In this document: in pieces, positions 1-64,000 of the stretch
Layout: every line of letters begins with the position of its first letter
Numbering within the stretch: the stretch's first letter is position 1
From: Branchiostoma floridae
Taxonomy: Eukaryota > Chordata > Leptocardii > Amphioxiformes > Branchiostomatidae
NCBI RefSeq assembly: GCF_000003815.2
Contig: NC_049994.1
Coordinates: 8,743,757 to 8,807,756 of the forward strand
DNA: 64,000 nt
Direction of reading: 5' to 3'
Translations under genes and position numbers: made by a program
Notes under the pieces: model-generated
Database searches by the model: none
Told to the model about the DNA's origin: nothing
The model's input: only the letters and a program-made list of their open reading frames with translations

Positions 1-72
1 GTGCTTGCCTTCAAATACATCTCCACTTGAAAATTTACTTGACACTTCAACAATGTATGTTTTGTGTTGTAG

Positions 73-1026
73 GTCTGACTATGTTCCACAACCTCCCCCG
101 TCACACCTTCGGTCACATCCAGGGTCACCTGTTCCCCAAGTACTTCACCATGGGGAGTGTCCTCGGCCTGGTCGCCATGGTGACATACATGTACGAACAT
201 CGCCATGGAGACATGACAACCCACCAGAAGATTGAGGTGTGTACATCTATTTTATCATCTCTGAAAATATAACTTATGATAAAATAATCATTTTATCCAT
301 CACCAGTATTTCTAGGCTAATGTCGGTATGCCATTTTGTTTTTTGAACAAGACATCTTAGAGAACAATTGGTGAGTTTGGAGGTGGATACGTCTTTTGCT
401 TAAGCAAGGAGGTTACAAAACTATTGATTAATTCAATTGGTCTATCTTTTAATTAGCCTGAGTGCGATCCTTCATAGTGACCGCTGGCTCAATACCTTTG
501 CTGGCTATTTAAACCACTGGGCTATTTTTCAACCTCTTTGGCCTAAGGAATGCTTCATTAGGTTTTAGAAAAGATCCAAACACAGAAGCATGTTAAATGC
601 TTTCCAACTTTTGTCAAATAGGTAGAAACATAGGTCTATGGTAAAGATTTGTATCAAAACTACATCAAGTTGTGATAGCTTTTTTCTGAACATCTTTTGA
701 CTTCCATTGAATGGTCGTAACTCTTGTTTATGTTCCAGATCGGAGTCCTGGTTTCTGTCTTTGTGTCAGCCTTGCTGAACGCTGCTCTGATTGGTCCAAC
801 CAGTCTGGAGCTCATGACTCAGCAGTACATGATCGAGAAGGAGCACGGTCACGGCGATGAGATCGGCACGCACCCCAGCGGCAAGATCCGACAGGACCCC
901 AAGTACCAGAAAGTGCGGAGGCAGTTCCTGCAGTACCACGCCATCTCCTCCCTGGTCAACATGGTGGCACTGGTGGGCAATGGGATCCATGTGTACTACC
1001 TGGCCTGTCAGCTGGCTGGGATATAG
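73..1026 (+). CDS. TMEM205: TMEM205-like protein, C-terminal two exons (gene starts left of window)
   Basis: Two coding exons are visible, 73-236 and 739-1026. The first follows a TTGTAG acceptor, ends GAG|gtgtgt and joins in phase 0 to an exon after TTCCAG. The protein reads on to a TAG at 1024-1026. The first exon encodes a hydrophobic segment with the motif HLFPKYF; the second begins with a membrane span (IGVLVSVFVSALLNAALIGP), continues with a charged loop ending DPKYQKVRRQFLQYH, and closes with a last membrane span. The order span, LNAALIGP, basic K/R loop, xxHxxSSLxN span matches the DUF4149 fold of TMEM205, a small four-span protein of secretory or surface membranes linked in mammals to platinum-drug tolerance. 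The N-terminal exons lie outside the window. An AATAAA at 1252 fits the 3' end. The family assignment is confident; the function in this animal is not known. Confidence 0.85.
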
Positions 1027-1251
1027 GATGGCAAAGTCCTGAACACATCCTTAACAAAGGCCTGGGGAGCTAGGCTATACATAAACTGCCTTCTTCTTCT
1101 GACTCCTTTCAAATTGATATTCAGCAGTTTGATTTGCTTACATATGCTTTGAATTGCTGTTGTTGCTATTCCGTTTGGCAGTGTAGTAGAAGGCAGTTTG
1201 TGTTGGACACATGGCTTTGTCCACAAGATGTCTGTGCTTGTGACAGAATAC

Positions 1252-1257
1252 AATAAA
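1252..1257 (+). terminator. poly(A) signal of the TMEM205-like gene
   Basis: AATAAA lies 226 bases downstream of the stop codon, in an AT-rich 3' flank. It is the first canonical signal after the gene. Confidence 0.6.
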
Positions 1258-1261
1258 ACAT

Positions 1262-2584
1262 ATATGTGCGTAGTGAGCTGGTTTTGCTGTTCTAAAATTG
1301 GGTCTGCTACTGGAGTCAGTATATCGATCTAACTATCGTAAACATATTTTCTGAGCTTTCATAGACGTATTATGTAATTTTTCAATTCTTTTTAATGAAA
1401 ATTGATGAGCAACATAATTGACATGCTGGGACCCATTTATAGCAAGTGTGATGAGTTTGTGGTCCGTAGTTAAATGACAAAAAATACAAACTCAGAAATA
1501 TAAGAAGACTTCAATATTTACAGCACAACAATTGTACATGTACTTAGTAATGAGATCATGGATCACAATTCCATAATGTTATCAATAATATTGGATATAT
1601 CTAATCCATAAGTTGACATTTTGATTGATAGAAGTAACATTCCACTAAACTGAATCATGACAAAAGGGAATTGAAAGTAGAAGAGATTGATACATTTCAT
1701 GTTGAATTGAATACTTTATTATTGCTTAATAAATCACAATATCGTTGTTTGTTTTTTGTGGGTAATACACTAAGTCTTGTAATCACTTATGATTCAGCTA
1801 TTCTTATTTTTGCAAGGAAACAAAGACGACTTCAAAAGTATCTATTATTGGCATGTAGTTCATGCACATAGTTAGTTTTTGATAAAGGCTTTGCTCTAGA
1901 GATTGCTTTGGGATTGGCACAGTAGTCTCACCAAGTTGGAAAGTAAGTTAACAAAATTTGCAATGCAGAATACGACTGCATTTATATGGAAAATATCTAA
2001 CAAAATTGTAGTTTAAACTATACTACAAGCATTCAAAATGCAACAAGTTTGATAGAAAATCTCAAACTAGTGATTTCATTGTCATTATTGCTTGTGGGCT
2101 CATAGGTAAAACCTTATTACTAGTACTTGCTTTTATCTAGGACTGTGCAGACAGTCTTATCAGCTGAGCTATTTTTGCAATGTACCATTTGAGAAGCAAA
2201 TATTAAACAGTAAGACTGTGCCAACCTGTACTTTCTTTTCTTTCCACAGAACCAATATTTAACTAACTGTACATATTTTTCAACCAATGGTGAAGTGATA
2301 TGCCTTCCATATAGTTTCATATATAAAACTACGTAAATCGCCAAAAAATATCCTTATCTTCAGAAGCCTATTATTGCAAAGAAATCTTTCAACTTATATC
2401 ATCATCATAATACATCATAATTATGTATTTCACCAACTCTTGCAATTAGATAACATTAGCAGTACGAACATTTACTACTGATGAAAGAGTTGTAAAGTTA
2501 TGACAACTTAAGATATTGCAGCGTTCCTTCCAATCCTCTCACCATTCAGGATTTTAATTTTCATAGAGCGGCCCATTTTTTTTT
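1262..2584. other. Intergenic, AT-rich, no gene seen
   Basis: This is the convergent spacer between the TMEM205-like gene and the glucosidase-II-beta-like gene. I see no spliced coding signal and no clear repeat. The short open frames here have no splice context or family resemblance. Confidence 0.5.
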
Positions 2585-4036
2585 TTAAGACTTACAAAAA
2601 TTGAGACAAGGGACCTGATGTAGCTGTTGACCCACTGGATCTGTAAAAATGACAACGACAAAAACATTATCAGACCTGAAACTTACATCTATTTTGATTT
2701 CGATATTTTGCAGACATACAATGGGAAAGAAATAAAGTGTCATTAGCTTATTCTGTAGATGTAAAATGATCATTTTATGCACTCGGGGACTCCTGATTCT
2801 ATCTATCACAATCAGGCTTTATCTAATCACTTATACAAGTAACATTGGTATAATTAATCAAAATATAAGTGATTGACAGGTGTCAGACCTGAAAGTTTGA
2901 CATCTTCTGACAGCTCACCCCGCGCCCATTCGTCAGCGCCATCACAGCAGTCACATATCCCATCATTCACCCTGCTGGACGGCACATATCTCCCATCGGT
3001 CCTGCAGAAAAATCTGAAAAAAAATTTTTTTTACATTTCTTTTTACATTTTTTTACTAAAAATAAAGTAACAACTTTTTAGTCAATTTTTCTTCTAAATC
3101 ACTTTTGTCTACTGCATTACTTACTATGTCTTAAGTTTTAGCCTCACCTTCCTTTTGGACAGGCGTTTGTCCCCGGCTCGTCTACACCATTGTCAGGACA
3201 GTCACAGTAGTCATCGTTGAGCCTCGTCACGTTCATCCGTTCCTTTGTTCCGTAACAACTGAAGAACCCCTCCTTCATACCCGCAAGCAACATCTTCGCC
3301 TCTAACGGGCCCGCTCCCCTCAAAAAGTCTGCGTATTTTGTCGGGATGGCATCTGTTAAGTTCAGCTTGGTTACAAGGCGGGACACTACTGTTGGGCTGA
3401 GTTTTACATCATGGTGTTTTTCCTTGTGAGCTTTCAGGTCACCTTCATACAATATGTCCTTCCTGATACTCAACCCTTCTTGCAACTTGGACTTGGCCTT
3501 CTTTGCAACCTCTTGGCTCAGGATATCCGCAGATAGAAACTAGAAGGAAACAAAGAAAAGGTACAATATTTGTATTCAACTAATTAGTCGTAGACTTTCA
3601 AAAAACAAAATAATTGTGAGGACAAATATTGTCCATAAATTATGATAAGACTGCCTCATCTCTTCAACCCAGGACAAAAAAAATTAGACTAATGTCAATG
3701 ACAACATTTGATGACAGATGGCTATGGAGTTTTCTTTAAAGCTTTTGACAATATTTATATATTGATAGAATTCCTGCTATTGACCATTGTCCGTGCATTA
3801 CACACAAAGTAAATCATTTTTACAGATGCCTCAATTACATCACTTTTCCATAATCTAAAGATGTCAAATTTTATCAATATTGATATGAGATAATTTGAGT
3901 GTGAGTGAGTATATTAACGTACCTGGAACAGAAAGTAAATGATGGCGATGGTGCTGAGGATGCCGACCCATGTGAAGATACTGCGTCGCGTCAGAAGGCG
4001 GAATGGCGACGCCCTGAGTCCTAGCGGTTTCTTCAT
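2585..4036 (-). CDS. Glucosidase II beta-subunit-like, single-span membrane protein
   Basis: Four coding exons on the minus strand: 4036-3923, 3539-3148, 3013-2919 and 2640-2585. All junctions are GT-AG, the phases agree (0, 2, 1) and the total is 218 aa. Residues 1-38 carry basic residues and then a hydrophobic anchor ([17 protein letters not shown]), so a type II membrane protein is inferred. The second exon ends with an LDLa-like cysteine motif, [20 protein letters not shown]. The third starts [18 protein letters not shown] and continues [11 protein letters not shown], the second cysteine module of the PRKCSH N-terminal domain. The last exon gives a short CxxxC tail (CLNFC) and a stop. Full-length glucosidase II beta subunit has in addition a coiled coil, an MRH lectin domain and an ER-retrieval tail; none of these is present, so this is a short relative of the family. 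The start was chosen at the ATG before the basic segment; an out-of-frame upstream ATG pair lies just 5' of it. The last exon is the least certain. Confidence 0.8.
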
Positions 4037-4554
4037 CCCTTCTCGTCTGTCTGATCCATCATGTGTACACACTATGGGCAGATAAGATTTAAACAATCAT
4101 CAATTGCATCAAACCCCACTACAAACTTTAGCTACCTGGACACCTAACTGCACAATGCAATCTTCATGAGGTCTGTATCTATTCATCATCATGAGTGAGT
4201 ATGTATCTATAGAACCAGTATAACGGCCCTTCAACATAACACGCCATCTTTACGGGCATGCTGCCCCAGAGCTGCTCAGGCTATTATATACTAGTAGCTG
4301 CCCTCTTTACACAACTACATGTAATATGAACTATGCACGTGTAGGTGACAGGAACTGGATTTTGGAAACGGTCACATGTTTTATTCCACTATCTTTCATA
4401 TCAGTGGCACTTTAGGTAATACGTCAAAGGTAAAGGCCCCTGACATGTAAACATTACGCCATTTTGCAGACACCATAACTGTCAGCAGCAGATACATCTC
4501 AGGGGACTTTACCTTCAAAATATTGCCCAGAGTTCCTGTCACCTCAATGACCTG

Positions 4555-4800
4555 TCACACATAACCAACTGAATAACTGACCAAGTTAACTGAACAACCA
4601 ATCCACCAGTTAATAAATTTATGAATCAACCACTAACCAATCAACTTAAACCAGATAACCAACAAACAAATAACCCAACCATATGACCTGGTGATACCAA
4701 CCAACTTACAGCCGACTAACCAATTAAGTAACTGACCATACAGTAAATCAATTAACGTTAACTGACCAACAACCTGCCATGCAAACAACCTTTATACACA
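4555..4800. repeat. G-poor degenerate AACCAA-type low-complexity tract
   Basis: About 240 bases inside the 5' intron consist of diverged iterations of AACCAAC / AACTGACC-like words with very little G on the plus strand. It looks like a decayed minisatellite. Confidence 0.5.
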
Positions 4801-4959
4801 ATGTGCATATCTCACAGAGAAAGTAAACGTGCGTCTTTTCTTGTGTGTTTGAGCGTGTCAAGGGTTCTTGACGGGTTCTATAACATCTTGGAGTAACCTA
4901 AAGAACTCTTTAATCTCTTAAGACCAAGGAGCTCCTTGTTCAGGCACAACAACTTACCT

Positions 4960-5030
4960 GAACAGGTAACGCCCCTCCCCACACGCCGTCTCAACTTTGA
5001 CCTCTACAGCGTGGCGCGACCATACCATTC
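4960..5030 (-). other. Candidate 5'UTR exon of the glucosidase-II-beta-like gene
   Basis: On the minus strand a strong donor (CAG|gtaagt) ends a possible non-coding exon near 4960. A matching acceptor (CCCATAG) sits just upstream of the first coding exon near 4070. The upstream limit is a guess. Confidence 0.4.
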
Positions 5031-5225
5031 TCCCTCAGGGAGGTGAAACAGAAAATGTTAAAAGGTAAATAAAACTAGAATATTCGGATATAATATAGTT
5101 GTATATTACGAGTTTTAAAATAATTCTAATCATTTAGCAAAAGAGATATTACTAATTTTGTGAATTCTCTCCTATAACTATACCGATTTTAATTTTGGTA
5201 TAGCCTAGAGAAAATCACCTGACCA

Positions 5226-5252
5226 TGACGTCAGGCTGTTCCGCCATCTTGG
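5226..5252. promoter_or_regulatory. CRE and YY1-type sites in a head-to-head promoter
   Basis: A perfect cAMP-response element, TGACGTCA (5226-5233), is followed 9 bases later by GCCATCTTGG (5243-5252), the reverse complement of the YY1 core (CCAAGATGGC). They lie between the candidate 5' exon of the minus-strand glucosidase-II-beta-like gene and the tetraspanin start at 5342. A shared bidirectional promoter is inferred. Confidence 0.55.
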
Positions 5253-5341
5253 TTAGAACGAAGCCTTGAAAATTTCCTTCGTTTTCGTCAACTATTTATT
5301 ACATTTCTGTGAGATTTTGAAGGGAAAGGAAAATTGGCAAG

Positions 5342-7573
5342 ATGTGTGGGGGATTCCACTGCTCGAAGAACGCCCTGGCGGCGCTAAACATCTTGTATAT
5401 CGTGAGTATTGTGGTGGTTTTTACACACATGCCGGTCGCTGTTTTTCTCCTGTCTTACATGTCTGCTTACTCACTGAACAGGTGACGTGGCCACTAAAGA
5501 TAAATTAGACAAAAAACGTTAAGATTTCAACGGATGATTCTACATAAATAGGACAGATTTTCTCGGATTTTCACTCATGACTTGCTGATGCATCTGAGGG
5601 AGAAAACTGAGTTGAGATTCTACGATTTCTGTGATTTTATGTGAAGCTAAACTTTCCAGATTTGATAGACAGTACAGGTTGTTGTGTGTTAGGACAAAAT
5701 GTTGTCCAGGAAATAGGGTTTTATTTCAATATTCCACATCTCGTCATCCAAAAAATTTAACATGTAAGAAAAACTGCAATTTTCATGTTTTTTCCTTTGA
5801 ACTTTCTGTACAGTGTATGATATGAAATTATGGTGACATATCCTACATGTATATCGACCCATGTAGTGATCTATTTTCATCTTCAATCACATTTCATCTC
5901 AGGCCTCTATTTTGTCATTAATGATACAAGGACTATAACATGGCGTGAAAGAAAAAAGTGGAAATTCTGTACAGAAAGTTTCAGTGCAGCACCCAGATAG
6001 CCGCAATGGGGCCAAACATTTTAGAAGTAGCATAAAAGAATCTCATAGTAGCAATTCATCAGTAGTCATAACTTCTTGGGTTCCTAAATTTTATCCAGCA
6101 AAAGCATGATATAGATGGTAACATGCATTTTAATAGGAATGCCAACAAGACACTGATACATTATTGTATTTATTACTAAGTATATAGAGATGGTGTTGTC
6201 TTAAGTATATTTGTGCACCTGCGCTTCTTAAAAGTAAGGGAGCAGGTGCATAGAGGAAAAGACAAACACACTCAGGGCTACACCAACTCTGTAGGTTTAA
6301 TTTATAGGAACAAGCTGTACATAAAGCTTTGTACCTAAAGAAATTTTAGGTACAGCAAGGAGGTTAAAGTCTTTTTTTAACCTCCTTGGGTACAGGTACT
6401 GGTACAGGTAAACAGTTTAGGTACAGGTCCGGACTTGAACCTGTAACGTTACCTGAACCACTTGTTCAAGTAAAAGTAGATCTTTAATAAGGATAAAAAA
6501 TAATGGATATATGTGGAATATGCTCAATCTTGATTTGATAGTAGGATTCGCACTCTGACACAATCACAATTTTACAAGTTGTACAAGTTTATAAAAATGA
6601 TAGCCCTTAATAATAAATCCCCTATTATTGATTTTTATGGCCAAACCATTTATTAGTATCTTTTGATGATCTTGTATTGTTTTTACTCATTCTGAGAAAC
6701 CTTAAATTCTAACTGCATATTTTTCTATCATCACCATTTTCCCCAGCTGGTTGCTTTTATCATGATCGGCGTAGCGGCGTACGGTCGTGCGATGGCTATG
6801 GTGACCAGCGTGTCCATCATCGGAGGAATCATCGCCAGCGGAGTCTTCCTGCTGTTTATCGCCATCATAGGTCTGGTCGGCGCAGTCAAGCATCACCAAG
6901 TCCTGCTGTTCTTTGTATCCTTTTTGTGATCTTGATCAGTTTGCTGTTGTTGTGGCAGGTTCTCCTACAAACTGGAATACACTGGAATGTGCCAGAATGT
7001 ACCGTATCGTTAGGTTCTTCTAAATACAGGAATACACTGCAATATGCCAGAATGTACCGTAGAGTTAGGTTCTTCTAAATACAGGAAAACACTGTGATAT
7101 GCCAGAATATACAGTCTAGATGGAGTCACAGTACACTGCAGCTGGATGATGTAGAGCAAAATGGGTCCTCTCAAGTATAGGAATACAATGGAATATGCCA
7201 GAATGTAGAGTATTGATTTTCCTAAATACAGACTTCCAGAATATTCCAGAATAGACAATAATGGGTAGAAATTGTGATGAAATACATTTTGTGTGGGTAT
7301 TAAAAGGTGAAACTTTTTTATTCTTGTTTTTATTCACCATTATTTACACCATACACTGCACTATGGCCTGCCCAAAATTACCCTTGACCTTTGCCCCAGT
7401 ACATGGTGATCTTGTTCCTGCTGTTCATCATCCAGTTCTCCATCTCCTGTGCCTGCCTGGCCTTCAGTACAACATACAAGGTTAGACAACAACTTACCAT
7501 CCTTCAGATGGCTACAGCTCATGTGTTGTACCTATCAACGGTTCTTTTGATACTTTTATACTTTATCAGCTCA

Positions 7574-7628
<55 letters not shown>

Positions 7629-10600
7629 TATATATATTATATATATATATATGTATATGTATATATATTGCACAGTTTATTTATATGTTGCCTTGGTGTG
7701 GTACAACTGGTAGAGCGTTCGGCTCGGAATCTAAAGGTTTTGAGTTCAATTCCCACTATGCCCTAACGTGTGGCCTTGGAAAAGCACGGTTCACCAAAAG
7801 AAAGTCGGCCTGTTTCGCCCGTGATTTGATGACAGCGCACGGAACGCAACAGGGCCAATGACCTCTGATATGTCGCAATCACATTTGCCGCATAGGCTGA
7901 CGGGATACCCACGCCAAACACAAGCGACGCGGGCGNNNNNNNNNNNNNNNNNNNNNNNNNNNNNNNNNNNNNNNNNNNNNNNNNNNNNNNNNNNNNNNNN
8001 NNNNNNNNNNNNNNNNNNNNNNNNNNNNNNNNNNNNNNNNNNNNNNNNNNNNNTATTTACAGTAGTTCCAACTCAGAATTATGAAACGAACGTCTTTTTT
8101 TCGGCATGTAAGCGGAGTTTTGTTTGCCACGTTTCTAGTCGTAAAAATTTCCCCGCTATTATTGTTGTGAATCTTAGTTGCTGTAATTCCATAGCCATTA
8201 CTTGTATTTGTAAAGACCGGTACTACTCAGTTTTATTTTTTGTTCTGTTTTTAACTTGTAGAAATCTAGTTAAACTATGATAATGTACTAAGTAGATTGT
8301 TATCGCAGCCATGTCACGGCGTGTACGTAAGTTTTGTTAGTAAACAAAGCCGATATGTTTCTTTTTCCTCCGGTCGCCGGTGGCACATTTCTATACAATA
8401 ATGACTCCCTGTATCGTATATGTGTTGAATCAACTTTTATTTTTACAACATACTGGTATTTCAGTAAATTCGCTGGTTTATTTGTACTCATCACCTGAAA
8501 TTCCGCGACTTTGTTGAAAATTCCTTTGTCTAACGCTTGGCTTGGGTACCGCCATTTTGTAACATTTTTTTTATGTATCGCTAGCTGTAGTTGTACAAAT
8601 ATACGAGTCATTTTTTGTACTAGTACTAGTACTTTCAGTGATGATCCTGTAGTAATTCCTTGCTTGAATAGCACTGTAGTAGTTTTTTAGTTTGTAAATG
8701 TACACATGCTGCCTGCTAGCGGCGATGTAAACAAAATAGCGGTTTATGTTATCGTAACGTAAACATGTACATAAGTAAAAGAAATGACACAATTTTGTGC
8801 TTGTAGAATAAATGTTTTATTTCTTGAGGAGAATTTGTGTTTGAGTTGTTATTGTGGCGATCGTTGCGTGTTGAAAGTGTGTTGTGTGAATGGATAAGAC
8901 ATTCGTAACGTACTAGTAAGTACTAGTTCTAAGTACTTGGATGGTAGCGGAGAAGGGGGAGGGGGGCGAAAGACGAATGATTTTTTAACGGCAATGATAA
9001 CTTCGCGGCACAGACGTCACCGTGAAAACCGTGAACATAAAGTTACCGTTAATAAAACAGGAATTACAGTAACTCCCACCGAGCCTCTTCAGTCTTTGGC
9101 TAATCTGTCTAACTGTGTACCAAAAACACACTACGGATTTGGTGTGTCAATGTGGCAACAATGCACATTGACTTCCACCAAGAACCGTTGATTTTATTTT
9201 ATACTTTATTCAGTCCATTGGCTAACATATATTTTGTAGCTTTGGGGGACTAGCGAGCATCAAAGGTGCACATAGATGTACACATGTCTATGACTCACTT
9301 GCACATGTGAAGAAAATTTCTACTGTTGCACTGCTATGTTGATCCATGGTTTAAAAATGCAATGATGACATAATTTACAAATATGAGTAGAAATTGATCC
9401 TGATCCTTTTCAAGTTGAAATGACCCAATGCTTATATCACACATCCAGACCGGAAGTGTGACGTCAGCAATGGGGCAAAGGTGCTTGGAAGCCGGTATCG
9501 GCCCCCGTCTCGGTTGATGGAAGGTTGATGGGCTCTTACGTAAATCAAATGGCCTCTTTCACTCCCCATAGAAAGTAATCCTGTTCGGAATCCAATATCT
9601 TCACCTTGTCGAGATCGACCAGGAATACTTCAGATATTTGGAACATTCAAACAAATAGGCTCCTGATGTTATGATAAATATTTATGACTTTTTGTTTCTT
9701 ATCTAAAGGAACAACTACTAAAATTTGGCTGGAACCACTCTGCCACGGCAACAAGAGCGGACACACAGAAGGCCTTCAACTGCTGCGGCCTGTACAACAG
9801 CACATCCGCAGACCCTAAAGACCCTGTCTGTACCAGTGTAAGTCTTTAACAATTGAGTTCTCAATCAAAAGTTGAAGTTCAAATAGATATGTAAATAGTT
9901 TTTGAGAAGGTCTACAGCAATCTTTGCTTTTACCAGTATGGTTTGTTTGTTTTTTTCACACAGATTTTCCCTGCATGGAATGCCAAATACATCATATGAA
10001 ACAAATGTTACTTGCATTCCCTGTTTCTTGGCTATGCAGAGCCTGTTTTAGTGTTGATTATTTGGTCAAACATGTGGTACATATAGTGCTCACTTTAACT
10101 TCTACATAAGGAGCACAAGACCATTGTGACCATTTTCTTGTTGTTGTTGTTGTTGTTTTTTTGCTTATTTTTGTCTAGGTATGAATCATCATCATCCATG
10201 CAACCAGCATGCCTAGATGATGATGAATAATCCTATCTCTGTTTTCTTCACATCCATTGAATGGTATGACTGAGTACTGTTTGTTGTTGTTTGTGTTTGT
10301 GTTTAGTTGCCCTGTGCGAAGGACAGTAGTCCTGCAAACTGCCCCTCCTGTATGCAGAAGTTACTACCCACACTGGGGACAGCACTTAGAGTATCCGGGG
10401 GAGTAGGTCTCTTCTTCAGTTTCACAGAGGTAAGGACTCCGTAGTTATTAATCCTCAGCATCCATGGGTACCGGTACAGAAAATTCATGTCCATGTACGG
10501 ATCAGGTCCAGAAGATCAGGCCCGGACCTGAACCTGGACCTAATTGTGATAACTTGTGAATGGGCAATACACAACACAATGGTCCATTTCACTACTAAGG

Positions 10601-11182
10601 ATTCTGACTTTTATTGGCGTTTTAAAATCCTATCTTCCTGTAAATAACACTGACTGCCTTTTTTAACTTAGACAAAGTTTGACTGTAGAAACTTAGTAAG
10701 AATGACTATCAACTCTACTTTGTTCATGTTATTTTCTTGGACCAGTAAGCCCTAAAACACATGGACTTTTTCCAATATAATCTGTTCATTTTCTAAGTGG
10801 TCTAAAATCCAGTCCACTGATGTTTTTTTAGGTCCACAACCAAAAAATGTTTTGTACCAATACACCGTACTGGTATCCACCCCTATCCATAGGACTTGTT
10901 TGACCAGTGCAACTTTGGTGTCAAGTACCAATAGTGTGCTAACTTAATGTGTTCAATCATTTGCATAGTTTGCTGTTATTACATTAAAGTGTGTGATTTC
11001 TACCAAACATTTTAAGTGTTATACTGTTATCAAAGAGCTTGCATGTATAGTGTTAGATTCAAAGAAGCTGAAATCTGTATTCTTACCCATGTTTTCTACC
11101 CCTACAGATTGTCGGTGTGTGGCTCGCAGTACGATTCCGAAACCAGAAGGACCCACGGGCAAATCCCAGTGCTTTCCTATAG
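5342..11182 (+). CDS. TSPAN31: Tetraspanin of the TSPAN13/TSPAN31 group, complete
   Basis: Six coding exons, all in phase 0 with GT-AG borders: 5342-5401, 6747-6914, 7400-7480, 9709-9837, 10307-10429 and 11108-11182. They total 211 aa, against about 204-210 in vertebrate TSPAN13/31. The N-terminus [20 protein letters not shown], the TM2-TM3 stretch with [13 protein letters not shown], and the C-terminus [15 protein letters not shown] are signatures of this pair of paralogues. The large extracellular loop carries the tetraspanin CCG motif (exon 4, FNCCGLY), a PxxC and three further cysteines (exon 5), so it is structurally complete. N-glycosylation sequons NHS and NST occur in the loop. Such proteins organise partner proteins in plasma or intracellular membranes. 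Since vertebrates have two genes, this is probably the pre-duplication co-orthologue of TSPAN13 and TSPAN31 (inference). Introns hold a minisatellite, a SINE, a gap and hAT-like MITEs. Confidence 0.95.
6965..7255. repeat. Minisatellite of about 62 bp, four to five diverged units
   Basis: In tetraspanin intron 2, units of the form TCTAAATACAGGAATACACT...ATGCCAGAATGTAC recur at about 6975, 7019, 7079, 7180 and 7220. The first three are closest and the later ones are diverged and partly shuffled. Confidence 0.75.
7575..7665. repeat. (TA)n microsatellite
   Basis: About 90 bases of TA dinucleotides with interspersed TATT, immediately upstream of the SINE in intron 3. Confidence 0.9.
7690..7935 (+). 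mobile_element. tRNA-derived SINE, cut by an assembly gap
   Basis: The 5' head resembles a tRNA gene with internal pol III promoter boxes: an A-box-like TGGTAGAGCG at about 7709 and a B-box-like GAGTTCAATTCCC at about 7742. The non-tRNA body continues to the N run at 7936. The head lacks a good acceptor-stem pairing, so it is a SINE and not a working tRNA gene. Confidence 0.7.
7936..8053. other. Assembly gap (N run)
   Basis: Unresolved bases inside tetraspanin intron 3, at the end of the SINE. The true length is unknown. Confidence 0.95.
8054..9700. other. Intron 3 remainder, no gene seen
   Basis: Unique-looking intronic sequence with moderate GC islands near 8300-8400 and 9420-9560. Short open frames on both strands lack splice signals or family features. 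Confidence 0.4.
10460..10895. mobile_element. hAT-like MITE candidate in tetraspanin intron 5
   Basis: The left end GGGTACCGGTACAGAAAATT and the right end, which reads on the minus strand TAGGGGTGGATACCAGTAC, are imperfect inverted copies. Related pieces with GGTCCGGAC words occur near 6390-6460, 36833-37193 and 49557-49640. Confidence 0.45.
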
Positions 11183-13857
11183 GAAGACTAACAACGCCCC
11201 CTATCTATCTTGCTTGGATCTGCAAGCAGTTCAAAAGCAGTCATAATGTATAGTTGGTACAACATGTATGTGTGTAACAGAGCTAGAGTTGAATTTCCAA
11301 GTCCAAACAACAATTGTGTGCAAGAGTCACTGTTTTCAGAAAGAAATCAATGTCATATCAAATATCATCTCATCTACTGAAATAGACAATATTACATGAA
11401 CGTGGGGGTATGATAATTGGATATACATGTAGTATCATCTACAATAACCAGTATATTAGTATCATGGTAGACTTGGTAGAATTTTGTTATGGACTGAAAA
11501 AGATTATGTATTAAATGACACATTTTCAAAGACAAAGCTGATATTTGACAACTTATATGAGCTAGACACCTAAAGCAGCAAAGTTGTGAAGGAAGTTAGA
11601 GAAAAATTCAGCTTGAAAATGTGGCAATATTGGCAAATCCAAAAGAAGAAAAAACAGCACAAGTTTTGAACCTTTGACAGTAACAGGTTAGATTGTGACT
11701 GTCAACTGTAGATACCAAAATTTGGTAGGAAATGTATTGTGCTAAGTGAGATACTGGTTAGCTTTTGGAAATGGTTGCATGGATTGCACGGAACATTGTT
11801 TTTCAGTAAAAACAGGCATGTAAGGCCAGCATATTTGCTAATGTTCGCCTTATAAGCATGAAACTTACAGTGCAACAGTGCCCCCTATAAAATCCCGTGA
11901 CAACTGCATGTTGTAGCTTAGTATTTTTATATATCAATACTAGAAGTTTTCTAGGCGAAAAAATGGTGTGAGAAGTGTAGCTGTGAAGGAAAATGCAGCA
12001 TTTTTTTGTATAATTTTGTCCATTGTTTATATATACTGGTTGGTGTAAGATATTTGTTATCAATTGATTAATGTTTATTGAGTTGCTTATATCGAGATCA
12101 TTTTGGCTATGTTCAGTGTACAGTAGCTGTTAGGTGGTAGTAGGGTAACATTCCAGTACATATGTCAAGAATAAGGGTAACTTCAATAGATTAAAGTCTA
12201 ATTATAAGATGATATTACTTATATGTACAGTGCAAACTAGTGGGGAAATTTACTACTATGTTATGAATGCGCTCTTTAGATATGCTAGATGTCTTCTTCG
12301 AGTTTCATACCTGAAGTCTTGGTGGATAGTCTTAGACAAATATATTTAGGAAAGGACCTCTATCTTTTTGTCAAACTGTGTTTCTTCAGTTGGTATAAAG
12401 GTTTCTCAGCTTATTCGGTAGTTGCACTTTTGGTGCACTATTTCTGATTTTGCTGTAGGGATTGTCTGCGATGTTGGATACTGTAAGTTCATTTACTTTT
12501 GCACTGGTTTTATTTTCCATGTAGGAGGGGAAAAGATGTTTTTGCTATCTTTTGGATTATATAGGGATTGGTGGTTGAAACAAACCTTTACAAAAGTCAT
12601 GCTAGGATAATATAACCGCAGTGCTATGCATTTGTGGCAGATTGACTACTGCGAAAAACAACAATAAAACAACATTGAAAGTTGAACAGTTTAACTTGCA
12701 ATTTGCATGGTAAATTTGAATGTATATGTGTAATTCTAGCTTTACCATCATGGCATATACATTTACAAGTTTATAAGTGACGATTGTGACATACTGAATA
12801 TAAAGTCCAGAAATATTGTTGTTTCCATTGCCAGCTGTCTGTTTCTTGGGTTGTGCCATAAAATCTTTTCTAGACTTGTATTCCTAGGCTGGAGATGAAA
12901 GCATTTTCAAACCTTCCTGTAGGTAACAGTTGATAAGTTAGTTTCACCAAATATACATGTATAGCTATGCAATACGTTGTCCCACAAATTCTGATATTGG
13001 ATACCATTATGTGGAAACAACCACATCTTTTATTGGTTTCAAAGCCACCAAAGTTAGTTTTTTTTCTTCAAATTATGTCCTCCAATGACCACAAATGGGA
13101 CAGTGTAGTGAAAGAGAGCTTCTTTTGGGAATCAGATGTTTGCACATTCTTTTTAGAGTTACAAAAACAAATTCTGACACAGTAACTTTTAACATACACA
13201 ATGTACATTGTAGTAGCATCATCACAAAATGTTGCTGGCCATTCGAGGGGATGGGGGATTATTTTCTAAATCAATGTGTAAGCGTACTTTGTAGATCGAG
13301 TTATTTGAGTGACTGAAAGTTTTGCAAGGAAAAAAGTTACCATTACGCAAATTTGCTTGGATTAATACAAAGACTTATTTAAGGACACTACCCTAGTTAT
13401 GAATTAATGTTAACGATAATAAAAAAGACTGGCAGCTGTCTACTCGTGTGTTCATGTATTTCTTGTTTTACTATCGAGGCATTCTGTATAATAAGTCCAA
13501 CAAAAAGGAATAAGAATATCGAAGAACTGTTGGTCATTTTATCTTCTGGATATGCTATGGTCTTGAATTTTCTGTAGTAGACAGCTTTTAGGGTAGTTGA
13601 TAAATGTTTGGGCCAAGTAACTGTTCGTCTATGAACTGCAGCAGAATTTTGTTGAAAACATATTTCAAAAGAGTTCCTTGTGGTAGTCTAGCATCATCAA
13701 GATAACATTTGTATTGCGTAAATACTGATCATCGCGGAAGATACAATGTCTTTGTCAAAACATCTTTGCATATGGTTTCTAACCATAACTAATATAACAA
13801 TATCAAGTGCTAAGGTATATTCACATATGTTACCAAATACAGAAAAGGATTATATTC
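11183..13857. other. Tetraspanin 3' flank / long 3'UTR, no other gene
   Basis: AT-rich sequence between the convergent tetraspanin and TLC-domain genes. AATAAA at about 12663 is a possible late poly(A) signal. I see no coding exon. Confidence 0.4.
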
Positions 13858-13863
13858 TTTATT
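13858..13863 (-). terminator. poly(A) signal of the TLC-domain gene
   Basis: Minus-strand AATAAA begins 26 bases downstream of the stop codon. Confidence 0.7.
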
Positions 13864-13888
13864 GTCTTTCGAAGCAAATACATGTAGT

Positions 13889-16800
13889 TTAGTCGTTCTT
13901 TCCATATCCTAAAATGACTCTTGGAAACCGCATGCACATAAGGCCGTACCAGTACAAGTTGATGACGAGGAAGAATTGGGAACCGCATAAAAAGGTAACC
14001 ACAACTGGCCACTCAAGCAGGTAGAATTCCTTTGTCAGCAACAGGGGTGTGATGGGTATGCTGGAAAACAAACCTTAGGATCAAATCAAGTTGAAAACTA
14101 TTGGTACATGTAAAAGCAAGATGCCTTATGATGAAAAGCACTCTTTTTTACTGGAATGTTGAAAAAGATACAATAGAAGCCAGTTATTTGTTTTACGCCT
14201 TTTGGGATACTTTGGGTAATCGCATAGAATAACTAAATCCAAAACCATTTATTTTGCCATTCATTCTAACCTTATAGAACTGTAGATGCCATGCTTTGTA
14301 CCTTGTACAATTGTTGTGCAATAAAGTTCTTCATTCTATTGTATCTAGGACATCGCAGAATTGAATAATCCACCGTCTCAAACTTCGGAGTTTGGGATAG
14401 GATTACGTCAACTTACACCGAATAAAAATTTTAAAAATTCGTAAAAACTTACAAAATAGGCCAAAATTAAACGGTATCAACAAGTTTATGTTTAAAGGCA
14501 TAACATCAAGAACAGGATCATAAGAAAGGTACAAGGCGTCGAAGTCAGCGTATTTGATTGGAAATTCAAAATCCTCCAAACATTCCGCCGTGGAGAGCAT
14601 TATCAAATATATAAAACATTTGGGCTTATTATGAGATCAGTCCCTCAAAAATGGTCCACATAATTTTACAGATCTAGATATTTGCACATATCAATGTTGG
14701 AAAACAAAGCATTTCATACAATACAGGAGATTTGTGAGATAGAACATAATTGATTAGTATTCATATCCATTATTGTGTTTCCAAGGTAAATTGTTTACTT
14801 ACTACTCATAAAATATCAACAGCCAAACTCGTACGTAGGAAAAGGACAGGAAAAAGGCGAGGTTGTTGACCTTGTTTACCGTGGAAGATTGTGGAATATC
14901 AAGTTCTTTTAGCAAGATCCTAGTGATTGAAAAGAAAGGGACAAATTATTTCATATACATTTCATATATTTTTACTATATATTTTCATATACACATGATA
15001 TACATGTTGTGTTTGTGACAAACACATGAAACACTGATCAGTTTTCCTTGATATTGTATCAAAATTTAGATGATGTCAAAGAAGAATCTAAATGATATCA
15101 ATTTTAAACTGTTAAAAGTAACATTAACTCTATCTAGACCGTTTTTTTTGTGGGGGGGGGGGGGGGTTCCTGAGGCCGGGGGGGTGCTCTTTTGGCCCCC
15201 ACCTAGTATTTTCAAAACGGCCTGGGTTACGATCACCAAATTTGCCGAGGATCGTGGACCGGGATCTTTTTATATATTTTCCGGAATTTTGAGATCGTTA
15301 TGACCTTATTATGACGAAATTGTGACATCATAATGCAATTTTTGTGGCTAAAACCGTCCAAATAGGAAATTTTCGTTATACTTAAAGGTATGAAACACAA
15401 ACTTGTCTATTAATGGTAGATTATTGATACTTAAGTCTGCCGAGTCTTTTGTTGTGCCCCCCCCCCCCCCCTAGCTATTTCAATGACAATTCATAGGATT
15501 GTAACCCTTGTGACCGGACACCTTAAAATGTTCATCTATCACTAGTCTATATATTTCTGTCTGTAGAGTCCACCTACCTTATGTTCAGCCAAATTGTAGA
15601 GAACTCAGTCACCGGCCCGATGTTGGCGTAGGCAGGTAAACATGGGTAGACCTGAAGTACAAAAGAGATATTTTACAAATTCTACATTTTTTTATTGAAC
15701 ACGTTGTTAAATTTCAGAAATGCTAGTAAACTAGAGTGTTTTTGCCAACTCTGACAATAAGAAGTTCATGCCCTTTATCATTCATGTGGTATGATATTGA
15801 TCAGATTGGTTGCAGTTTTGTTTATAACGTGGTGTATCTTGAACCAAGCTATATTAAAGATCAAACGTTAAAAGCATCTTCAATGCCTTGGTGCCATGTT
15901 ATACATTGGTCACAATTGGGGAAAAGGGGTTCATAGGCTGTATTTTGTCATTTTGTAGTGTCATTCCTACGTGGCCCAAGGGGACACAATCCGACTACAG
16001 GGGTATTATTGACCGGGCCCGGGTTGATTTTAATTCGGATTCAAAATCAACCAGGGACGTCGACACGGTAACAAATAGACCCACCAGGAGCTAATCGTGA
16101 GGGCATCGACAGGTAACCTCGCTGTAGTTCCGCGGGATTTCAGGACAAATTGTGGCTTTGGGGTCCGACCGGGGCTACACCACCTACGGTCGACACTGGT
16201 GCGCCCTCTTTTACCATCATGATTCTTAGACTATTATCTGAAAGGATTCATTGATACGTGTAAACCTCATTGGTGTAAATGCTCACACAAGTCACCAACG
16301 CTGTGTAGCCGGTGACGACATGATGTGCCAAGAAGCCAAACATGGATATGTCTGAACATCCGACGTCAATGAGAGTCACCACACTTTCTAGACATACAAA
16401 TAAACACATAATTATGAAAGCATATATACATATATCATATCATTCAGCGGCTCTCTTTAATTTCACCGAAGCAAATATAGAAGTATCGTCATTTTATTAT
16501 CGAACTAGAGTTCCACGAACACATACCTTTGCCAAATAAACCAGGTTTGTTATATACAATGATGCCTGTAGACATAAACATATTACTAATTACCTTTTAT
16601 ATTATATGTCTGGAGTTTGTGCATATAATTTCGCCATTGGTTATGCAAATTAGATCTCAATTTGATGACTCATTTGCATGATTAATATGTATTGACATTT
16701 GCCTCTTTCTCAGCTACATATGTGACAAGTTTGACAGTCCTATCATGAAATGCAGTGGATTTATAAATTTTCCTCATTAATCATGCAAATTAGCTGATGA

Positions 16801-18980
16801 TTTGCATAATTAGTTTTCCATCATGCAATTCTTCACTAAGGCTATCTGCATACCAAAAATCATGACGATCTGTAAACAGATTCACATTACCATTAATTAT
16901 GCAAATGAGGTCATCATTTGCATAATTAATATGTATTGAAATTTCTCTTATTCTCAGGTACATATGTGACAAGTTTGAAAACCCTATGATGGAATGCAGT
17001 GGATTTATAAACTTTCCTCATTAATTATGCAAATTAGCTGTTGATTTGCATAATAAATATTGAATCGTGTAAGTAATCTAGTGTTAGTAATTCTAGTCCA
17101 AAGTTTGAAAGGAAACCGGCGCCCGCAGTTCAAAAAAAGTCGCTAGGAGGCCCAAATTTACAGCACTCACTCTCTGCTCCAAGGACTATCTACCACTCAA
17201 AAATCACGACCACCGCATGTCCAGAACACGAGTTATCAAAAATATAAGTTCCGCTGCAGTACCTTAGGAAGCCGCTAGGGGGCCCATTATCGAACTTGAC
17301 CTTTGTTTTGCCGACTCCTACCCACCTATCACATATCATCAGGATCCATCCAAGGCTTCTCGAGATATGCTGGTGACAGACAGACATACAAGCCTAAAAC
17401 ATAACCTTGCCATTCTGGCAAAGGTAATAATTAAGTCAGCTACTCAACGTGACATCATAGAAACGCTTTTTATTACATATGTCATTTTTGCTTTGTTTTA
17501 TGGAGGGGTTTTGAACTCACGCCAAAACGTCATGTACTTATTGATTTATTCATTTACTGAATGTAATTATAAAGTTTAATGGTCTTAATATTTTACTTTC
17601 CATTGTATAAGTGGCTGCGTTAATATTAAGTTGTGACAACTTGAGCTCGACGCCACTTCGTGTCTGTACTTTTGTTTGTACTTTTTTCATGTTATCTTAT
17701 TGAGTAAAAACAGATATGTATAAACATAACATTTTCAAGCGTTCACCTCCAGTGGTGTATCCCAGTACCAGTGCCAAGATATAGCGCACTGCAGGGCAGT
17801 CGTACCTACATGTAGAAAAAGACATATATGCCCGATGCAACCATTGTAGTCTTTGCACCATGTATTTTTTAACGATTAGTATTGGAAGTTTATGCTAAGT
17901 GACGAGGAGGGGCAGTTTGCCATCAATATCGAAGGGTGTGTGCTATGCCGAATGGTGTTTATACGGGCTACAACGTTATCGATACCAATACAGAAGCGTG
18001 TGTGTTACGCCGAAGGCCGGTTAGGGCGCGGTCACAAAGGTCGTGCGATCGTCGTACGATTTTGATGCCATAGGATTTTTAAGCAGGCCGTGACAAAACC
18101 AACCACACACATGGATCCAAAACAGCAGTTTGTGTACCAAGACGGTTGAACTTTGCAGGAGATGTACATTACAAATTGCCCGAAGTTAACGATCGTACGA
18201 CGATCGCACGACCTATGTGACCGCACCCTAATAACGGCTATATAGATTCAGATACAGAAGCTGGTGTGTTACCCCGCCGCCAGAAGGGCAGTTATCCCGC
18301 CAAATAGACATAGATACATAGCTCGTATTCTACATGTCTGAGAACACAAGGCCCAATAATATGACAATTAGTATTGAAAATCTGTAATAAATAACTAATT
18401 ATTGAAATACGTACACAGTTTATTATTTATGTATAGCTCATATTCTACATACCTGAGAACATTATTCTCTGTTGCACGGGCCAATTCCTGGTCAAAATGG
18501 TGAACATATAGAGCACACGGACTCGCCACGGCGGTGTAGATCAATGATGTTGTTCTAGTTATTCACCAATCAAAGAAATGGAGAAGGCATAAGAATTGGA
18601 AAAACCGGGAATCAAAACGTTTTCGGTTTTAAAGCATTTTAGCAAGATAATTGTCCAAATCATTCAACATTGGGACTAAATATGTGACGCACTCGAAAAC
18701 CAACGATGTCTGACAGGCATCGAAAGGTCAGCTAAAATGAGATTAATTAGTTGTGTACATCGTCTGTGCATTATTTTTTTGTGCTACATATTTGTACATC
18801 TTCTGCAATATCATGGTGTACTTACATCATATGGACATATTTCTGCTTGGCCTTGTCCAGAGTAGCATATCGTTGAAAGACCAGCAGTTTCAGCATGTAT
18901 GGCGCCACCGTACCATACACGACAGGATACGCCAGGAAGGAACACAAGGCTACCGCCATGTAGTGAGAGATGTCCGACAT
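13889..18980 (-). CDS. TLCD4: TLC-domain protein, TLCD4 (TMEM56)-like, complete
   Basis: Seven coding exons on the minus strand: 18980-18826, 18554-18453, 17805-17747, 16351-16266, 15651-15578, 14919-14803 and 14060-13889. All use GT-AG with matching phases (2, 2, 1, 0, 2, 2), giving 254 aa; human TLCD4 is of similar size. The start is the ATG opening MSDISHYMAVALCSF. A basic loop (YATLDKAKQKYVHM) follows the first span. The TLC signature GYTTGDISMFGFLAHHVV spans exons 3-4 and contains the conserved Asp and His-His pair. Exon 5 supplies the acidic motif PVTEFST, and later exons supply further membrane spans. TLC domains occur in ceramide synthases, TRAM and the TLCD proteins that affect membrane lipids; TLCD4 itself has no settled reaction. 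The short cytosolic tail lacks a KKxx ER signal. Which TLCD paralogue this is would need a tree. Confidence 0.92.
14255..14345 (+). mobile_element. Possible LINE 3' tail
   Basis: The segment ending TTGTTGTGCAATAAAGTTCT then TCATTCTATT resembles 3' ends of CR1/RTE-type non-LTR elements, which finish in an AATAAA-like word and short tandem words. No coding part is present. Confidence 0.3.
15140..15475. repeat. Element bounded by a G tract and a C tract
   Basis: A plus-strand run of about 14 G (near 15155) and a run of about 14 C (near 15458) bracket about 300 bases of repeat-like sequence in intron 5 of the TLC gene. The two tracts are complementary and may be degenerate terminal inverted repeats. 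Confidence 0.35.
16615..17400. repeat. Tandem TTTGCATAATTA-type repeat with adjoining interspersed repeat
   Basis: A unit of about 245 bases recurs: the words CATATGTGACAAGTTTGA, ATGCAGTGGATTTATAAA and CCTCATTAATTATGCAAATT appear near 16720-16800 and again near 16962-17055. From about 17240 it runs into a second repeat (CCGCTGCAGTACC...GCCGACTCCTACCC), related copies of which occur at about 33990-34135 and 60640-60770. Confidence 0.7.
18024..18228. mobile_element. MITE with terminal inverted repeats of about 40 bp
   Basis: The left end starts GGGCGCGGTCACAAAGGTCG and continues with TGCGATCGTCGTACGAT. The right end is its inverse, starting GGGTGCGGTCACATAGGTCG on the minus strand. The flanks are TTA and TAA, which fits a TA or TWA target site (PIF/Harbinger or Tc1-like). 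It lies in intron 2 of the TLC gene. Confidence 0.8.
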
Positions 18981-19795
18981 TTTCTTCAGATAGGGGCACA
19001 GTCTGAACCCTGTACACGTTATGTTGTCTACGCTTACCTTGCAACATAGACCGAGCTCACATACTTTCGTTAAAACTTACACATGTCACACCACAACTAA
19101 AACAGTCTTATTGGACGAATATATAGACTGATAGTCAAAATCGGTCTATATATCAAAGGCCACTCCCACCACAGTACTAAAGGCAGCTTAGATAGCTATT
19201 TGAACGCTCATTCGCTATAGTTGTGGAAGAACCTGTTTTTCCATTACAGTGAGGACACCACCAAGGACATCTAATTAGTTTAACCTTAGTTGCCCATGTA
19301 TGAAACACGTGCAAAACAGCAAAAGGTGGTGTTCAGATCGATGTCACTTTTCTATAAGTTTGTTTGCCGTAAAATTAGCCTACCAAAATGCCTGACAGTG
19401 TATAACAGATCTAGCAACGCGTATAAGATATAGACGGGAGTTTGATAAGGTTTGTAATAAAGAAAAAAATGATGCTGTTGGTAGACGAAACATCGCTGTG
19501 GGGTTGACGTTACACTGCGTATCGTTTGTATGGTAGAAAACGAATTCAAATGCTTCAAAGCTTCGTTTTATCATCATTTAACAATTTAGTGTAAAAGGGT
19601 GTACATTCGTCGTGCGTTTTTAAGTTTGTCGTAGGATTTTCAGCGACGCTGTGCCATGGCCTTCGACAAGGAACATCAAGAAATTTGTCACTAAAACAAC
19701 CGAATTTTGTATGACGCATCAATGACTGTCATAAAATTACCCCAACTTGCTATATCGTAAATACATTAGGCCGAATGAGACCAGCTCAAATTGGG

Positions 19796-19992
19796 GGACG
19801 TTCCTAATCTCCAAGCAGATTCCTCCGGTGGCATAAAACAGTAACATAAGCTGGGGAAGGACTTCANNNNNNNNNNNNNNNNNNNNNNNNNNNNNNNNNN
19901 NNNNNNNNNNNNNNNNNNNNNNNNNNNNNNNNNNNNNNNNNNNNNNNNNNNNNNNNNNNNNNNNNNATCTGCTTGGAGATTAGGACGTTCCA
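19796..19992. mobile_element. MITE interrupted by an assembly gap
   Basis: CCTAATCTCCAAGCAGAT near 19803-19820 is mirrored by ATCTGCTTGGAGATTAGG at 19967-19984, with GGACGTTCC/GGACGTTCC words outside. The N run 19867-19966 sits between the arms, so the gap is probably the element interior. Confidence 0.65.
19867..19966. other. Assembly gap (100 N)
   Basis: Run of exactly 100 N between the arms of an inverted repeat; this is probably a placeholder length. Confidence 0.95.
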
Positions 19993-20765
19993 ACTTTTCT
20001 TTGTACATCCTAAGTAGCCCCTTCCCAAACCCCTACTCATCGCAAAATGTACTGCCCTTCGAATGTCCTTAACTTGCTTTAAAAGTAAACCACCAGCACT
20101 GCAGGGCCAAAGAGAACATACAGTTTCGGTTTTTCTTTGTAACTCAAGTCGACTTGAAGCCATGTACGCCCTCCCCTCCCGTCACCAATTTAGCATGTCA
20201 TGCCCCTGACATCATTTTATACAAGGCCTCAGGCAAGATCTGAGTAAAAGCGGCAAACCTGTTCTACCCAGAGACGTCACGAGAAGGGGCAGGGTTCACA
20301 CTTCCTGACTGCATGAATGCTTATCATTAGTCTTCATCATTTAAGCTTTAACATCAGAGGGGAGATTTACGGCAAAGTTGGGGACCGTCGTAGGACAGTT
20401 CTTGTGTTGTCGAGCGTCCACTAGAATACTGTGCTGGAGGGACAGCTTGTTAATTACAGAGCCACTAATGAGTGGCTATGTGTTTGAACGAACGGTAAGA
20501 CTTGCCCTGTCGATTCTACGCTCTCAGTGAAATCTTACGTTGCAGCATGTGAAAACGTCTCATCCAAGGCCAAATTTAAAAGAATGTTAAAACATATTTG
20601 TGTCATTTTCAACTAGGCTATGCTATGATAAATCTACCGTAAACAATGATCTACATCAACTTTTCCCGTGACAAGACAGGTGAATATTGTAGATACGGTC
20701 CCAAGTACGCCCTTAATGTGCTGTTACAGTAGTAAACGTAAGCGTTCCGTACGGGGAACATGACC

Positions 20766-20890
20766 ACTCTCCAAGCAGAGGGTCGGCTTCGGTTGTTTTT
20801 CTTTTCTCTATCTTGGGTAATTTTTGTCGGCCTTTCTATTTGGATTTTTGTACTATTTTCTTCATGTCAGTCGGCCTCTGCTTGGAGAGT
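20766..20890. mobile_element. Short MITE with CTCTCCAAGCAGAG termini
   Basis: ACTCTCCAAGCAGAGG at the left and CCTCTGCTTGGAGAGT at the right are perfect inverted copies 125 bases apart. They share their core with the gapped element at 19796. Confidence 0.8.
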
Positions 20891-21564
20891 AGAACAGGGC
20901 ATCTTAGTAATGCTGCATCAACAAAGATACTAGTATGTTTTGTCGTAATTCTGTACTATAGGATACAATTTGCTTAAACGAGGGGGAAGTGTTGACGTTG
21001 TATAATTGTTCATCATGGCGTCGGTAACCAGACAGCCCTGTATGTTGTTCACAGGACCCTTGACCCTGGTTAAACCTGTGTGCCGTGCACTCCCGCCCTT
21101 CGCATGACGTCGTTTTGTCCTGTTTGTTACCTACAAACGTTTTTCTATGGATCAGGCCGTTTTTATTAAATGAAAACCTAAGACCTTTATTGTACATTTT
21201 TGCCACACCGGGCTAAGTACAGGTCACAACAAGACATGTTGAACAGATCACATCGTCTTTATATTGCCTGTGACACGTTTCACTGGCATTCCAAGGATAT
21301 TCTATCAAAGGATTGAACATCCTTGGGTCTACGAAACAGAAGGAGTGGAACGCATGAAAGCACTTTGGTACTTTGATATAATTGATACTCTTTTGCTCCC
21401 CCCCTCTCAAAACGTGCACATCTGCAATAATCCAAAATGAAATGAAGATTACGTTTCTTTCAAAATCCTTTTCTTTGCTACTATCTTCAGTTTGCCAAAT
21501 GTCGTTAATCAGAAAAGCCGATGTACGAATTTTGCGGTTCACCTTCGCTATAATTTCTTTTCAG

Positions 21565-21684
21565 ATGTCATTGCAAAAGTCGGAACTGAACGACGACATC
21601 GTGACACAAGAAGTGAAGAACAAACTGGACGTTTGTGTAAATGTCGACGGCAGTGGTAACCCAACACATGGTCATACACACTAA
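21565..21684 (+). other. Possible small coding exon, 39-codon open frame
   Basis: A pyrimidine tract and TTTCAG immediately precede ATGTCATTGCAAAAG. The frame is hydrophilic (start MSLQKSELNDDIVTQEVKNK), has coding-like codon use and runs to a stop at 21682. A possible donor (AGTG|gtaacc) lies inside it. It could be an upstream exon of the GPCR, whose N-terminus is very short, or chance. I do not recognise it. Confidence 0.25.
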
Positions 21685-21898
21685 CAGTACGACAATTTCA
21701 TCCCAGTGAATCTTGCCAAAAATACGGGCATACATCGATTGTACATCGTGCGATTCTTCGTCGTAGGATTTCCATGGCACTTTTGACCGAATGCTGACGT
21801 CAACGACCCACGTGTTAGCAGAGTCATTTGGGTGTCGGAGCCAAGCTATAGTTGTGTAATAATTGATGATCTAATGTACTGCCGGTAAAGATTTGAAA

Positions 21899-23491
21899 AT
21901 GGATAACGTTAGCTACAGCGTCATCTCTGCTATAGGGATATTGGCGAACCTGCTCGTCTTGTACATCGTTGTAAGGTACCGCGTCATGAGGACAGTGTGT
22001 AACGTGTATGTGGCCAACCTGGCAGCAACCGACTTCGCCTTCTGCCTTTACACCCTCATCCAGTCCATTGTTTCAAATTCAGAAACCTACGACGGGATCT
22101 GTGACGTCGGTCGTGTGCTCCTGGTCTTCCTGGTCTCTGCAAGCATCATGTTCTTAATAGTCATCGCTGTGGAACGATACAAAGCGATTACTGACCCTCT
22201 GAGAAGTAGACAACATGGTACCGTGAAACACGCGGGAAAAATCAGTGCTGTGGTGTGGATGGTGGCCTCCCTGGCGGCAGCTGTCGACACGGTGGCCAGG
22301 AACACTGTTACCAACGACTGGACGTTTACAGGCACTAGTCTTTATCATAATTCGTGTATTTTTCTGAAGCTTGAGTCCTCTGATGCCAGTCATCCCTTCT
22401 TTGTTATGGTACTCTTGTGCTTTGTATTCCTCTACTTCTTGCCCATCTGTATAATAGTTCCTCTGTACATTCGGATTTTAGTCAAAGTAAGGCAGTCACG
22501 CCGTTTGGTGGTAAGGGAGACTAGGTCGGATAATCAGGCGTTTCTCATGATGTTCGTAGTGACGGTCTTTTTTCTCGTCACCTGGCTTCCTTATCACGTC
22601 ATTTCCTTTATTATTCATCGGGTTGTTTCGAGAGAGAACGACGTGGCAATCGAGTTGGCGAAATCATTGGCGGTGTTAAACTCCATGGCCAATCCGTTTC
22701 TCTATGCTCTTCTCGGGAGGAACTTTCGAGACCAGCTAAAGAAAATGTTTTGCTGCAAACAGTGGGAGAACAGGAAACATTGGAGACCAAAGAGCGAAGC
22801 TTCGACGGACATGACACTAACAAGGCATGTAGTAGAAGCAACTGAATATGCTATAGGGCAGGCCCAGGGTACAGGCCGGACAGGACAGGGTCAGGCTACA
22901 GATGGGACAGCAAGGACCCAGGCTACAGGCGGGAAAGAAAGGACCCAGGCTACAGGCGTGACAGGACAGTCCCAGGCCACAAGCGGGACAAGACAGGGTC
23001 AGACTACAGGTGGGACAGGGCAGTCCCAGGCTACTGGCGGAACAGGACAGTCCCAGGCTACAGGTGAGACAGAACAGTCCCAGGCTACAGGTGGGACAGG
23101 ACAGTCCCAGGCTACAGGTGGGACAGAACAGTCCCAGGCTACTGGTGGGACAGAAATGACCCAGGCTACTGGCGGGACAAAAATGACCCAAGTTACTGAT
23201 GGGACAGAAAGGACCCAGGCTGCTGGCGGGACACAAAGGGCCCAGGCTACTGACGGGACAGAAACGACCCAGGCTGCAGGCGGGACAGAAAGGACCCAGG
23301 CTACTGACGGGACAGAAACGACCCAGGCTGCAGGCGGGACAGAAAGGACCCAGGCTACTGACGGGACAGAAACGACGCAGGCTGCTGGCTGGACAGAAAG
23401 GACCCAGGCTGCTGGCTGGACAGAAAGGACCCAGGCTGCTGGCGGGACAGAAAGGACCCAGGCGGGACAGGACAGACTACAGGCAGGATAG
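21899..23491 (+). CDS. Rhodopsin-class GPCR with a minisatellite-encoded C-tail
   Basis: Single open exon of 530 aa from the ATG at 21899. Class A landmarks: N17 in TM1 (an Ala stands where GN normally has Gly), D45 in LAATDF, C68 and C153 for the TM3-ECL2 disulfide, E92-R93-Y94 at the end of TM3, W120 in TM4, P188 in TM5, WLP at 229-231 in TM6 and NPFLY at 265-269 in TM7. A CC pair after TM7 (MFCCK) may be palmitoylated. The extracellular N-terminus has only about six residues, so an upstream exon is possible. After residue 310 the cytoplasmic tail is about 220 residues of a 9-residue unit of the type GGTERTQAT / GGTGQSQAT. The pattern resembles small peptide or amine receptors, but the ligand cannot be called. 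Intronless structure is common among lineage-expanded amphioxus GPCRs. Confidence 0.85.
   Translation: MDNVSYSVISAIGILANLLVLYIVVRYRVMRTVCNVYVANLAATDFAFCLYTLIQSIVSNSETYDGICDVGRVLLVFLVSASIMFLIVIAVERYKAITDPLRSRQHGTVKHAGKISAVVWMVASLAAAVDTVARNTVTNDWTFTGTSLYHNSCIFLKLESSDASHPFFVMVLLCFVFLYFLPICIIVPLYIRILVKVRQSRRLVVRETRSDNQAFLMMFVVTVFFLVTWLPYHVISFIIHRVVSRENDVAIELAKSLAVLNSMANPFLYALLGRNFRDQLKKMFCCKQWENRKHWRPKSEASTDMTLTRHVVEATEYAIGQAQGTGRTGQGQATDGTARTQATGGKERTQATGVTGQSQATSGTRQGQTTGGTGQSQATGGTGQSQATGETEQSQATGGTGQSQATGGTEQSQATGGTEMTQATGGTKMTQVTDGTERTQAAGGTQRAQATDGTETTQAAGGTERTQATDGTETTQAAGGTERTQATDGTETTQAAGWTERTQAAGWTERTQAAGGTERTQAGQDRLQAG
22865..23480 (+). repeat. 27-bp coding minisatellite in the GPCR tail
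   Basis: About 22 units, each encoding nine residues (consensus A-T-G/D-G-T-E-R/Q-T/S-Q). Subtypes drift along the array: GQSQ-type first, EMTQ-type in the middle, ERTQ/ETTQ alternation at the end. The alternation implies a higher-order 54-bp unit duplicated several times near 23250-23400. Confidence 0.9.
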
Positions 23492-24351
23492 GACAGTCCC
23501 GGACTACAGATGGTATGCTACAAAGGAGACAGGCCAGACCTGGGTATTTTTGGTATTCATGCCAGGAACATTAAAAAAAAGGCAAATTCACGATTCCATG
23601 TGAACTATCATAAATTTTCATATATTCTCATACTGTCTACACAGTCACACATTAAGAGTTGTGAAGACAAGTGCCTACTGGCTACAACACAAAAAGATCT
23701 GTAAATAAAAGTGCAGGTGATTGTGCAGTCATCAACATGTATCAAGGTGATGTTGGACAACTGAACTCATTCCTCAGATGGAAGCAGATAGGCTCTTTCA
23801 CTTGCTTACTGGGGTAAAGTTGAACCTGTTTTCAGGCACTAGATACTACATTCTCAAAATGCGATATTGGGATAATGAGACAAAAAAAATGAAAATTGTA
23901 TACTCAATATACAAAATTGTCAGTCATACCCATAGGGAAGATACTGGAGATATTGGACGTGAATTACTAGTATTCTTTATATACATTCAGCTTCAGATAG
24001 ATTGGTCCAAAGAGAGATTGTGTGCAACGGCCAAATAAGACAAAAAGAAGTTGGTAGCTATAGTAGGTTTCCATACCAGTCTATATACTGTAAGGGCATG
24101 GATACAATGTACATTTTGTATGTGCTTATATGACTATAGTTGTCTGTTGCTCCTGTAAAATTGACTTGAATATGCATTGGTATTAAATAATGTTGGGGCT
24201 GCATAACTTAGATTGTGTGGCTTAATAATATAAACCAATTTGTTCTAAGGACAGTTTACAGGTCATCTAGTGTAGCTGTATCTCCCTAACATAAGCACAA
24301 TCTAACCCACGAGGCAGAAAAAACAACAGAAACTAAGGCAGTGTGCATATC

Positions 24352-24357
24352 TTTATT
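24352..24357 (-). terminator. poly(A) signal of BZW-A
   Basis: Minus-strand AATAAA in a 3' flank conserved with the other copy (52637-52642). Confidence 0.7.
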
Positions 24358-24602
24358 ATATGTCTTCCACGTCTTCACAAATACTGGGGAGACCGTACAT
24401 TAAGACAATGGACAAGTGAACAAATTGAAATTAATTATTACACACACCCCTGAAACCCACTGAGTCTTTAATTTAAAATCCCCCCCTCTTACACCCACAC
24501 TACTGCACATGGAGCACCAGGACAGCTGGACAGACAGGTGTGCCCTGGTAAAACAGGTGGGCCCAGGGTACACAGGTGTTCTGGGATTACACTAGGTGGG
24601 CT

Positions 24603-27600
24603 CTAGTCCTCATCTTCTTCCTTCGATTCTGTGGGGGGAAAACAGAATGACACTTTGTTTTGGTTTGTTGGCAACATTGGATGTACAATACTATAAATCA
24701 TTTTTACTCAAAATAATACAACAATAATGTTTTTCAATCAAAAGCAATCTCTCAGCTTTTTTAAATTTCAATGTTTTGATAACCCTGGCTTTGTTCAAGG
24801 ACTGGGAAATTAAACTTGTATGACCTAAACAATCACAGTATAATTCTCCTGTGTTCCAAATGATTAATTGATAATGATGATAATGATCAGTACCAGTTGT
24901 GCCAGACCCACTTTGACATGTACACCTCGTACGAAGCACAAACAAAAATGGTTTGATAAGGGCATCATCACATCATTCTTTGCTTTCGATGTGTGCACCT
25001 TCTGGAAATTCACAGGAATACTTACTGAATACTACTATTGCACAAGGTACTCCCTCCTAAACAAGCTGAAATCTATGCACAGTGCTCAAAATACCACCTG
25101 CATATGCAGGTTAGTGCATATGCAGGTGGTAAATGCACTAAAATTGGAGCTGTGCAGGTATTTCTGGTATCTGCCTGAACCTAACCTGCACAGGTCCATG
25201 TACTATGTTTTATACATATCATATACCCTATGATGTAGGTGCATGTGGATTGTTATTAGCTGCATTGACTTTTACCACCTATTAAGTATAAAATAATGGT
25301 TTCTGAACAATTTCATCATTATTCATACTTCCTCCATTCACACAGGTAAAATTTGTCTGTGCAGGTAATTTTCAATGCCACCTGCAAAGAAAAAAGTATT
25401 TCAAGCCCTGATGTGGTATTATTTCAGTGATGTTACAAAAACCCAAGTTAACTCACATTCTTTGGGGCTCTGGAGCTGCTCCACAAACTCCTTGGTCTGC
25501 TCCAGGAACACGGACTTGCCTTTAGGTGAGTGGCCGTCCTTGTGCCACTTCAGTATGACGTCCTTGCTGAAAACATCCGCTGGAAGGGCGAGTAACAAGG
25601 TTTAACATATCATCTCTTTGATATACTTCTTCAACTTTTCATCCATGACTAAAACAGACAATTCTAAAAGAAAGAGACTAAAGGATGAAAAACTGAACAA
25701 AGAATGTTGAAAGCTTCTGAGTTATTTTTGCTTTTCAAATCTTCCGTAATACCCTATTTCCTACCTTTTTCAACGTTGTGTAGATGTAGTTTCAAACACT
25801 GTCACACCCCATATCAACATGTACATGTACAAGCTTTTGACAGATATAGAACCTTTTGGTAAACTGAATCACCGTAGCATTCAATGTGAAGAAACAATCT
25901 AATGCATGTTTAGGGTCTCTATAACTAATTGCCCTCTCATCAGTACAAGACACAGCCTCAAACAACCCCGAATTACTCTAGCAAGTGAGAAAGGAGGGAA
26001 CCTGGTAGGTACCAGGGCCTGCTGGCAACAACACTTGCAAGTCAAGAGAACAACAATCATTCTCTGACTTTTATGTCATTTGTGTGATTTCAAATCTGCA
26101 GTTTGAATAAAATCTGCTAGGTGGTGCTAATGACATGCATGAATATATCCACATGACAGTCAACAACCTCTAAAAATATTGAACTTCCATTGATTGGATG
26201 TTCCATTCTACTCTATACATCTGGGAAAATCCCCCCTTCAGAGGAATCCCACCCCGGTGTCAATAGGTGCACTGTACTACTAAGTGTGGCAGGTGGTGGT
26301 GCTCAAACAAAATAGCGTGTGCTGCAATTACAGAAAAACAAAATTTGTGATGTGATGGCCGCATTGTTGATCTACATACATTTTTGTATTTGGTAAAGTT
26401 TGCCATTTCACAACCTAACCATACAGAATCCTGCTCACCTTCGTATAACAGGACCAGTATTTTGTGGAACACCTTCATGAACTGCATGTTGTCGTAGCAG
26501 TAGTTCTGTATCTTGACCAGAAGGTCCAGCTCTGAGCGTCCCTGGGTGGTCAAGGCTGCCAGAAGGGGGGCGTAGGCCTGGGGGGGAGGGGGTTGGTGAA
26601 GTGGAAAGAGAACTTTATTTAGCAAAAATTGTAACGGGTGATTTTTTTTCCGTCCCCTGGATTTTAGATTCCAGCGCAGCGATCCTAGGGTGGTCAGGGT
26701 ACATGCTCCCCCTGGAAAATTTTGAAATCTAGAACCCCTGAAATGCTATTTCCTGCATTTTGAGGGGCAAATTCTGCTGGTACACTCTGCTTGGTTCAAT
26801 GACATCTGTTTTAATATACCTTTACATGCCAATTTTTGTCCATCATAGAGGACAGAATGCTGAGAATGGGCAAAATTTTTGTCCATGCCCTGCAAAATTC
26901 CATCACAGGAGGGAAGGATGGATGCTGGCTAGAACCCTGGATACAATATATGGCAACTTGTGATAATGTCTTGCAATTTTTAAGAACCAATCTACTTAAT
27001 GAATCACAGTAAAGATCATGTAACTCACTCAGAGATATACTTTATCCCACACTCTTCATAGACACGGTGGCATGTCTATAATCAGCCCCACCTTGCTTCA
27101 GTGAGGTCAGAGACTTTGTAGATTAATTGACGTAGCACCCACGGCGCACACGTTTGCAAGCGCACACAAGTACGCACACACACAAAAATGCATTTACTTG
27201 AATCGGCACAAACATACAATAGCTCTATATGTAAGACAAGTGCAGGTACTACTGATGACAGACAGTATGTGAGGTCCCACCGTCAGATGCCGGATGGCCT
27301 GCTCTGCCACCAAATCCTCCTCCTTGTTCCACTCCACAGACTTCATGACAGAAAACCACACCTACAATTTGAAGAAAATCACCGACTTAACAAAATGATA
27401 GCATTGACTATTGACCTTTTTAAAAATCTTGACGATAACAGAAGAAGTCATCGTTATAAGAAAGTTGACCACCATATATAAAACCAGGAAGTTAGGAGAT
27501 TGATATTAAAACAGCTTCCTATCAATTCAAGGCTCGAAATACTGGGTCCATGTGCACCCAGGTGCACCCAAAATTGGAGCTGTGGATCCAATTGTTTTCT

Positions 27601-30600
27601 GTGGTTGTAAAGATATCAAAGTATAACATGCATTGGCATAATACCGGTAGTAAGACTTATACCGGTAGATTCAAAATACTGGAACTTAAAGAGATCTACA
27701 CATGCAACAATAGTTATTTCTGAGCTGTGCACACTTCAGACATCTAGGTGTCCAATACATCATTTACAAAGCATCGATAACAATGCATTCGAAGACAACA
27801 AGGCCAAAAGTTTTCAGTATCTTTTTCGGGGTAGGCAGCTCGTCGTGGGACGAACACACTGTCACATTCATTGCCAAATTTATAGATCATAATTACACAT
27901 GCTCACGGCACAAGACGAACATGATTCAACAACAATCTTGAATTTCGGTTGGTGACCTACAACTCATGTAAAAGTGTGAAGAACCGTTGCATAATAGCCC
28001 GGATCTATGACTGAATGGGCAAAATTGAACGTGCGCAGCCATTTTCCCGCCATTTTTATATCTACGCTAGCAGTGAAGTGTTACGTCATAGCGGTTGTGA
28101 CGGACAGAAGTTAAATGAAAATTCTTGACAGTATACGTCCGTTTTCTCATGACATTTTGTATGCTCATGCAGGTTTATGTTTTATGCATTTACTGACAGA
28201 AAAGGAAGGAACATCAGAGGATGTAGAAATGTACATAGCGGCAGTTAATTGTGCCGTGTTTCTTCCTACCGGTATTTTTTACCCCCTCCCAACCACGCGC
28301 CCGTTCGCCGTGTAATTCCGCGGCGTGTTACAATTACAATATTACGCTTTTAGCAGGACAAGAGTGGCAGAAAAGTTACACAGAAGAAGTGGCAAGGGTA
28401 ACCTATAACAGCAACATGTAACTGGAGAAAATGATGCGTTGACAATGTGTCAAATCAGTATGGCTAGAGAAATCGTCGTAAACGTACCGGTATTATGATA
28501 ATACATGTAGATGTTACTAGTATACATCATATTCTTGACATCTAATTCTAAATGTTAGAAAGGTAACAAAAATGTCTGTTATGATACTTTTTTAAGAATT
28601 TGATAGCTTGTAACTAAGTTCAATTATTAGGCTATTACTTAGATTTAAGTTGGGCACCCAAAAATTTTTTGGTGCACCCAATTTTTTTAAGCTGGGTGCA
28701 CCAGTGCACCTAATCCGAAAAAGGAATTTCGAGCCCTGCAATTTCTCATGGAAAAAACAAGCAAATTAAGCTATCTTCCACCCAGACCACCAAGAAATGT
28801 AGGACAATAACACAAGCTGTATTTTGGGCAAGATTTCCAAAAATGAGATTGAAAAGAAATCTTCTAGCAACTCACCAGAACGACCACCTCGTGCTCTGCT
28901 AGCTCATTCTTCTTCATGTAGTCCTTCACGTAGATAATAATCTGTACAGGAGCAGAAGGACATACAAACAATTCAGCGCTTCATAATGGGGTTTCTTCAG
29001 ACGGTTCAGGCACCGACGGGTCATAAAATCAGTTGGATACCAGTTGAAAAATCTCTCATCTCAACTGTCCCTTAGTCTAACTATTTGCTCGTAATGGGGC
29101 AACACAGAGGATCTGTCAACCATGCAGTCCACCATTCTTGGTTATCCGATCTTTTAATGTTTCACTTTGTGTCATGCCTGTCCATTCCCTGACATCATCC
29201 TCCCATCTCTTCCCTTTTCCCCCACTCTTCTTCCCTGGATGGTTTCTTGCATCATACTTTTGGTTAGGCCAGACCATGGTATATATATGTGCCCATACCA
29301 CTTCCGTTACTTACCTTGGAAATACCCCCCTTCACATTAGGCGAAAATCGATCGGACGACAAGTCTGCGAGCTCTAAATTACGAGGAGGCATGATCCTGA
29401 CAGGAAGGGGGAACCCTGCCATTTCTTCGTCGGCATCAGGGTCATGCCTCCTCGTAATTTAGAGCTCGCAGATCTAGACTCGTCGTCCGATCGATTTTCG
29501 CCTAATGTGAGGGGGGAATTAGGAGTTGGCTGATCCAGGCAAACTACACAAAAATCATTAAGATCAATGAAAGATTACTAAAAACAATTGAGAGATCAAA
29601 GAAGATCACTTGAAGACCTTTGTGGGACTTTATAAGATCAATGAAAGATTACTTTGTAAGATCAATGAAAGATCACTGGAAGACCTTTGGAGATCATTGT
29701 AAGACATTTAAAATCATTGTGAAGACATTCATTGAAAATTCAACAAACGATCAATAGAAGACCTATGGTATCATTGCAAGGTCATTGGAAGACTTCAAGA
29801 TCATTGCAAGATCATTTCAAGACTTGGTGATCACTGATAACTCCCTGAAAGACCACCTGAGACGGCGAGGGATCTGAAAGCTCAACAGTTTTGCCCACTG
29901 AATCCCCAATTTCCGCAGCTTCTAGCTCAGCTGGTAGACTTTATGAAAGGAGGATAGGAACTACAGATACTCACAGCAGGAATGCCATTGGCCAGCTTAA
30001 GTAGAGATACAAACATGATTGTGACAAAGAACAGGCGAGAACAGTACAGTACAGCACAGGACTGAGACAGGGTGAGGGATCTAACATGTAAGGGACAGGT
30101 TCTATTGTATGTTTAGCAAAGGGAGGAGGTTGAACCCTAATAGCTCGCCTAGTGTACAAGCTCTATAAGACATTTGAAGAAGTGATATGGCACCAGAAAA
30201 TGTACTCTTGATCACAGCGAGTCATTTTATACATCAATGTATGCAGGCCTCTCTGGTGACCAACAAATTTGGTTGAATGGTCAACAAAGTGATTTAACTG
30301 TTCATTAGACTGTAATCACAAGATGACTTGAGCCCTGAAAGTTCAGCAGTCTAATACTCAAGTTTTGTTTGTTTGTTTGTTTACCTCCTTGACGTCATTC
30401 TCGTTGGAAATCATGTCGGCCAGTTTCTTCTTCAGCTCCTTGTTCTTTGCCCGATTCTGTTGTCCCTTCTGTGTAAACAAACAAAGTAAACAAACAATAC
30501 AGTTATCACTGAAGCAGCATACAAGCACATGTCAACTTTGTACAATTTTGCTTTTCTTTTGTGGTAAATTGTACTGGGATGCAACACAGTAATACATGTT

Positions 30601-33600
30601 TAGGGTCTCTATAACTATGCCCTCTCAGTACAAGACACAGCCTCAAACAACCCTGAATTACTCTAGCAAGTGAGAAAGGAGGGAACCTGGTTACTAACTT
30701 AAGGTACTAAGGGCCTGCTGGCAACAACACTTTCAATTCTTACACAGAGCAACAAATGAATTTTCAAACTAGCATCACATCAAGCTTGCTGGGGCTGTCA
30801 ATCTTACTAATGCTAAAGGTACCTGACTGAAAAATTTAGCAAATTGGGATTTGGGTATTACTAAAACACACAAGCACGAAAACACACACATACAGAACAG
30901 AGACAATACTGTATTCCCAAACTAAACGACCTATAAAGTATTAAATAGTGGCTGCACCAGGTAATCGGCGACTGGCCCGAGACCAGCTGCACGGAAATGG
31001 GACTCCGGGTGCTCCGGAGAACGTTTGTTGGCTGGGAACAGCTCCTGTAAGCAAGCAAAGGAAAAACATTTGAAATTTACTGTCAGATCTTTTTCACTCA
31101 CTCTCCGGTTTCAACTGATCATATTGAACCCAGGACTGTCCTCAAGACCCGTCCTTCCGTCCCAGGACGGAGATTTTTCTTGTTGGGGAGGGAAAAAATT
31201 TCTGACTCAGTCCGTCCAGAAAATCTAAACTTCATGACACAAAATTGATAAAATGTCAAGTACTGGCAACTTTGAATGTCACCTGTACTGTATCTACAAA
31301 ATATTTCGATCCCTACATGTCATTATGAGAATTTGTCACTTGTTTGCTTTCAGAACAAGGACATGGCATGTTGAAAGGGGCGTACTTACCGGGAGTCGCT
31401 GGTCAATGTCGGCCTTCTTCAGGATGGAGATCAGAGAATTGAAATCCTTCTCCGACAGCCACATCTTGAACACAGCGGTCGCAAAGTCAAGACCGATCCC
31501 TGCCAAAGGAAAATATTAATTTTCTTTAGTCCTTCCACCACAACACATATTTCACAGTTGACTCATTTTTTTATCTGTGGTACCCTTGACTCTGTACATG
31601 TGTAAGTGCTCAAAACTGCTTTAAACTGGTTAAAACCATTACATGTCCAGACATTTCTTATGTACGTGGATATACAAATTGAATGTATCATTTTGTTCTC
31701 CTTTGAAGATTAAAACATACAATAATAGTGTTAGGCCACACCAATTTAATTTCTTGGTTCACGGATTTTTTCATAAAAAATATGGAGCGATAGGGCGAAA
31801 TAAAAATAAAAATAAAACTTCTAAAATGGTTGGGGTAAAGGTAACAGCTAATCCAAAACATAAAGAAAAAAAGTTTTCAGCTTGAAAAAAGTACAAAAAC
31901 ACTATTATTGTACAGTAACCGCACCTGTACCCACACTTTAAGGAGCTTATAATATAAAGGCCAATTTGCTTCACGAGAAAGTTGGTGAATGGTTTCATTA
32001 ATGGTGAAAATTTGCTGAGTGGTAATTTTTATTTTTATTTTTTTTTCCAAAAAATAGGAGCGAGCGAATCCGTGAACCAAGAAATTAAATTGGTGTGGCC
32101 TTATGTAGAAAAAAAAGTAAATATGTCGTGTCAACAGTCAACCAAAAGTAAGAAACTGATCTACATGTAAAAGAAAAGCATGGACACTCTAACAGTCTTG
32201 TAGCTTTAGGAAAGAAACCACATTTTTGTTTGTTTGTTTGTTTGTTTGCTTTAGCAGGATGAAATGCATGTGTCCGACAGGTCAGATATTCTCAAGCGTT
32301 TTTCATGGTCATCCAAGAGGTTTGTTATCATCATTCCAAATCCCACAAAATGAGTTAACTAGCATTTATTAATCATCAAATCAATCAACTTATCAACTAA
32401 GATTGTGGTTTAATAATCTATGGACATTATGGCCTAAAAATTCTCCTTTTTTCTGCAATCTCTTGTCAGATTTACACTTTCCAAATGATGTTACTAATTG
32501 AATACAGTGTGAAAATTGAATGGCTGAAGTACAGGGGCTTTTGTATGGTCTTTTACAAGTACAAAATGTACAAGTATATACTGCACAAGTGAAATTAGCC
32601 TACATGCTGACTTAATATTATAAGCATATAAAACATACATGCATTCATGTATCATCCAATGGGTTCAATTATGGTTTAACTTTCTACAATCTAAATACTA
32701 AATATTCTTCAATGTGAAAATGACACAAAAAATCAAAATGTAACATTTGCAAGAAAATACAAAATGTTTCACTTTACATGGTCAAGCCTAACAAACTACT
32801 GCTAACTACTGCACTACTTAGTCTTACTCTAACACATTCATACATATGGTGACCAGCCCCTCCAGCTGTCCTGCTACTTGCTACATTGTAAAGTCAAACA
32901 ACAAAGGGTGTCTACTACTCTACCAGTAACCATGGTAACACCCATCTGGTGCAGGTCATTGACCTTATTTGTTTGAAATGGAAGAAAAGGATGAAAAAAC
33001 AATATGTTTCCTCTCCATGAAGGTAAACATAACATTGCATCGTGGCGCTCACCTTCTTCAACCAGGTTCTCGTGGAACAGACTGGTGAGAATGTTGGAAG
33101 TGACCAGGCCGGTTGAGATCACCAAGAACGTGAAGGTCGCCAGACGGGCACGCTCCTCGTCGCTAAAACCCTGCAGGAAGGTTAGGACCTGCCAAGCAAC
33201 AAGGAAACGCATTTTATCCATATAGGGTGGTCTTAGACATTTTGTACCTGGGGTAACAAAGCTTTTCACTCGTTACATTTAAAACTCTTGAACTTCAGGT
33301 CCCTATACTTCTATTAAAGACACGCTATCGTCTCATTCACCACCTGTTTCAATTATGTCTATTTTTCCCCATTGTGTGGGTATCCATCCTTGCTGTTGTT
33401 TGCTCCTTTGATCACTGATCCACAGTTTGGCACGTCCAAACTGACCTGTTTTCTCGGCCTCCTGTATTACTTCTGGAATTCAACATTTCTCTTACCACAC
33501 CATGATGAGGACTGTGTAACTCTCCCAATATTTTCGGCAATGGTTTTTCTAATCACGGGTACCAGACAATTCAGCAAGCGAAGCCATTGGAGGAGCGAGT

Positions 33601-36600
33601 GGGACCTACAGTAACAGTCTGCTTTGCAGCTGACCTTACCTTCTTCATCTCATCATCAAGACTCTTCTCCAGGTACTTGTATTGCCGGATCAGACGTTCA
33701 AAAATCTGAATCAGGGAAGACAATAACTTATTTACAATTATTCACAGTATTAGATACGAGACAGAATTTCTTTAATTTGCTGTGGTTTACAATCAATATA
33801 TAAACCACCGCCAGTATGGACAAGGATCGCTATAAGGGGACGACTCTTGGGCACACGATGCAACTATATCGAGGAACTTTATTCCAACATGGCGATACAG
33901 TAGGAGTCGGTGGTCGGACTGACTATAGGACCGAACCATCATAACATAGGGGTGTTATTCTTACTAAATACAACATAAACCAACATGGGTGGCGCACATA
34001 AAAACAAAACTTAAGATATGACATAAGAAAACTGGAACTTCTGTTGCAGTACCACAGAGAGCTGCCAGGAGCCCCATTCTTTGTTTTGCAGAAACCTACC
34101 CAATTACCTATAAATATCAACATCTATCTACAGCTTCTGAAGCTATGCTACAAAAGTGATAATCATAATATTTTCTGGACAAAACAGAGCAACAACGCAA
34201 ACTTTTGGTGAACATGTCAGCAATGTGTGTGCTGATGAAACACTGCAGAGATGGCATTACAGCAGTGGTGGTGAGTAAGAACGATCTTATATACAGTGTT
34301 CTGACCTGGGTCCGTGTACGCATGGTGGCCACATCGTCCGGTGTGGTAAACACACACACGTCCAAGCGGCATGTCTTTGTCTTGTCGGCATCTTCTATCA
34401 CCGAACCGCCAGGTGCTACCATAAAGAAAAACATAAACATTTGTAAATTTACTTTAAAGTAGAAACATTAGTGAACAATGCTATAAGCAAGAGTATGGAC
34501 TGATTCTAAGCCTCTTACAAGTTACAAGATCTATGATTGAATAGGAATCTTCAAATTGTTCAACTTTATGTTCAATATAGTCAATATAAACAATCATCAT
34601 GTCAGCTCATATAGCACATGCGCAGTAAATAACATCAATGAAACAACCAGGAACAGAGCCAGCAGTTTCCGACAGGGATCGACAGGGAACAAATCTCGGA
34701 AGACAAGTAGAACGAGGAGAACTACTGTAGTAGTACGGATTTGGAACGACAGAACTTCATGCTTTCCTTAAGTGCTGTGGTAAGTCAATCTCAAATACTT
34801 TTCAGCGGATTGCTGGTACATTTTCTGTCTAGCATGAGCTTGTTAGTTGGTGTATATAGATGAACCCAACTGATGTGGGTACACCCAAGTTGTCCAACTG
34901 TTAATCTAGCAAGTCAGAAAAGGAGCCAGGTCCAGTAGGGGGGACCAGGTCTTACTGACGTTTGCATTTCAAAGCTTATAAAGAACAGGTGTTTCTTTTG
35001 AAGGTAAAGTTCTTGGAATACAATAACTTTACTGGTCATGTTTTGGCAACTTGTTGTCTCAGCTATCAAGTCATAATAAAGTTGACAAAAAAAACTTGTT
35101 GCCTAAAAATAACTAACTAACTAACCAACAAAACCCAGTTACAGCTCTACATACATTATGTCATCCACATAATCGAATCAACATGGTCTAAGAGAGAACA
35201 GACCTAGCATGCCCCCAGCAATCAGGATATCGAGCAGGGTCTCGGCATAGCGCCGGTAGTCAAGGCGACTGCCCTGCTGGATTAAATATTTGGAGATGGC
35301 CTCGAGGTCGTTGCCCTGTTCATTAAGACCTTGCACAATCTTGTCCCGAAAGGCTGTAGGCTCAAATGTCTCTTTTTCATCTGCAAAGATTTAAAAACAA
35401 AAGACAGGGTTAGAATATTGTTTCATGTACATGTAGTCCAAGCCTTTGTCATACTGTAAATTTATTCATTTTCACTGGAACTTAATTTTGCAGCAGCCGT
35501 TTTTTTTTTGCTAATGAAACAATCCAGTCTACACAGTACAGTGGAAATACAAAATACAAATTTGCAATGTCAAAAAAAAAATCTTGGTGAGAACACTGTA
35601 CAGTAATGGGAAACATTCATGGTTTTGAATTCGGTAAACCTAGCTGTCACTGTGAAAACCAGGAAAACCACAGTATGCAAAAATCTGAAGAACCACATGT
35701 ACCCCATCCTTTACACTGCTTTTTTTGTGAATTAGCAATGATCTGTCCCTATCATGTCATGAGAGATAAGTCAAGAAGAGCAGCTTTCACTAATGCACCT
35801 GCCCATTAAAACTCACTCTGGGGGATGGGAACCCACTAATGTTCCCAGCCAAGGTTACACTGTCATTGCTTTATAGCGCGTTAGAACATGTAGGCTTCAT
35901 TTCTAACTCGCTTCATTCATGCTTGCTCTGTAACAAAACATGTATATGTACATGGTGGAAGACAATGTCATGCTAGCAAACTTCTCAAGTGCATAATTTG
36001 AAATTTTAACTTCATCTTCTATGAAAATTTTGCTTTACTTTCTATGGAAATTCATTGAAGTCCAAGATTTTTCATTGGAAATGGGGTTTATGAATTGGTA
36101 TTCTGTGGTATATCTACATGTGTACAGGCCATATGACCATTTTTAAATCAGAAAACATATTGTACATCCTGCTATTTTTGTCAGAATGATTTGTAAGTAA
36201 GTAAACACATTTTCAGAGAGTTACGTAGTAACGATATGTACATATTCTTCCTGTTCATCCGTTTGCATCCACGATAATCACAGACATCACATGTATGATG
36301 CATTTGAATGGACAAGTAGCAAAACTATATATTTCTCACCCCAAAAGCAATAATTATTGTTCCTTGTTACTTAAGTTATTTCTCTTGACAGAGCAAAGAC
36401 CCATTTCCTATAAACAGATTACAAAAGTGAAAATTGTGGGTATTCTCTAGTTTCCTACCTCAACTCTGCCCCTGATGTTACTGGGGGTGGTATAATGTAG
36501 ATGCAGGTCATTGTTACCCTGAGAAACCAGCTCGGAGAAGCTTCGCAAAGAAGAGTTACCGATCCCCTGCCTAACGCGCGCCCTCCCGCAACTATACACC

Positions 36601-37468
36601 CGTCCCACTATCAGCTGGCCCCACTTACGCCGGCCCCCGACTATCCCTTGCTTCTCCGAGAGGCAAGTGATAGTTGGGGGCCAGCTGGTTCGTGGGCCGG
36701 CGGGTGTTCCGTGCGCGCGTGTGGTGGGGATCGGTAAACTTTGCACGCCTCGTAGGAGTCTGCGTTTTCCCAGGGTAGGTCATTGTACGTATGTTCATGT
36801 ACATGAGCCTGGAACTATGCCACACAAGTTCTAGTGGTGCGTACCGATCATTGCGTATAATGTGCCCTAGAAAGTTTTCTTTTTTGAGCGGGAGGGGGGA
36901 AGGTGCATATAAAATTGCATGTTAGCATGAACTGAAATGCAATGTGAAAAATGCATGCAAATTATATACAGCCAGTGTAAACACGAAATGTTTTTTGTCT
37001 TTTTCCAGTGCAAATTTCACTGTCTATGGAAGGTTTTAGATGGTTTTGAACAAGATAAGGGCATATAAGTGACAGATAGCTTTTTGCAAGTCCGGACTTG
37101 AGTCCGGACATTTAGTTTTTATTTTGGACTTGGACCTAAACATTTTAGGTCCAATTCCAAGTCCGGGCTTTAGGTACGCACCACTACACACAACTCCCTT
37201 TCCAGTAGATGCTCAGCGACTGCTGAGACTCTCAGTGAGAGAAGAAAAATATGTTCTGTGTGCTGCTGACAGTAACCGTGCCATCTAGTAGGAGGGGGGG
37301 GGGGGTACCCTATACTTATCTTGTGCCATACTGTTTACTTAATTGAGATTTGCAGACTCCTGGGTACCTCGGTTCAGTTTTGACAAACTGATTTATATAC
37401 CTACCCCGTTTTCTGGTTTTAAGCCGTTGACCGGTGAGCATTGGCTTGGGCTGCTTCTGACTCATCAT
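24603..37468 (-). CDS. BZW: BZW / eIF5-mimic protein (5MP), copy A, stop formed at last exon junction
   Basis: Exons on the minus strand: 37468-37405, 35380-35204, 34415-34306, 33705-33640, 33188-33053, 31499-31390, 31044-30958, 30468-30385, 28941-28876, 27361-27281, 26577-26439, 25579-25457 and 24628-24603. Phases agree throughout. The start [20 protein letters not shown] and exon 2 ([20 protein letters not shown]) match BZW1/BZW2, as does the C-terminal W2 domain (about residues 250-414; [48 protein letters not shown]). These cytosolic proteins bind eIF2 and eIF3 like eIF5 but lack its GTPase-activating domain, and they raise start-codon stringency. Exon 12 ends GAA T and exon 13 begins AA, so splicing creates TAA. 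The product is 414 aa and loses the acidic tail still legible in exon 13. Exon 5 ([14 protein letters not shown]) is more divergent from the family than in copy B. Probably expressed, possibly decaying. Confidence 0.93.
25075..25380. mobile_element. hAT-like MITE in BZW-A intron 12
   Basis: Begins near CTCAAAATACCACCTGCATATG and ends near GTAATTTTCAATGCCACCTG. It shares the body AAATTGGAGCTGTGCAGG with the element at 60096-60386. BZW-B intron 12 lacks it. Confidence 0.6.
25900..26060. repeat. Interspersed repeat of about 140 bp (copy 1)
   Basis: GTTTAGGGTCTCTATAACTA ... CTCTAGCAAGTGAG ... CCAGGGCCTGCTGGCAACAA. The same family occurs at 30598-30740 in this gene and in the paralogous introns at 53745-53900 and 57295-57430, so it spread before the duplication. 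Confidence 0.7.
26635..26945. mobile_element. hAT-like insertion private to BZW-A intron 10
   Basis: The right end GCTGGCTAGAACCCTG is the same terminus as the element at 54606-54945. The aligned BZW-B intron lacks this segment. The left boundary is uncertain. Confidence 0.5.
27528..28738. mobile_element. 1.2-kb non-autonomous hAT element in BZW-A intron 9
   Basis: Inverted termini: GGCTCGAAATACTGGGTCC with GTGCACC words at the left, and on the minus strand CAGGGCTCGAAATTCC with GGTGCACTGGTGCACCC at the right. The flanks read CAATTC and CAATTTCT. BZW-B keeps an uninterrupted CAATTTCTTATGG at about 55840, the empty site. No transposase frame was seen inside. Confidence 0.8.
29116..29301 (-). 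pseudogene. Non-LTR retrotransposon reverse-transcriptase C-terminal fragment
   Basis: A minus-strand frame contains [15 protein letters not shown] followed by an [10 protein letters not shown] stretch, the tail motif (RWeDDlrxw...A.dRxxWr) found at the end of many LINE ORF2 proteins. The matching BZW-B intron (about 56170-56300) keeps a more decayed version, so insertion predates the duplication. Confidence 0.6.
29325..29516. mobile_element. Fold-back MITE with 75-bp arms
   Basis: The left arm starts CCCCCCTTCACATTAGGCG and includes GAGCTCTAAATTACGAGGAG. The right arm is its near-perfect inverse, ending CGCCTAATGTGAGGGGGG. The loop is about 40 bases. Absent from BZW-B. Confidence 0.85.
29560..29860. 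repeat. Degenerate tandem repeat (AGATCATTGGAAGACC-like)
   Basis: About 12 to 14 diverged units of 20-30 bases in BZW-A intron 8; a shorter version is at 56300-56490 in BZW-B. Confidence 0.7.
30598..30740. repeat. Interspersed repeat of about 140 bp (copy 2)
   Basis: Same family as 25900-26060, in BZW-A intron 7. Confidence 0.7.
31734..32100. mobile_element. PIF/Harbinger-like MITE with TTA target duplication
   Basis: Arms of about 85 bases: GGCCACACCAATTTAATTTC then TTGGTTCACGGATT at the left, and the exact inverse at the right. TTA lies at 31731-31733 and again at 32101-32103. BZW-B has the unoccupied sequence AAAGTGTTGTGTATGCAG at about 58738. Confidence 0.88.
33985..34140. repeat. Interspersed repeat shared with BZW-B and the TLC intron
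   Basis: GGAACTTCTGTTGCAGTACC ... TTTGCAGAAACCTACCC. The paralogous position in BZW-B is 60655-60760, and a third related copy is at about 17240-17400. Confidence 0.65.
36556..36737. mobile_element. GC-rich fold-back element near the duplication edge
   Basis: TTACCGATCCCC at the left and GGGGATCGGTAA at the right, with interior complementary words (CGCGCG, CAGCTGGCCCC/GGGGGCCAGCTGG, GCTTCTCCGAG). It begins about 100 bases beyond the point where A/B homology ends. Confidence 0.7.
36833..37193. mobile_element. MITE with TGGTGCGTACC termini
   Basis: TGGTGCGTACC at 36834 is inverted as GGTACGCACCA at about 37173-37183. The inside contains AAGTCCGGACTTG-type words shared with the other GGTCCGGAC elements. 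It lies in BZW-A intron 1. Confidence 0.6.
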
Positions 37469-37479
37469 AAATTCTTATT

Positions 37480-40190
37480 CTTGCTGCAACAATACAACAA
37501 CAACAAATACTGAATTAAATAATAGGGAACGATTGTGAACTACAAGTAATCAAACAATATATAAGAGAATATGTAACAATCATGTCTTAAAGATCAATCA
37601 AATAAGAATTTTATTTGAAACAACAATAATGCTGACAAACTGTTAACTTACTGTAATTATACCTTCCATTGACACATTTTGAACAGTAAAAGCTGGTCTT
37701 TGCTTAGGAATGTGAGGAAAAAGCAAACTCAGACTTTTTACCTGTTTACACTAACTACCAGCTTCTCGACATTTGGACAGTTTTACCACACAAAACACAG
37801 AATTCAGTTTGAATGCTATTTTCACGGTTTCAAAGGTGAGGAAAACGATCACCACCAAAGATATTTTCTATGCACCAGACAGATTCAGTACTGCCAACAA
37901 GACATCATCATTTTCAACATATCTTTCAGCCTATGTCACAAAGTTACGGGTCGTTTGAAAGCCATGTTATCTTTAATGAAGGTATACGTACTTGCCAGCC
38001 AAGTTGTGGGCATTCTTTCCTGCAAACTTTCAGATCAGCAGTTTCATGTGACTCATTTCCAATGGATGGAGAGAAAAATTCTTCGTCTTTTGTCAACCAC
38101 TAAGTGTACGGTGCTTATTTTCTCTTCGTCTGAAGCGCAGAAACAAAACTTGAAAAGACAGATGTTCGTACATAGACAACATTTGAAAGCTTGACTTATT
38201 TTTTGTTTGGTTTGACTTCTTTCTTAGAGGCAGTGAAAGACGAATTTGCTCACTTCTTTTATAATGTATGGGTTACTTGATTTTAGCAGTAGAATGATTT
38301 TGTTATGGTCAGGAATAGCGGAAAAGTAAGAATGTATTTTGGACACGTTATTGAGCAAATGGTATCTTATCACAGACTTCTTCTAGATGGAAGAAATGTT
38401 CATTATAACAGACTACTGGTATCTTATGGATGAAACGGGGTGCGAAAATAATTTGTAATGATAAAAAATCGTAAGACAATCCTAAGTCAGACAACTCTTC
38501 AGACAATTAAGCAAGTTTGCATGGGCTATTATGTTACCCATCTACAATTTACCACTCAAAAAAGGCAGAAATCTGGAAAACAGTATTTCTATCTGTACTG
38601 ATCATGTACAGTAGAGATGGGACGGAATGTCTACCGAAGCATTAGAAATCTGTATATATGTCAGAACGGTCTCACTAAATACCGAAAACAACCGAAAACA
38701 ACCGAAAACAACTTGACATCTACCGAAAACAACCGAAAACAACTCTAAAAATACTGAAAACAACTCAATAAATACTGAAAACAACTCAATAAATACCGAA
38801 AACAACTCGAAACCTCCTAAAACACTTATTTCTATTTTATTTTCATCTACTCGTTACTATCCCTTGCATTATTTTCTCCTTGGCCAAGGGAGAGAATGGG
38901 GTGATTCTAAATGAAGGATTCTTTCAGCAAAGGGGATGTAGGCTGTGGAAACACCTTTATATCACACACTGTTTTATTTTGATCATTTAATCCAGAATAA
39001 GGGGCCTCTGTGGTAATACACCTTGCGGTTTGTTCATTTAAACCGATTTGTTGTGGCAGCGGAATGCGTTATAATTGAGCAAGAAATGAACTAGATTGTT
39101 TTGGTTGCTAGAAAAAAAAATGTAGTACACATGAGGTAAATGCGCAGCAGGCAGATTCAACAGTAATTAATAAGCAAACCCATTTTCGAAGCAGTTTTGT
39201 CGGGGGATAGTAGTGACTGCGATTTCAAGTTGGGGCCACTACTACATGTGTACACCCCCGCTCCACCGTAAACTCTCCTTGGAGTTACACAATAGATACC
39301 AAGTAGTATAGATATCCATTGATGAGTTTGCGAGTTAACCAAGCAGTCCCCGTTTATAACATACAGGATCCGTGAATCTGAATTCGAACATTAATATATT
39401 CGAAAAGGCAAAGGAGATCGTTGACTCTATTATTACTAATATTGTATTAATAATATGGGTCGTCCTAGCCTAACTCCTGTCCAAAATAAAATCAAAATTA
39501 TTAAATAATAACCCATTGAAATGATTGTCTGTTGTTCGTGGTTGTGTCGAGTTGTTTTCGGTTGTTTTCGGTAGTTAAAAGTTGTTTTCGGTTGTTTTCG
39601 GTAGTTGAAAGTTGTTTTCAGTTGTTTTCGGTTGTTTTCGGTATTTAGTGAGACCCTGTCAGAACACCATATACGGTTACAGAACCCTACGCTGTTCAAT
39701 CCACAAAGGCTAACAACACAGAAGCATTTTAGATGTTCTAAACTTACTTATAAAAAGATAATTCATAGTTACATACATGTGTCTAATACACAGCATAAAG
39801 GTACTCGTTGTTCTCATCAAATATGTCACATACTCAATACCAACAATTAGTTACATCACATTGTAACTATATTGCTCAACAAGTTGTACAAAGCATGGCA
39901 CCTATATCTACTGATATATAATTACAGTTCTATAAGACTAATCTACATAATACATTTTGTACAAGGGTTCATAGTATGGGAAGAAAATATATTGGGCGAC
40001 GACCACTTTAATAACGCTACACAAACTAGCTTTTGCATGTGGGACGAATACGTCAACAAAAGTGACCAGTCAAACATGTACGATATCAATTGCAAAGCAA
40101 ACCTCTATCTATATACATATGTTCTATATTCAATACCAATAAGAGTTTGGGTTCTGAATTCATAATTTTCAATAGTAGGAACAGGACTTA
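37480..40190. other. BZW-A 5' intron/upstream region, no other gene seen
   Basis: A TTGCAG acceptor lies just upstream of the BZW-A start, so a 5' non-coding exon is expected farther right. The long open frame at 37679-38194 (+) looks like chance. A transposon occupies 38668-39656. Confidence 0.4.
38668..39656. mobile_element. Mutator-like non-autonomous element with repeat-built arms and 9-bp target duplication
   Basis: Direct repeats TGTCAGAAC flank it at 38659-38667 and 39657-39665. The termini are inverted (GGTCTCACTAAATACCG). Each arm continues as an array of the 10-mer ACCGAAAACA (left about 38681-38812, right inverted about 39541-39640). The 9-bp duplication and long arms suggest a MULE. 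No transposase is seen in the interior. Confidence 0.8.
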
Positions 40191-40191
40191 C

Positions 40192-40261
40192 CTCCTCTTG
40201 CCGTGCCGTACGAAAGAAGTGTGTAGACAGTGTCGCTAGAAATAAATGTGGTTTTATATAG
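40192..40261 (-). promoter_or_regulatory. TATA box and candidate first 5'UTR exon, probably of BZW-A
   Basis: Minus-strand TATATAAAA at 40260-40252. About 30 bases downstream a short segment ends in GAG|gtaagt, with the donor at 40191. It would splice to the TTGCAG acceptor next to the BZW-A start. The link to BZW-A is inferred. Confidence 0.35.
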
Positions 40262-40922
40262 GGCTATGGTTTATCAGACAAGTGGTACAACCTGTTACAC
40301 CACTTTCGACAATCAGAATACAACTCGTGACCAAAATGTGTCAACCAATCAGAGTGTGATCCGGTAAAAGATGTTGTGTAGATTATTCGCGTAACTATTG
40401 ATGTCTAGAGGATATTTCTAATTTCAGGGACAAAATCTTATACAGTGCACCTTTAAACTGGTATTACTCTTAGGTATCTTCTGACAAACTGCAATATGCC
40501 TGTGCTTACAAAAAAGCAAAGACAAGTGATACCATTCGATCCAAGCTCCGATCTAATTTTGGACCAATATTTAAAGAACGCTTTATTTGAACACTTTCTG
40601 TTGTGTCGCTATATAAAAGTAATTCAATCAAAACATACATTAACATACAAAAAATACATCAAAACATACATTAACACATTGAGTATAACTATAAGGCTTT
40701 TATGAAAGGACAATCACACTACATGCCAAACTTTATTACAGAGAAATGGATATCGTGTCGTCCTATTTCACTTTACGATTTTTATTTCAAGGAATTGTAT
40801 GGCATGGCATAAGAGATGGTTGCTGCAACGCCTCCTGTTGATTTGTTTGGGAACTGTTGTTGGGCGGGAAAAAAAGGTCATTCTCTCACCCTACGGATCA
40901 TGGTTCGTGTTTTTTTTAAAAA

Positions 40923-41903
40923 CTTGAGTCCTCTGATGGCAGTCATCCCTTCTTTGTTATGGTACTCTTGTGCTTTGTATTCCTCTACGTCCTGTCCATC
41001 TGTATAATAGTTCCTCTGTACGTTCGGATATTAGTCAAAGTAAGGCAGTCTCACCGTTTGGTGGTAAGGGAGACTAGGTCGGACAACCAGGCATTTCTTA
41101 TGATGTTTGTAGTGACGGTCTTTTTTCTTTTCACCTGGCTTCCTTATCACGTCATTTATTTTATTATCCATCGAGTTGTTTCAAAAGAGAACGACGTGGC
41201 AATCGAGTTGGCAAAATCGCTCGCGGTTCTGAACTCCATGGCCAACCCGTTTCTCTATGCTCTTCTCGGGAGGAACTTTCGACATCAGCTAAAAAAGATG
41301 TTTTGCTGCAAACAGCGGGAGAACAGGAAACATTGGAGACCAAAGAGCGAAGCTTCGACGGACATGACACTAACAAGACATGTAGTAGAAGCAACAGAAC
41401 ATGCTATAGGACAGGCAGATGTGACGGAACAGGCCCAGGATACAGGTGGGACAGGACAGGCCCATGACACAGGTGGGACAGAAAGGACCAAGGCTACAGA
41501 CGGGACAGAAAGGACCAAGGCTACCGACAGGACAGAAAGGACCAAGGCTACCGACAGGACAGAAAGGACCAAGGCTACTGACGGGACAGAAAGGACCAAA
41601 GCTACTGACGGGACAGAAAGGACCAAGGCTACTGACGGGACAGAAAGGACCAAGGCTACCGACGGGACAGAAAGGACCAAGGCTACTGTCGGGACAGAAA
41701 GGACCAAGGCTACCGACGGGACAGAAAGGACCAAAGCTACCGACGGGACAGAAAGGACCAAGGCTACTGACGGGACAGAAAGGACCAAGGCTACCGACGG
41801 GACAGAAAGGACCAAGGCTACTGACGGGACAGAAAGGACCAAGGCTACCGACGGGACAGAAAGGACCAAAGCTACCGACGGGACAGAAAGGACCAAGGCT
41901 TAA
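40923..41903 (+). pseudogene. 5'-truncated second GPCR copy (TM5-TM7 plus repeat tail)
   Basis: Homology to the complete GPCR begins abruptly at CTTGAGTCCTCTGATG, equivalent to residue 158 there, with a stop codon just upstream in frame. TM5, the WLP motif of TM6 and NPFLY of TM7 remain; the first ATG (40959) is inside TM5. TM1-TM4 and the ERY motif are missing, so no working receptor can be made. The frame is otherwise intact through the tail, which ends in about 16 units of GTERTKATD. It is most likely a relic of the duplication; a spliced gene with an unrecognised 5' exon is less likely. Confidence 0.8.
41475..41900 (+). repeat. 27-bp minisatellite in the truncated GPCR copy
   Basis: About 16 nearly identical units (GGGACAGAAAGGACCAAGGC plus 7 bases). 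It is much more homogeneous than the array in the complete GPCR, which indicates recent expansion. Other frames are open only because the unit is a multiple of three. Confidence 0.9.
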
Positions 41904-42219
41904 CTGACGGGACAAGACTGGCTACAGGTGGGGCAAGACAGTCCCAGGCTACAAATGCGATAGGACAGTCCCAGGCTACAGGTGGAACAGGACAGTCCCA
42001 TGCTACAGGCGGGATATGACGTGTACAAGGGTACAAAGGAGACAGGCCAGACCTGGTTATTTTCGGTACTACGTCATGCAATTGCCAAAACTCTGTCTAT
42101 CCGGAACAAAAGAAAAGCAAGTTACATTATGTTTTCCATGCCAACTATCATAATTCTTCATGTTCTCGTAATGTGTGCACAGCCTGAAATTATCAGTGAA
42201 GACATATATCCGTGCATTC

Positions 42220-43615
42220 TAAGGAAACATAGTTTATTTTCCCACTCAGAAACCGCTTAATAGAAGAAAGGTACACTATGCTCTCCATATGTAAGTTAAA
42301 GATACCCCACCATTAATTTTTATCTGATGTAGTTACCAAGGGTGAACACCTATTAACACAAAAGTGAACAATTAAAAGCACTATATGTATATAAATGGGG
42401 TTTATTTCGAAAAACAAGCAACATTGTCTCAAACATGGCAACCAATACATCTGAGTTCAAACAGTATTTTCCAAATTAACGGTAGAAGACTTTCACGACA
42501 AATTAATTAAAACATATACAGCGCCAACCATGAAAACTTGTGAGACGATACCTATCCGTCAAGAACAGTGAGCTATAAAAACAGACAGTAGCGGAATTAG
42601 GTGCTCCATACTAGAAAACAGTACGAAATTGTGCAAAAACAGGCATGAACACACTGCAAATGAGCCGGATCATTACATCTACTTGTAGATTACAAGTCTT
42701 CTTACTTTTGTTGAAAGGTACACTTGCTATTCACTATGCTTCTTTTTAGTATCTACATGTACATACATATTTTTTTAACAGGGACAAATATGACTGTACA
42801 ATGCAGTTTGTGTGCAACATCTTCCCACTTTTGCAAACAAAAAGTCATACGGCTAAGTCTATAGATTTTTTATTTGTAATTCTTGGGTCTATATATGGCT
42901 GAGCAGCCGGGAAATATCAAGTAAACATTGTTTACTGTAGATTATCAACTGGATAGAGATTGCTTTCCTAAATTAAAATACTTTTCTGTTAAGAAAGTTA
43001 ACTAATGAGTCCTACTAATAAGCCTCCTAATGTGTTGATTAAGTTTCATGATTGACTGTCTGCAAGGATAGAACATCCAAAGTGTATGAAGTATACTATC
43101 TTAATTTGTGGTCATATTTTTGAGTCCATATAAAAGCTAGAAATATTTAAGGTCAAACCTTACTTTGATATAGGCAAATATCTGATAATACACTGAGTTA
43201 CTTTCTGCTTACCTTTAGTCTAATTTTCAATGCCAACCAATGTAAAATGAACACTTTGGTTGGATACCAATCTGTCAAAGTGAGTATTTGCTCCAAATTG
43301 AAACCTTCCTTTTTCATTCACTTTGATTTATCATGCTATGTATTACAACCATATACAAATAAACATGTGCGGAATAGACAGAGGTATCAACTTTCCCAAA
43401 TACACAACTTAAAACTCTTGCCATACTGGTAGGTGTTGATCATGACTGCCTTTGACTCTGTTGGAGAACAATATAAAAACCGTGTAATTACTTCCGATAT
43501 GCCATTGGTTTGATGCTGACAAGTTTCAAAGTCAGTGATTTTATTTGACAGGTGTGGGCAACAGAGTTACAGTATTGTAGTTATCTACCTGAAACAACAG
43601 AGCTACATGTATATG
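42220..43615. other. Intergenic, no gene seen
   Basis: AT-rich sequence between the GPCR relic flank (homologous to 23510-23690 up to about 42215) and the end of the ankyrin-like gene. Confidence 0.4.
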
Positions 43616-43620
43616 TGCAT

Positions 43621-43626
43621 TTTATT
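43621..43626 (-). terminator. poly(A) signal of the ankyrin-like death-domain gene
   Basis: Minus-strand AATAAA 25 bases beyond the stop codon. Confidence 0.7.
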
Positions 43627-43650
43627 TACCTTTGAAGTGAGCACAATCAG

Positions 43651-46600
43651 TTACTTCTCAGCCACTGGTGCTTCCTTCACAGTTGTTTCTGAAATATAAA
43701 CAACAAAACATTTTAATCTACTACGCAAATGCACAGTGTTATTGATTCAACTGTTGTGTAAATTATGAAATGGGTTGTACCAGAACACTCAATTGAAGAG
43801 CAAATTCAAATACAATTTGACTTGTTATCTCATTGTAGCACATAGAACTGAAAAATACCTGGGAATTTCTCCTTCAAACCATCCAACACACTCTGCAGCC
43901 CTGCCTGTTTTAGAGCCTTCATCAGCAAATCTATGGTTGCAAAGTTCCCTTTCTTCCGTTTCCACTTTCCCAGCATGTGCCAGCAGCTTTTCTTATTGTC
44001 ACGGTTTAGTTCGGCAATGTTTTGAATGTCTGTCCATGAGAAACCAAGAAAATGGGCCAAGTCCATCCAGTCAGTGCTTGCTTTTTCCTTGATGAAGTAG
44101 ATGTAATCAGCCATACCTGACATGCACCATGGACAAAGACAGTAATCATTTTGTAAGTGCTGAGTGTTGAGTATTTTTTCAATTGTGTTCTGCACTTCTG
44201 CTTCCCTTGTACTGGGTTGAATTGAACACATACTCTTATGGAGTGCCTTTATTGATAATTATTTTTGATAAGAAGGTTATGTTTTCGGGAGCATTCTTAT
44301 CTGTCTGTCTCTTTGTCTGTGATGCCTGGATGGATTGCCTTGAGATTTGAGGGTAGGTCTTGATGAGACCTCGAAATGATTAGATTTTTGGCCCTGGGTG
44401 GAGACGATGATGAAGTGTGTTTGTCATTGATCATCATTATCCAGCCATACTAGCAAATATTAACCAATAGGTATGGTTTATGTGTACATGTGTACAATCA
44501 TGTGACATTGAAAAATCCTACTGTACTTGTCTAATTGAGCTATATGTCCAACTTTGTAACAACTGTAAGTGCCAATACCTGATTTCTTTTTGATCGTCCG
44601 TTTGACTTCTGATGCAATTGTTGGTCGGGAACCGGATGCTGCTCCCTATTGGTAAAATAATTCAGTGACATAATTGTCAATGAGTCTTTTCTAATGATTA
44701 ATCTAAATACAATGCTATCTTTACATACTTTGTTCTAAGTGTTGTGGGCTTGACTTATCAATCAATTTGATATTATTTGTCAGTCATTGAAGAAACATCA
44801 AATTATCTATCTTTCTGGTAATAAATGTAGCCTGATTAAAATGGCACCCCTAGCGGCCGACCCCACAATTGCCGCCGCCCTAGGAGGAGGGGGTCATTAA
44901 CCCAGGCCAGTGAGAGCTTGTGTAAACACAAACTAGTAATAAATGATACATTGCTGTATTTTTAACATTGTCTACAAGACAGCTTTAAATGCCATAGCTG
45001 TATTTTACGTCTGTAATAGTTTTTTTTTTCATTTGATCCAATATAAAAGAATGTAAGTACCTGCAGGTGGTCTTCCATCTGTCTAGCCGGGAGTACTTTT
45101 ATCGAAAGTTCACACAGAAAGATTGAGCTGGGTTGCTCTTCTGGTTCTTGTTCCTTCCTCAGAACACTGCATACTTTCTTTCCATGGGCATTTACTCCGA
45201 CAGAAACGCGAGGCAAGGCATAGAACGTCACAAACCCCTCTCCGTCTAAATCTGTCTTGCCTTTGCCTTCTTTCTCACCTCTGACTGTGATATGGAGGAG
45301 GTTATGTTTTATCTGACTGTGGAAAGTTATTTGCTTGTCAGCCTTGCCGAACTGTGCGAATGACACGTTGCCTTCTATGTTTATTCCTACCTTTTGGCCT
45401 TCACACAGCCTTACTATTTTGCTTGGTACTGGAGCCTTGTAACCAGCACGAGTCTCTTTGTCGTCTGTGTCACTGACTTTGCAGCATTCTATGAGGAACT
45501 GATTTTGGTTGTCCTCCCGCTGCATTAGCATGAACTGTGCATCATGCTGATGAATCCAATTGCAAAGTGCCAACGGAATCGGTCCTATTTCCTCTGATTT
45601 GCCACCAGCCTGCATATCGAGTATGATATGGCTGAAAGATAGAATTATTTGAAAATATGAATAAAAAGAAGAAAAATATGTTGTTTTTTTGTCTGCAATT
45701 TTCAAATGCCGGAAAGGGTGCTAAATCTCAGTCTACTAACGGTACTAGACTAAGTACAGATTTTACCCTAAAACCTGCTAAAATCATGATGTCATCATGA
45801 TGACTGTTACAAAATGTTCAGTACCTGGAGGCTTCTGTGACGTTGAACTCAACAAATTCTCCAAGGTCTCGGATGTTGACATCATCAGTCACATCTGTCC
45901 ACTGGTCTGTCCCCTCCTCAGATGATGTCACACGCAGTTCGGTGGCGCCACCTTGTGGAACCTCCATGTAGTGCCGAGGATGTGGCACTTGCACTGTGAC
46001 TGGCTTGTTGAAGTGTACTGTTAACTGATCAGCAGCTTCGATCTTCACTATCGGGCTGGTGCAAACAAGGCTGTGGGAAGACTGGTCCCTGGCCTTCATG
46101 TCCTCCAATACTTCTTTGGAAATTTCTTGAACCTGTTTTTGCACATAGGATAATGATTCAGTTACACTTAAGGGTACGACAGACAAAAGGAAGCACAGTA
46201 ATTTGTTTCAGATGAAGACATTTTCCGTTAATAGTACAGTACGACAATTATTTCTCCAAAGGAGAAGCAAATATACACATCAACATTGATACCCTTTTTA
46301 TTCTACATGTTGGTATTGAAGATTGTTACCTGTAATTTCACTTGAATCGGCGTGCTCACTGACTGCTCAGGGATAGTGATTATTACAGTAGGCTGGGTTG
46401 ATGATGTCACTGTGACTCCTTTTGTAGATACAGAAAAGTGGTCTCGTTTGAGTTGACTGATGACAGCAAAGATGGCAAAGTGATCCACGGTAACTGTGAT
46501 ATGCTCTTTGCTCTGAAATAAGAAAACAAAAGAGAAAACCTCAAAAGTCATAATCTATTAGACAGAGAATCATACAAAATTTGTCAGATGTTTCATGATG

Positions 46601-49600
46601 CAATCTCTCAAAGCTGACAAGAATTTTTTTTTCCACATGCCTTTCTGGTTGTTTTGAGTTCTCTCCATTGTGACATGTCTTCTGTGACCCATATGACTGG
46701 TTCCCTGGTGTCACCTGATAACGTGCTGTTGTACGGCAGACGTACAGTGACAGGTTTGAGGAAGGTTGTTCCTTGTGGGCCCAGCTCAATGATGTCACTC
46801 ACTAACATGTCTCCATCCCTAAGAGACAGTGTGACGTCATTGGGGTCGATGATCCGACAAGTGATCACTGTTTGCATGGTAACGGCTCCAGGTGGCACAC
46901 TGACGATACAGGACGTGGTTTGTAGTTCACCTCCTTCTGCACCAATGCTGAGGCTGTCACCTCCTTCTGCACCAATGCTGAGGTTGTCACCTCCTTCTGC
47001 ACCAATGTTGAGGCTGTCACCTCCTTCTGCACCAATGCTGAGGTTGTCACCTCCTTCTGCACCAATGCTGAGGCTGTCACCTCCTTCTGCACCAATGCTG
47101 AGGCTGTCACCTCCTTCTGCACCAATGCTGAGGTTGTCACCTCCTTCTGCACCAATGCTGAGGCTGTCACCTCCTTCTGCACCAATGCTGAGGCTGTCAC
47201 CTCCTTCTGCACCAATGCTGAGGTTGTCACCTCCTTCTGCACCAATGCTGAGGTTGTCACCTCCTTCTGCACCGATGCTGAGGTTGTCACCTCCTTCTGC
47301 ACCAATGCTGATGTTGTCACCTCCTTCTGCACCAATGCTGAGGTTGTCACCTCCTTCTGCACCAATGCTGAGGCTGTCACCTCCTTCTGCACCAATGCTG
47401 AGGTTGTCACCTCCTTCTGCACCAATGCTGAGGCTGTCACCTCCTTCTGCACCAATGCTGAGGCTGTCACCTCCTTCTGCACCAATGCTGAGGCTGTCAC
47501 CTCCTTCTGCACCAATGCTGAGGCTGTCACCTCCTTCTGCACCAATGCTGAGGCTGTCACCTCCTTCTGCACCAATGTTGAGGCTGTCACCTCCTTCTGC
47601 ACCAATGCTGAGGCTGTCACCTCCTTCTGCACCAATGCTGAGGCTGTCACCTCCTTCTGCACCAATGTTGAGGCTGTAATGGTTGTGACTGAAGTCAGTA
47701 CTTAAACTTAGTATGTTTAGAAAAACAAAATAAAATCATTCTTGATGGCTTTCATACATTGTCAAAAATGTATGTGTTATGATTCTTGTCCTCAGTTATC
47801 GTTTATTTTGTTCTATTGTACAAATGTACATTTGTGCAGTACTTTTAAAAAGACTTTGAATGTTGATTTTAAAAATACATCCGAGACCAGTGCTCAAGAA
47901 TATCAAAAGCTTATGTATTCGACCTACCTCTTTATCAGTTGTTGCGACAGGGATGAGACTTCTTCTGGAGTAATTTCTGAATGTGATTTAGGTGCCTTGC
48001 CATCCTACAAAAAAGCAGTTGTTAGTAATTAACAATTTGTAAAAATTGATTTGATAGTGTTTAATATTACGAAATACGGATTGAAATTAATTAAAAAAAA
48101 AAACAATTTATGTTATGGAGTTTTTCAATCTGTAATAGGTATTAGGTTGAAACAAGGTTTAAGACCTTCTTGGTTGAAATTTTGATTCAACCCCAGACCT
48201 ATGATATATGTAGTCAGGCCATACAGAGTAAGCAAATGCACCCTGAAAGTTGTAATATATGATAACATTCCAAACCTTATCGTCCACCAGTGTCCCAGGC
48301 TTAAGGAATTCAGCAATACCATAATGTTCTCTCAAAATGGCCATACGAAATGGGGTGACTCCATACTGTAACAACAGGGAAACAAAGTAGGCATCACAAA
48401 GCACTAAATATCTAGATCCTTATGTATACTGAAATTTGCACGTTAAATTATCCTTTTCCATATTTCACTCCATACCACAGGGGGGAGTGAAAAATACTGC
48501 TTTGTATTGCTGTATAAACAAACTGTCTTCATCAATTCATTCAATCAATCTATTATTCATCTTTTTTCATTCATTTTATAAATACTACAACCTTTCCAAC
48601 AACAATATTATCTACATGCCATACCTTATTTTTGCTGTCCACCAGTGCTCCAGCATTAAGGAGTAGTTCAGCAACTCCCATATTCCCCGACTCAGCTGCC
48701 ATGTGAAGTGGGGTGTCACAATACTGTAAACAAATAGAGTAAAGTCAGCCTGACATACTTTATGACAGGTCTGCCATTGTATCTCTCATCATAAACATGT
48801 ACAGATAACATCAAAAGAATTGTCACTCATGCCTGGTGTACACCAAGCAGTACCTTATTCCGGCTGTCCATCTGTGCTCCAGCCTGAATGAGGAGTTCAG
48901 CAACACCAACATGTCCACTCTCAGCTGCCAAGTGAAGTAGGGAGCACTGTTGCTATAACAATGTGACAAAGAGTCCAAGTCATTACCTCATTACCTACAT
49001 TTTTAGAAGCATTTTTCGATGTGTGTGTGTCTGTGTGTGTGTGTCTGTATGTGTGTGCCTGTTTTTCATAACGCCATTTTGATTTGATCATATAGATGAC
49101 ATCCTCTGGGAAGCCCAAAACTGATGCGAGCGCACAAATAAAACAAAATTTGACCAAAAAAAGTTGCCTTTAGTATGAAATCTAAGTGGCAAGGTTGGAC
49201 ATGGGACTAAACACAAATAGTAATATTTGGTATACCAACAATAAAGTGTAGGGACCGATACATTGTATTGTAAAAATCAGCTGAACGGGTTTCGCCAATT
49301 AGAAAACGGACACACTATATCGGCAGTCGATTTGGCGCTCAGCAAGCCAACAAAATAACAAGAGCGAAGTCAAGTTGAGTTTACAGTCATTTCTACCAAG
49401 TTTCTACAGTCAAAGGTAGAGAGGTAGCTAGCCTTGATTACATGAAGATAGGATCTTAAAACACCAATGGGAGTTGGATATTCCATCAAATAGATTCCTT
49501 TGTAGGACCCTTGTTTCGAGTATTGCCTGCCCAATCACAAGTTTTCAAAGAGAATCATGTTCAGGTCCGGACCTGGACCCTATCCTCAGGACCTGAACCA

Positions 49601-51167
49601 GCCCTGTACCTGAATTTTTTGTACTGATACCCACCCCTACCAACAATAGATTTTTCAGTTTTGCACTTTCACATCTTATTCTTTGACTTAATTTTTACTT
49701 TGGCATTCTATGACATTAGTATCTGTTTTCCGATACTTTTTTTCAATCTACGGCATAAATGTGCTCATTCTACAGCTGTTTTGTACGATTTGCAGTAATT
49801 GCTTTTTATTGTGGAAACAGCCGAAAAGTGATGCGCATGTCATCCATATAATGTCCATGTCGTCCATTACACATGTAATCAAATCAACATGGCCTAAAGA
49901 TAACTCAAGAATGGCTGAAAGGTTTTGTTTGTATTGAAACATCATCCAAATTCAGGCATTTTCTCCCTTTGACAAATTTGACCCCAGTAACAATTTGACA
50001 TGACACTATTCAACTTGGTAAGGATCAGAGGACTGATCAAAAGTGCTTGTTGGTAAGTGCTTCATTTTGTGTATGGAAGTTTAAAATTGCAACATAATTT
50101 GACATTTGCCTTTACCACTGGAGACACAGAATTCAATTTCAATTGAGTTAAATGCAATCTAAATAATATAATTTATATAATTTTTTTGCAATAGAACTAG
50201 AGGTTTGTCAGTACTTACAAGTACTAGTTTACAGTTTACGTCCATTCCATATTGAAGCAATTGCGATACACGAGCCACATCACCATTGCAGACTGCATCA
50301 ACAAGTTCCTGAAATTTAAAAAAATCAAGCTTTGTAGACAAAGATAATATGCAATAATCCATGCCACACATACAACACATGTCGTAAAGGCTAACATAAG
50401 TCATGATACTAAAGGGTGGCAATTAATATCGGTTCAGTGAGGTGGCAGTAAAATTGGGGCATTGGTAACACAAAGGAGTAGAAATAAGTGACTCTAGTGT
50501 CCTTTAAAAACACCATGATTATATCATTTCCTGCAGTATCTGACTCTTGTTACATGTACTTTCTATTTAGAATGAACAAGTTAGTCACTTTGTCAATATT
50601 TTCTCCCAAAGCAGTCTCACAGACTAGTCTATTGTGAATCGGTCAAATGACCGTATCGCACTGAATGTGATTCGGTCATTTGATATACTAAGAAGTGTCA
50701 AGTTTCATAAGTTCAATGCTCGGAGACGTTGAATGAACAAAAGAACAATAAAAAACCTTAAGTATTTGTACCATTTTCAAGTAATACATTTTAGCAGATT
50801 TATCTTTTCTAGTTTCAAGTTGGTTCATAATTATCATACATGCAGACTGCTCAAACATCATTTGCTGGAGGTTTTAAGGTGTATGATAATCATCAGGATG
50901 GAAATGCTCATGTAACTGCTGATGCCAACCTTTGCACGTATTTGACTAGGAATCCCAAATCAATACGTGGTATACACATAGGCAAGCGTATAGGTAGTTA
51001 AACACAAGGAATGAAAAACTAGTTCAGCTGTTAAAGTTTGTTGTATGATTTGGACATCAATGGCTACAAAAAAACAGGCCTACAGTCGCAAGAAATTTTG
51101 CTAGGCTATTCAAAGTAAATGCCATACTAGTTTTACACTTTACCTTTTCAGCGACCACAGAGGACAT
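43651..51167 (-). CDS. Ankyrin-repeat / ZU5 / UPA / death-domain protein, complete (983 aa)
   Basis: Thirteen exons: 51167-51144, 50308-50219, 48952-48854, 48723-48625, 48365-48276, 48004-47928, 47688-46641, 46512-46330, 46132-45825, 45631-45061, 44645-44579, 44116-43859 and 43688-43651. Every phase agrees. Residues 9-134 are four ANK-type units, one per exon (for example TPLHMAAESGNMGVAELLLN); the last is degenerate. Residues 164-413 are 25 copies of a 10-residue unit, D-S/N-L-S-I-G-A-E-G-G. ZU5 follows from about 414 (IVSVPPGAVTMQTVITCRII) to about 530 and carries HFA at 520-522. A second ZU5-like part spans about 535-670, UPA about 673-850 (FLIECCKVSDTDDKE) and a death domain about 888-970 (DWMDLAHFLGFSW). 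This is the domain order of ankyrins, on a much smaller scale; PIDD shares ZU5-UPA-death. A cytosolic adaptor role is inferred. Intron 7 uses a GC donor. Confidence 0.93.
46931..47680 (-). repeat. 30-bp coding minisatellite, 25 units
   Basis: Every unit is exactly 30 bases. Variation is almost limited to one base that switches Ser and Asn at position 2, an AGC/AAC switch at position 4 (three units), one Leu-to-Ile unit and one silent change. The units sit inside exon 7 and are read in frame from the preceding exon into ZU5. Other frames on both strands are open as a by-product. Confidence 0.95.
49555..49640. mobile_element. Fragment of a GGTCCGGAC-type hAT MITE
   Basis: CAGGTCCGGACCTGGACCCT ... 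TGTACTGATACCCACCCCTA, the characteristic right end of the family also seen in the tetraspanin introns. Confidence 0.5.
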
Positions 51168-51858
51168 CTTTGACTTGTAAGGTTCTTTAACACTTTAAAG
51201 TTTGCCCTCAGACACAAATGCAGGTGACAAGAAGCCGGCAGGTATACTGGTAGCTGGGACAAAGTTTTCCTCTAGCTGGCCGCCATTATAGTTCCTCTTT
51301 TGGTCACGTTTGTGTGACCTCATGGTCATGACTATACTTGGACCATTCCAATATGATTTAGTGGGGTGCTGCATTTACGTATTGATGTTCTCAAGTTTCA
51401 CAATGAGTTCTTCAAGTATGACTATGTAGTATGATAAGTACCATTTGTTTAAATTGGGATACATTGCATTACTATCCAATTGTTTCATGCAGCAAAATAC
51501 AGAGAAAGAGCCAGATACACATTTATTTTAAGTTTAGTGGTGAGTTAGGGGTTTTTGAGTCTTCACTACCTGCTGGACAACTGATAATTTAGTATACACA
51601 TTTATCGCAACATTATTATCATAGCGTCGTGTATGCAGTAGTTATTGATGTATCTTATGATACACTGATATACATTGTATACAGTGTAAAGGCATACAAT
51701 AAGATATCATCTAACGCAACACTAGAACTAATGAGTAACATAAAGATTCCTCTTTGTTGTACTTGTAGGAAGGGGAGGGGGGTGGAGGGTCAGAGACCTT
51801 ATGACAGACTCCCCTGCAATATTGTTACATACATTCCTTCATAAAGAATGCCTGCCAG

Positions 51859-52053
51859 GTGAAGTCAATCCCTTCAGCATTTTCTCAGATGGACAAGGCC
51901 ATAGCTGAGGAGGACATTGTCTATCTCAGCAATCTTGGTTTCTCAAAGTATTTGATGTCCAGGCCTGGTGTATGGGGGAAGAGAAAAGAGAAGTATACTG
52001 CTGTAGAATATTCCGATTCATTCTTTCCAAAGATCTTCCTTGGAAATCAGTGA
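51859..52053 (+). other. Unassigned open frame next to the duplication edge
   Basis: A TTCTCAG precedes an ATG that opens a frame of 54 codons beginning MDKAIAEEDIVYLSNLGF. Codon use is not unlike coding DNA, but no donor, partner exon or family was recognised. Confidence 0.2.
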
Positions 52054-52636
52054 CTTGGTTAGCTGAAGGGACCACACAATCTGTAAAAGTGCTGGTGATT
52101 GTGCGGCTGTCAAGATGTCAGACAACTGCAGATGGAGGACAATGGGTCTGAAGCTAGCCTAGAATGGCTGCCACTGGACTGTGAAATTGTAGGACAATGA
52201 TAGATATAGTAGAAGCCGCTTAATTGCACACCCCATTTGCCAGTGCATTTTGTTCAATTATCCGAAAGGTGCAACAAAGCGAAGTGATTAAGCTGGACCA
52301 CACCACAATGGGATTTGAGGATTTCGTGCAAATAACAGAAGTGTGCGATTTTCCATTGTGCAATTACATGTAACTGGCTTGTACTGTACTGTAAGTGCAT
52401 TACGTGGTGGATACATGCTTCTATGAATATTGTTATCTGTTGCTTTGTTGACTTGATTATGCACTGCTAAGATCATGTTGAGGCTGCCTACCTTAGATTG
52501 TATGGCTTGCTGATACAAACCAAATGATTTTAAGGCCATCTATACCACATTTGGTAAAGCTGGATCTCCCTAACTGAGAACCACAATCTGACCCACGAGG
52601 CAGAAAAACAACAGAAACTAAGGCAGTGTGCATATC

Positions 52637-52642
52637 TTTATT
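52637..52642 (-). terminator. poly(A) signal of BZW-B
   Basis: Minus-strand AATAAA, conserved with the BZW-A signal. Confidence 0.7.
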
Positions 52643-52886
52643 ATATGTCTTCCACGTCTTCACAAATACTGGGGAGACCGTAAATTAAGACAATGGACAA
52701 GTGAACAAATTGAGATTAATTATTACAGCCCCCCTGAAACCCACCGAGCCTTTAATTTAAAATCCCCCCCTCATACACCCACACTACTGCACATGGAGCA
52801 CCAGGACAGCTGGACAGACAGGTGTGTCCAGGTAAAACAGGTGGGCCCAGGGTACACAGGTGTTCTGGGGTTACACTAGGTGGGCT

Positions 52887-54999
52887 CTAGTCCTCATCTT
52901 CCTCCTCTGACTCTGTGTGGGGAGAAAACAGAATGACACTTTGTTTTAGTTTGTTGGCAAACTTGGATGTACAAGACTATCAATTATTTTTACACAAAAT
53001 GATACAATAATGTTGTGACAGGATTTTTATAACCAGTTTCCAGCAAACGGCCAAGGACCAAGAAATTAAACTTGTATGACCTAAGCTATGACACAATAAT
53101 TCTCTTGTCCTTTTAATGACTCACTAATGCTAACAGTAACACTGTTGTTTTCCCTGTCCAAATGATTTCTCTTTCCAGTCAGTTGTGCCAGATCCAATTT
53201 GATATATTCACCAGAAATTTTGGATTTGGATCTGTGCAGCTTTTAGCAAGTCACTACAAAATGTACTCCTATGTGGTATAAAATTTCATTGATGTAACGA
53301 CAACCCCAAATTAACCCACCTTCCTCCGCGCTCTGGAGCCACTCCACTAACTCCTTGGTCTGCTCCAGGAACACTGACCGGCCCTTGGAGGAGTGGCCGT
53401 CCTTGTGCCACTTCAGTATGGCGTCCTCGCTCAAAACGTCCGCTGGAAAGGCAAGTAACAAGGTTCAAGTTTGCGTCTAATTTCTTAACCACACTTCTTT
53501 AGCTTTACATTCATGACTAAAACGAACAATTCTAAAAAGAAAGGGACTAAAGGATGACAAACTGGGCAAAGAATGTTGAAAGCTTTGAATAGTTTTCTCT
53601 TTTCAAATCTTCTGTAATAACTACTTTCCTACCTTTTTCAACTTTTTGTAGATGTAGTTTCAAACACATCCCATATCAACATTTCCTTTGATAGACATAC
53701 AACCTTTTGGTGAAGTGTTTAGCATTCAGTGCGAAGAAACAATCTAATATGTTTAGGATCTCTATAACTATGCCCTCTCAGTACAAGACACAGCCTCAAA
53801 CAACCCCGAGTTACTCTAGCAAGTGAGGGAACCTGGTAGGTACCAGGGCCTGCTGGCAACAACACTTGCAAGTCAAGAGAACAACAATCATTCTTTGAAT
53901 TTTATGTCATTTGTATAATTTCAAACCTCTTTTTTGGTTATAGCTCAGGATAGATAAATGTACAGGGCTGTAATCTGCAATTTGAATGAAACCTGCTAGG
54001 TGATGCTCATGACCAGCAACAAGCTAACCAAACAGAATCCTGCTCAACAAGTTAACCATGCAGAATCCTGCTCACCTTTGTAAAACAGGACAAGTATTTT
54101 GTGGAACACCTTCATGAACTGGATGTTGTCGTAGCAGTAGTTCTGTATTTTGACCAGAAGGTCCAGCTCCGAGCGCCCCTGGGTGGTGAAGGCTGCCAGC
54201 AGAGGGGCGTAGGCCTGGGGGTGGAGAGAGAACATCATTTAGCAACATTTGTAACAGGTACAGTGTATGGAAACTTGTACCATATCATTGATAACATACT
54301 TTTTTGTACGTTGATGAAGGTTAGACATCCAGGTAATAGGACACTGACGAAAGACACTGGATAGCTGTCTGAAACGTCTGACCGTTTCCAAAATCATATC
54401 CAGCTGCTTGAGTAACTGCTTTTTTAGCATATTGATAATATCTTACAATTCTAAAGCACCAATCTACTTTATGAATCACAGTAAAGAGAATATGACTCAC
54501 TCAGAGGCATACCTTCTCTCACACTCTTCATACATAATGAAGCATGTCTACAATCAACCCTGCCTTGTTACAGTGAGCATCAGGTCAGAAACTGTGTAGA
54601 TCGATCAGGGCTTTAGCCAGCTCGAAATTTTTTTCCGTCAGCCAATTACAATCGTCGCGAAAACCGCGAAAATTAATTAGAAGGACTGAACTGACACCTT
54701 GAAAAACGGGTTTTAATGAGATTATCGTATGCGAAAGGGCGCCGACACACATTGTCAACAATCATAACAATAGCAAAACAAACACTGTGTGGCTTTTACA
54801 GCCGTGGACGGCGTCCCCAAGCCGCCTGTAGCTTCCACCAAGGATTTTTGTCCGTCAAGGTTGACGGATTGGTTTTAAAATTTTTCCGTCACACGCAGCA
54901 AATTTCCGTCAATTGACGGAAAAAGGGACGCTGGCTAGAACCCTGAGATCGATTGAAGTGGCAAATGGCTCTGCACGCAAGCATACATACACGCACCCA

Positions 55000-55057
<58 letters not shown>

Positions 55058-58000
55058 TCGCGCACACGTTCCCAAGCACATGCACGCACAGTCACCCACA
55101 CACACGGACACACTGTATGGCGAATCATTACTTGAAGCAGCCCTGGACAGTTGTATCAACAAGAACCGGTAATAGTTTCTATACAATTGTATATATAGAA
55201 TACAACACGGTGTATTCCGTATCACCCGAGGTACCAGCCCGACTGCGGGTCGGATCGCACGACGGCCGAAGGCCGGAGGGTGATCCGACCCGCGGGAGGG
55301 CTGGGACCGACCCATCTGAGAAAACCACTGTTTTGATGCGAAATGCGCCAGAAGTTGAACAAATTTGTTGCCCTCGAAAAAAAAGCGTTGCAACAGTAAT
55401 GTTCCAACGTCCGAATCAGGTATTTGAACTTTTGATGGCGCCGTACTCGGCGCACTCGAAACAGTTCGATTTATTCGAATGGAGCCCGTGTGATAAGCCC
55501 GGGCCGTACGGAAAGTTATCAGCCGGTCCGGAACACCCGTATCGAATGTTTTCGCGTCACAGGTATGACATAAAAAGAGTTACAGGTACTACTGATGACA
55601 GACAGTAGAGAGGTCCCACCTTCAGAAGCCGGATGGCCTGCTCTGCCACCAGATCCTCCTTCTTGTTCCACTCCACAGACTTCATGACAGAAAACCATAC
55701 CTAGGGTTTCAAGAAAATCACAAATTAACAAAAATGTAGCCTTTCTTATTTTAAAAAAAATGTTGATAACAGCTAAGAAAGTTGACCACCAGGTATAAAA
55801 CCATGAAGTTTGGAGAGTAATATTAAAACAGCTTCTTATCAATTTCTTATGGCAAAAAACAAGCAAATTAAGCTACCTTCCACCCAGACCACCAAGAAAT
55901 GTAGGACAATAACACTTAGCTTTTTTTTTTGGCAAGCTTTCCAAAAAATGAAATTGAAAAGAAAACTTCTAGGGACTCACCAGAACGACCACCTCATGCT
56001 CTGCTAGCTCATTCTTCTTCATGTAGTCCTTCACATAGAGAACAATCTGTACAGGAACACAAGAGCATGCAAACATTAGCACTTCATACTAAGGTTTTCA
56101 CATGTAGACACACCTACTGGATATGAGTTAAAATTTCTCATCCTATCTCATCTATCCTTAAGTTTAAATATTTGACAGTTAGAGCACCACTGAAGATCCG
56201 ACAACCAGTTTTTTCTGCTCTTCTTAGTTTTCTGTTCTTTTTAATGTTTCCCTTAGTGTCATGCCATTCTCTGGCATCATCCATCTCTTCCCTGGACGGT
56301 CACTGGAAGACGTTTGAGGGACTTTGTAAGATCAAAGAAAGATCACTGGAAGACATATGGGGCTCATTGAAAGATCATTAGAAAACCTTTTGTCTGGAGA
56401 TCATTGGTAAGACCTTTATTGAAAATTTAAAAAAAATATCAATACATGACCTAGAAGATCATTTCAAGAATTGGTGATCACTGATAACTTGCTGAAAGAC
56501 CACCTGACACAGTGAGGGATCTGAAAGCACAACAGTTTTGCCTGTGGAATCCTCATTTCAGCAGCTTCTAGTTCAGCTGGTAGGTTGTTAACGAGGGAGG
56601 AAGGAACTACAGATACTCACAGCAGGAATGCCATTGGCCAGCTTAAGTAGAGATACAAACATGATTGTGACAAAGAACAGGTGTATACAGTACAGTACAG
56701 CACAGGAGAGACAGGGTGAGGACTCCCTAACATGTAAGGGACAGGTTCTATAGTATGCTTAGCACAAGGAGGAGGTAGAACCCTACAAGCTGGTGTACCG
56801 CAGCAGAATAGCTCGCCTAACAAGTCTGCAAGCTCTATAGGCCATTTGCAGTAGTGATACTGCACCAGCAAATGTACACAGCGTGATTTTGTAGATCAAT
56901 GTCCGCAGGCTATTGACTACCAAAGGTTTCTTAAAAATGCTCATCTTTCTGGTGATTTTGAAATTTGGTTGAGGATGGTTAACAAAGTGATTAAATTGTT
57001 CATTAGACTGTTCACAAGATGATTTCAGCCCTGAAAGTTCAGCAGTCTAATATTTAAGTTGACAATGTTTATTTGTTTGTTTACCTCCTTGACGTCGTCC
57101 TCGTTGGAAATCATGTCCGCCAGTTTCTTCTGCAGCTCCTTCTTGTATGCCACATTCTGTTGTCCCTTCTGTGTAAACAAACAAACAAAAGTAAACAAAC
57201 AACTCAGTTGTAACTGAGGTAGCATACAAGAACATGTCAATTGTTTTGCTTTGCTCTTGTGGTAAATTTTAGTGGGATGTAACACAGTAATACATGTTTA
57301 GGGTCTCTATAACTATGCCCTCTCAGTTCAGGACACAGCCTCAAACAACCCTGAATTACTCTAGCAAGTGAGAAAGGAGGGAACCTGGTACTGGTACCAG
57401 GGCCTGCTGGCAACAACACTTGCAATACTGTCAGAAAACAAAAAATAATCTTTCAAACTAGCGTCACTTCAAGCTTGCTGTCAATATTACTAATGCTAGC
57501 AGATTGAGATTTGGGTATCACTAAAACACACAAACACAAAAACACACACATACACAACAAAGACAATACTTTACTCCCCAACAAAACAACCTATGAAGTA
57601 TAAACTAGTGTCTGCACCTGGAAATCAGCGACTGGCCCGAGACCAGCTGTGCGGAAATGGGACTCCAGGTGCTCCTGAGAACGTTTGTTGGCTGGGAACA
57701 GCTCCTGTAGGTGAAGAAAAAACATTCAGAATTAACTGTCAAATCTTCTTCAATTGATAATCATATTGAACCCAGGGCTGTCTCCAGGACCTGTCATTCC
57801 ATCCCAGGACAGAGATTTGCTTGTTTGGAAGGGGAAAAATTCACCCAGTCTGTCCAGAAAATCTGAACGTCACGACACAAAATGAGCTCCTAAACAATGA
57901 GCGTGATGGAAAAAAAATTAAAGCCGGAGACAGCCCTGACTCAATTATTCACAGCTAAAACTAGAGGTAATAGACTTAAAACAAATTAGTACTGTTCCTA

Positions 58001-61000
58001 AGAACCTTTCCAACAAAAGCTCTGACTAAAAATTTGGCATTTGTATGACTACAATGAACTGGTTTTCCAATAGCTAGCCTGTCACATTTACATGACTCAA
58101 TGCTTGAAATACAGCCTGCATATGCAAATTAGTTGAGGTAGAATTGGAGCTGTGACGGTATTACTTACCTAGAACAGTAGCATCACATTTGGCCAGCAAG
58201 AGTTACAAAATTCCTTACATTTTTCAAACTATTGTTTTGGTTGGACTAAATAGGCAAAGAAACTAACTGATACAGTTATGATTTGTCTTGTGCTAGCAAC
58301 TTTGAATGTTACCTGCATTGTTCTAAGTTATTTTGAGCTCTACATGTCATTTCAAGACCGTGTCACTTGTTACCTTTCAGAAAAAATGCAGGGCATGACT
58401 AAGGGGGCGTACTTACCGGGAGTCGCTGTTCAATGTTGGCGCGACGCAGGCAGGAAATCAGATGATTGACGTCCTTCTCTGACAGCCATGTCTTGAACAC
58501 AGCGGTCGCAAAGTCAAGACCAATCCCTGCCGAAGGAAAATACGAACTTTCTTTAGTCCCTCCCCTCCAACACATATTTCACAGTTGACTCATTTTTGTA
58601 TCTGTATTACCATTGACTCAATGCTCAAACTACTTTAAAAAAGCTTAAACCATTGAATTTTTTATCTACATGGACATATAAATTGATGTATCATTTTGTT
58701 TTCCTGTAACATGCGTAAGATTAAAACATACCGTATCAAAAGTGTTGTGTATGCAGAAAATAAAGTAAATATGTCGTGGTCAAACAAAAGTAAGAAACTG
58801 ATCTAAAAGAAAAGCATGCCCACTCTAACAGTCTTGTAGCTTTAGGAAAGAAACCACATTTTTGTTTGTTTGTTTGTTTGTTTGCTTTAGCAGGATGAAA
58901 TGCATGTGTCCGACAGGTCAGATATTCTCAAACGTTTTTCATGGTCATCCAAGAGGTTTGTTATCATCATTCCAAATCCCAACATCACACATCAGAGGCC
59001 TGCAACACACAGTCCCTCTAAAAGGGGACAACAAATTCCACGAAAGTACATCCTAGTGTAGTAGCATGTACGGACAAATTTTCCTTCTATACTGCACTCG
59101 ACTCCAAGACTGACTACAGCAAATAAATTCAAAAATAAAATAAGAAAAGCAAAATCTGCTTCAGTGTTTGTGTTGCAAGTGATAAGAACTTAAAATAGAT
59201 ATCTTAACTATCAACATGAAACTACCAAAATGTAGTCGCAAATAACCTACAAAAAGTGAGTGTTTCTTTCTAAACATTCAAGGACAAAATGAGCTAGCTA
59301 GCATTGATGAATCATCAATAAACTACTGCTCTATTTTGTCTGACTCCAACACATTCATATACAAATGTACATGGTAACCAGCCCCTCTAGCTGTCCTGCT
59401 ACTTTCTTCATTGTTACGTCAACAACACAGGGTGTCTGTAACCATGGTGACAGCCATCTGGTGCAGGTTGTTGACCTTATGTGTTTGAAATGACATGGGA
59501 GGAAAAGGGGAAGAAACAGAGCAACCGTGACGGGGTTGGACAAGTCCACTAGTCTGATTCTCCCGGGCAAGTGAAAGTGCTGATTGGGTAAGCGCATGTT
59601 CTATCCCGCTTGCCAAATTGGGCAAGTAAGATTTTTTCATGAGTGAGATTTTGATATAACGTTATTTGTTACATTTGATAGTCATGGCATCAAGCATTGG
59701 TGAACACAGAAAATACAGTCAATACTAAAAAGAATGGCATCGCTGGAAGTGAAAATACATAGATTTTCTTTTTTTTTAATTTCTGGCAAGTGAAGGTTGT
59801 TTTGGGTAAGTAAATTTTTCATGTACTTGTCCGATAGGTCAAGTGAATTTTAGAAATCTTGTTAAACCCTGCTTGAAGTTAAAGACACAATATTGCTTCA
59901 TGGCGCTCACCTTCTTTGACCAGGTTCTCATGGAACAGGCTGGGGAGAATGTTGGCCGTGACCTGCTGGTTTGCGAGCACCACGGCCGTGAAGGTCGCCA
60001 GACGGGCACGTTCCTCGTCGCTAAAACCCTTCAGGAAGATTAGGACCTGCCAAGGAACAAGGGAACACCTAAGGGTTGTTTCAGACATTTACGCTTCAGG
60101 GCGTGAAATACCACCTGCATATGCAGGTTAGTGCAGGTAAAATTGGAGCTGTGCAGGTTTTTGGTGTCTACCTGCACCTAACCTGCACTGGTCCATGTAC
60201 TGGGTTTAATACATAAATGTCCTATGATGCAGGTGTATATGGATTGTTATTAGCTGCATTGACTGTTACCACCTATAACGTATAAAAGAAAAAGTGATGA
60301 TCCTATAATTTTAGTACTTACTAAATTCAGAGTGGTGCAGGTAACATTTGTCTGGTACAGGTAATTTTTTATGTCGAGCCCTGCAATGGTTTTTCTATTT
60401 ACAGCTTCCAGATAATCCATCAAGCCATTGGAGGAGTGCCTGCTTCCCATCTGACCTTACCTTCTTCATCTCATCTTCAAAACTCTTCTCCAGGTACTTG
60501 TAGCGCCGAATCAGCTTGTTAAAAATCTGGATCAGAGAAGAAAAATATATCAAACATTGCTATACAGTAAGATGTGAAACAGGATTAATTTCCTGTGGTT
60601 TACCATCAGTCTTTTGTATCACATAAAAACAAAACTACAGATAAGACATATGAAAACTGGAACTTCTGTTGCAGTACAACAGAAAGCTGCAAGGAAGCCC
60701 ACACTTCGTTTTGCAGAAACCTACCCACACACCTAATATCAAGATCTATCTACAACTCCTTTAGGTATGCTACATTTACAAACAAACCTACAAACACACA
60801 CAAAACATTTCGGCAAAACGTCTTCGCAAAAGTAATACTCGTGTTCATGCCCATAAATAGGGCAAGAAAGCAAAGTTTTGGTGAATGCTTCAGTACTGTG
60901 TGTAAAAACCATTACACTGCAGAAATAGCATTACAACAGTGAAGCAAATAATCTTGTATAAAGTGTTCTGACCTCAGCCTGTGTACGCATGGCGGCCACG

Positions 61001-61731
61001 TCGTCCGGTGTGGTAAACACACACACGTCCACGCGGCATGTCTTTGTCTTGTCGGCATCTTCTATCAGCGAACCGCCAGGTGCTAAGATAAAGAAAGCAT
61101 GCAGTGTAACACATTTGTAACTTAACTGTTTCCCTCTGAACTTTTACAGTTTCTGTCTATCGTGAGCTTGTTAGTTGGTGTATATAGATGAACCCAACTA
61201 ATGTGGATACACCCAAGTTGTCCAACTGTTAATCTAGCAAGTCAGACAAGGAGCCAGGTCCAGTAGGGGGGACCAGGTCTTACTGACGTTTGCATTTCAA
61301 AGTTTATTAAAAAAATTTCTAACATCTTCTTATGAAGGTAAAGTTCTTGGAATACACTGATTCTACTGGTAATGTTTTGGGAATGATGTCATCAAGGCAT
61401 AATGAATTTGACAAGAGAACTTGAAATAACTAACTAACCTGCAAAACCCAGTTACAGCTCTACATATTTTGTTTACACAAATAAAATCTGTTAAAAGAAT
61501 TGAAGAACAAAAATTGTTTATAAAGGAATAGAAGAGGTATCTAAGAGAACTTACCTAACATGCCCCCAGCGATCAGGATATCGAGCAGGGTCTCGGCATA
61601 GCGCCGGTAGTCAAGGCGACTGCCCTGCTTGTCTAAATAACGGGAGATGGCCTCGAGGTCGCTGCCCTGCTCATTAAGACCTTGCACAATCTCGTCCCGA
61701 AAGGCTGTAGGCTCAAATGTCTTTTTTTCAT
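52887..61731 (-). CDS. BZW: BZW / eIF5-mimic protein (5MP), copy B, exons 2-13 (first exon uncertain)
   Basis: Exons on the minus strand: 61731-61555, 61082-60973, 60526-60461, 60046-59911, 58526-58417, 57704-57618, 57168-57085, 56046-55981, 55700-55620, 54214-54076, 53442-53320 and 52912-52887. They encode about 401 residues. This copy is closer to vertebrate BZW1/2 than copy A is: exon 5 reads [20 protein letters not shown] then LANQQVT and ENLVKE, and exon 4 [20 protein letters not shown]. The W2 domain covers roughly the last 165 residues. The last junction is GAA G|AG, so the acidic tail ESEEEDED is kept. The role is that of 5MP: competing with eIF5 for eIF2 and eIF3 during start-site selection. 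It is presumably the functional housekeeping copy. The first coding exon is either the candidate at 63832-63859 or outside the window. Confidence 0.93.
53745..53900. repeat. Interspersed repeat of about 140 bp (copy 3)
   Basis: Paralogous position to 25900-26060. Confidence 0.65.
54295..54425 (+). mobile_element. Retroelement end with a hammerhead-ribozyme-like motif
   Basis: CTGACGA (54344-54350), then AGACA...TGTCT pairing (54352-54356 with 54366-54370), then GAAAC (54371-54375), then AACG...CGTT pairing. This is the CUGANGA / stem II / GAAA / stem III order of a hammerhead. Penelope-like elements carry such motifs near their ends. BZW-A intron 10 lacks the insert. Confidence 0.35.
54606..54945. 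mobile_element. 340-bp hAT MITE with perfect 8-bp target duplication
   Basis: AGATCGAT at 54598-54605 and again at 54946-54953. The termini are CAGGGCTTTAGCCAGC and GCTGGCTAGAACCCTG. The empty site in BZW-A reads AGATTAAT at about 27119. Confidence 0.92.
54990..55120. repeat. (AC)n microsatellite with ACGC repeats
   Basis: CGCACGCACGCACG passes into about 34 bases of pure AC, then further CACA-rich sequence. The open frames of Thr-His or Cys-Val across it are artefacts. Confidence 0.95.
55160..55565. mobile_element. GC-rich insertion private to BZW-B intron 9, with a long hairpin
   Basis: CAGCCCGACTGCGGGTCGGATC at about 55235 pairs with GATCCGACCCGCGGGAGGGCTG at about 55282. The block differs in base composition from the surrounding AT-rich intron and is missing from BZW-A. 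No terminal repeats were established. Confidence 0.5.
56300..56490. repeat. Degenerate AGATCATTGGAAGACC-like tandem repeat, short version
   Basis: Paralogue of 29560-29860 with fewer units. Confidence 0.65.
57295..57430. repeat. Interspersed repeat of about 140 bp (copy 4)
   Basis: Paralogous position to 30598-30740. Confidence 0.65.
59535..59875. mobile_element. hAT-like insertion private to BZW-B intron 5
   Basis: The right end reads on the minus strand CAGGGTTTAACAAGATTTC; the left end begins GGGGTTGGACAAGTCC. Interior words GGCAAGT and GGGTAAGT recur. The aligned BZW-A intron goes straight across. Confidence 0.55.
60096..60386. mobile_element. hAT-like MITE private to BZW-B intron 4
   Basis: CAGGGCGTGAAATACCACCT at the left; the right end reads on the minus strand CAGGGCTCGACATAAAAA. 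The body resembles 25075-25380. Confidence 0.65.
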
Positions 61732-62566
61732 CTGCAACAAGAGTTAAAAACAACATGAAAGGTTAGAGTATGCTATGTACATGTAGTCAAAACCTTTGTC
61801 ATACTGTAAATTCATTCACTCTCACTGGGACTTCATTTTGCAAGAGCAGTTTTATTTTCAGTTGAAGCAATCCTTTGTTCAATACAGAGTACAAATACAG
61901 AGCACAAATTTGTGGCATCATATTTTTGCGATGAGAGGTCAATGGAATACTGCAAAAAAATAAAACCCCAGTAAATGTTCCAAGATCAACAGTAGCAAAT
62001 GATGTGTGTTTTCAATAAGAATTCAAATCAATCAAAACCAGCCTGCAAGTGATTTGAATCGAATTTCATATCTTTGTTTCTGCATGTCAAAAAGTAATGG
62101 AGCCATGGACAGCATTTACAAATAACCTACCATATTTCATAATACATGTATTATTTGAATGGCGATTCTTAGGTTTTGCATTTGCAACACTTCTACACTA
62201 AAGAACTTCTTTCCTTCTGTTGTACTAGTAACCAGCTTAACTGGTCAAAAAGGATCATGGTACAAAACCTGTGTGTTTAACACACTGGATATAATATCCC
62301 TATTAGTCGAAGGCTTGCTGAACAAGAATGGTTGTTCAAAAATCAACTAGGCAATACAAATTAAATCTTTTGCTTAAGTCTAATGCTAGGTTAGAATATC
62401 AACTTGAAAACCGAGTCTCAGGAAAGTCTATACCTTGGTAAAGAATTTGAGTCAATAGTCAGAATCAGATGCAAAGACTTCGTGATAATGAGAAAATAGT
62501 GTATTCACAGGGGCTTAAGTTTGCAATTTCATAATTTCTCTATGCCACATACTTAACAGTAATGGA

Positions 62567-62955
62567 AACATTGGCGGTTTCAAATTTGCGGTAAGAACCA
62601 GAAAACAAAAACACAGCAAAATCTGATGAACCACAGTACCCTATCCCTTACACAATTTGCAATGATCTGTCCCTATCATGTCAGAAGAGATGGAAAGAAA
62701 CATTGGCGGTTTCAAATTTGCGGTAAGAACCAGAAAACAAAAACACAGCAAAATCTGACGAACCACATTACCCTATCCCTTACACAATTAGCAATGATCC
62801 GTCCCTATCGTGTCAGAAGAGATGGAAAGAAACACTGGCGGTTTCAAATTTGCGGTAAGAACCAGAAAACAAAAACAAAGCAAAATCTGACGAACCACAG
62901 TACCCTATCCCTTACACAATTAGCAATGATCTGTCCCTATCATGTCAGAAGAGAT
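62567..62955. repeat. 132-bp tandem repeat, three copies
   Basis: AACATTGGCGGTTTC starts at 62567, 62699 and (AACACTGGCGG) 62831. BZW-A intron 1 has one diverged copy at about 35610-35745, so this is a local amplification after the duplication. Confidence 0.9.
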
Positions 62956-63831
62956 GAGTAGAAGAGCAGCTTGCACTAATGCACCTGCCCATTAAAACCC
63001 ACTCTGGGGACGGGGGAACCACTAATGCTTCCAGCCAAGGTTACACTGTCATTGCTTCATCATAGCTCGTTAGAACATGTAGGCTTCATTTCTAACTCGC
63101 TTCATTCATGCTTGCTTTGTAACAAAACATGTATATGTACATGGTGGAAGAAATAGTCAGGCTACCATACTTCTTAAGTACTTAATTTGAAATTTTTACT
63201 TCATTTTCTATGAAAATCTTACTTTACTTTCTCTGAATATTCATCGAACACGAAGGTTTTTCGTCGGAAATCGGGTTTATGAATAGATATTCTGTCATAC
63301 TCATACATGTACATTTTTACAGGTTACATGACCATTTTTAAAGCAGAAAACATCTTGTACATCCTGCTATTTTTGCCAGAACGATTTGTAAAACTAAAGT
63401 TCATACATAATTCTCAGAGACAGTCGTAACGATATGTACATATTCTTCTTGTTAATCCGTCTGCATCACAGACATCATGATCACAGACATCACGATGCAC
63501 ATTTGAATGGAAAAGTAAGAAAACTGTATTTCTCACAATACTACTGTAAAAGCAGTTGTTCCTATTTTTCTTCTCTTTACAGAATGAAGACCCATTTCCT
63601 ATAAACAGATTACAATACTGAAAATTGGAGATGTTCTCTAGTTTGGTACATATGTCTTCTGTCAGGATGACAGTTTGAGGTTAATACACCAATAATATGG
63701 TAACATTACATTGAGTCTGTGGTCGAGCTGTCTTGTCCAGTTTGAGTGGTCATCACTTGAACTGCATGCAATAATGCAGTCCTGTTTGCATTTGATGTCC
63801 CTATGCCTTAACAAAAGTACTAGAAATATAC

Positions 63832-63859
63832 CTTTTTGCAACTTGGCTTTATCCATCAT
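63832..63859 (-). CDS. BZW: Candidate alternative first coding exon of BZW-B
   Basis: A minus-strand ATGATG opens a frame of nine codons, MMDKAKLQK, and then a donor AAAAAG|gtatat in phase 1, the phase needed to join exon 2 (D-E-K-K-T-F). It lies just beyond the end of A/B homology and resembles the BZW-A first exon only in being short and basic. It would give a 410-aa protein. The ancestral first exon could instead lie beyond the window. Confidence 0.3.
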
Positions 63860-64000
63860 TCTTATCCATTCACCTACTTTCAGCTGAAGGTTACTGTAAT
63901 TTGTAAATCATGAAATGTCATGGTGGCTCTATTTTTTGCAGGTTTTGCAGAGACCTCTTCGCCATAACACCGCTATAGTTCCTTGCAATGTATGACTACT

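Follow-up and report, generated by a model that had tools for sequence, protein, structure and literature searches.

PIDD is a self-cleaving switch of death signalling and ankyrin is a scaffold, and both carry the domain order ZU5-ZU5-UPA-Death. A gene of the lancelet Branchiostoma floridae, in which ankyrin repeats (ANK) stand in front of this block, raises the question to which of the two it is closer. It lies in a stretch of 64,000 nucleotides (the window; contig NC_049994.1, positions 8,743,757 to 8,807,756), and an earlier note made from the sequence had called it a miniature ankyrin.

Gene model and domain order

The window gene is a real gene of 13 minus-strand exons within 43651-51167, which are spliced to a single open frame of 978 residues with no stop or frameshift. 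Eleven of its 12 introns are GT-AG and one, intron 7, is GC-AG (donor AAG/GCATGT), where all eight modelled relatives have GT. The tenth codon upstream of the ATG is an in-frame stop, and an AATAAA polyadenylation signal lies about 25 nt past the stop codon (43621..43626, minus strand). The 13 exons in one frame agree with the earlier note, which had however given 983 residues; the difference likely stems from the choice of the exon 7 acceptor. Acceptor 47673 scores 7.6, while 47688, presumably the one chosen before, scores -0.4; it lies 15 nt upstream, in frame (+5 residues), and we keep it as an alternative start of exon 7. The scoring matrix was built from 50 acceptors of the window gene and its relatives, the weakest of which reaches 0.1 (leave-one-out); L043 is absent from this set and from the dN/dS and profile sets, and alignment A1 does not include L034, L035 and L040.

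All features lie on the minus strand. Exon 1 (51144..51167) holds the start codon (51167-51165), encodes MSSVVAEK and ends at donor gtaaag. Four ankyrin units follow: the first, N-cap unit in exon 2 (ELVDAVCNGDVARVSQLLQYGMDVNCKLVL, 50219..50308; a similar exon occurs in L035, L036 and L039), two repeats in exons 3 (48854..48952) and 4 (48625..48723), both seen in the model, by Pfam and in relatives, and a last, divergent unit in exon 5 (48276..48365; model and Pfam). After a modelled linker in exon 6 (47928..48004, phase 2 donor), exon 7 (46641..47673; model, Pfam and acceptor scores) encodes 24 extra 10-residue units and ZU5-1, whose part in this exon, from the last unit (LSIGAEGGELQTT, 46641..46952; Pfam and alignment), ends at the GC donor. 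Exon 8 (46330..46512) encodes the end of ZU5-1 with DHFAIF and the start of ZU5-2, and exon 9 (45825..46132) ZU5-2 up to VTEAS, both again from the model, Pfam and relatives. UPA is encoded by exon 10 (45061..45631; model and alignment to ankyrin UPA) and the Death domain by exon 12 (43859..44116; Pfam E 6.2e-12), with a linker in exon 11 (44579..44645) between them and the C-terminal end and stop in exon 13 (43651..43688), the last two from the model.

Profile searches for ZU5, UPA and Death, the check suggested earlier, recover the first and the last: Pfam finds Ank_4 (1.3e-20), ZU5 in two stretches (5.8e-20) and Death in the window protein, and no LRR family, ANK being found instead. UPA has no significant Pfam match (UPA_2 in three of six scanned family members, best E 0.061), and its call rests on an alignment with the ZU5-UPA chains of ankyrins; a structure prediction of the UPA fold from exon 10 alone was useless (mean pLDDT 32). 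The order ANK(4)-repeat-ZU5-ZU5-UPA-Death proposed before holds, as do the four ANK units (exons 2-5) and the placing of ANK and ZU5 in a single gene. Towards the 5' end two introns measure 1.3 kb and 0.8 kb, which might hint that the model joins ANK and ZU5-Death parts of two genes, but phases close over 12 introns and ANK units lie upstream on the same strand in seven of nine relatives (the loci of L042 and L043 are too short to judge), which makes such an artefact extremely improbable.

A family apart from canonical ankyrins

The window gene is not a one-off but a member of a multigene family of short ankyrin-like adaptors. Ten further close relatives of its ZU5-1 are present in the genome on three contigs, and nine of them, on contigs C12, C6 and C9, were read. 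Relatives share the exon borders of the window gene, splice sites having been sought in the expected phase only. The whole domain order is found in six of the nine; in three, only 3 ANK units lie within the DNA read, and 3-7 are seen per family member. The architecture with its repeat spacer had been described as unfamiliar. This applies to the array, which only the window gene has, the nine relatives being single-copy, but not to the ANK-ZU5-ZU5-UPA-Death order, which is a family property. No title among the literature matches listed concerns such a family, and a search for phage relatives of ZU5-1 gave one match, at E 0.8.

Over its core the family is close to ankyrins. The family profile matches ankyrin-2 at E 5.5e-40, with homology from ZU5-1 to the Death domain, among solved chains ankyrins 1-3 (ANK1, ANK2, ANK3) come closest over ZU5-ZU5-UPA, and this core shares descent with ankyrin. 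Within the ankyrin-2 match, one segment covers ZU5-2 and continues through the Death domain, which favours common descent there too. Taken alone, the window Death domain fits chains of PIDD, NRADD, RIPK1 and FADD better than isolated ankyrin ones; with the family profile, the Death-domain chains of NRADD, THOC1, RIPK1, PIDD and FADD are matched at 1e-7 to about 3e-6 and isolated ankyrin ones at 4e-4 and 6.6e-4, the PIDD chains at 1.9e-6 compared with 1.9e-4 for the single sequence. A tree against ankyrin, PIDD and UNC5 had been suggested earlier; the one built here has 10 family rows and two ankyrins only, of which one was marked as unusual in composition, and a single long branch separates the two groups (100/100). 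When the ankyrins serve as root, the window gene splits off first (86/81, unstarred), and its end branch of 0.27 equals the tree median. Locus L030, a candidate amphioxus PIDD with HFSW, was dropped because its open reading frames look like ZO-1, and the tree therefore has no PIDD row.

The name miniature ankyrin thus suits the ZU5-ZU5-UPA core, but not a family that stands apart from canonical ankyrins and whose Death domain, taken alone, fits PIDD, NRADD, RIPK1 and FADD chains better than isolated ankyrin ones. A true ankyrin in function, that is, a short membrane-cytoskeleton scaffold binding spectrin via ZU5-1, would agree with the closest solved chains; it is quite improbable given the four ANK units, the long branch, the poorer fit of isolated ankyrin Death domains, the multicopy family with HFS in most members, and a canonical-type ankyrin that exists as a separate gene (L025) in the same genome.

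Purifying selection is evident pairwise between the window gene and its relatives, with dN/dS of about 0.33-0.42 (rounded values) in all eight tested at dS of 0.72-0.90. These pairwise values are not assignable to the window-gene lineage alone. One could suppose a decaying copy, in which the minisatellite and the missing cleavage motifs mark relaxed constraint, and the GC donor would fit this, as would 14 non-synonymous differences among array units against 1 synonymous; since units are copied from one another and the differences come down to just five distinct changes, no conclusion on selection is drawn from this ratio. Thirteen exons free of stops and frameshifts, the dN/dS values and an end branch equal to the median speak against decay, which we regard as very unlikely.

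The 30-bp array at exon 7

The array is a minisatellite of 25 in-frame units (46927..47677, minus strand; 25.0 x 30 bp, consensus SLSIGAEGGD). Its unit originates from ZU5-1: the last one is the first strand of this domain and runs on into it, and strand 1, single-copy in nine of nine relatives, aligns with that last unit. The homogeneous repeat of 250 residues placed earlier between ANK and ZU5 is thus real in its 25 units, but the last belongs to ZU5. The minisatellite would have added 24 in-frame copies of the ZU5 exon's 5' end, which would put 240 additional residues, acidic and rich in Gly, between the ANK and ZU5 parts. In the whole genome the unit gives 12 matches, all at this array and none elsewhere.

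The array is probably translated, because the upstream acceptor scores well and the internal ones poorly: each of the 112 AGs inside it reaches 0.1 or less, and the last-unit acceptor at 46953 has -6.4. A splice ladder through the 25 units was rejected, since the internal AGs at best equal the weakest of the 50 real acceptors. The open frame through the array is in itself weak evidence for translation, because units so alike are either all open or all closed in a given frame. A beta-solenoid fold was considered as well. With AlphaFold2 on exon 7 alone, the best of five models gave array strands with pLDDT mostly of 80-88 and a ZU5 part below 50, the remaining four had means of 31-54, and there was no PDB match at E <=0.001. 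In the available extract of one report, AlphaFold2 predicts solenoids for repeat proteins that are unrealistic despite their high confidence (PMC11795689). We give the model no weight.

In excerpts of two lancelet studies, mirage minisatellites repeat the intron/exon borders of genes for Adh, troponin C, globin and PGBD5, reportedly with no effect on splicing (PMC3087553; PMC3902484), so that the window array could be spliced out too. The acceptor would in that case lie within or close to the last unit, and the mature protein would have 738 residues with one strand 1 and no spacer. A splice at the ACAG/CC of a different unit would be in frame as well, and the array reaches 4 nt (ACAG) across the border of intron 6 and exon 7, possibly by chance. 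Nevertheless, such a silent mirage appears unlikely: the internal acceptors compare badly with the 7.6 of 47673, the unit is only 37% pyrimidine, the last unit sits 720 nt beyond the upstream acceptor, and the intron holds just these 4 nt. As far as the same excerpts go, the mirages of Adh3, the globins BflGb6 and BflGb9, TnC and PGBD5 resemble the window array as tandem units at an intron/exon border (units of 10-72 bp in Adh3, 30 bp here), but this array hardly enters the intron, and its in-frame units are probably translated. If so, it would be a clear-cut example of a minisatellite at an intron border turned protein. More speculative, and rather doubtful, is a mirage captured as coding sequence: 25 interchangeable copies of ZU5 strand 1 would stand ahead of the ZU5 core in a PIDD-like ankyrin that is not cleaved. 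With the gain and loss of units, the spacing from ANK to Death, and perhaps which copy completes ZU5, would differ from one individual, or even one tissue, to the next.

Self-cleavage motifs and known ZU5-UPA proteins

Cleavage of PIDD at S446 and S588 is described in an extract of one study (PMC11637483), and its motif is HFS in excerpts of another (PMC3210808). The two corresponding borders lie between the ZU5 domains (site 1) and at ZU5-2/UPA (site 2). At site 1 the window gene has HFA (DHFAIF) and six of nine relatives have HFS, the other three likewise lacking it; at site 2 the relatives have HFS (3/9), HFT (2/9), HCT (3/9) or RCS (1/9), and the window gene has VTEAS, with no His-Phe but the aligned Ser kept. 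Most relatives thus carry a PIDD-type motif, in contrast to the HFA of the window gene. This point is absent from the earlier note, as are the origin of the repeat unit and the amphioxus precedents for arrays at intron/exon borders. Because Ala replaces the attacking Ser at site 1 and site 2 lacks His-Phe, the window protein is expected to remain uncut. In CARD8 and NLRP1 the second Ser of SF/S is required, and Phe is also important in CARD8, according to the excerpted text (PMC3210808). Against an uncut protein stand the retained Ser at site 2 and, in the same excerpts, a His that is nearly dispensable, its change hardly affecting Nup98 cleavage (PMC3210808). Canonical ankyrins have no HFS and the window gene branches earliest, hence HFA might be primitive and not a loss.

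We consider it reasonably likely, judging from sequence, that the window gene is functional and encodes a cytosolic adaptor of the ANK-ZU5-ZU5-UPA-Death family, with an ankyrin-descended core, non-cleavable and probably PIDD-like. Its ankyrin repeats may be the docking site of a partner that acts upstream, and ZU5-ZU5-UPA may restrain the Death domain. Self-cleavage at the HFS-type sites would, in most relatives, free the UPA-Death part, and Death-domain partners would be recruited. The uncut window protein could serve as a constitutive scaffold or else as a decoy that puts a brake on its cleavable relatives. The PIDD-like working is read from motif and domain order; the core sequence is near ankyrin. 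A chordate family that joins ankyrin-type sequence to PIDD-type motifs, with sites kept, changed or missing, would offer a test of interconversion between scaffold and switch.

Ankyrins 1-3 and the window gene are alike in the order ANK-ZU5-ZU5-UPA-Death and in sequence homology from ZU5-1 to the Death domain. The window gene differs by its four ANK units, canonical ankyrins having about 24, by the strand-1 array and by an end 12 residues past the Death-domain exon instead of a long tail, and its family is multigene with HFS motifs. UNC5 has one ZU5, and its ZU5-UPA precedes a death-fold domain. CARD8 and NLRP1 are described with ZU5-UPA followed by a death-fold domain in the excerpted source (PMC3210808). 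Among 41 PDB matches of the family profile (E <=1), no chain is named UNC5, NLRP1 or CARD8. All three resemble the window gene in having ZU5-UPA before a death-fold domain and differ from it in having one ZU5. Compared with PIDD1, the window gene has ANK instead of LRR and lacks the Ser of site 1 and the His-Phe of site 2; its family and PIDD1 share ZU5-ZU5-UPA-Death, the two self-cleavage borders and, in most relatives, HFS-type motifs at these borders.

Gene model and domain content

The window gene (43651-51167, minus strand; order ANK-repeat-ZU5-ZU5-UPA-Death, with four ANK units) has 13 exons that form one closed frame of 978 codons. The earlier note had likewise joined 13 exons in one frame; its length of 983 aa fits an exon 7 acceptor at 47688, 15 nt upstream of the one in our model. 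On an acceptor matrix built from 50 sites (11 of this gene, exon 7's omitted, and 39 from relatives; leave-one-out scores with a minimum of 0.1 and a median of 9.6), the acceptor at 47673 scores 7.6 and that at 47688 scores -0.4. Eleven of the 12 introns are GT-AG, and the one after exon 7 is GC-AG, with the donor AAG/GCATGT (exon/intron border at 46640-46641) at a place where all eight modelled relatives have GT. The tenth codon 5' of the start codon is an in-frame stop, and AATAAA lies about 25 nt 3' of the stop codon. Elsewhere in the window, positions 3144-3539 (minus strand) hold an exon of a gene resembling the one for the glucosidase II beta subunit (PRKCSH-like, 1.9e-13).

The ZU5 and Death assignments, proposed before from the sequence alone, are borne out by Pfam (ZU5 5.8e-20 in two stretches, the second alone 2.3e-5; Death 6.2e-12), which also finds Ank_4 (1.3e-20). 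For UPA the outcome is mixed: Pfam is blank in the window protein, but both single-sequence and profile searches align the candidate region to the UPA of ankyrins 1-3. Weak UPA_2 matches occur in three of six family members (best 0.061). In a PDB search the family profile reaches ankyrin-2 at 5.5e-40, with one stretch spanning the second ZU5 to the Death domain. UNC5, NLRP1 and CARD8, all with chains in the PDB, are absent from the chain names of the 41 matches at E 1 or less.

As a single sequence, the Death domain of the window gene best matches the isolated domains of PIDD (1.9e-4), THOC1 (0.009) and RIPK1 (0.012), with ankyrin-3 at 0.27. By profile, NRADD comes first (1e-7), followed by THOC1, RIPK1, PIDD and FADD (to about 3e-6), and isolated ankyrin Death domains rank later (4e-4 and 6.6e-4). 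The same genome holds at least 37 Death-domain places outside the family that are 43-52% identical to this domain; they lie on contigs C5, C11, C14, C16, C17, C18 and others, some of them clustered (e.g. C5:26.0-26.2M, C11:21.1-21.4M, C16:16.2-16.5M). In Table 1 of a 2007 survey, B. floridae has 139 (136) Death domains and human 31 (29) (PMC2246300).

A lancelet family with few ankyrin repeats

In the genome (513,431,437 bases, 431 contigs; the window is C16:8743757-8807756) ZU5 occurs at 41 places, and a search with the ZU5-to-Death protein gave 81 matches, with 75 of 291 candidates scored. Close relatives of the first ZU5 are found at no fewer than ten places (seven on C12, two on C9 and one on C6); one more C12 place has the second ZU5 and UPA only. 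Nine relatives were read: L034, L035, L036 and L038-L041 on C12, L042 on C6 and L043 on C9. ANK, both ZU5 domains, UPA and Death are all present in six (L034, L036, L038-L041). In L034 (C12:17636000-17645999) the UPA region matches in two frames, so the copy may be broken or frameshifted or contain an additional intron, or the assembly may be in error. L035 has ANK, both ZU5 and the start of UPA without a Death domain in the fetched DNA, L042 runs from ZU5 through Death without an ANK match in the 2 kb fetched upstream, and the 1.5 kb of L043 (C9:1100750-1102250) reaches neither the ANK end nor the Death end. ANK units in the fetched DNA number at least three in L035, L039 and L040, four in L036, five in L041, six in L034 and seven in L038. 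With splice sites sought in the expected phase only, exons 7-9 have a splice site at the homologous place in all eight modelled relatives, the exon 7 start being shifted in some, and exon 10 starts within 7 nt of it in all eight. Against these eight, the window gene shows dS of 0.72-0.90 and dN of 0.27-0.36 over exons 7-9. Because the relatives share domains, low ANK counts and exon borders, ANK-ZU5-ZU5-UPA-Death with few ANK units is a property of the family. No title on such a family was among the matches listed from a limited literature collection.

Origin of the repeat array in exon 7

Tandem Repeats Finder counts 25.0 copies of a 30-bp unit in the array (46927-47677). In frame it gives 25 units, 24 of which end in D, and the 25th, SLSIGAEGGE, runs directly into ZU5 (LQTTSCIVSVPPGAV). 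The first ZU5 exon of all nine relatives carries this strand as a single copy (e.g. VGPEGGELQT); in L042 the exon starts with AATTACAG/GCTCACAGTGGGTCCAGAAGGAGG, which corresponds to a single unit in the window gene. Since the last unit enters ZU5 and the relatives are single-copy, we conclude that the spacer is the 5' end of the ZU5 exon copied 24-fold. A DNA search of the genome, with simple repeats skipped, gave 12 matches, all at the array itself.

Lancelet globins and Adh3 have been reported to carry arrays at intron/exon borders, called 'mirages', with units of 10-72 bp and somatic instability (PMC3087553), as have troponin C and PGBD5 (PMC3902484), with splicing reported or inferred to be undisturbed (PMC3087553, PMC3902484). 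Only 4 nt of the present array are intronic, pyrimidines make up 37% of its unit, and on the acceptor matrix its 112 internal AGs all score 0.1 or less; the array is therefore probably translated, judging from these sequence features. Its 250 residues would comprise 75 G and 50 acidic residues and lack basic ones.

Another instance of coding minisatellites lies within the same 64 kb, in two reading frames for rhodopsin-type GPCRs (21875-23491 and 40920-41903, plus strand; 7tm_1 9.3e-45 and 4.1e-14). The two are 84% alike across 1029 bp, and both terminate in an in-frame 27-bp minisatellite with 9-residue repeats (GGTERTQAT / DGTERTKAT). A 132-bp tandem repeat (62565-62956; 3 copies, 96% matches) lies within a 132-aa open frame.

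Cleavage motifs, ankyrins and PIDD

PIDD is reported to cut itself at S446 between the ZU5 domains (site 1) and at S588 between the second ZU5 and UPA (site 2) (PMC11637483). Its motif is HFS; CARD8 and NLRP1 are described as requiring Ser after Phe, and in Nup98 the His is of lesser importance (PMC3210808). At site 1, HFS is present in six of nine relatives (L034, L035, L036, L039, L040, L041); L038 reads DHST, L042 NQCS, L043 DSFG and the window gene DHFA. Site 2 reads HFS in L034, L039 and L042, HFT in L035 and L040, HCT in L036, L038 and L041, YRCS in L043 and VTEAS in the window gene. The window gene thus has no attacking residue at site 1 and no Phe at site 2, where the aligned Ser is kept; L043, too, has HFS at neither site.

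In a tree of 12 rows and 265 columns the family separates from two ankyrins at 100/100. Rooted on these, the window gene is the first family branch (86/81, unstarred; two of nine inner branches are starred). Ankyrins 1-3 and the separate lancelet locus L025, which looks like a canonical ankyrin, lack HFS and carry DFP near site 1. Loss of HFS in the window gene is likely, short of proven because this gene branches first and the ankyrins lack the motif. A report on giant ankyrins describes a single ankyrin gene in cephalochordates, for which it reports finding no Death domain (PMC5135030). The product of the window gene would most likely be an uncut scaffold or brake, the array spacing its two ends far apart. 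As far as sequence can tell, the family looks PIDD-like, with ankyrin repeats replacing the leucine-rich repeats and an ankyrin-type core.
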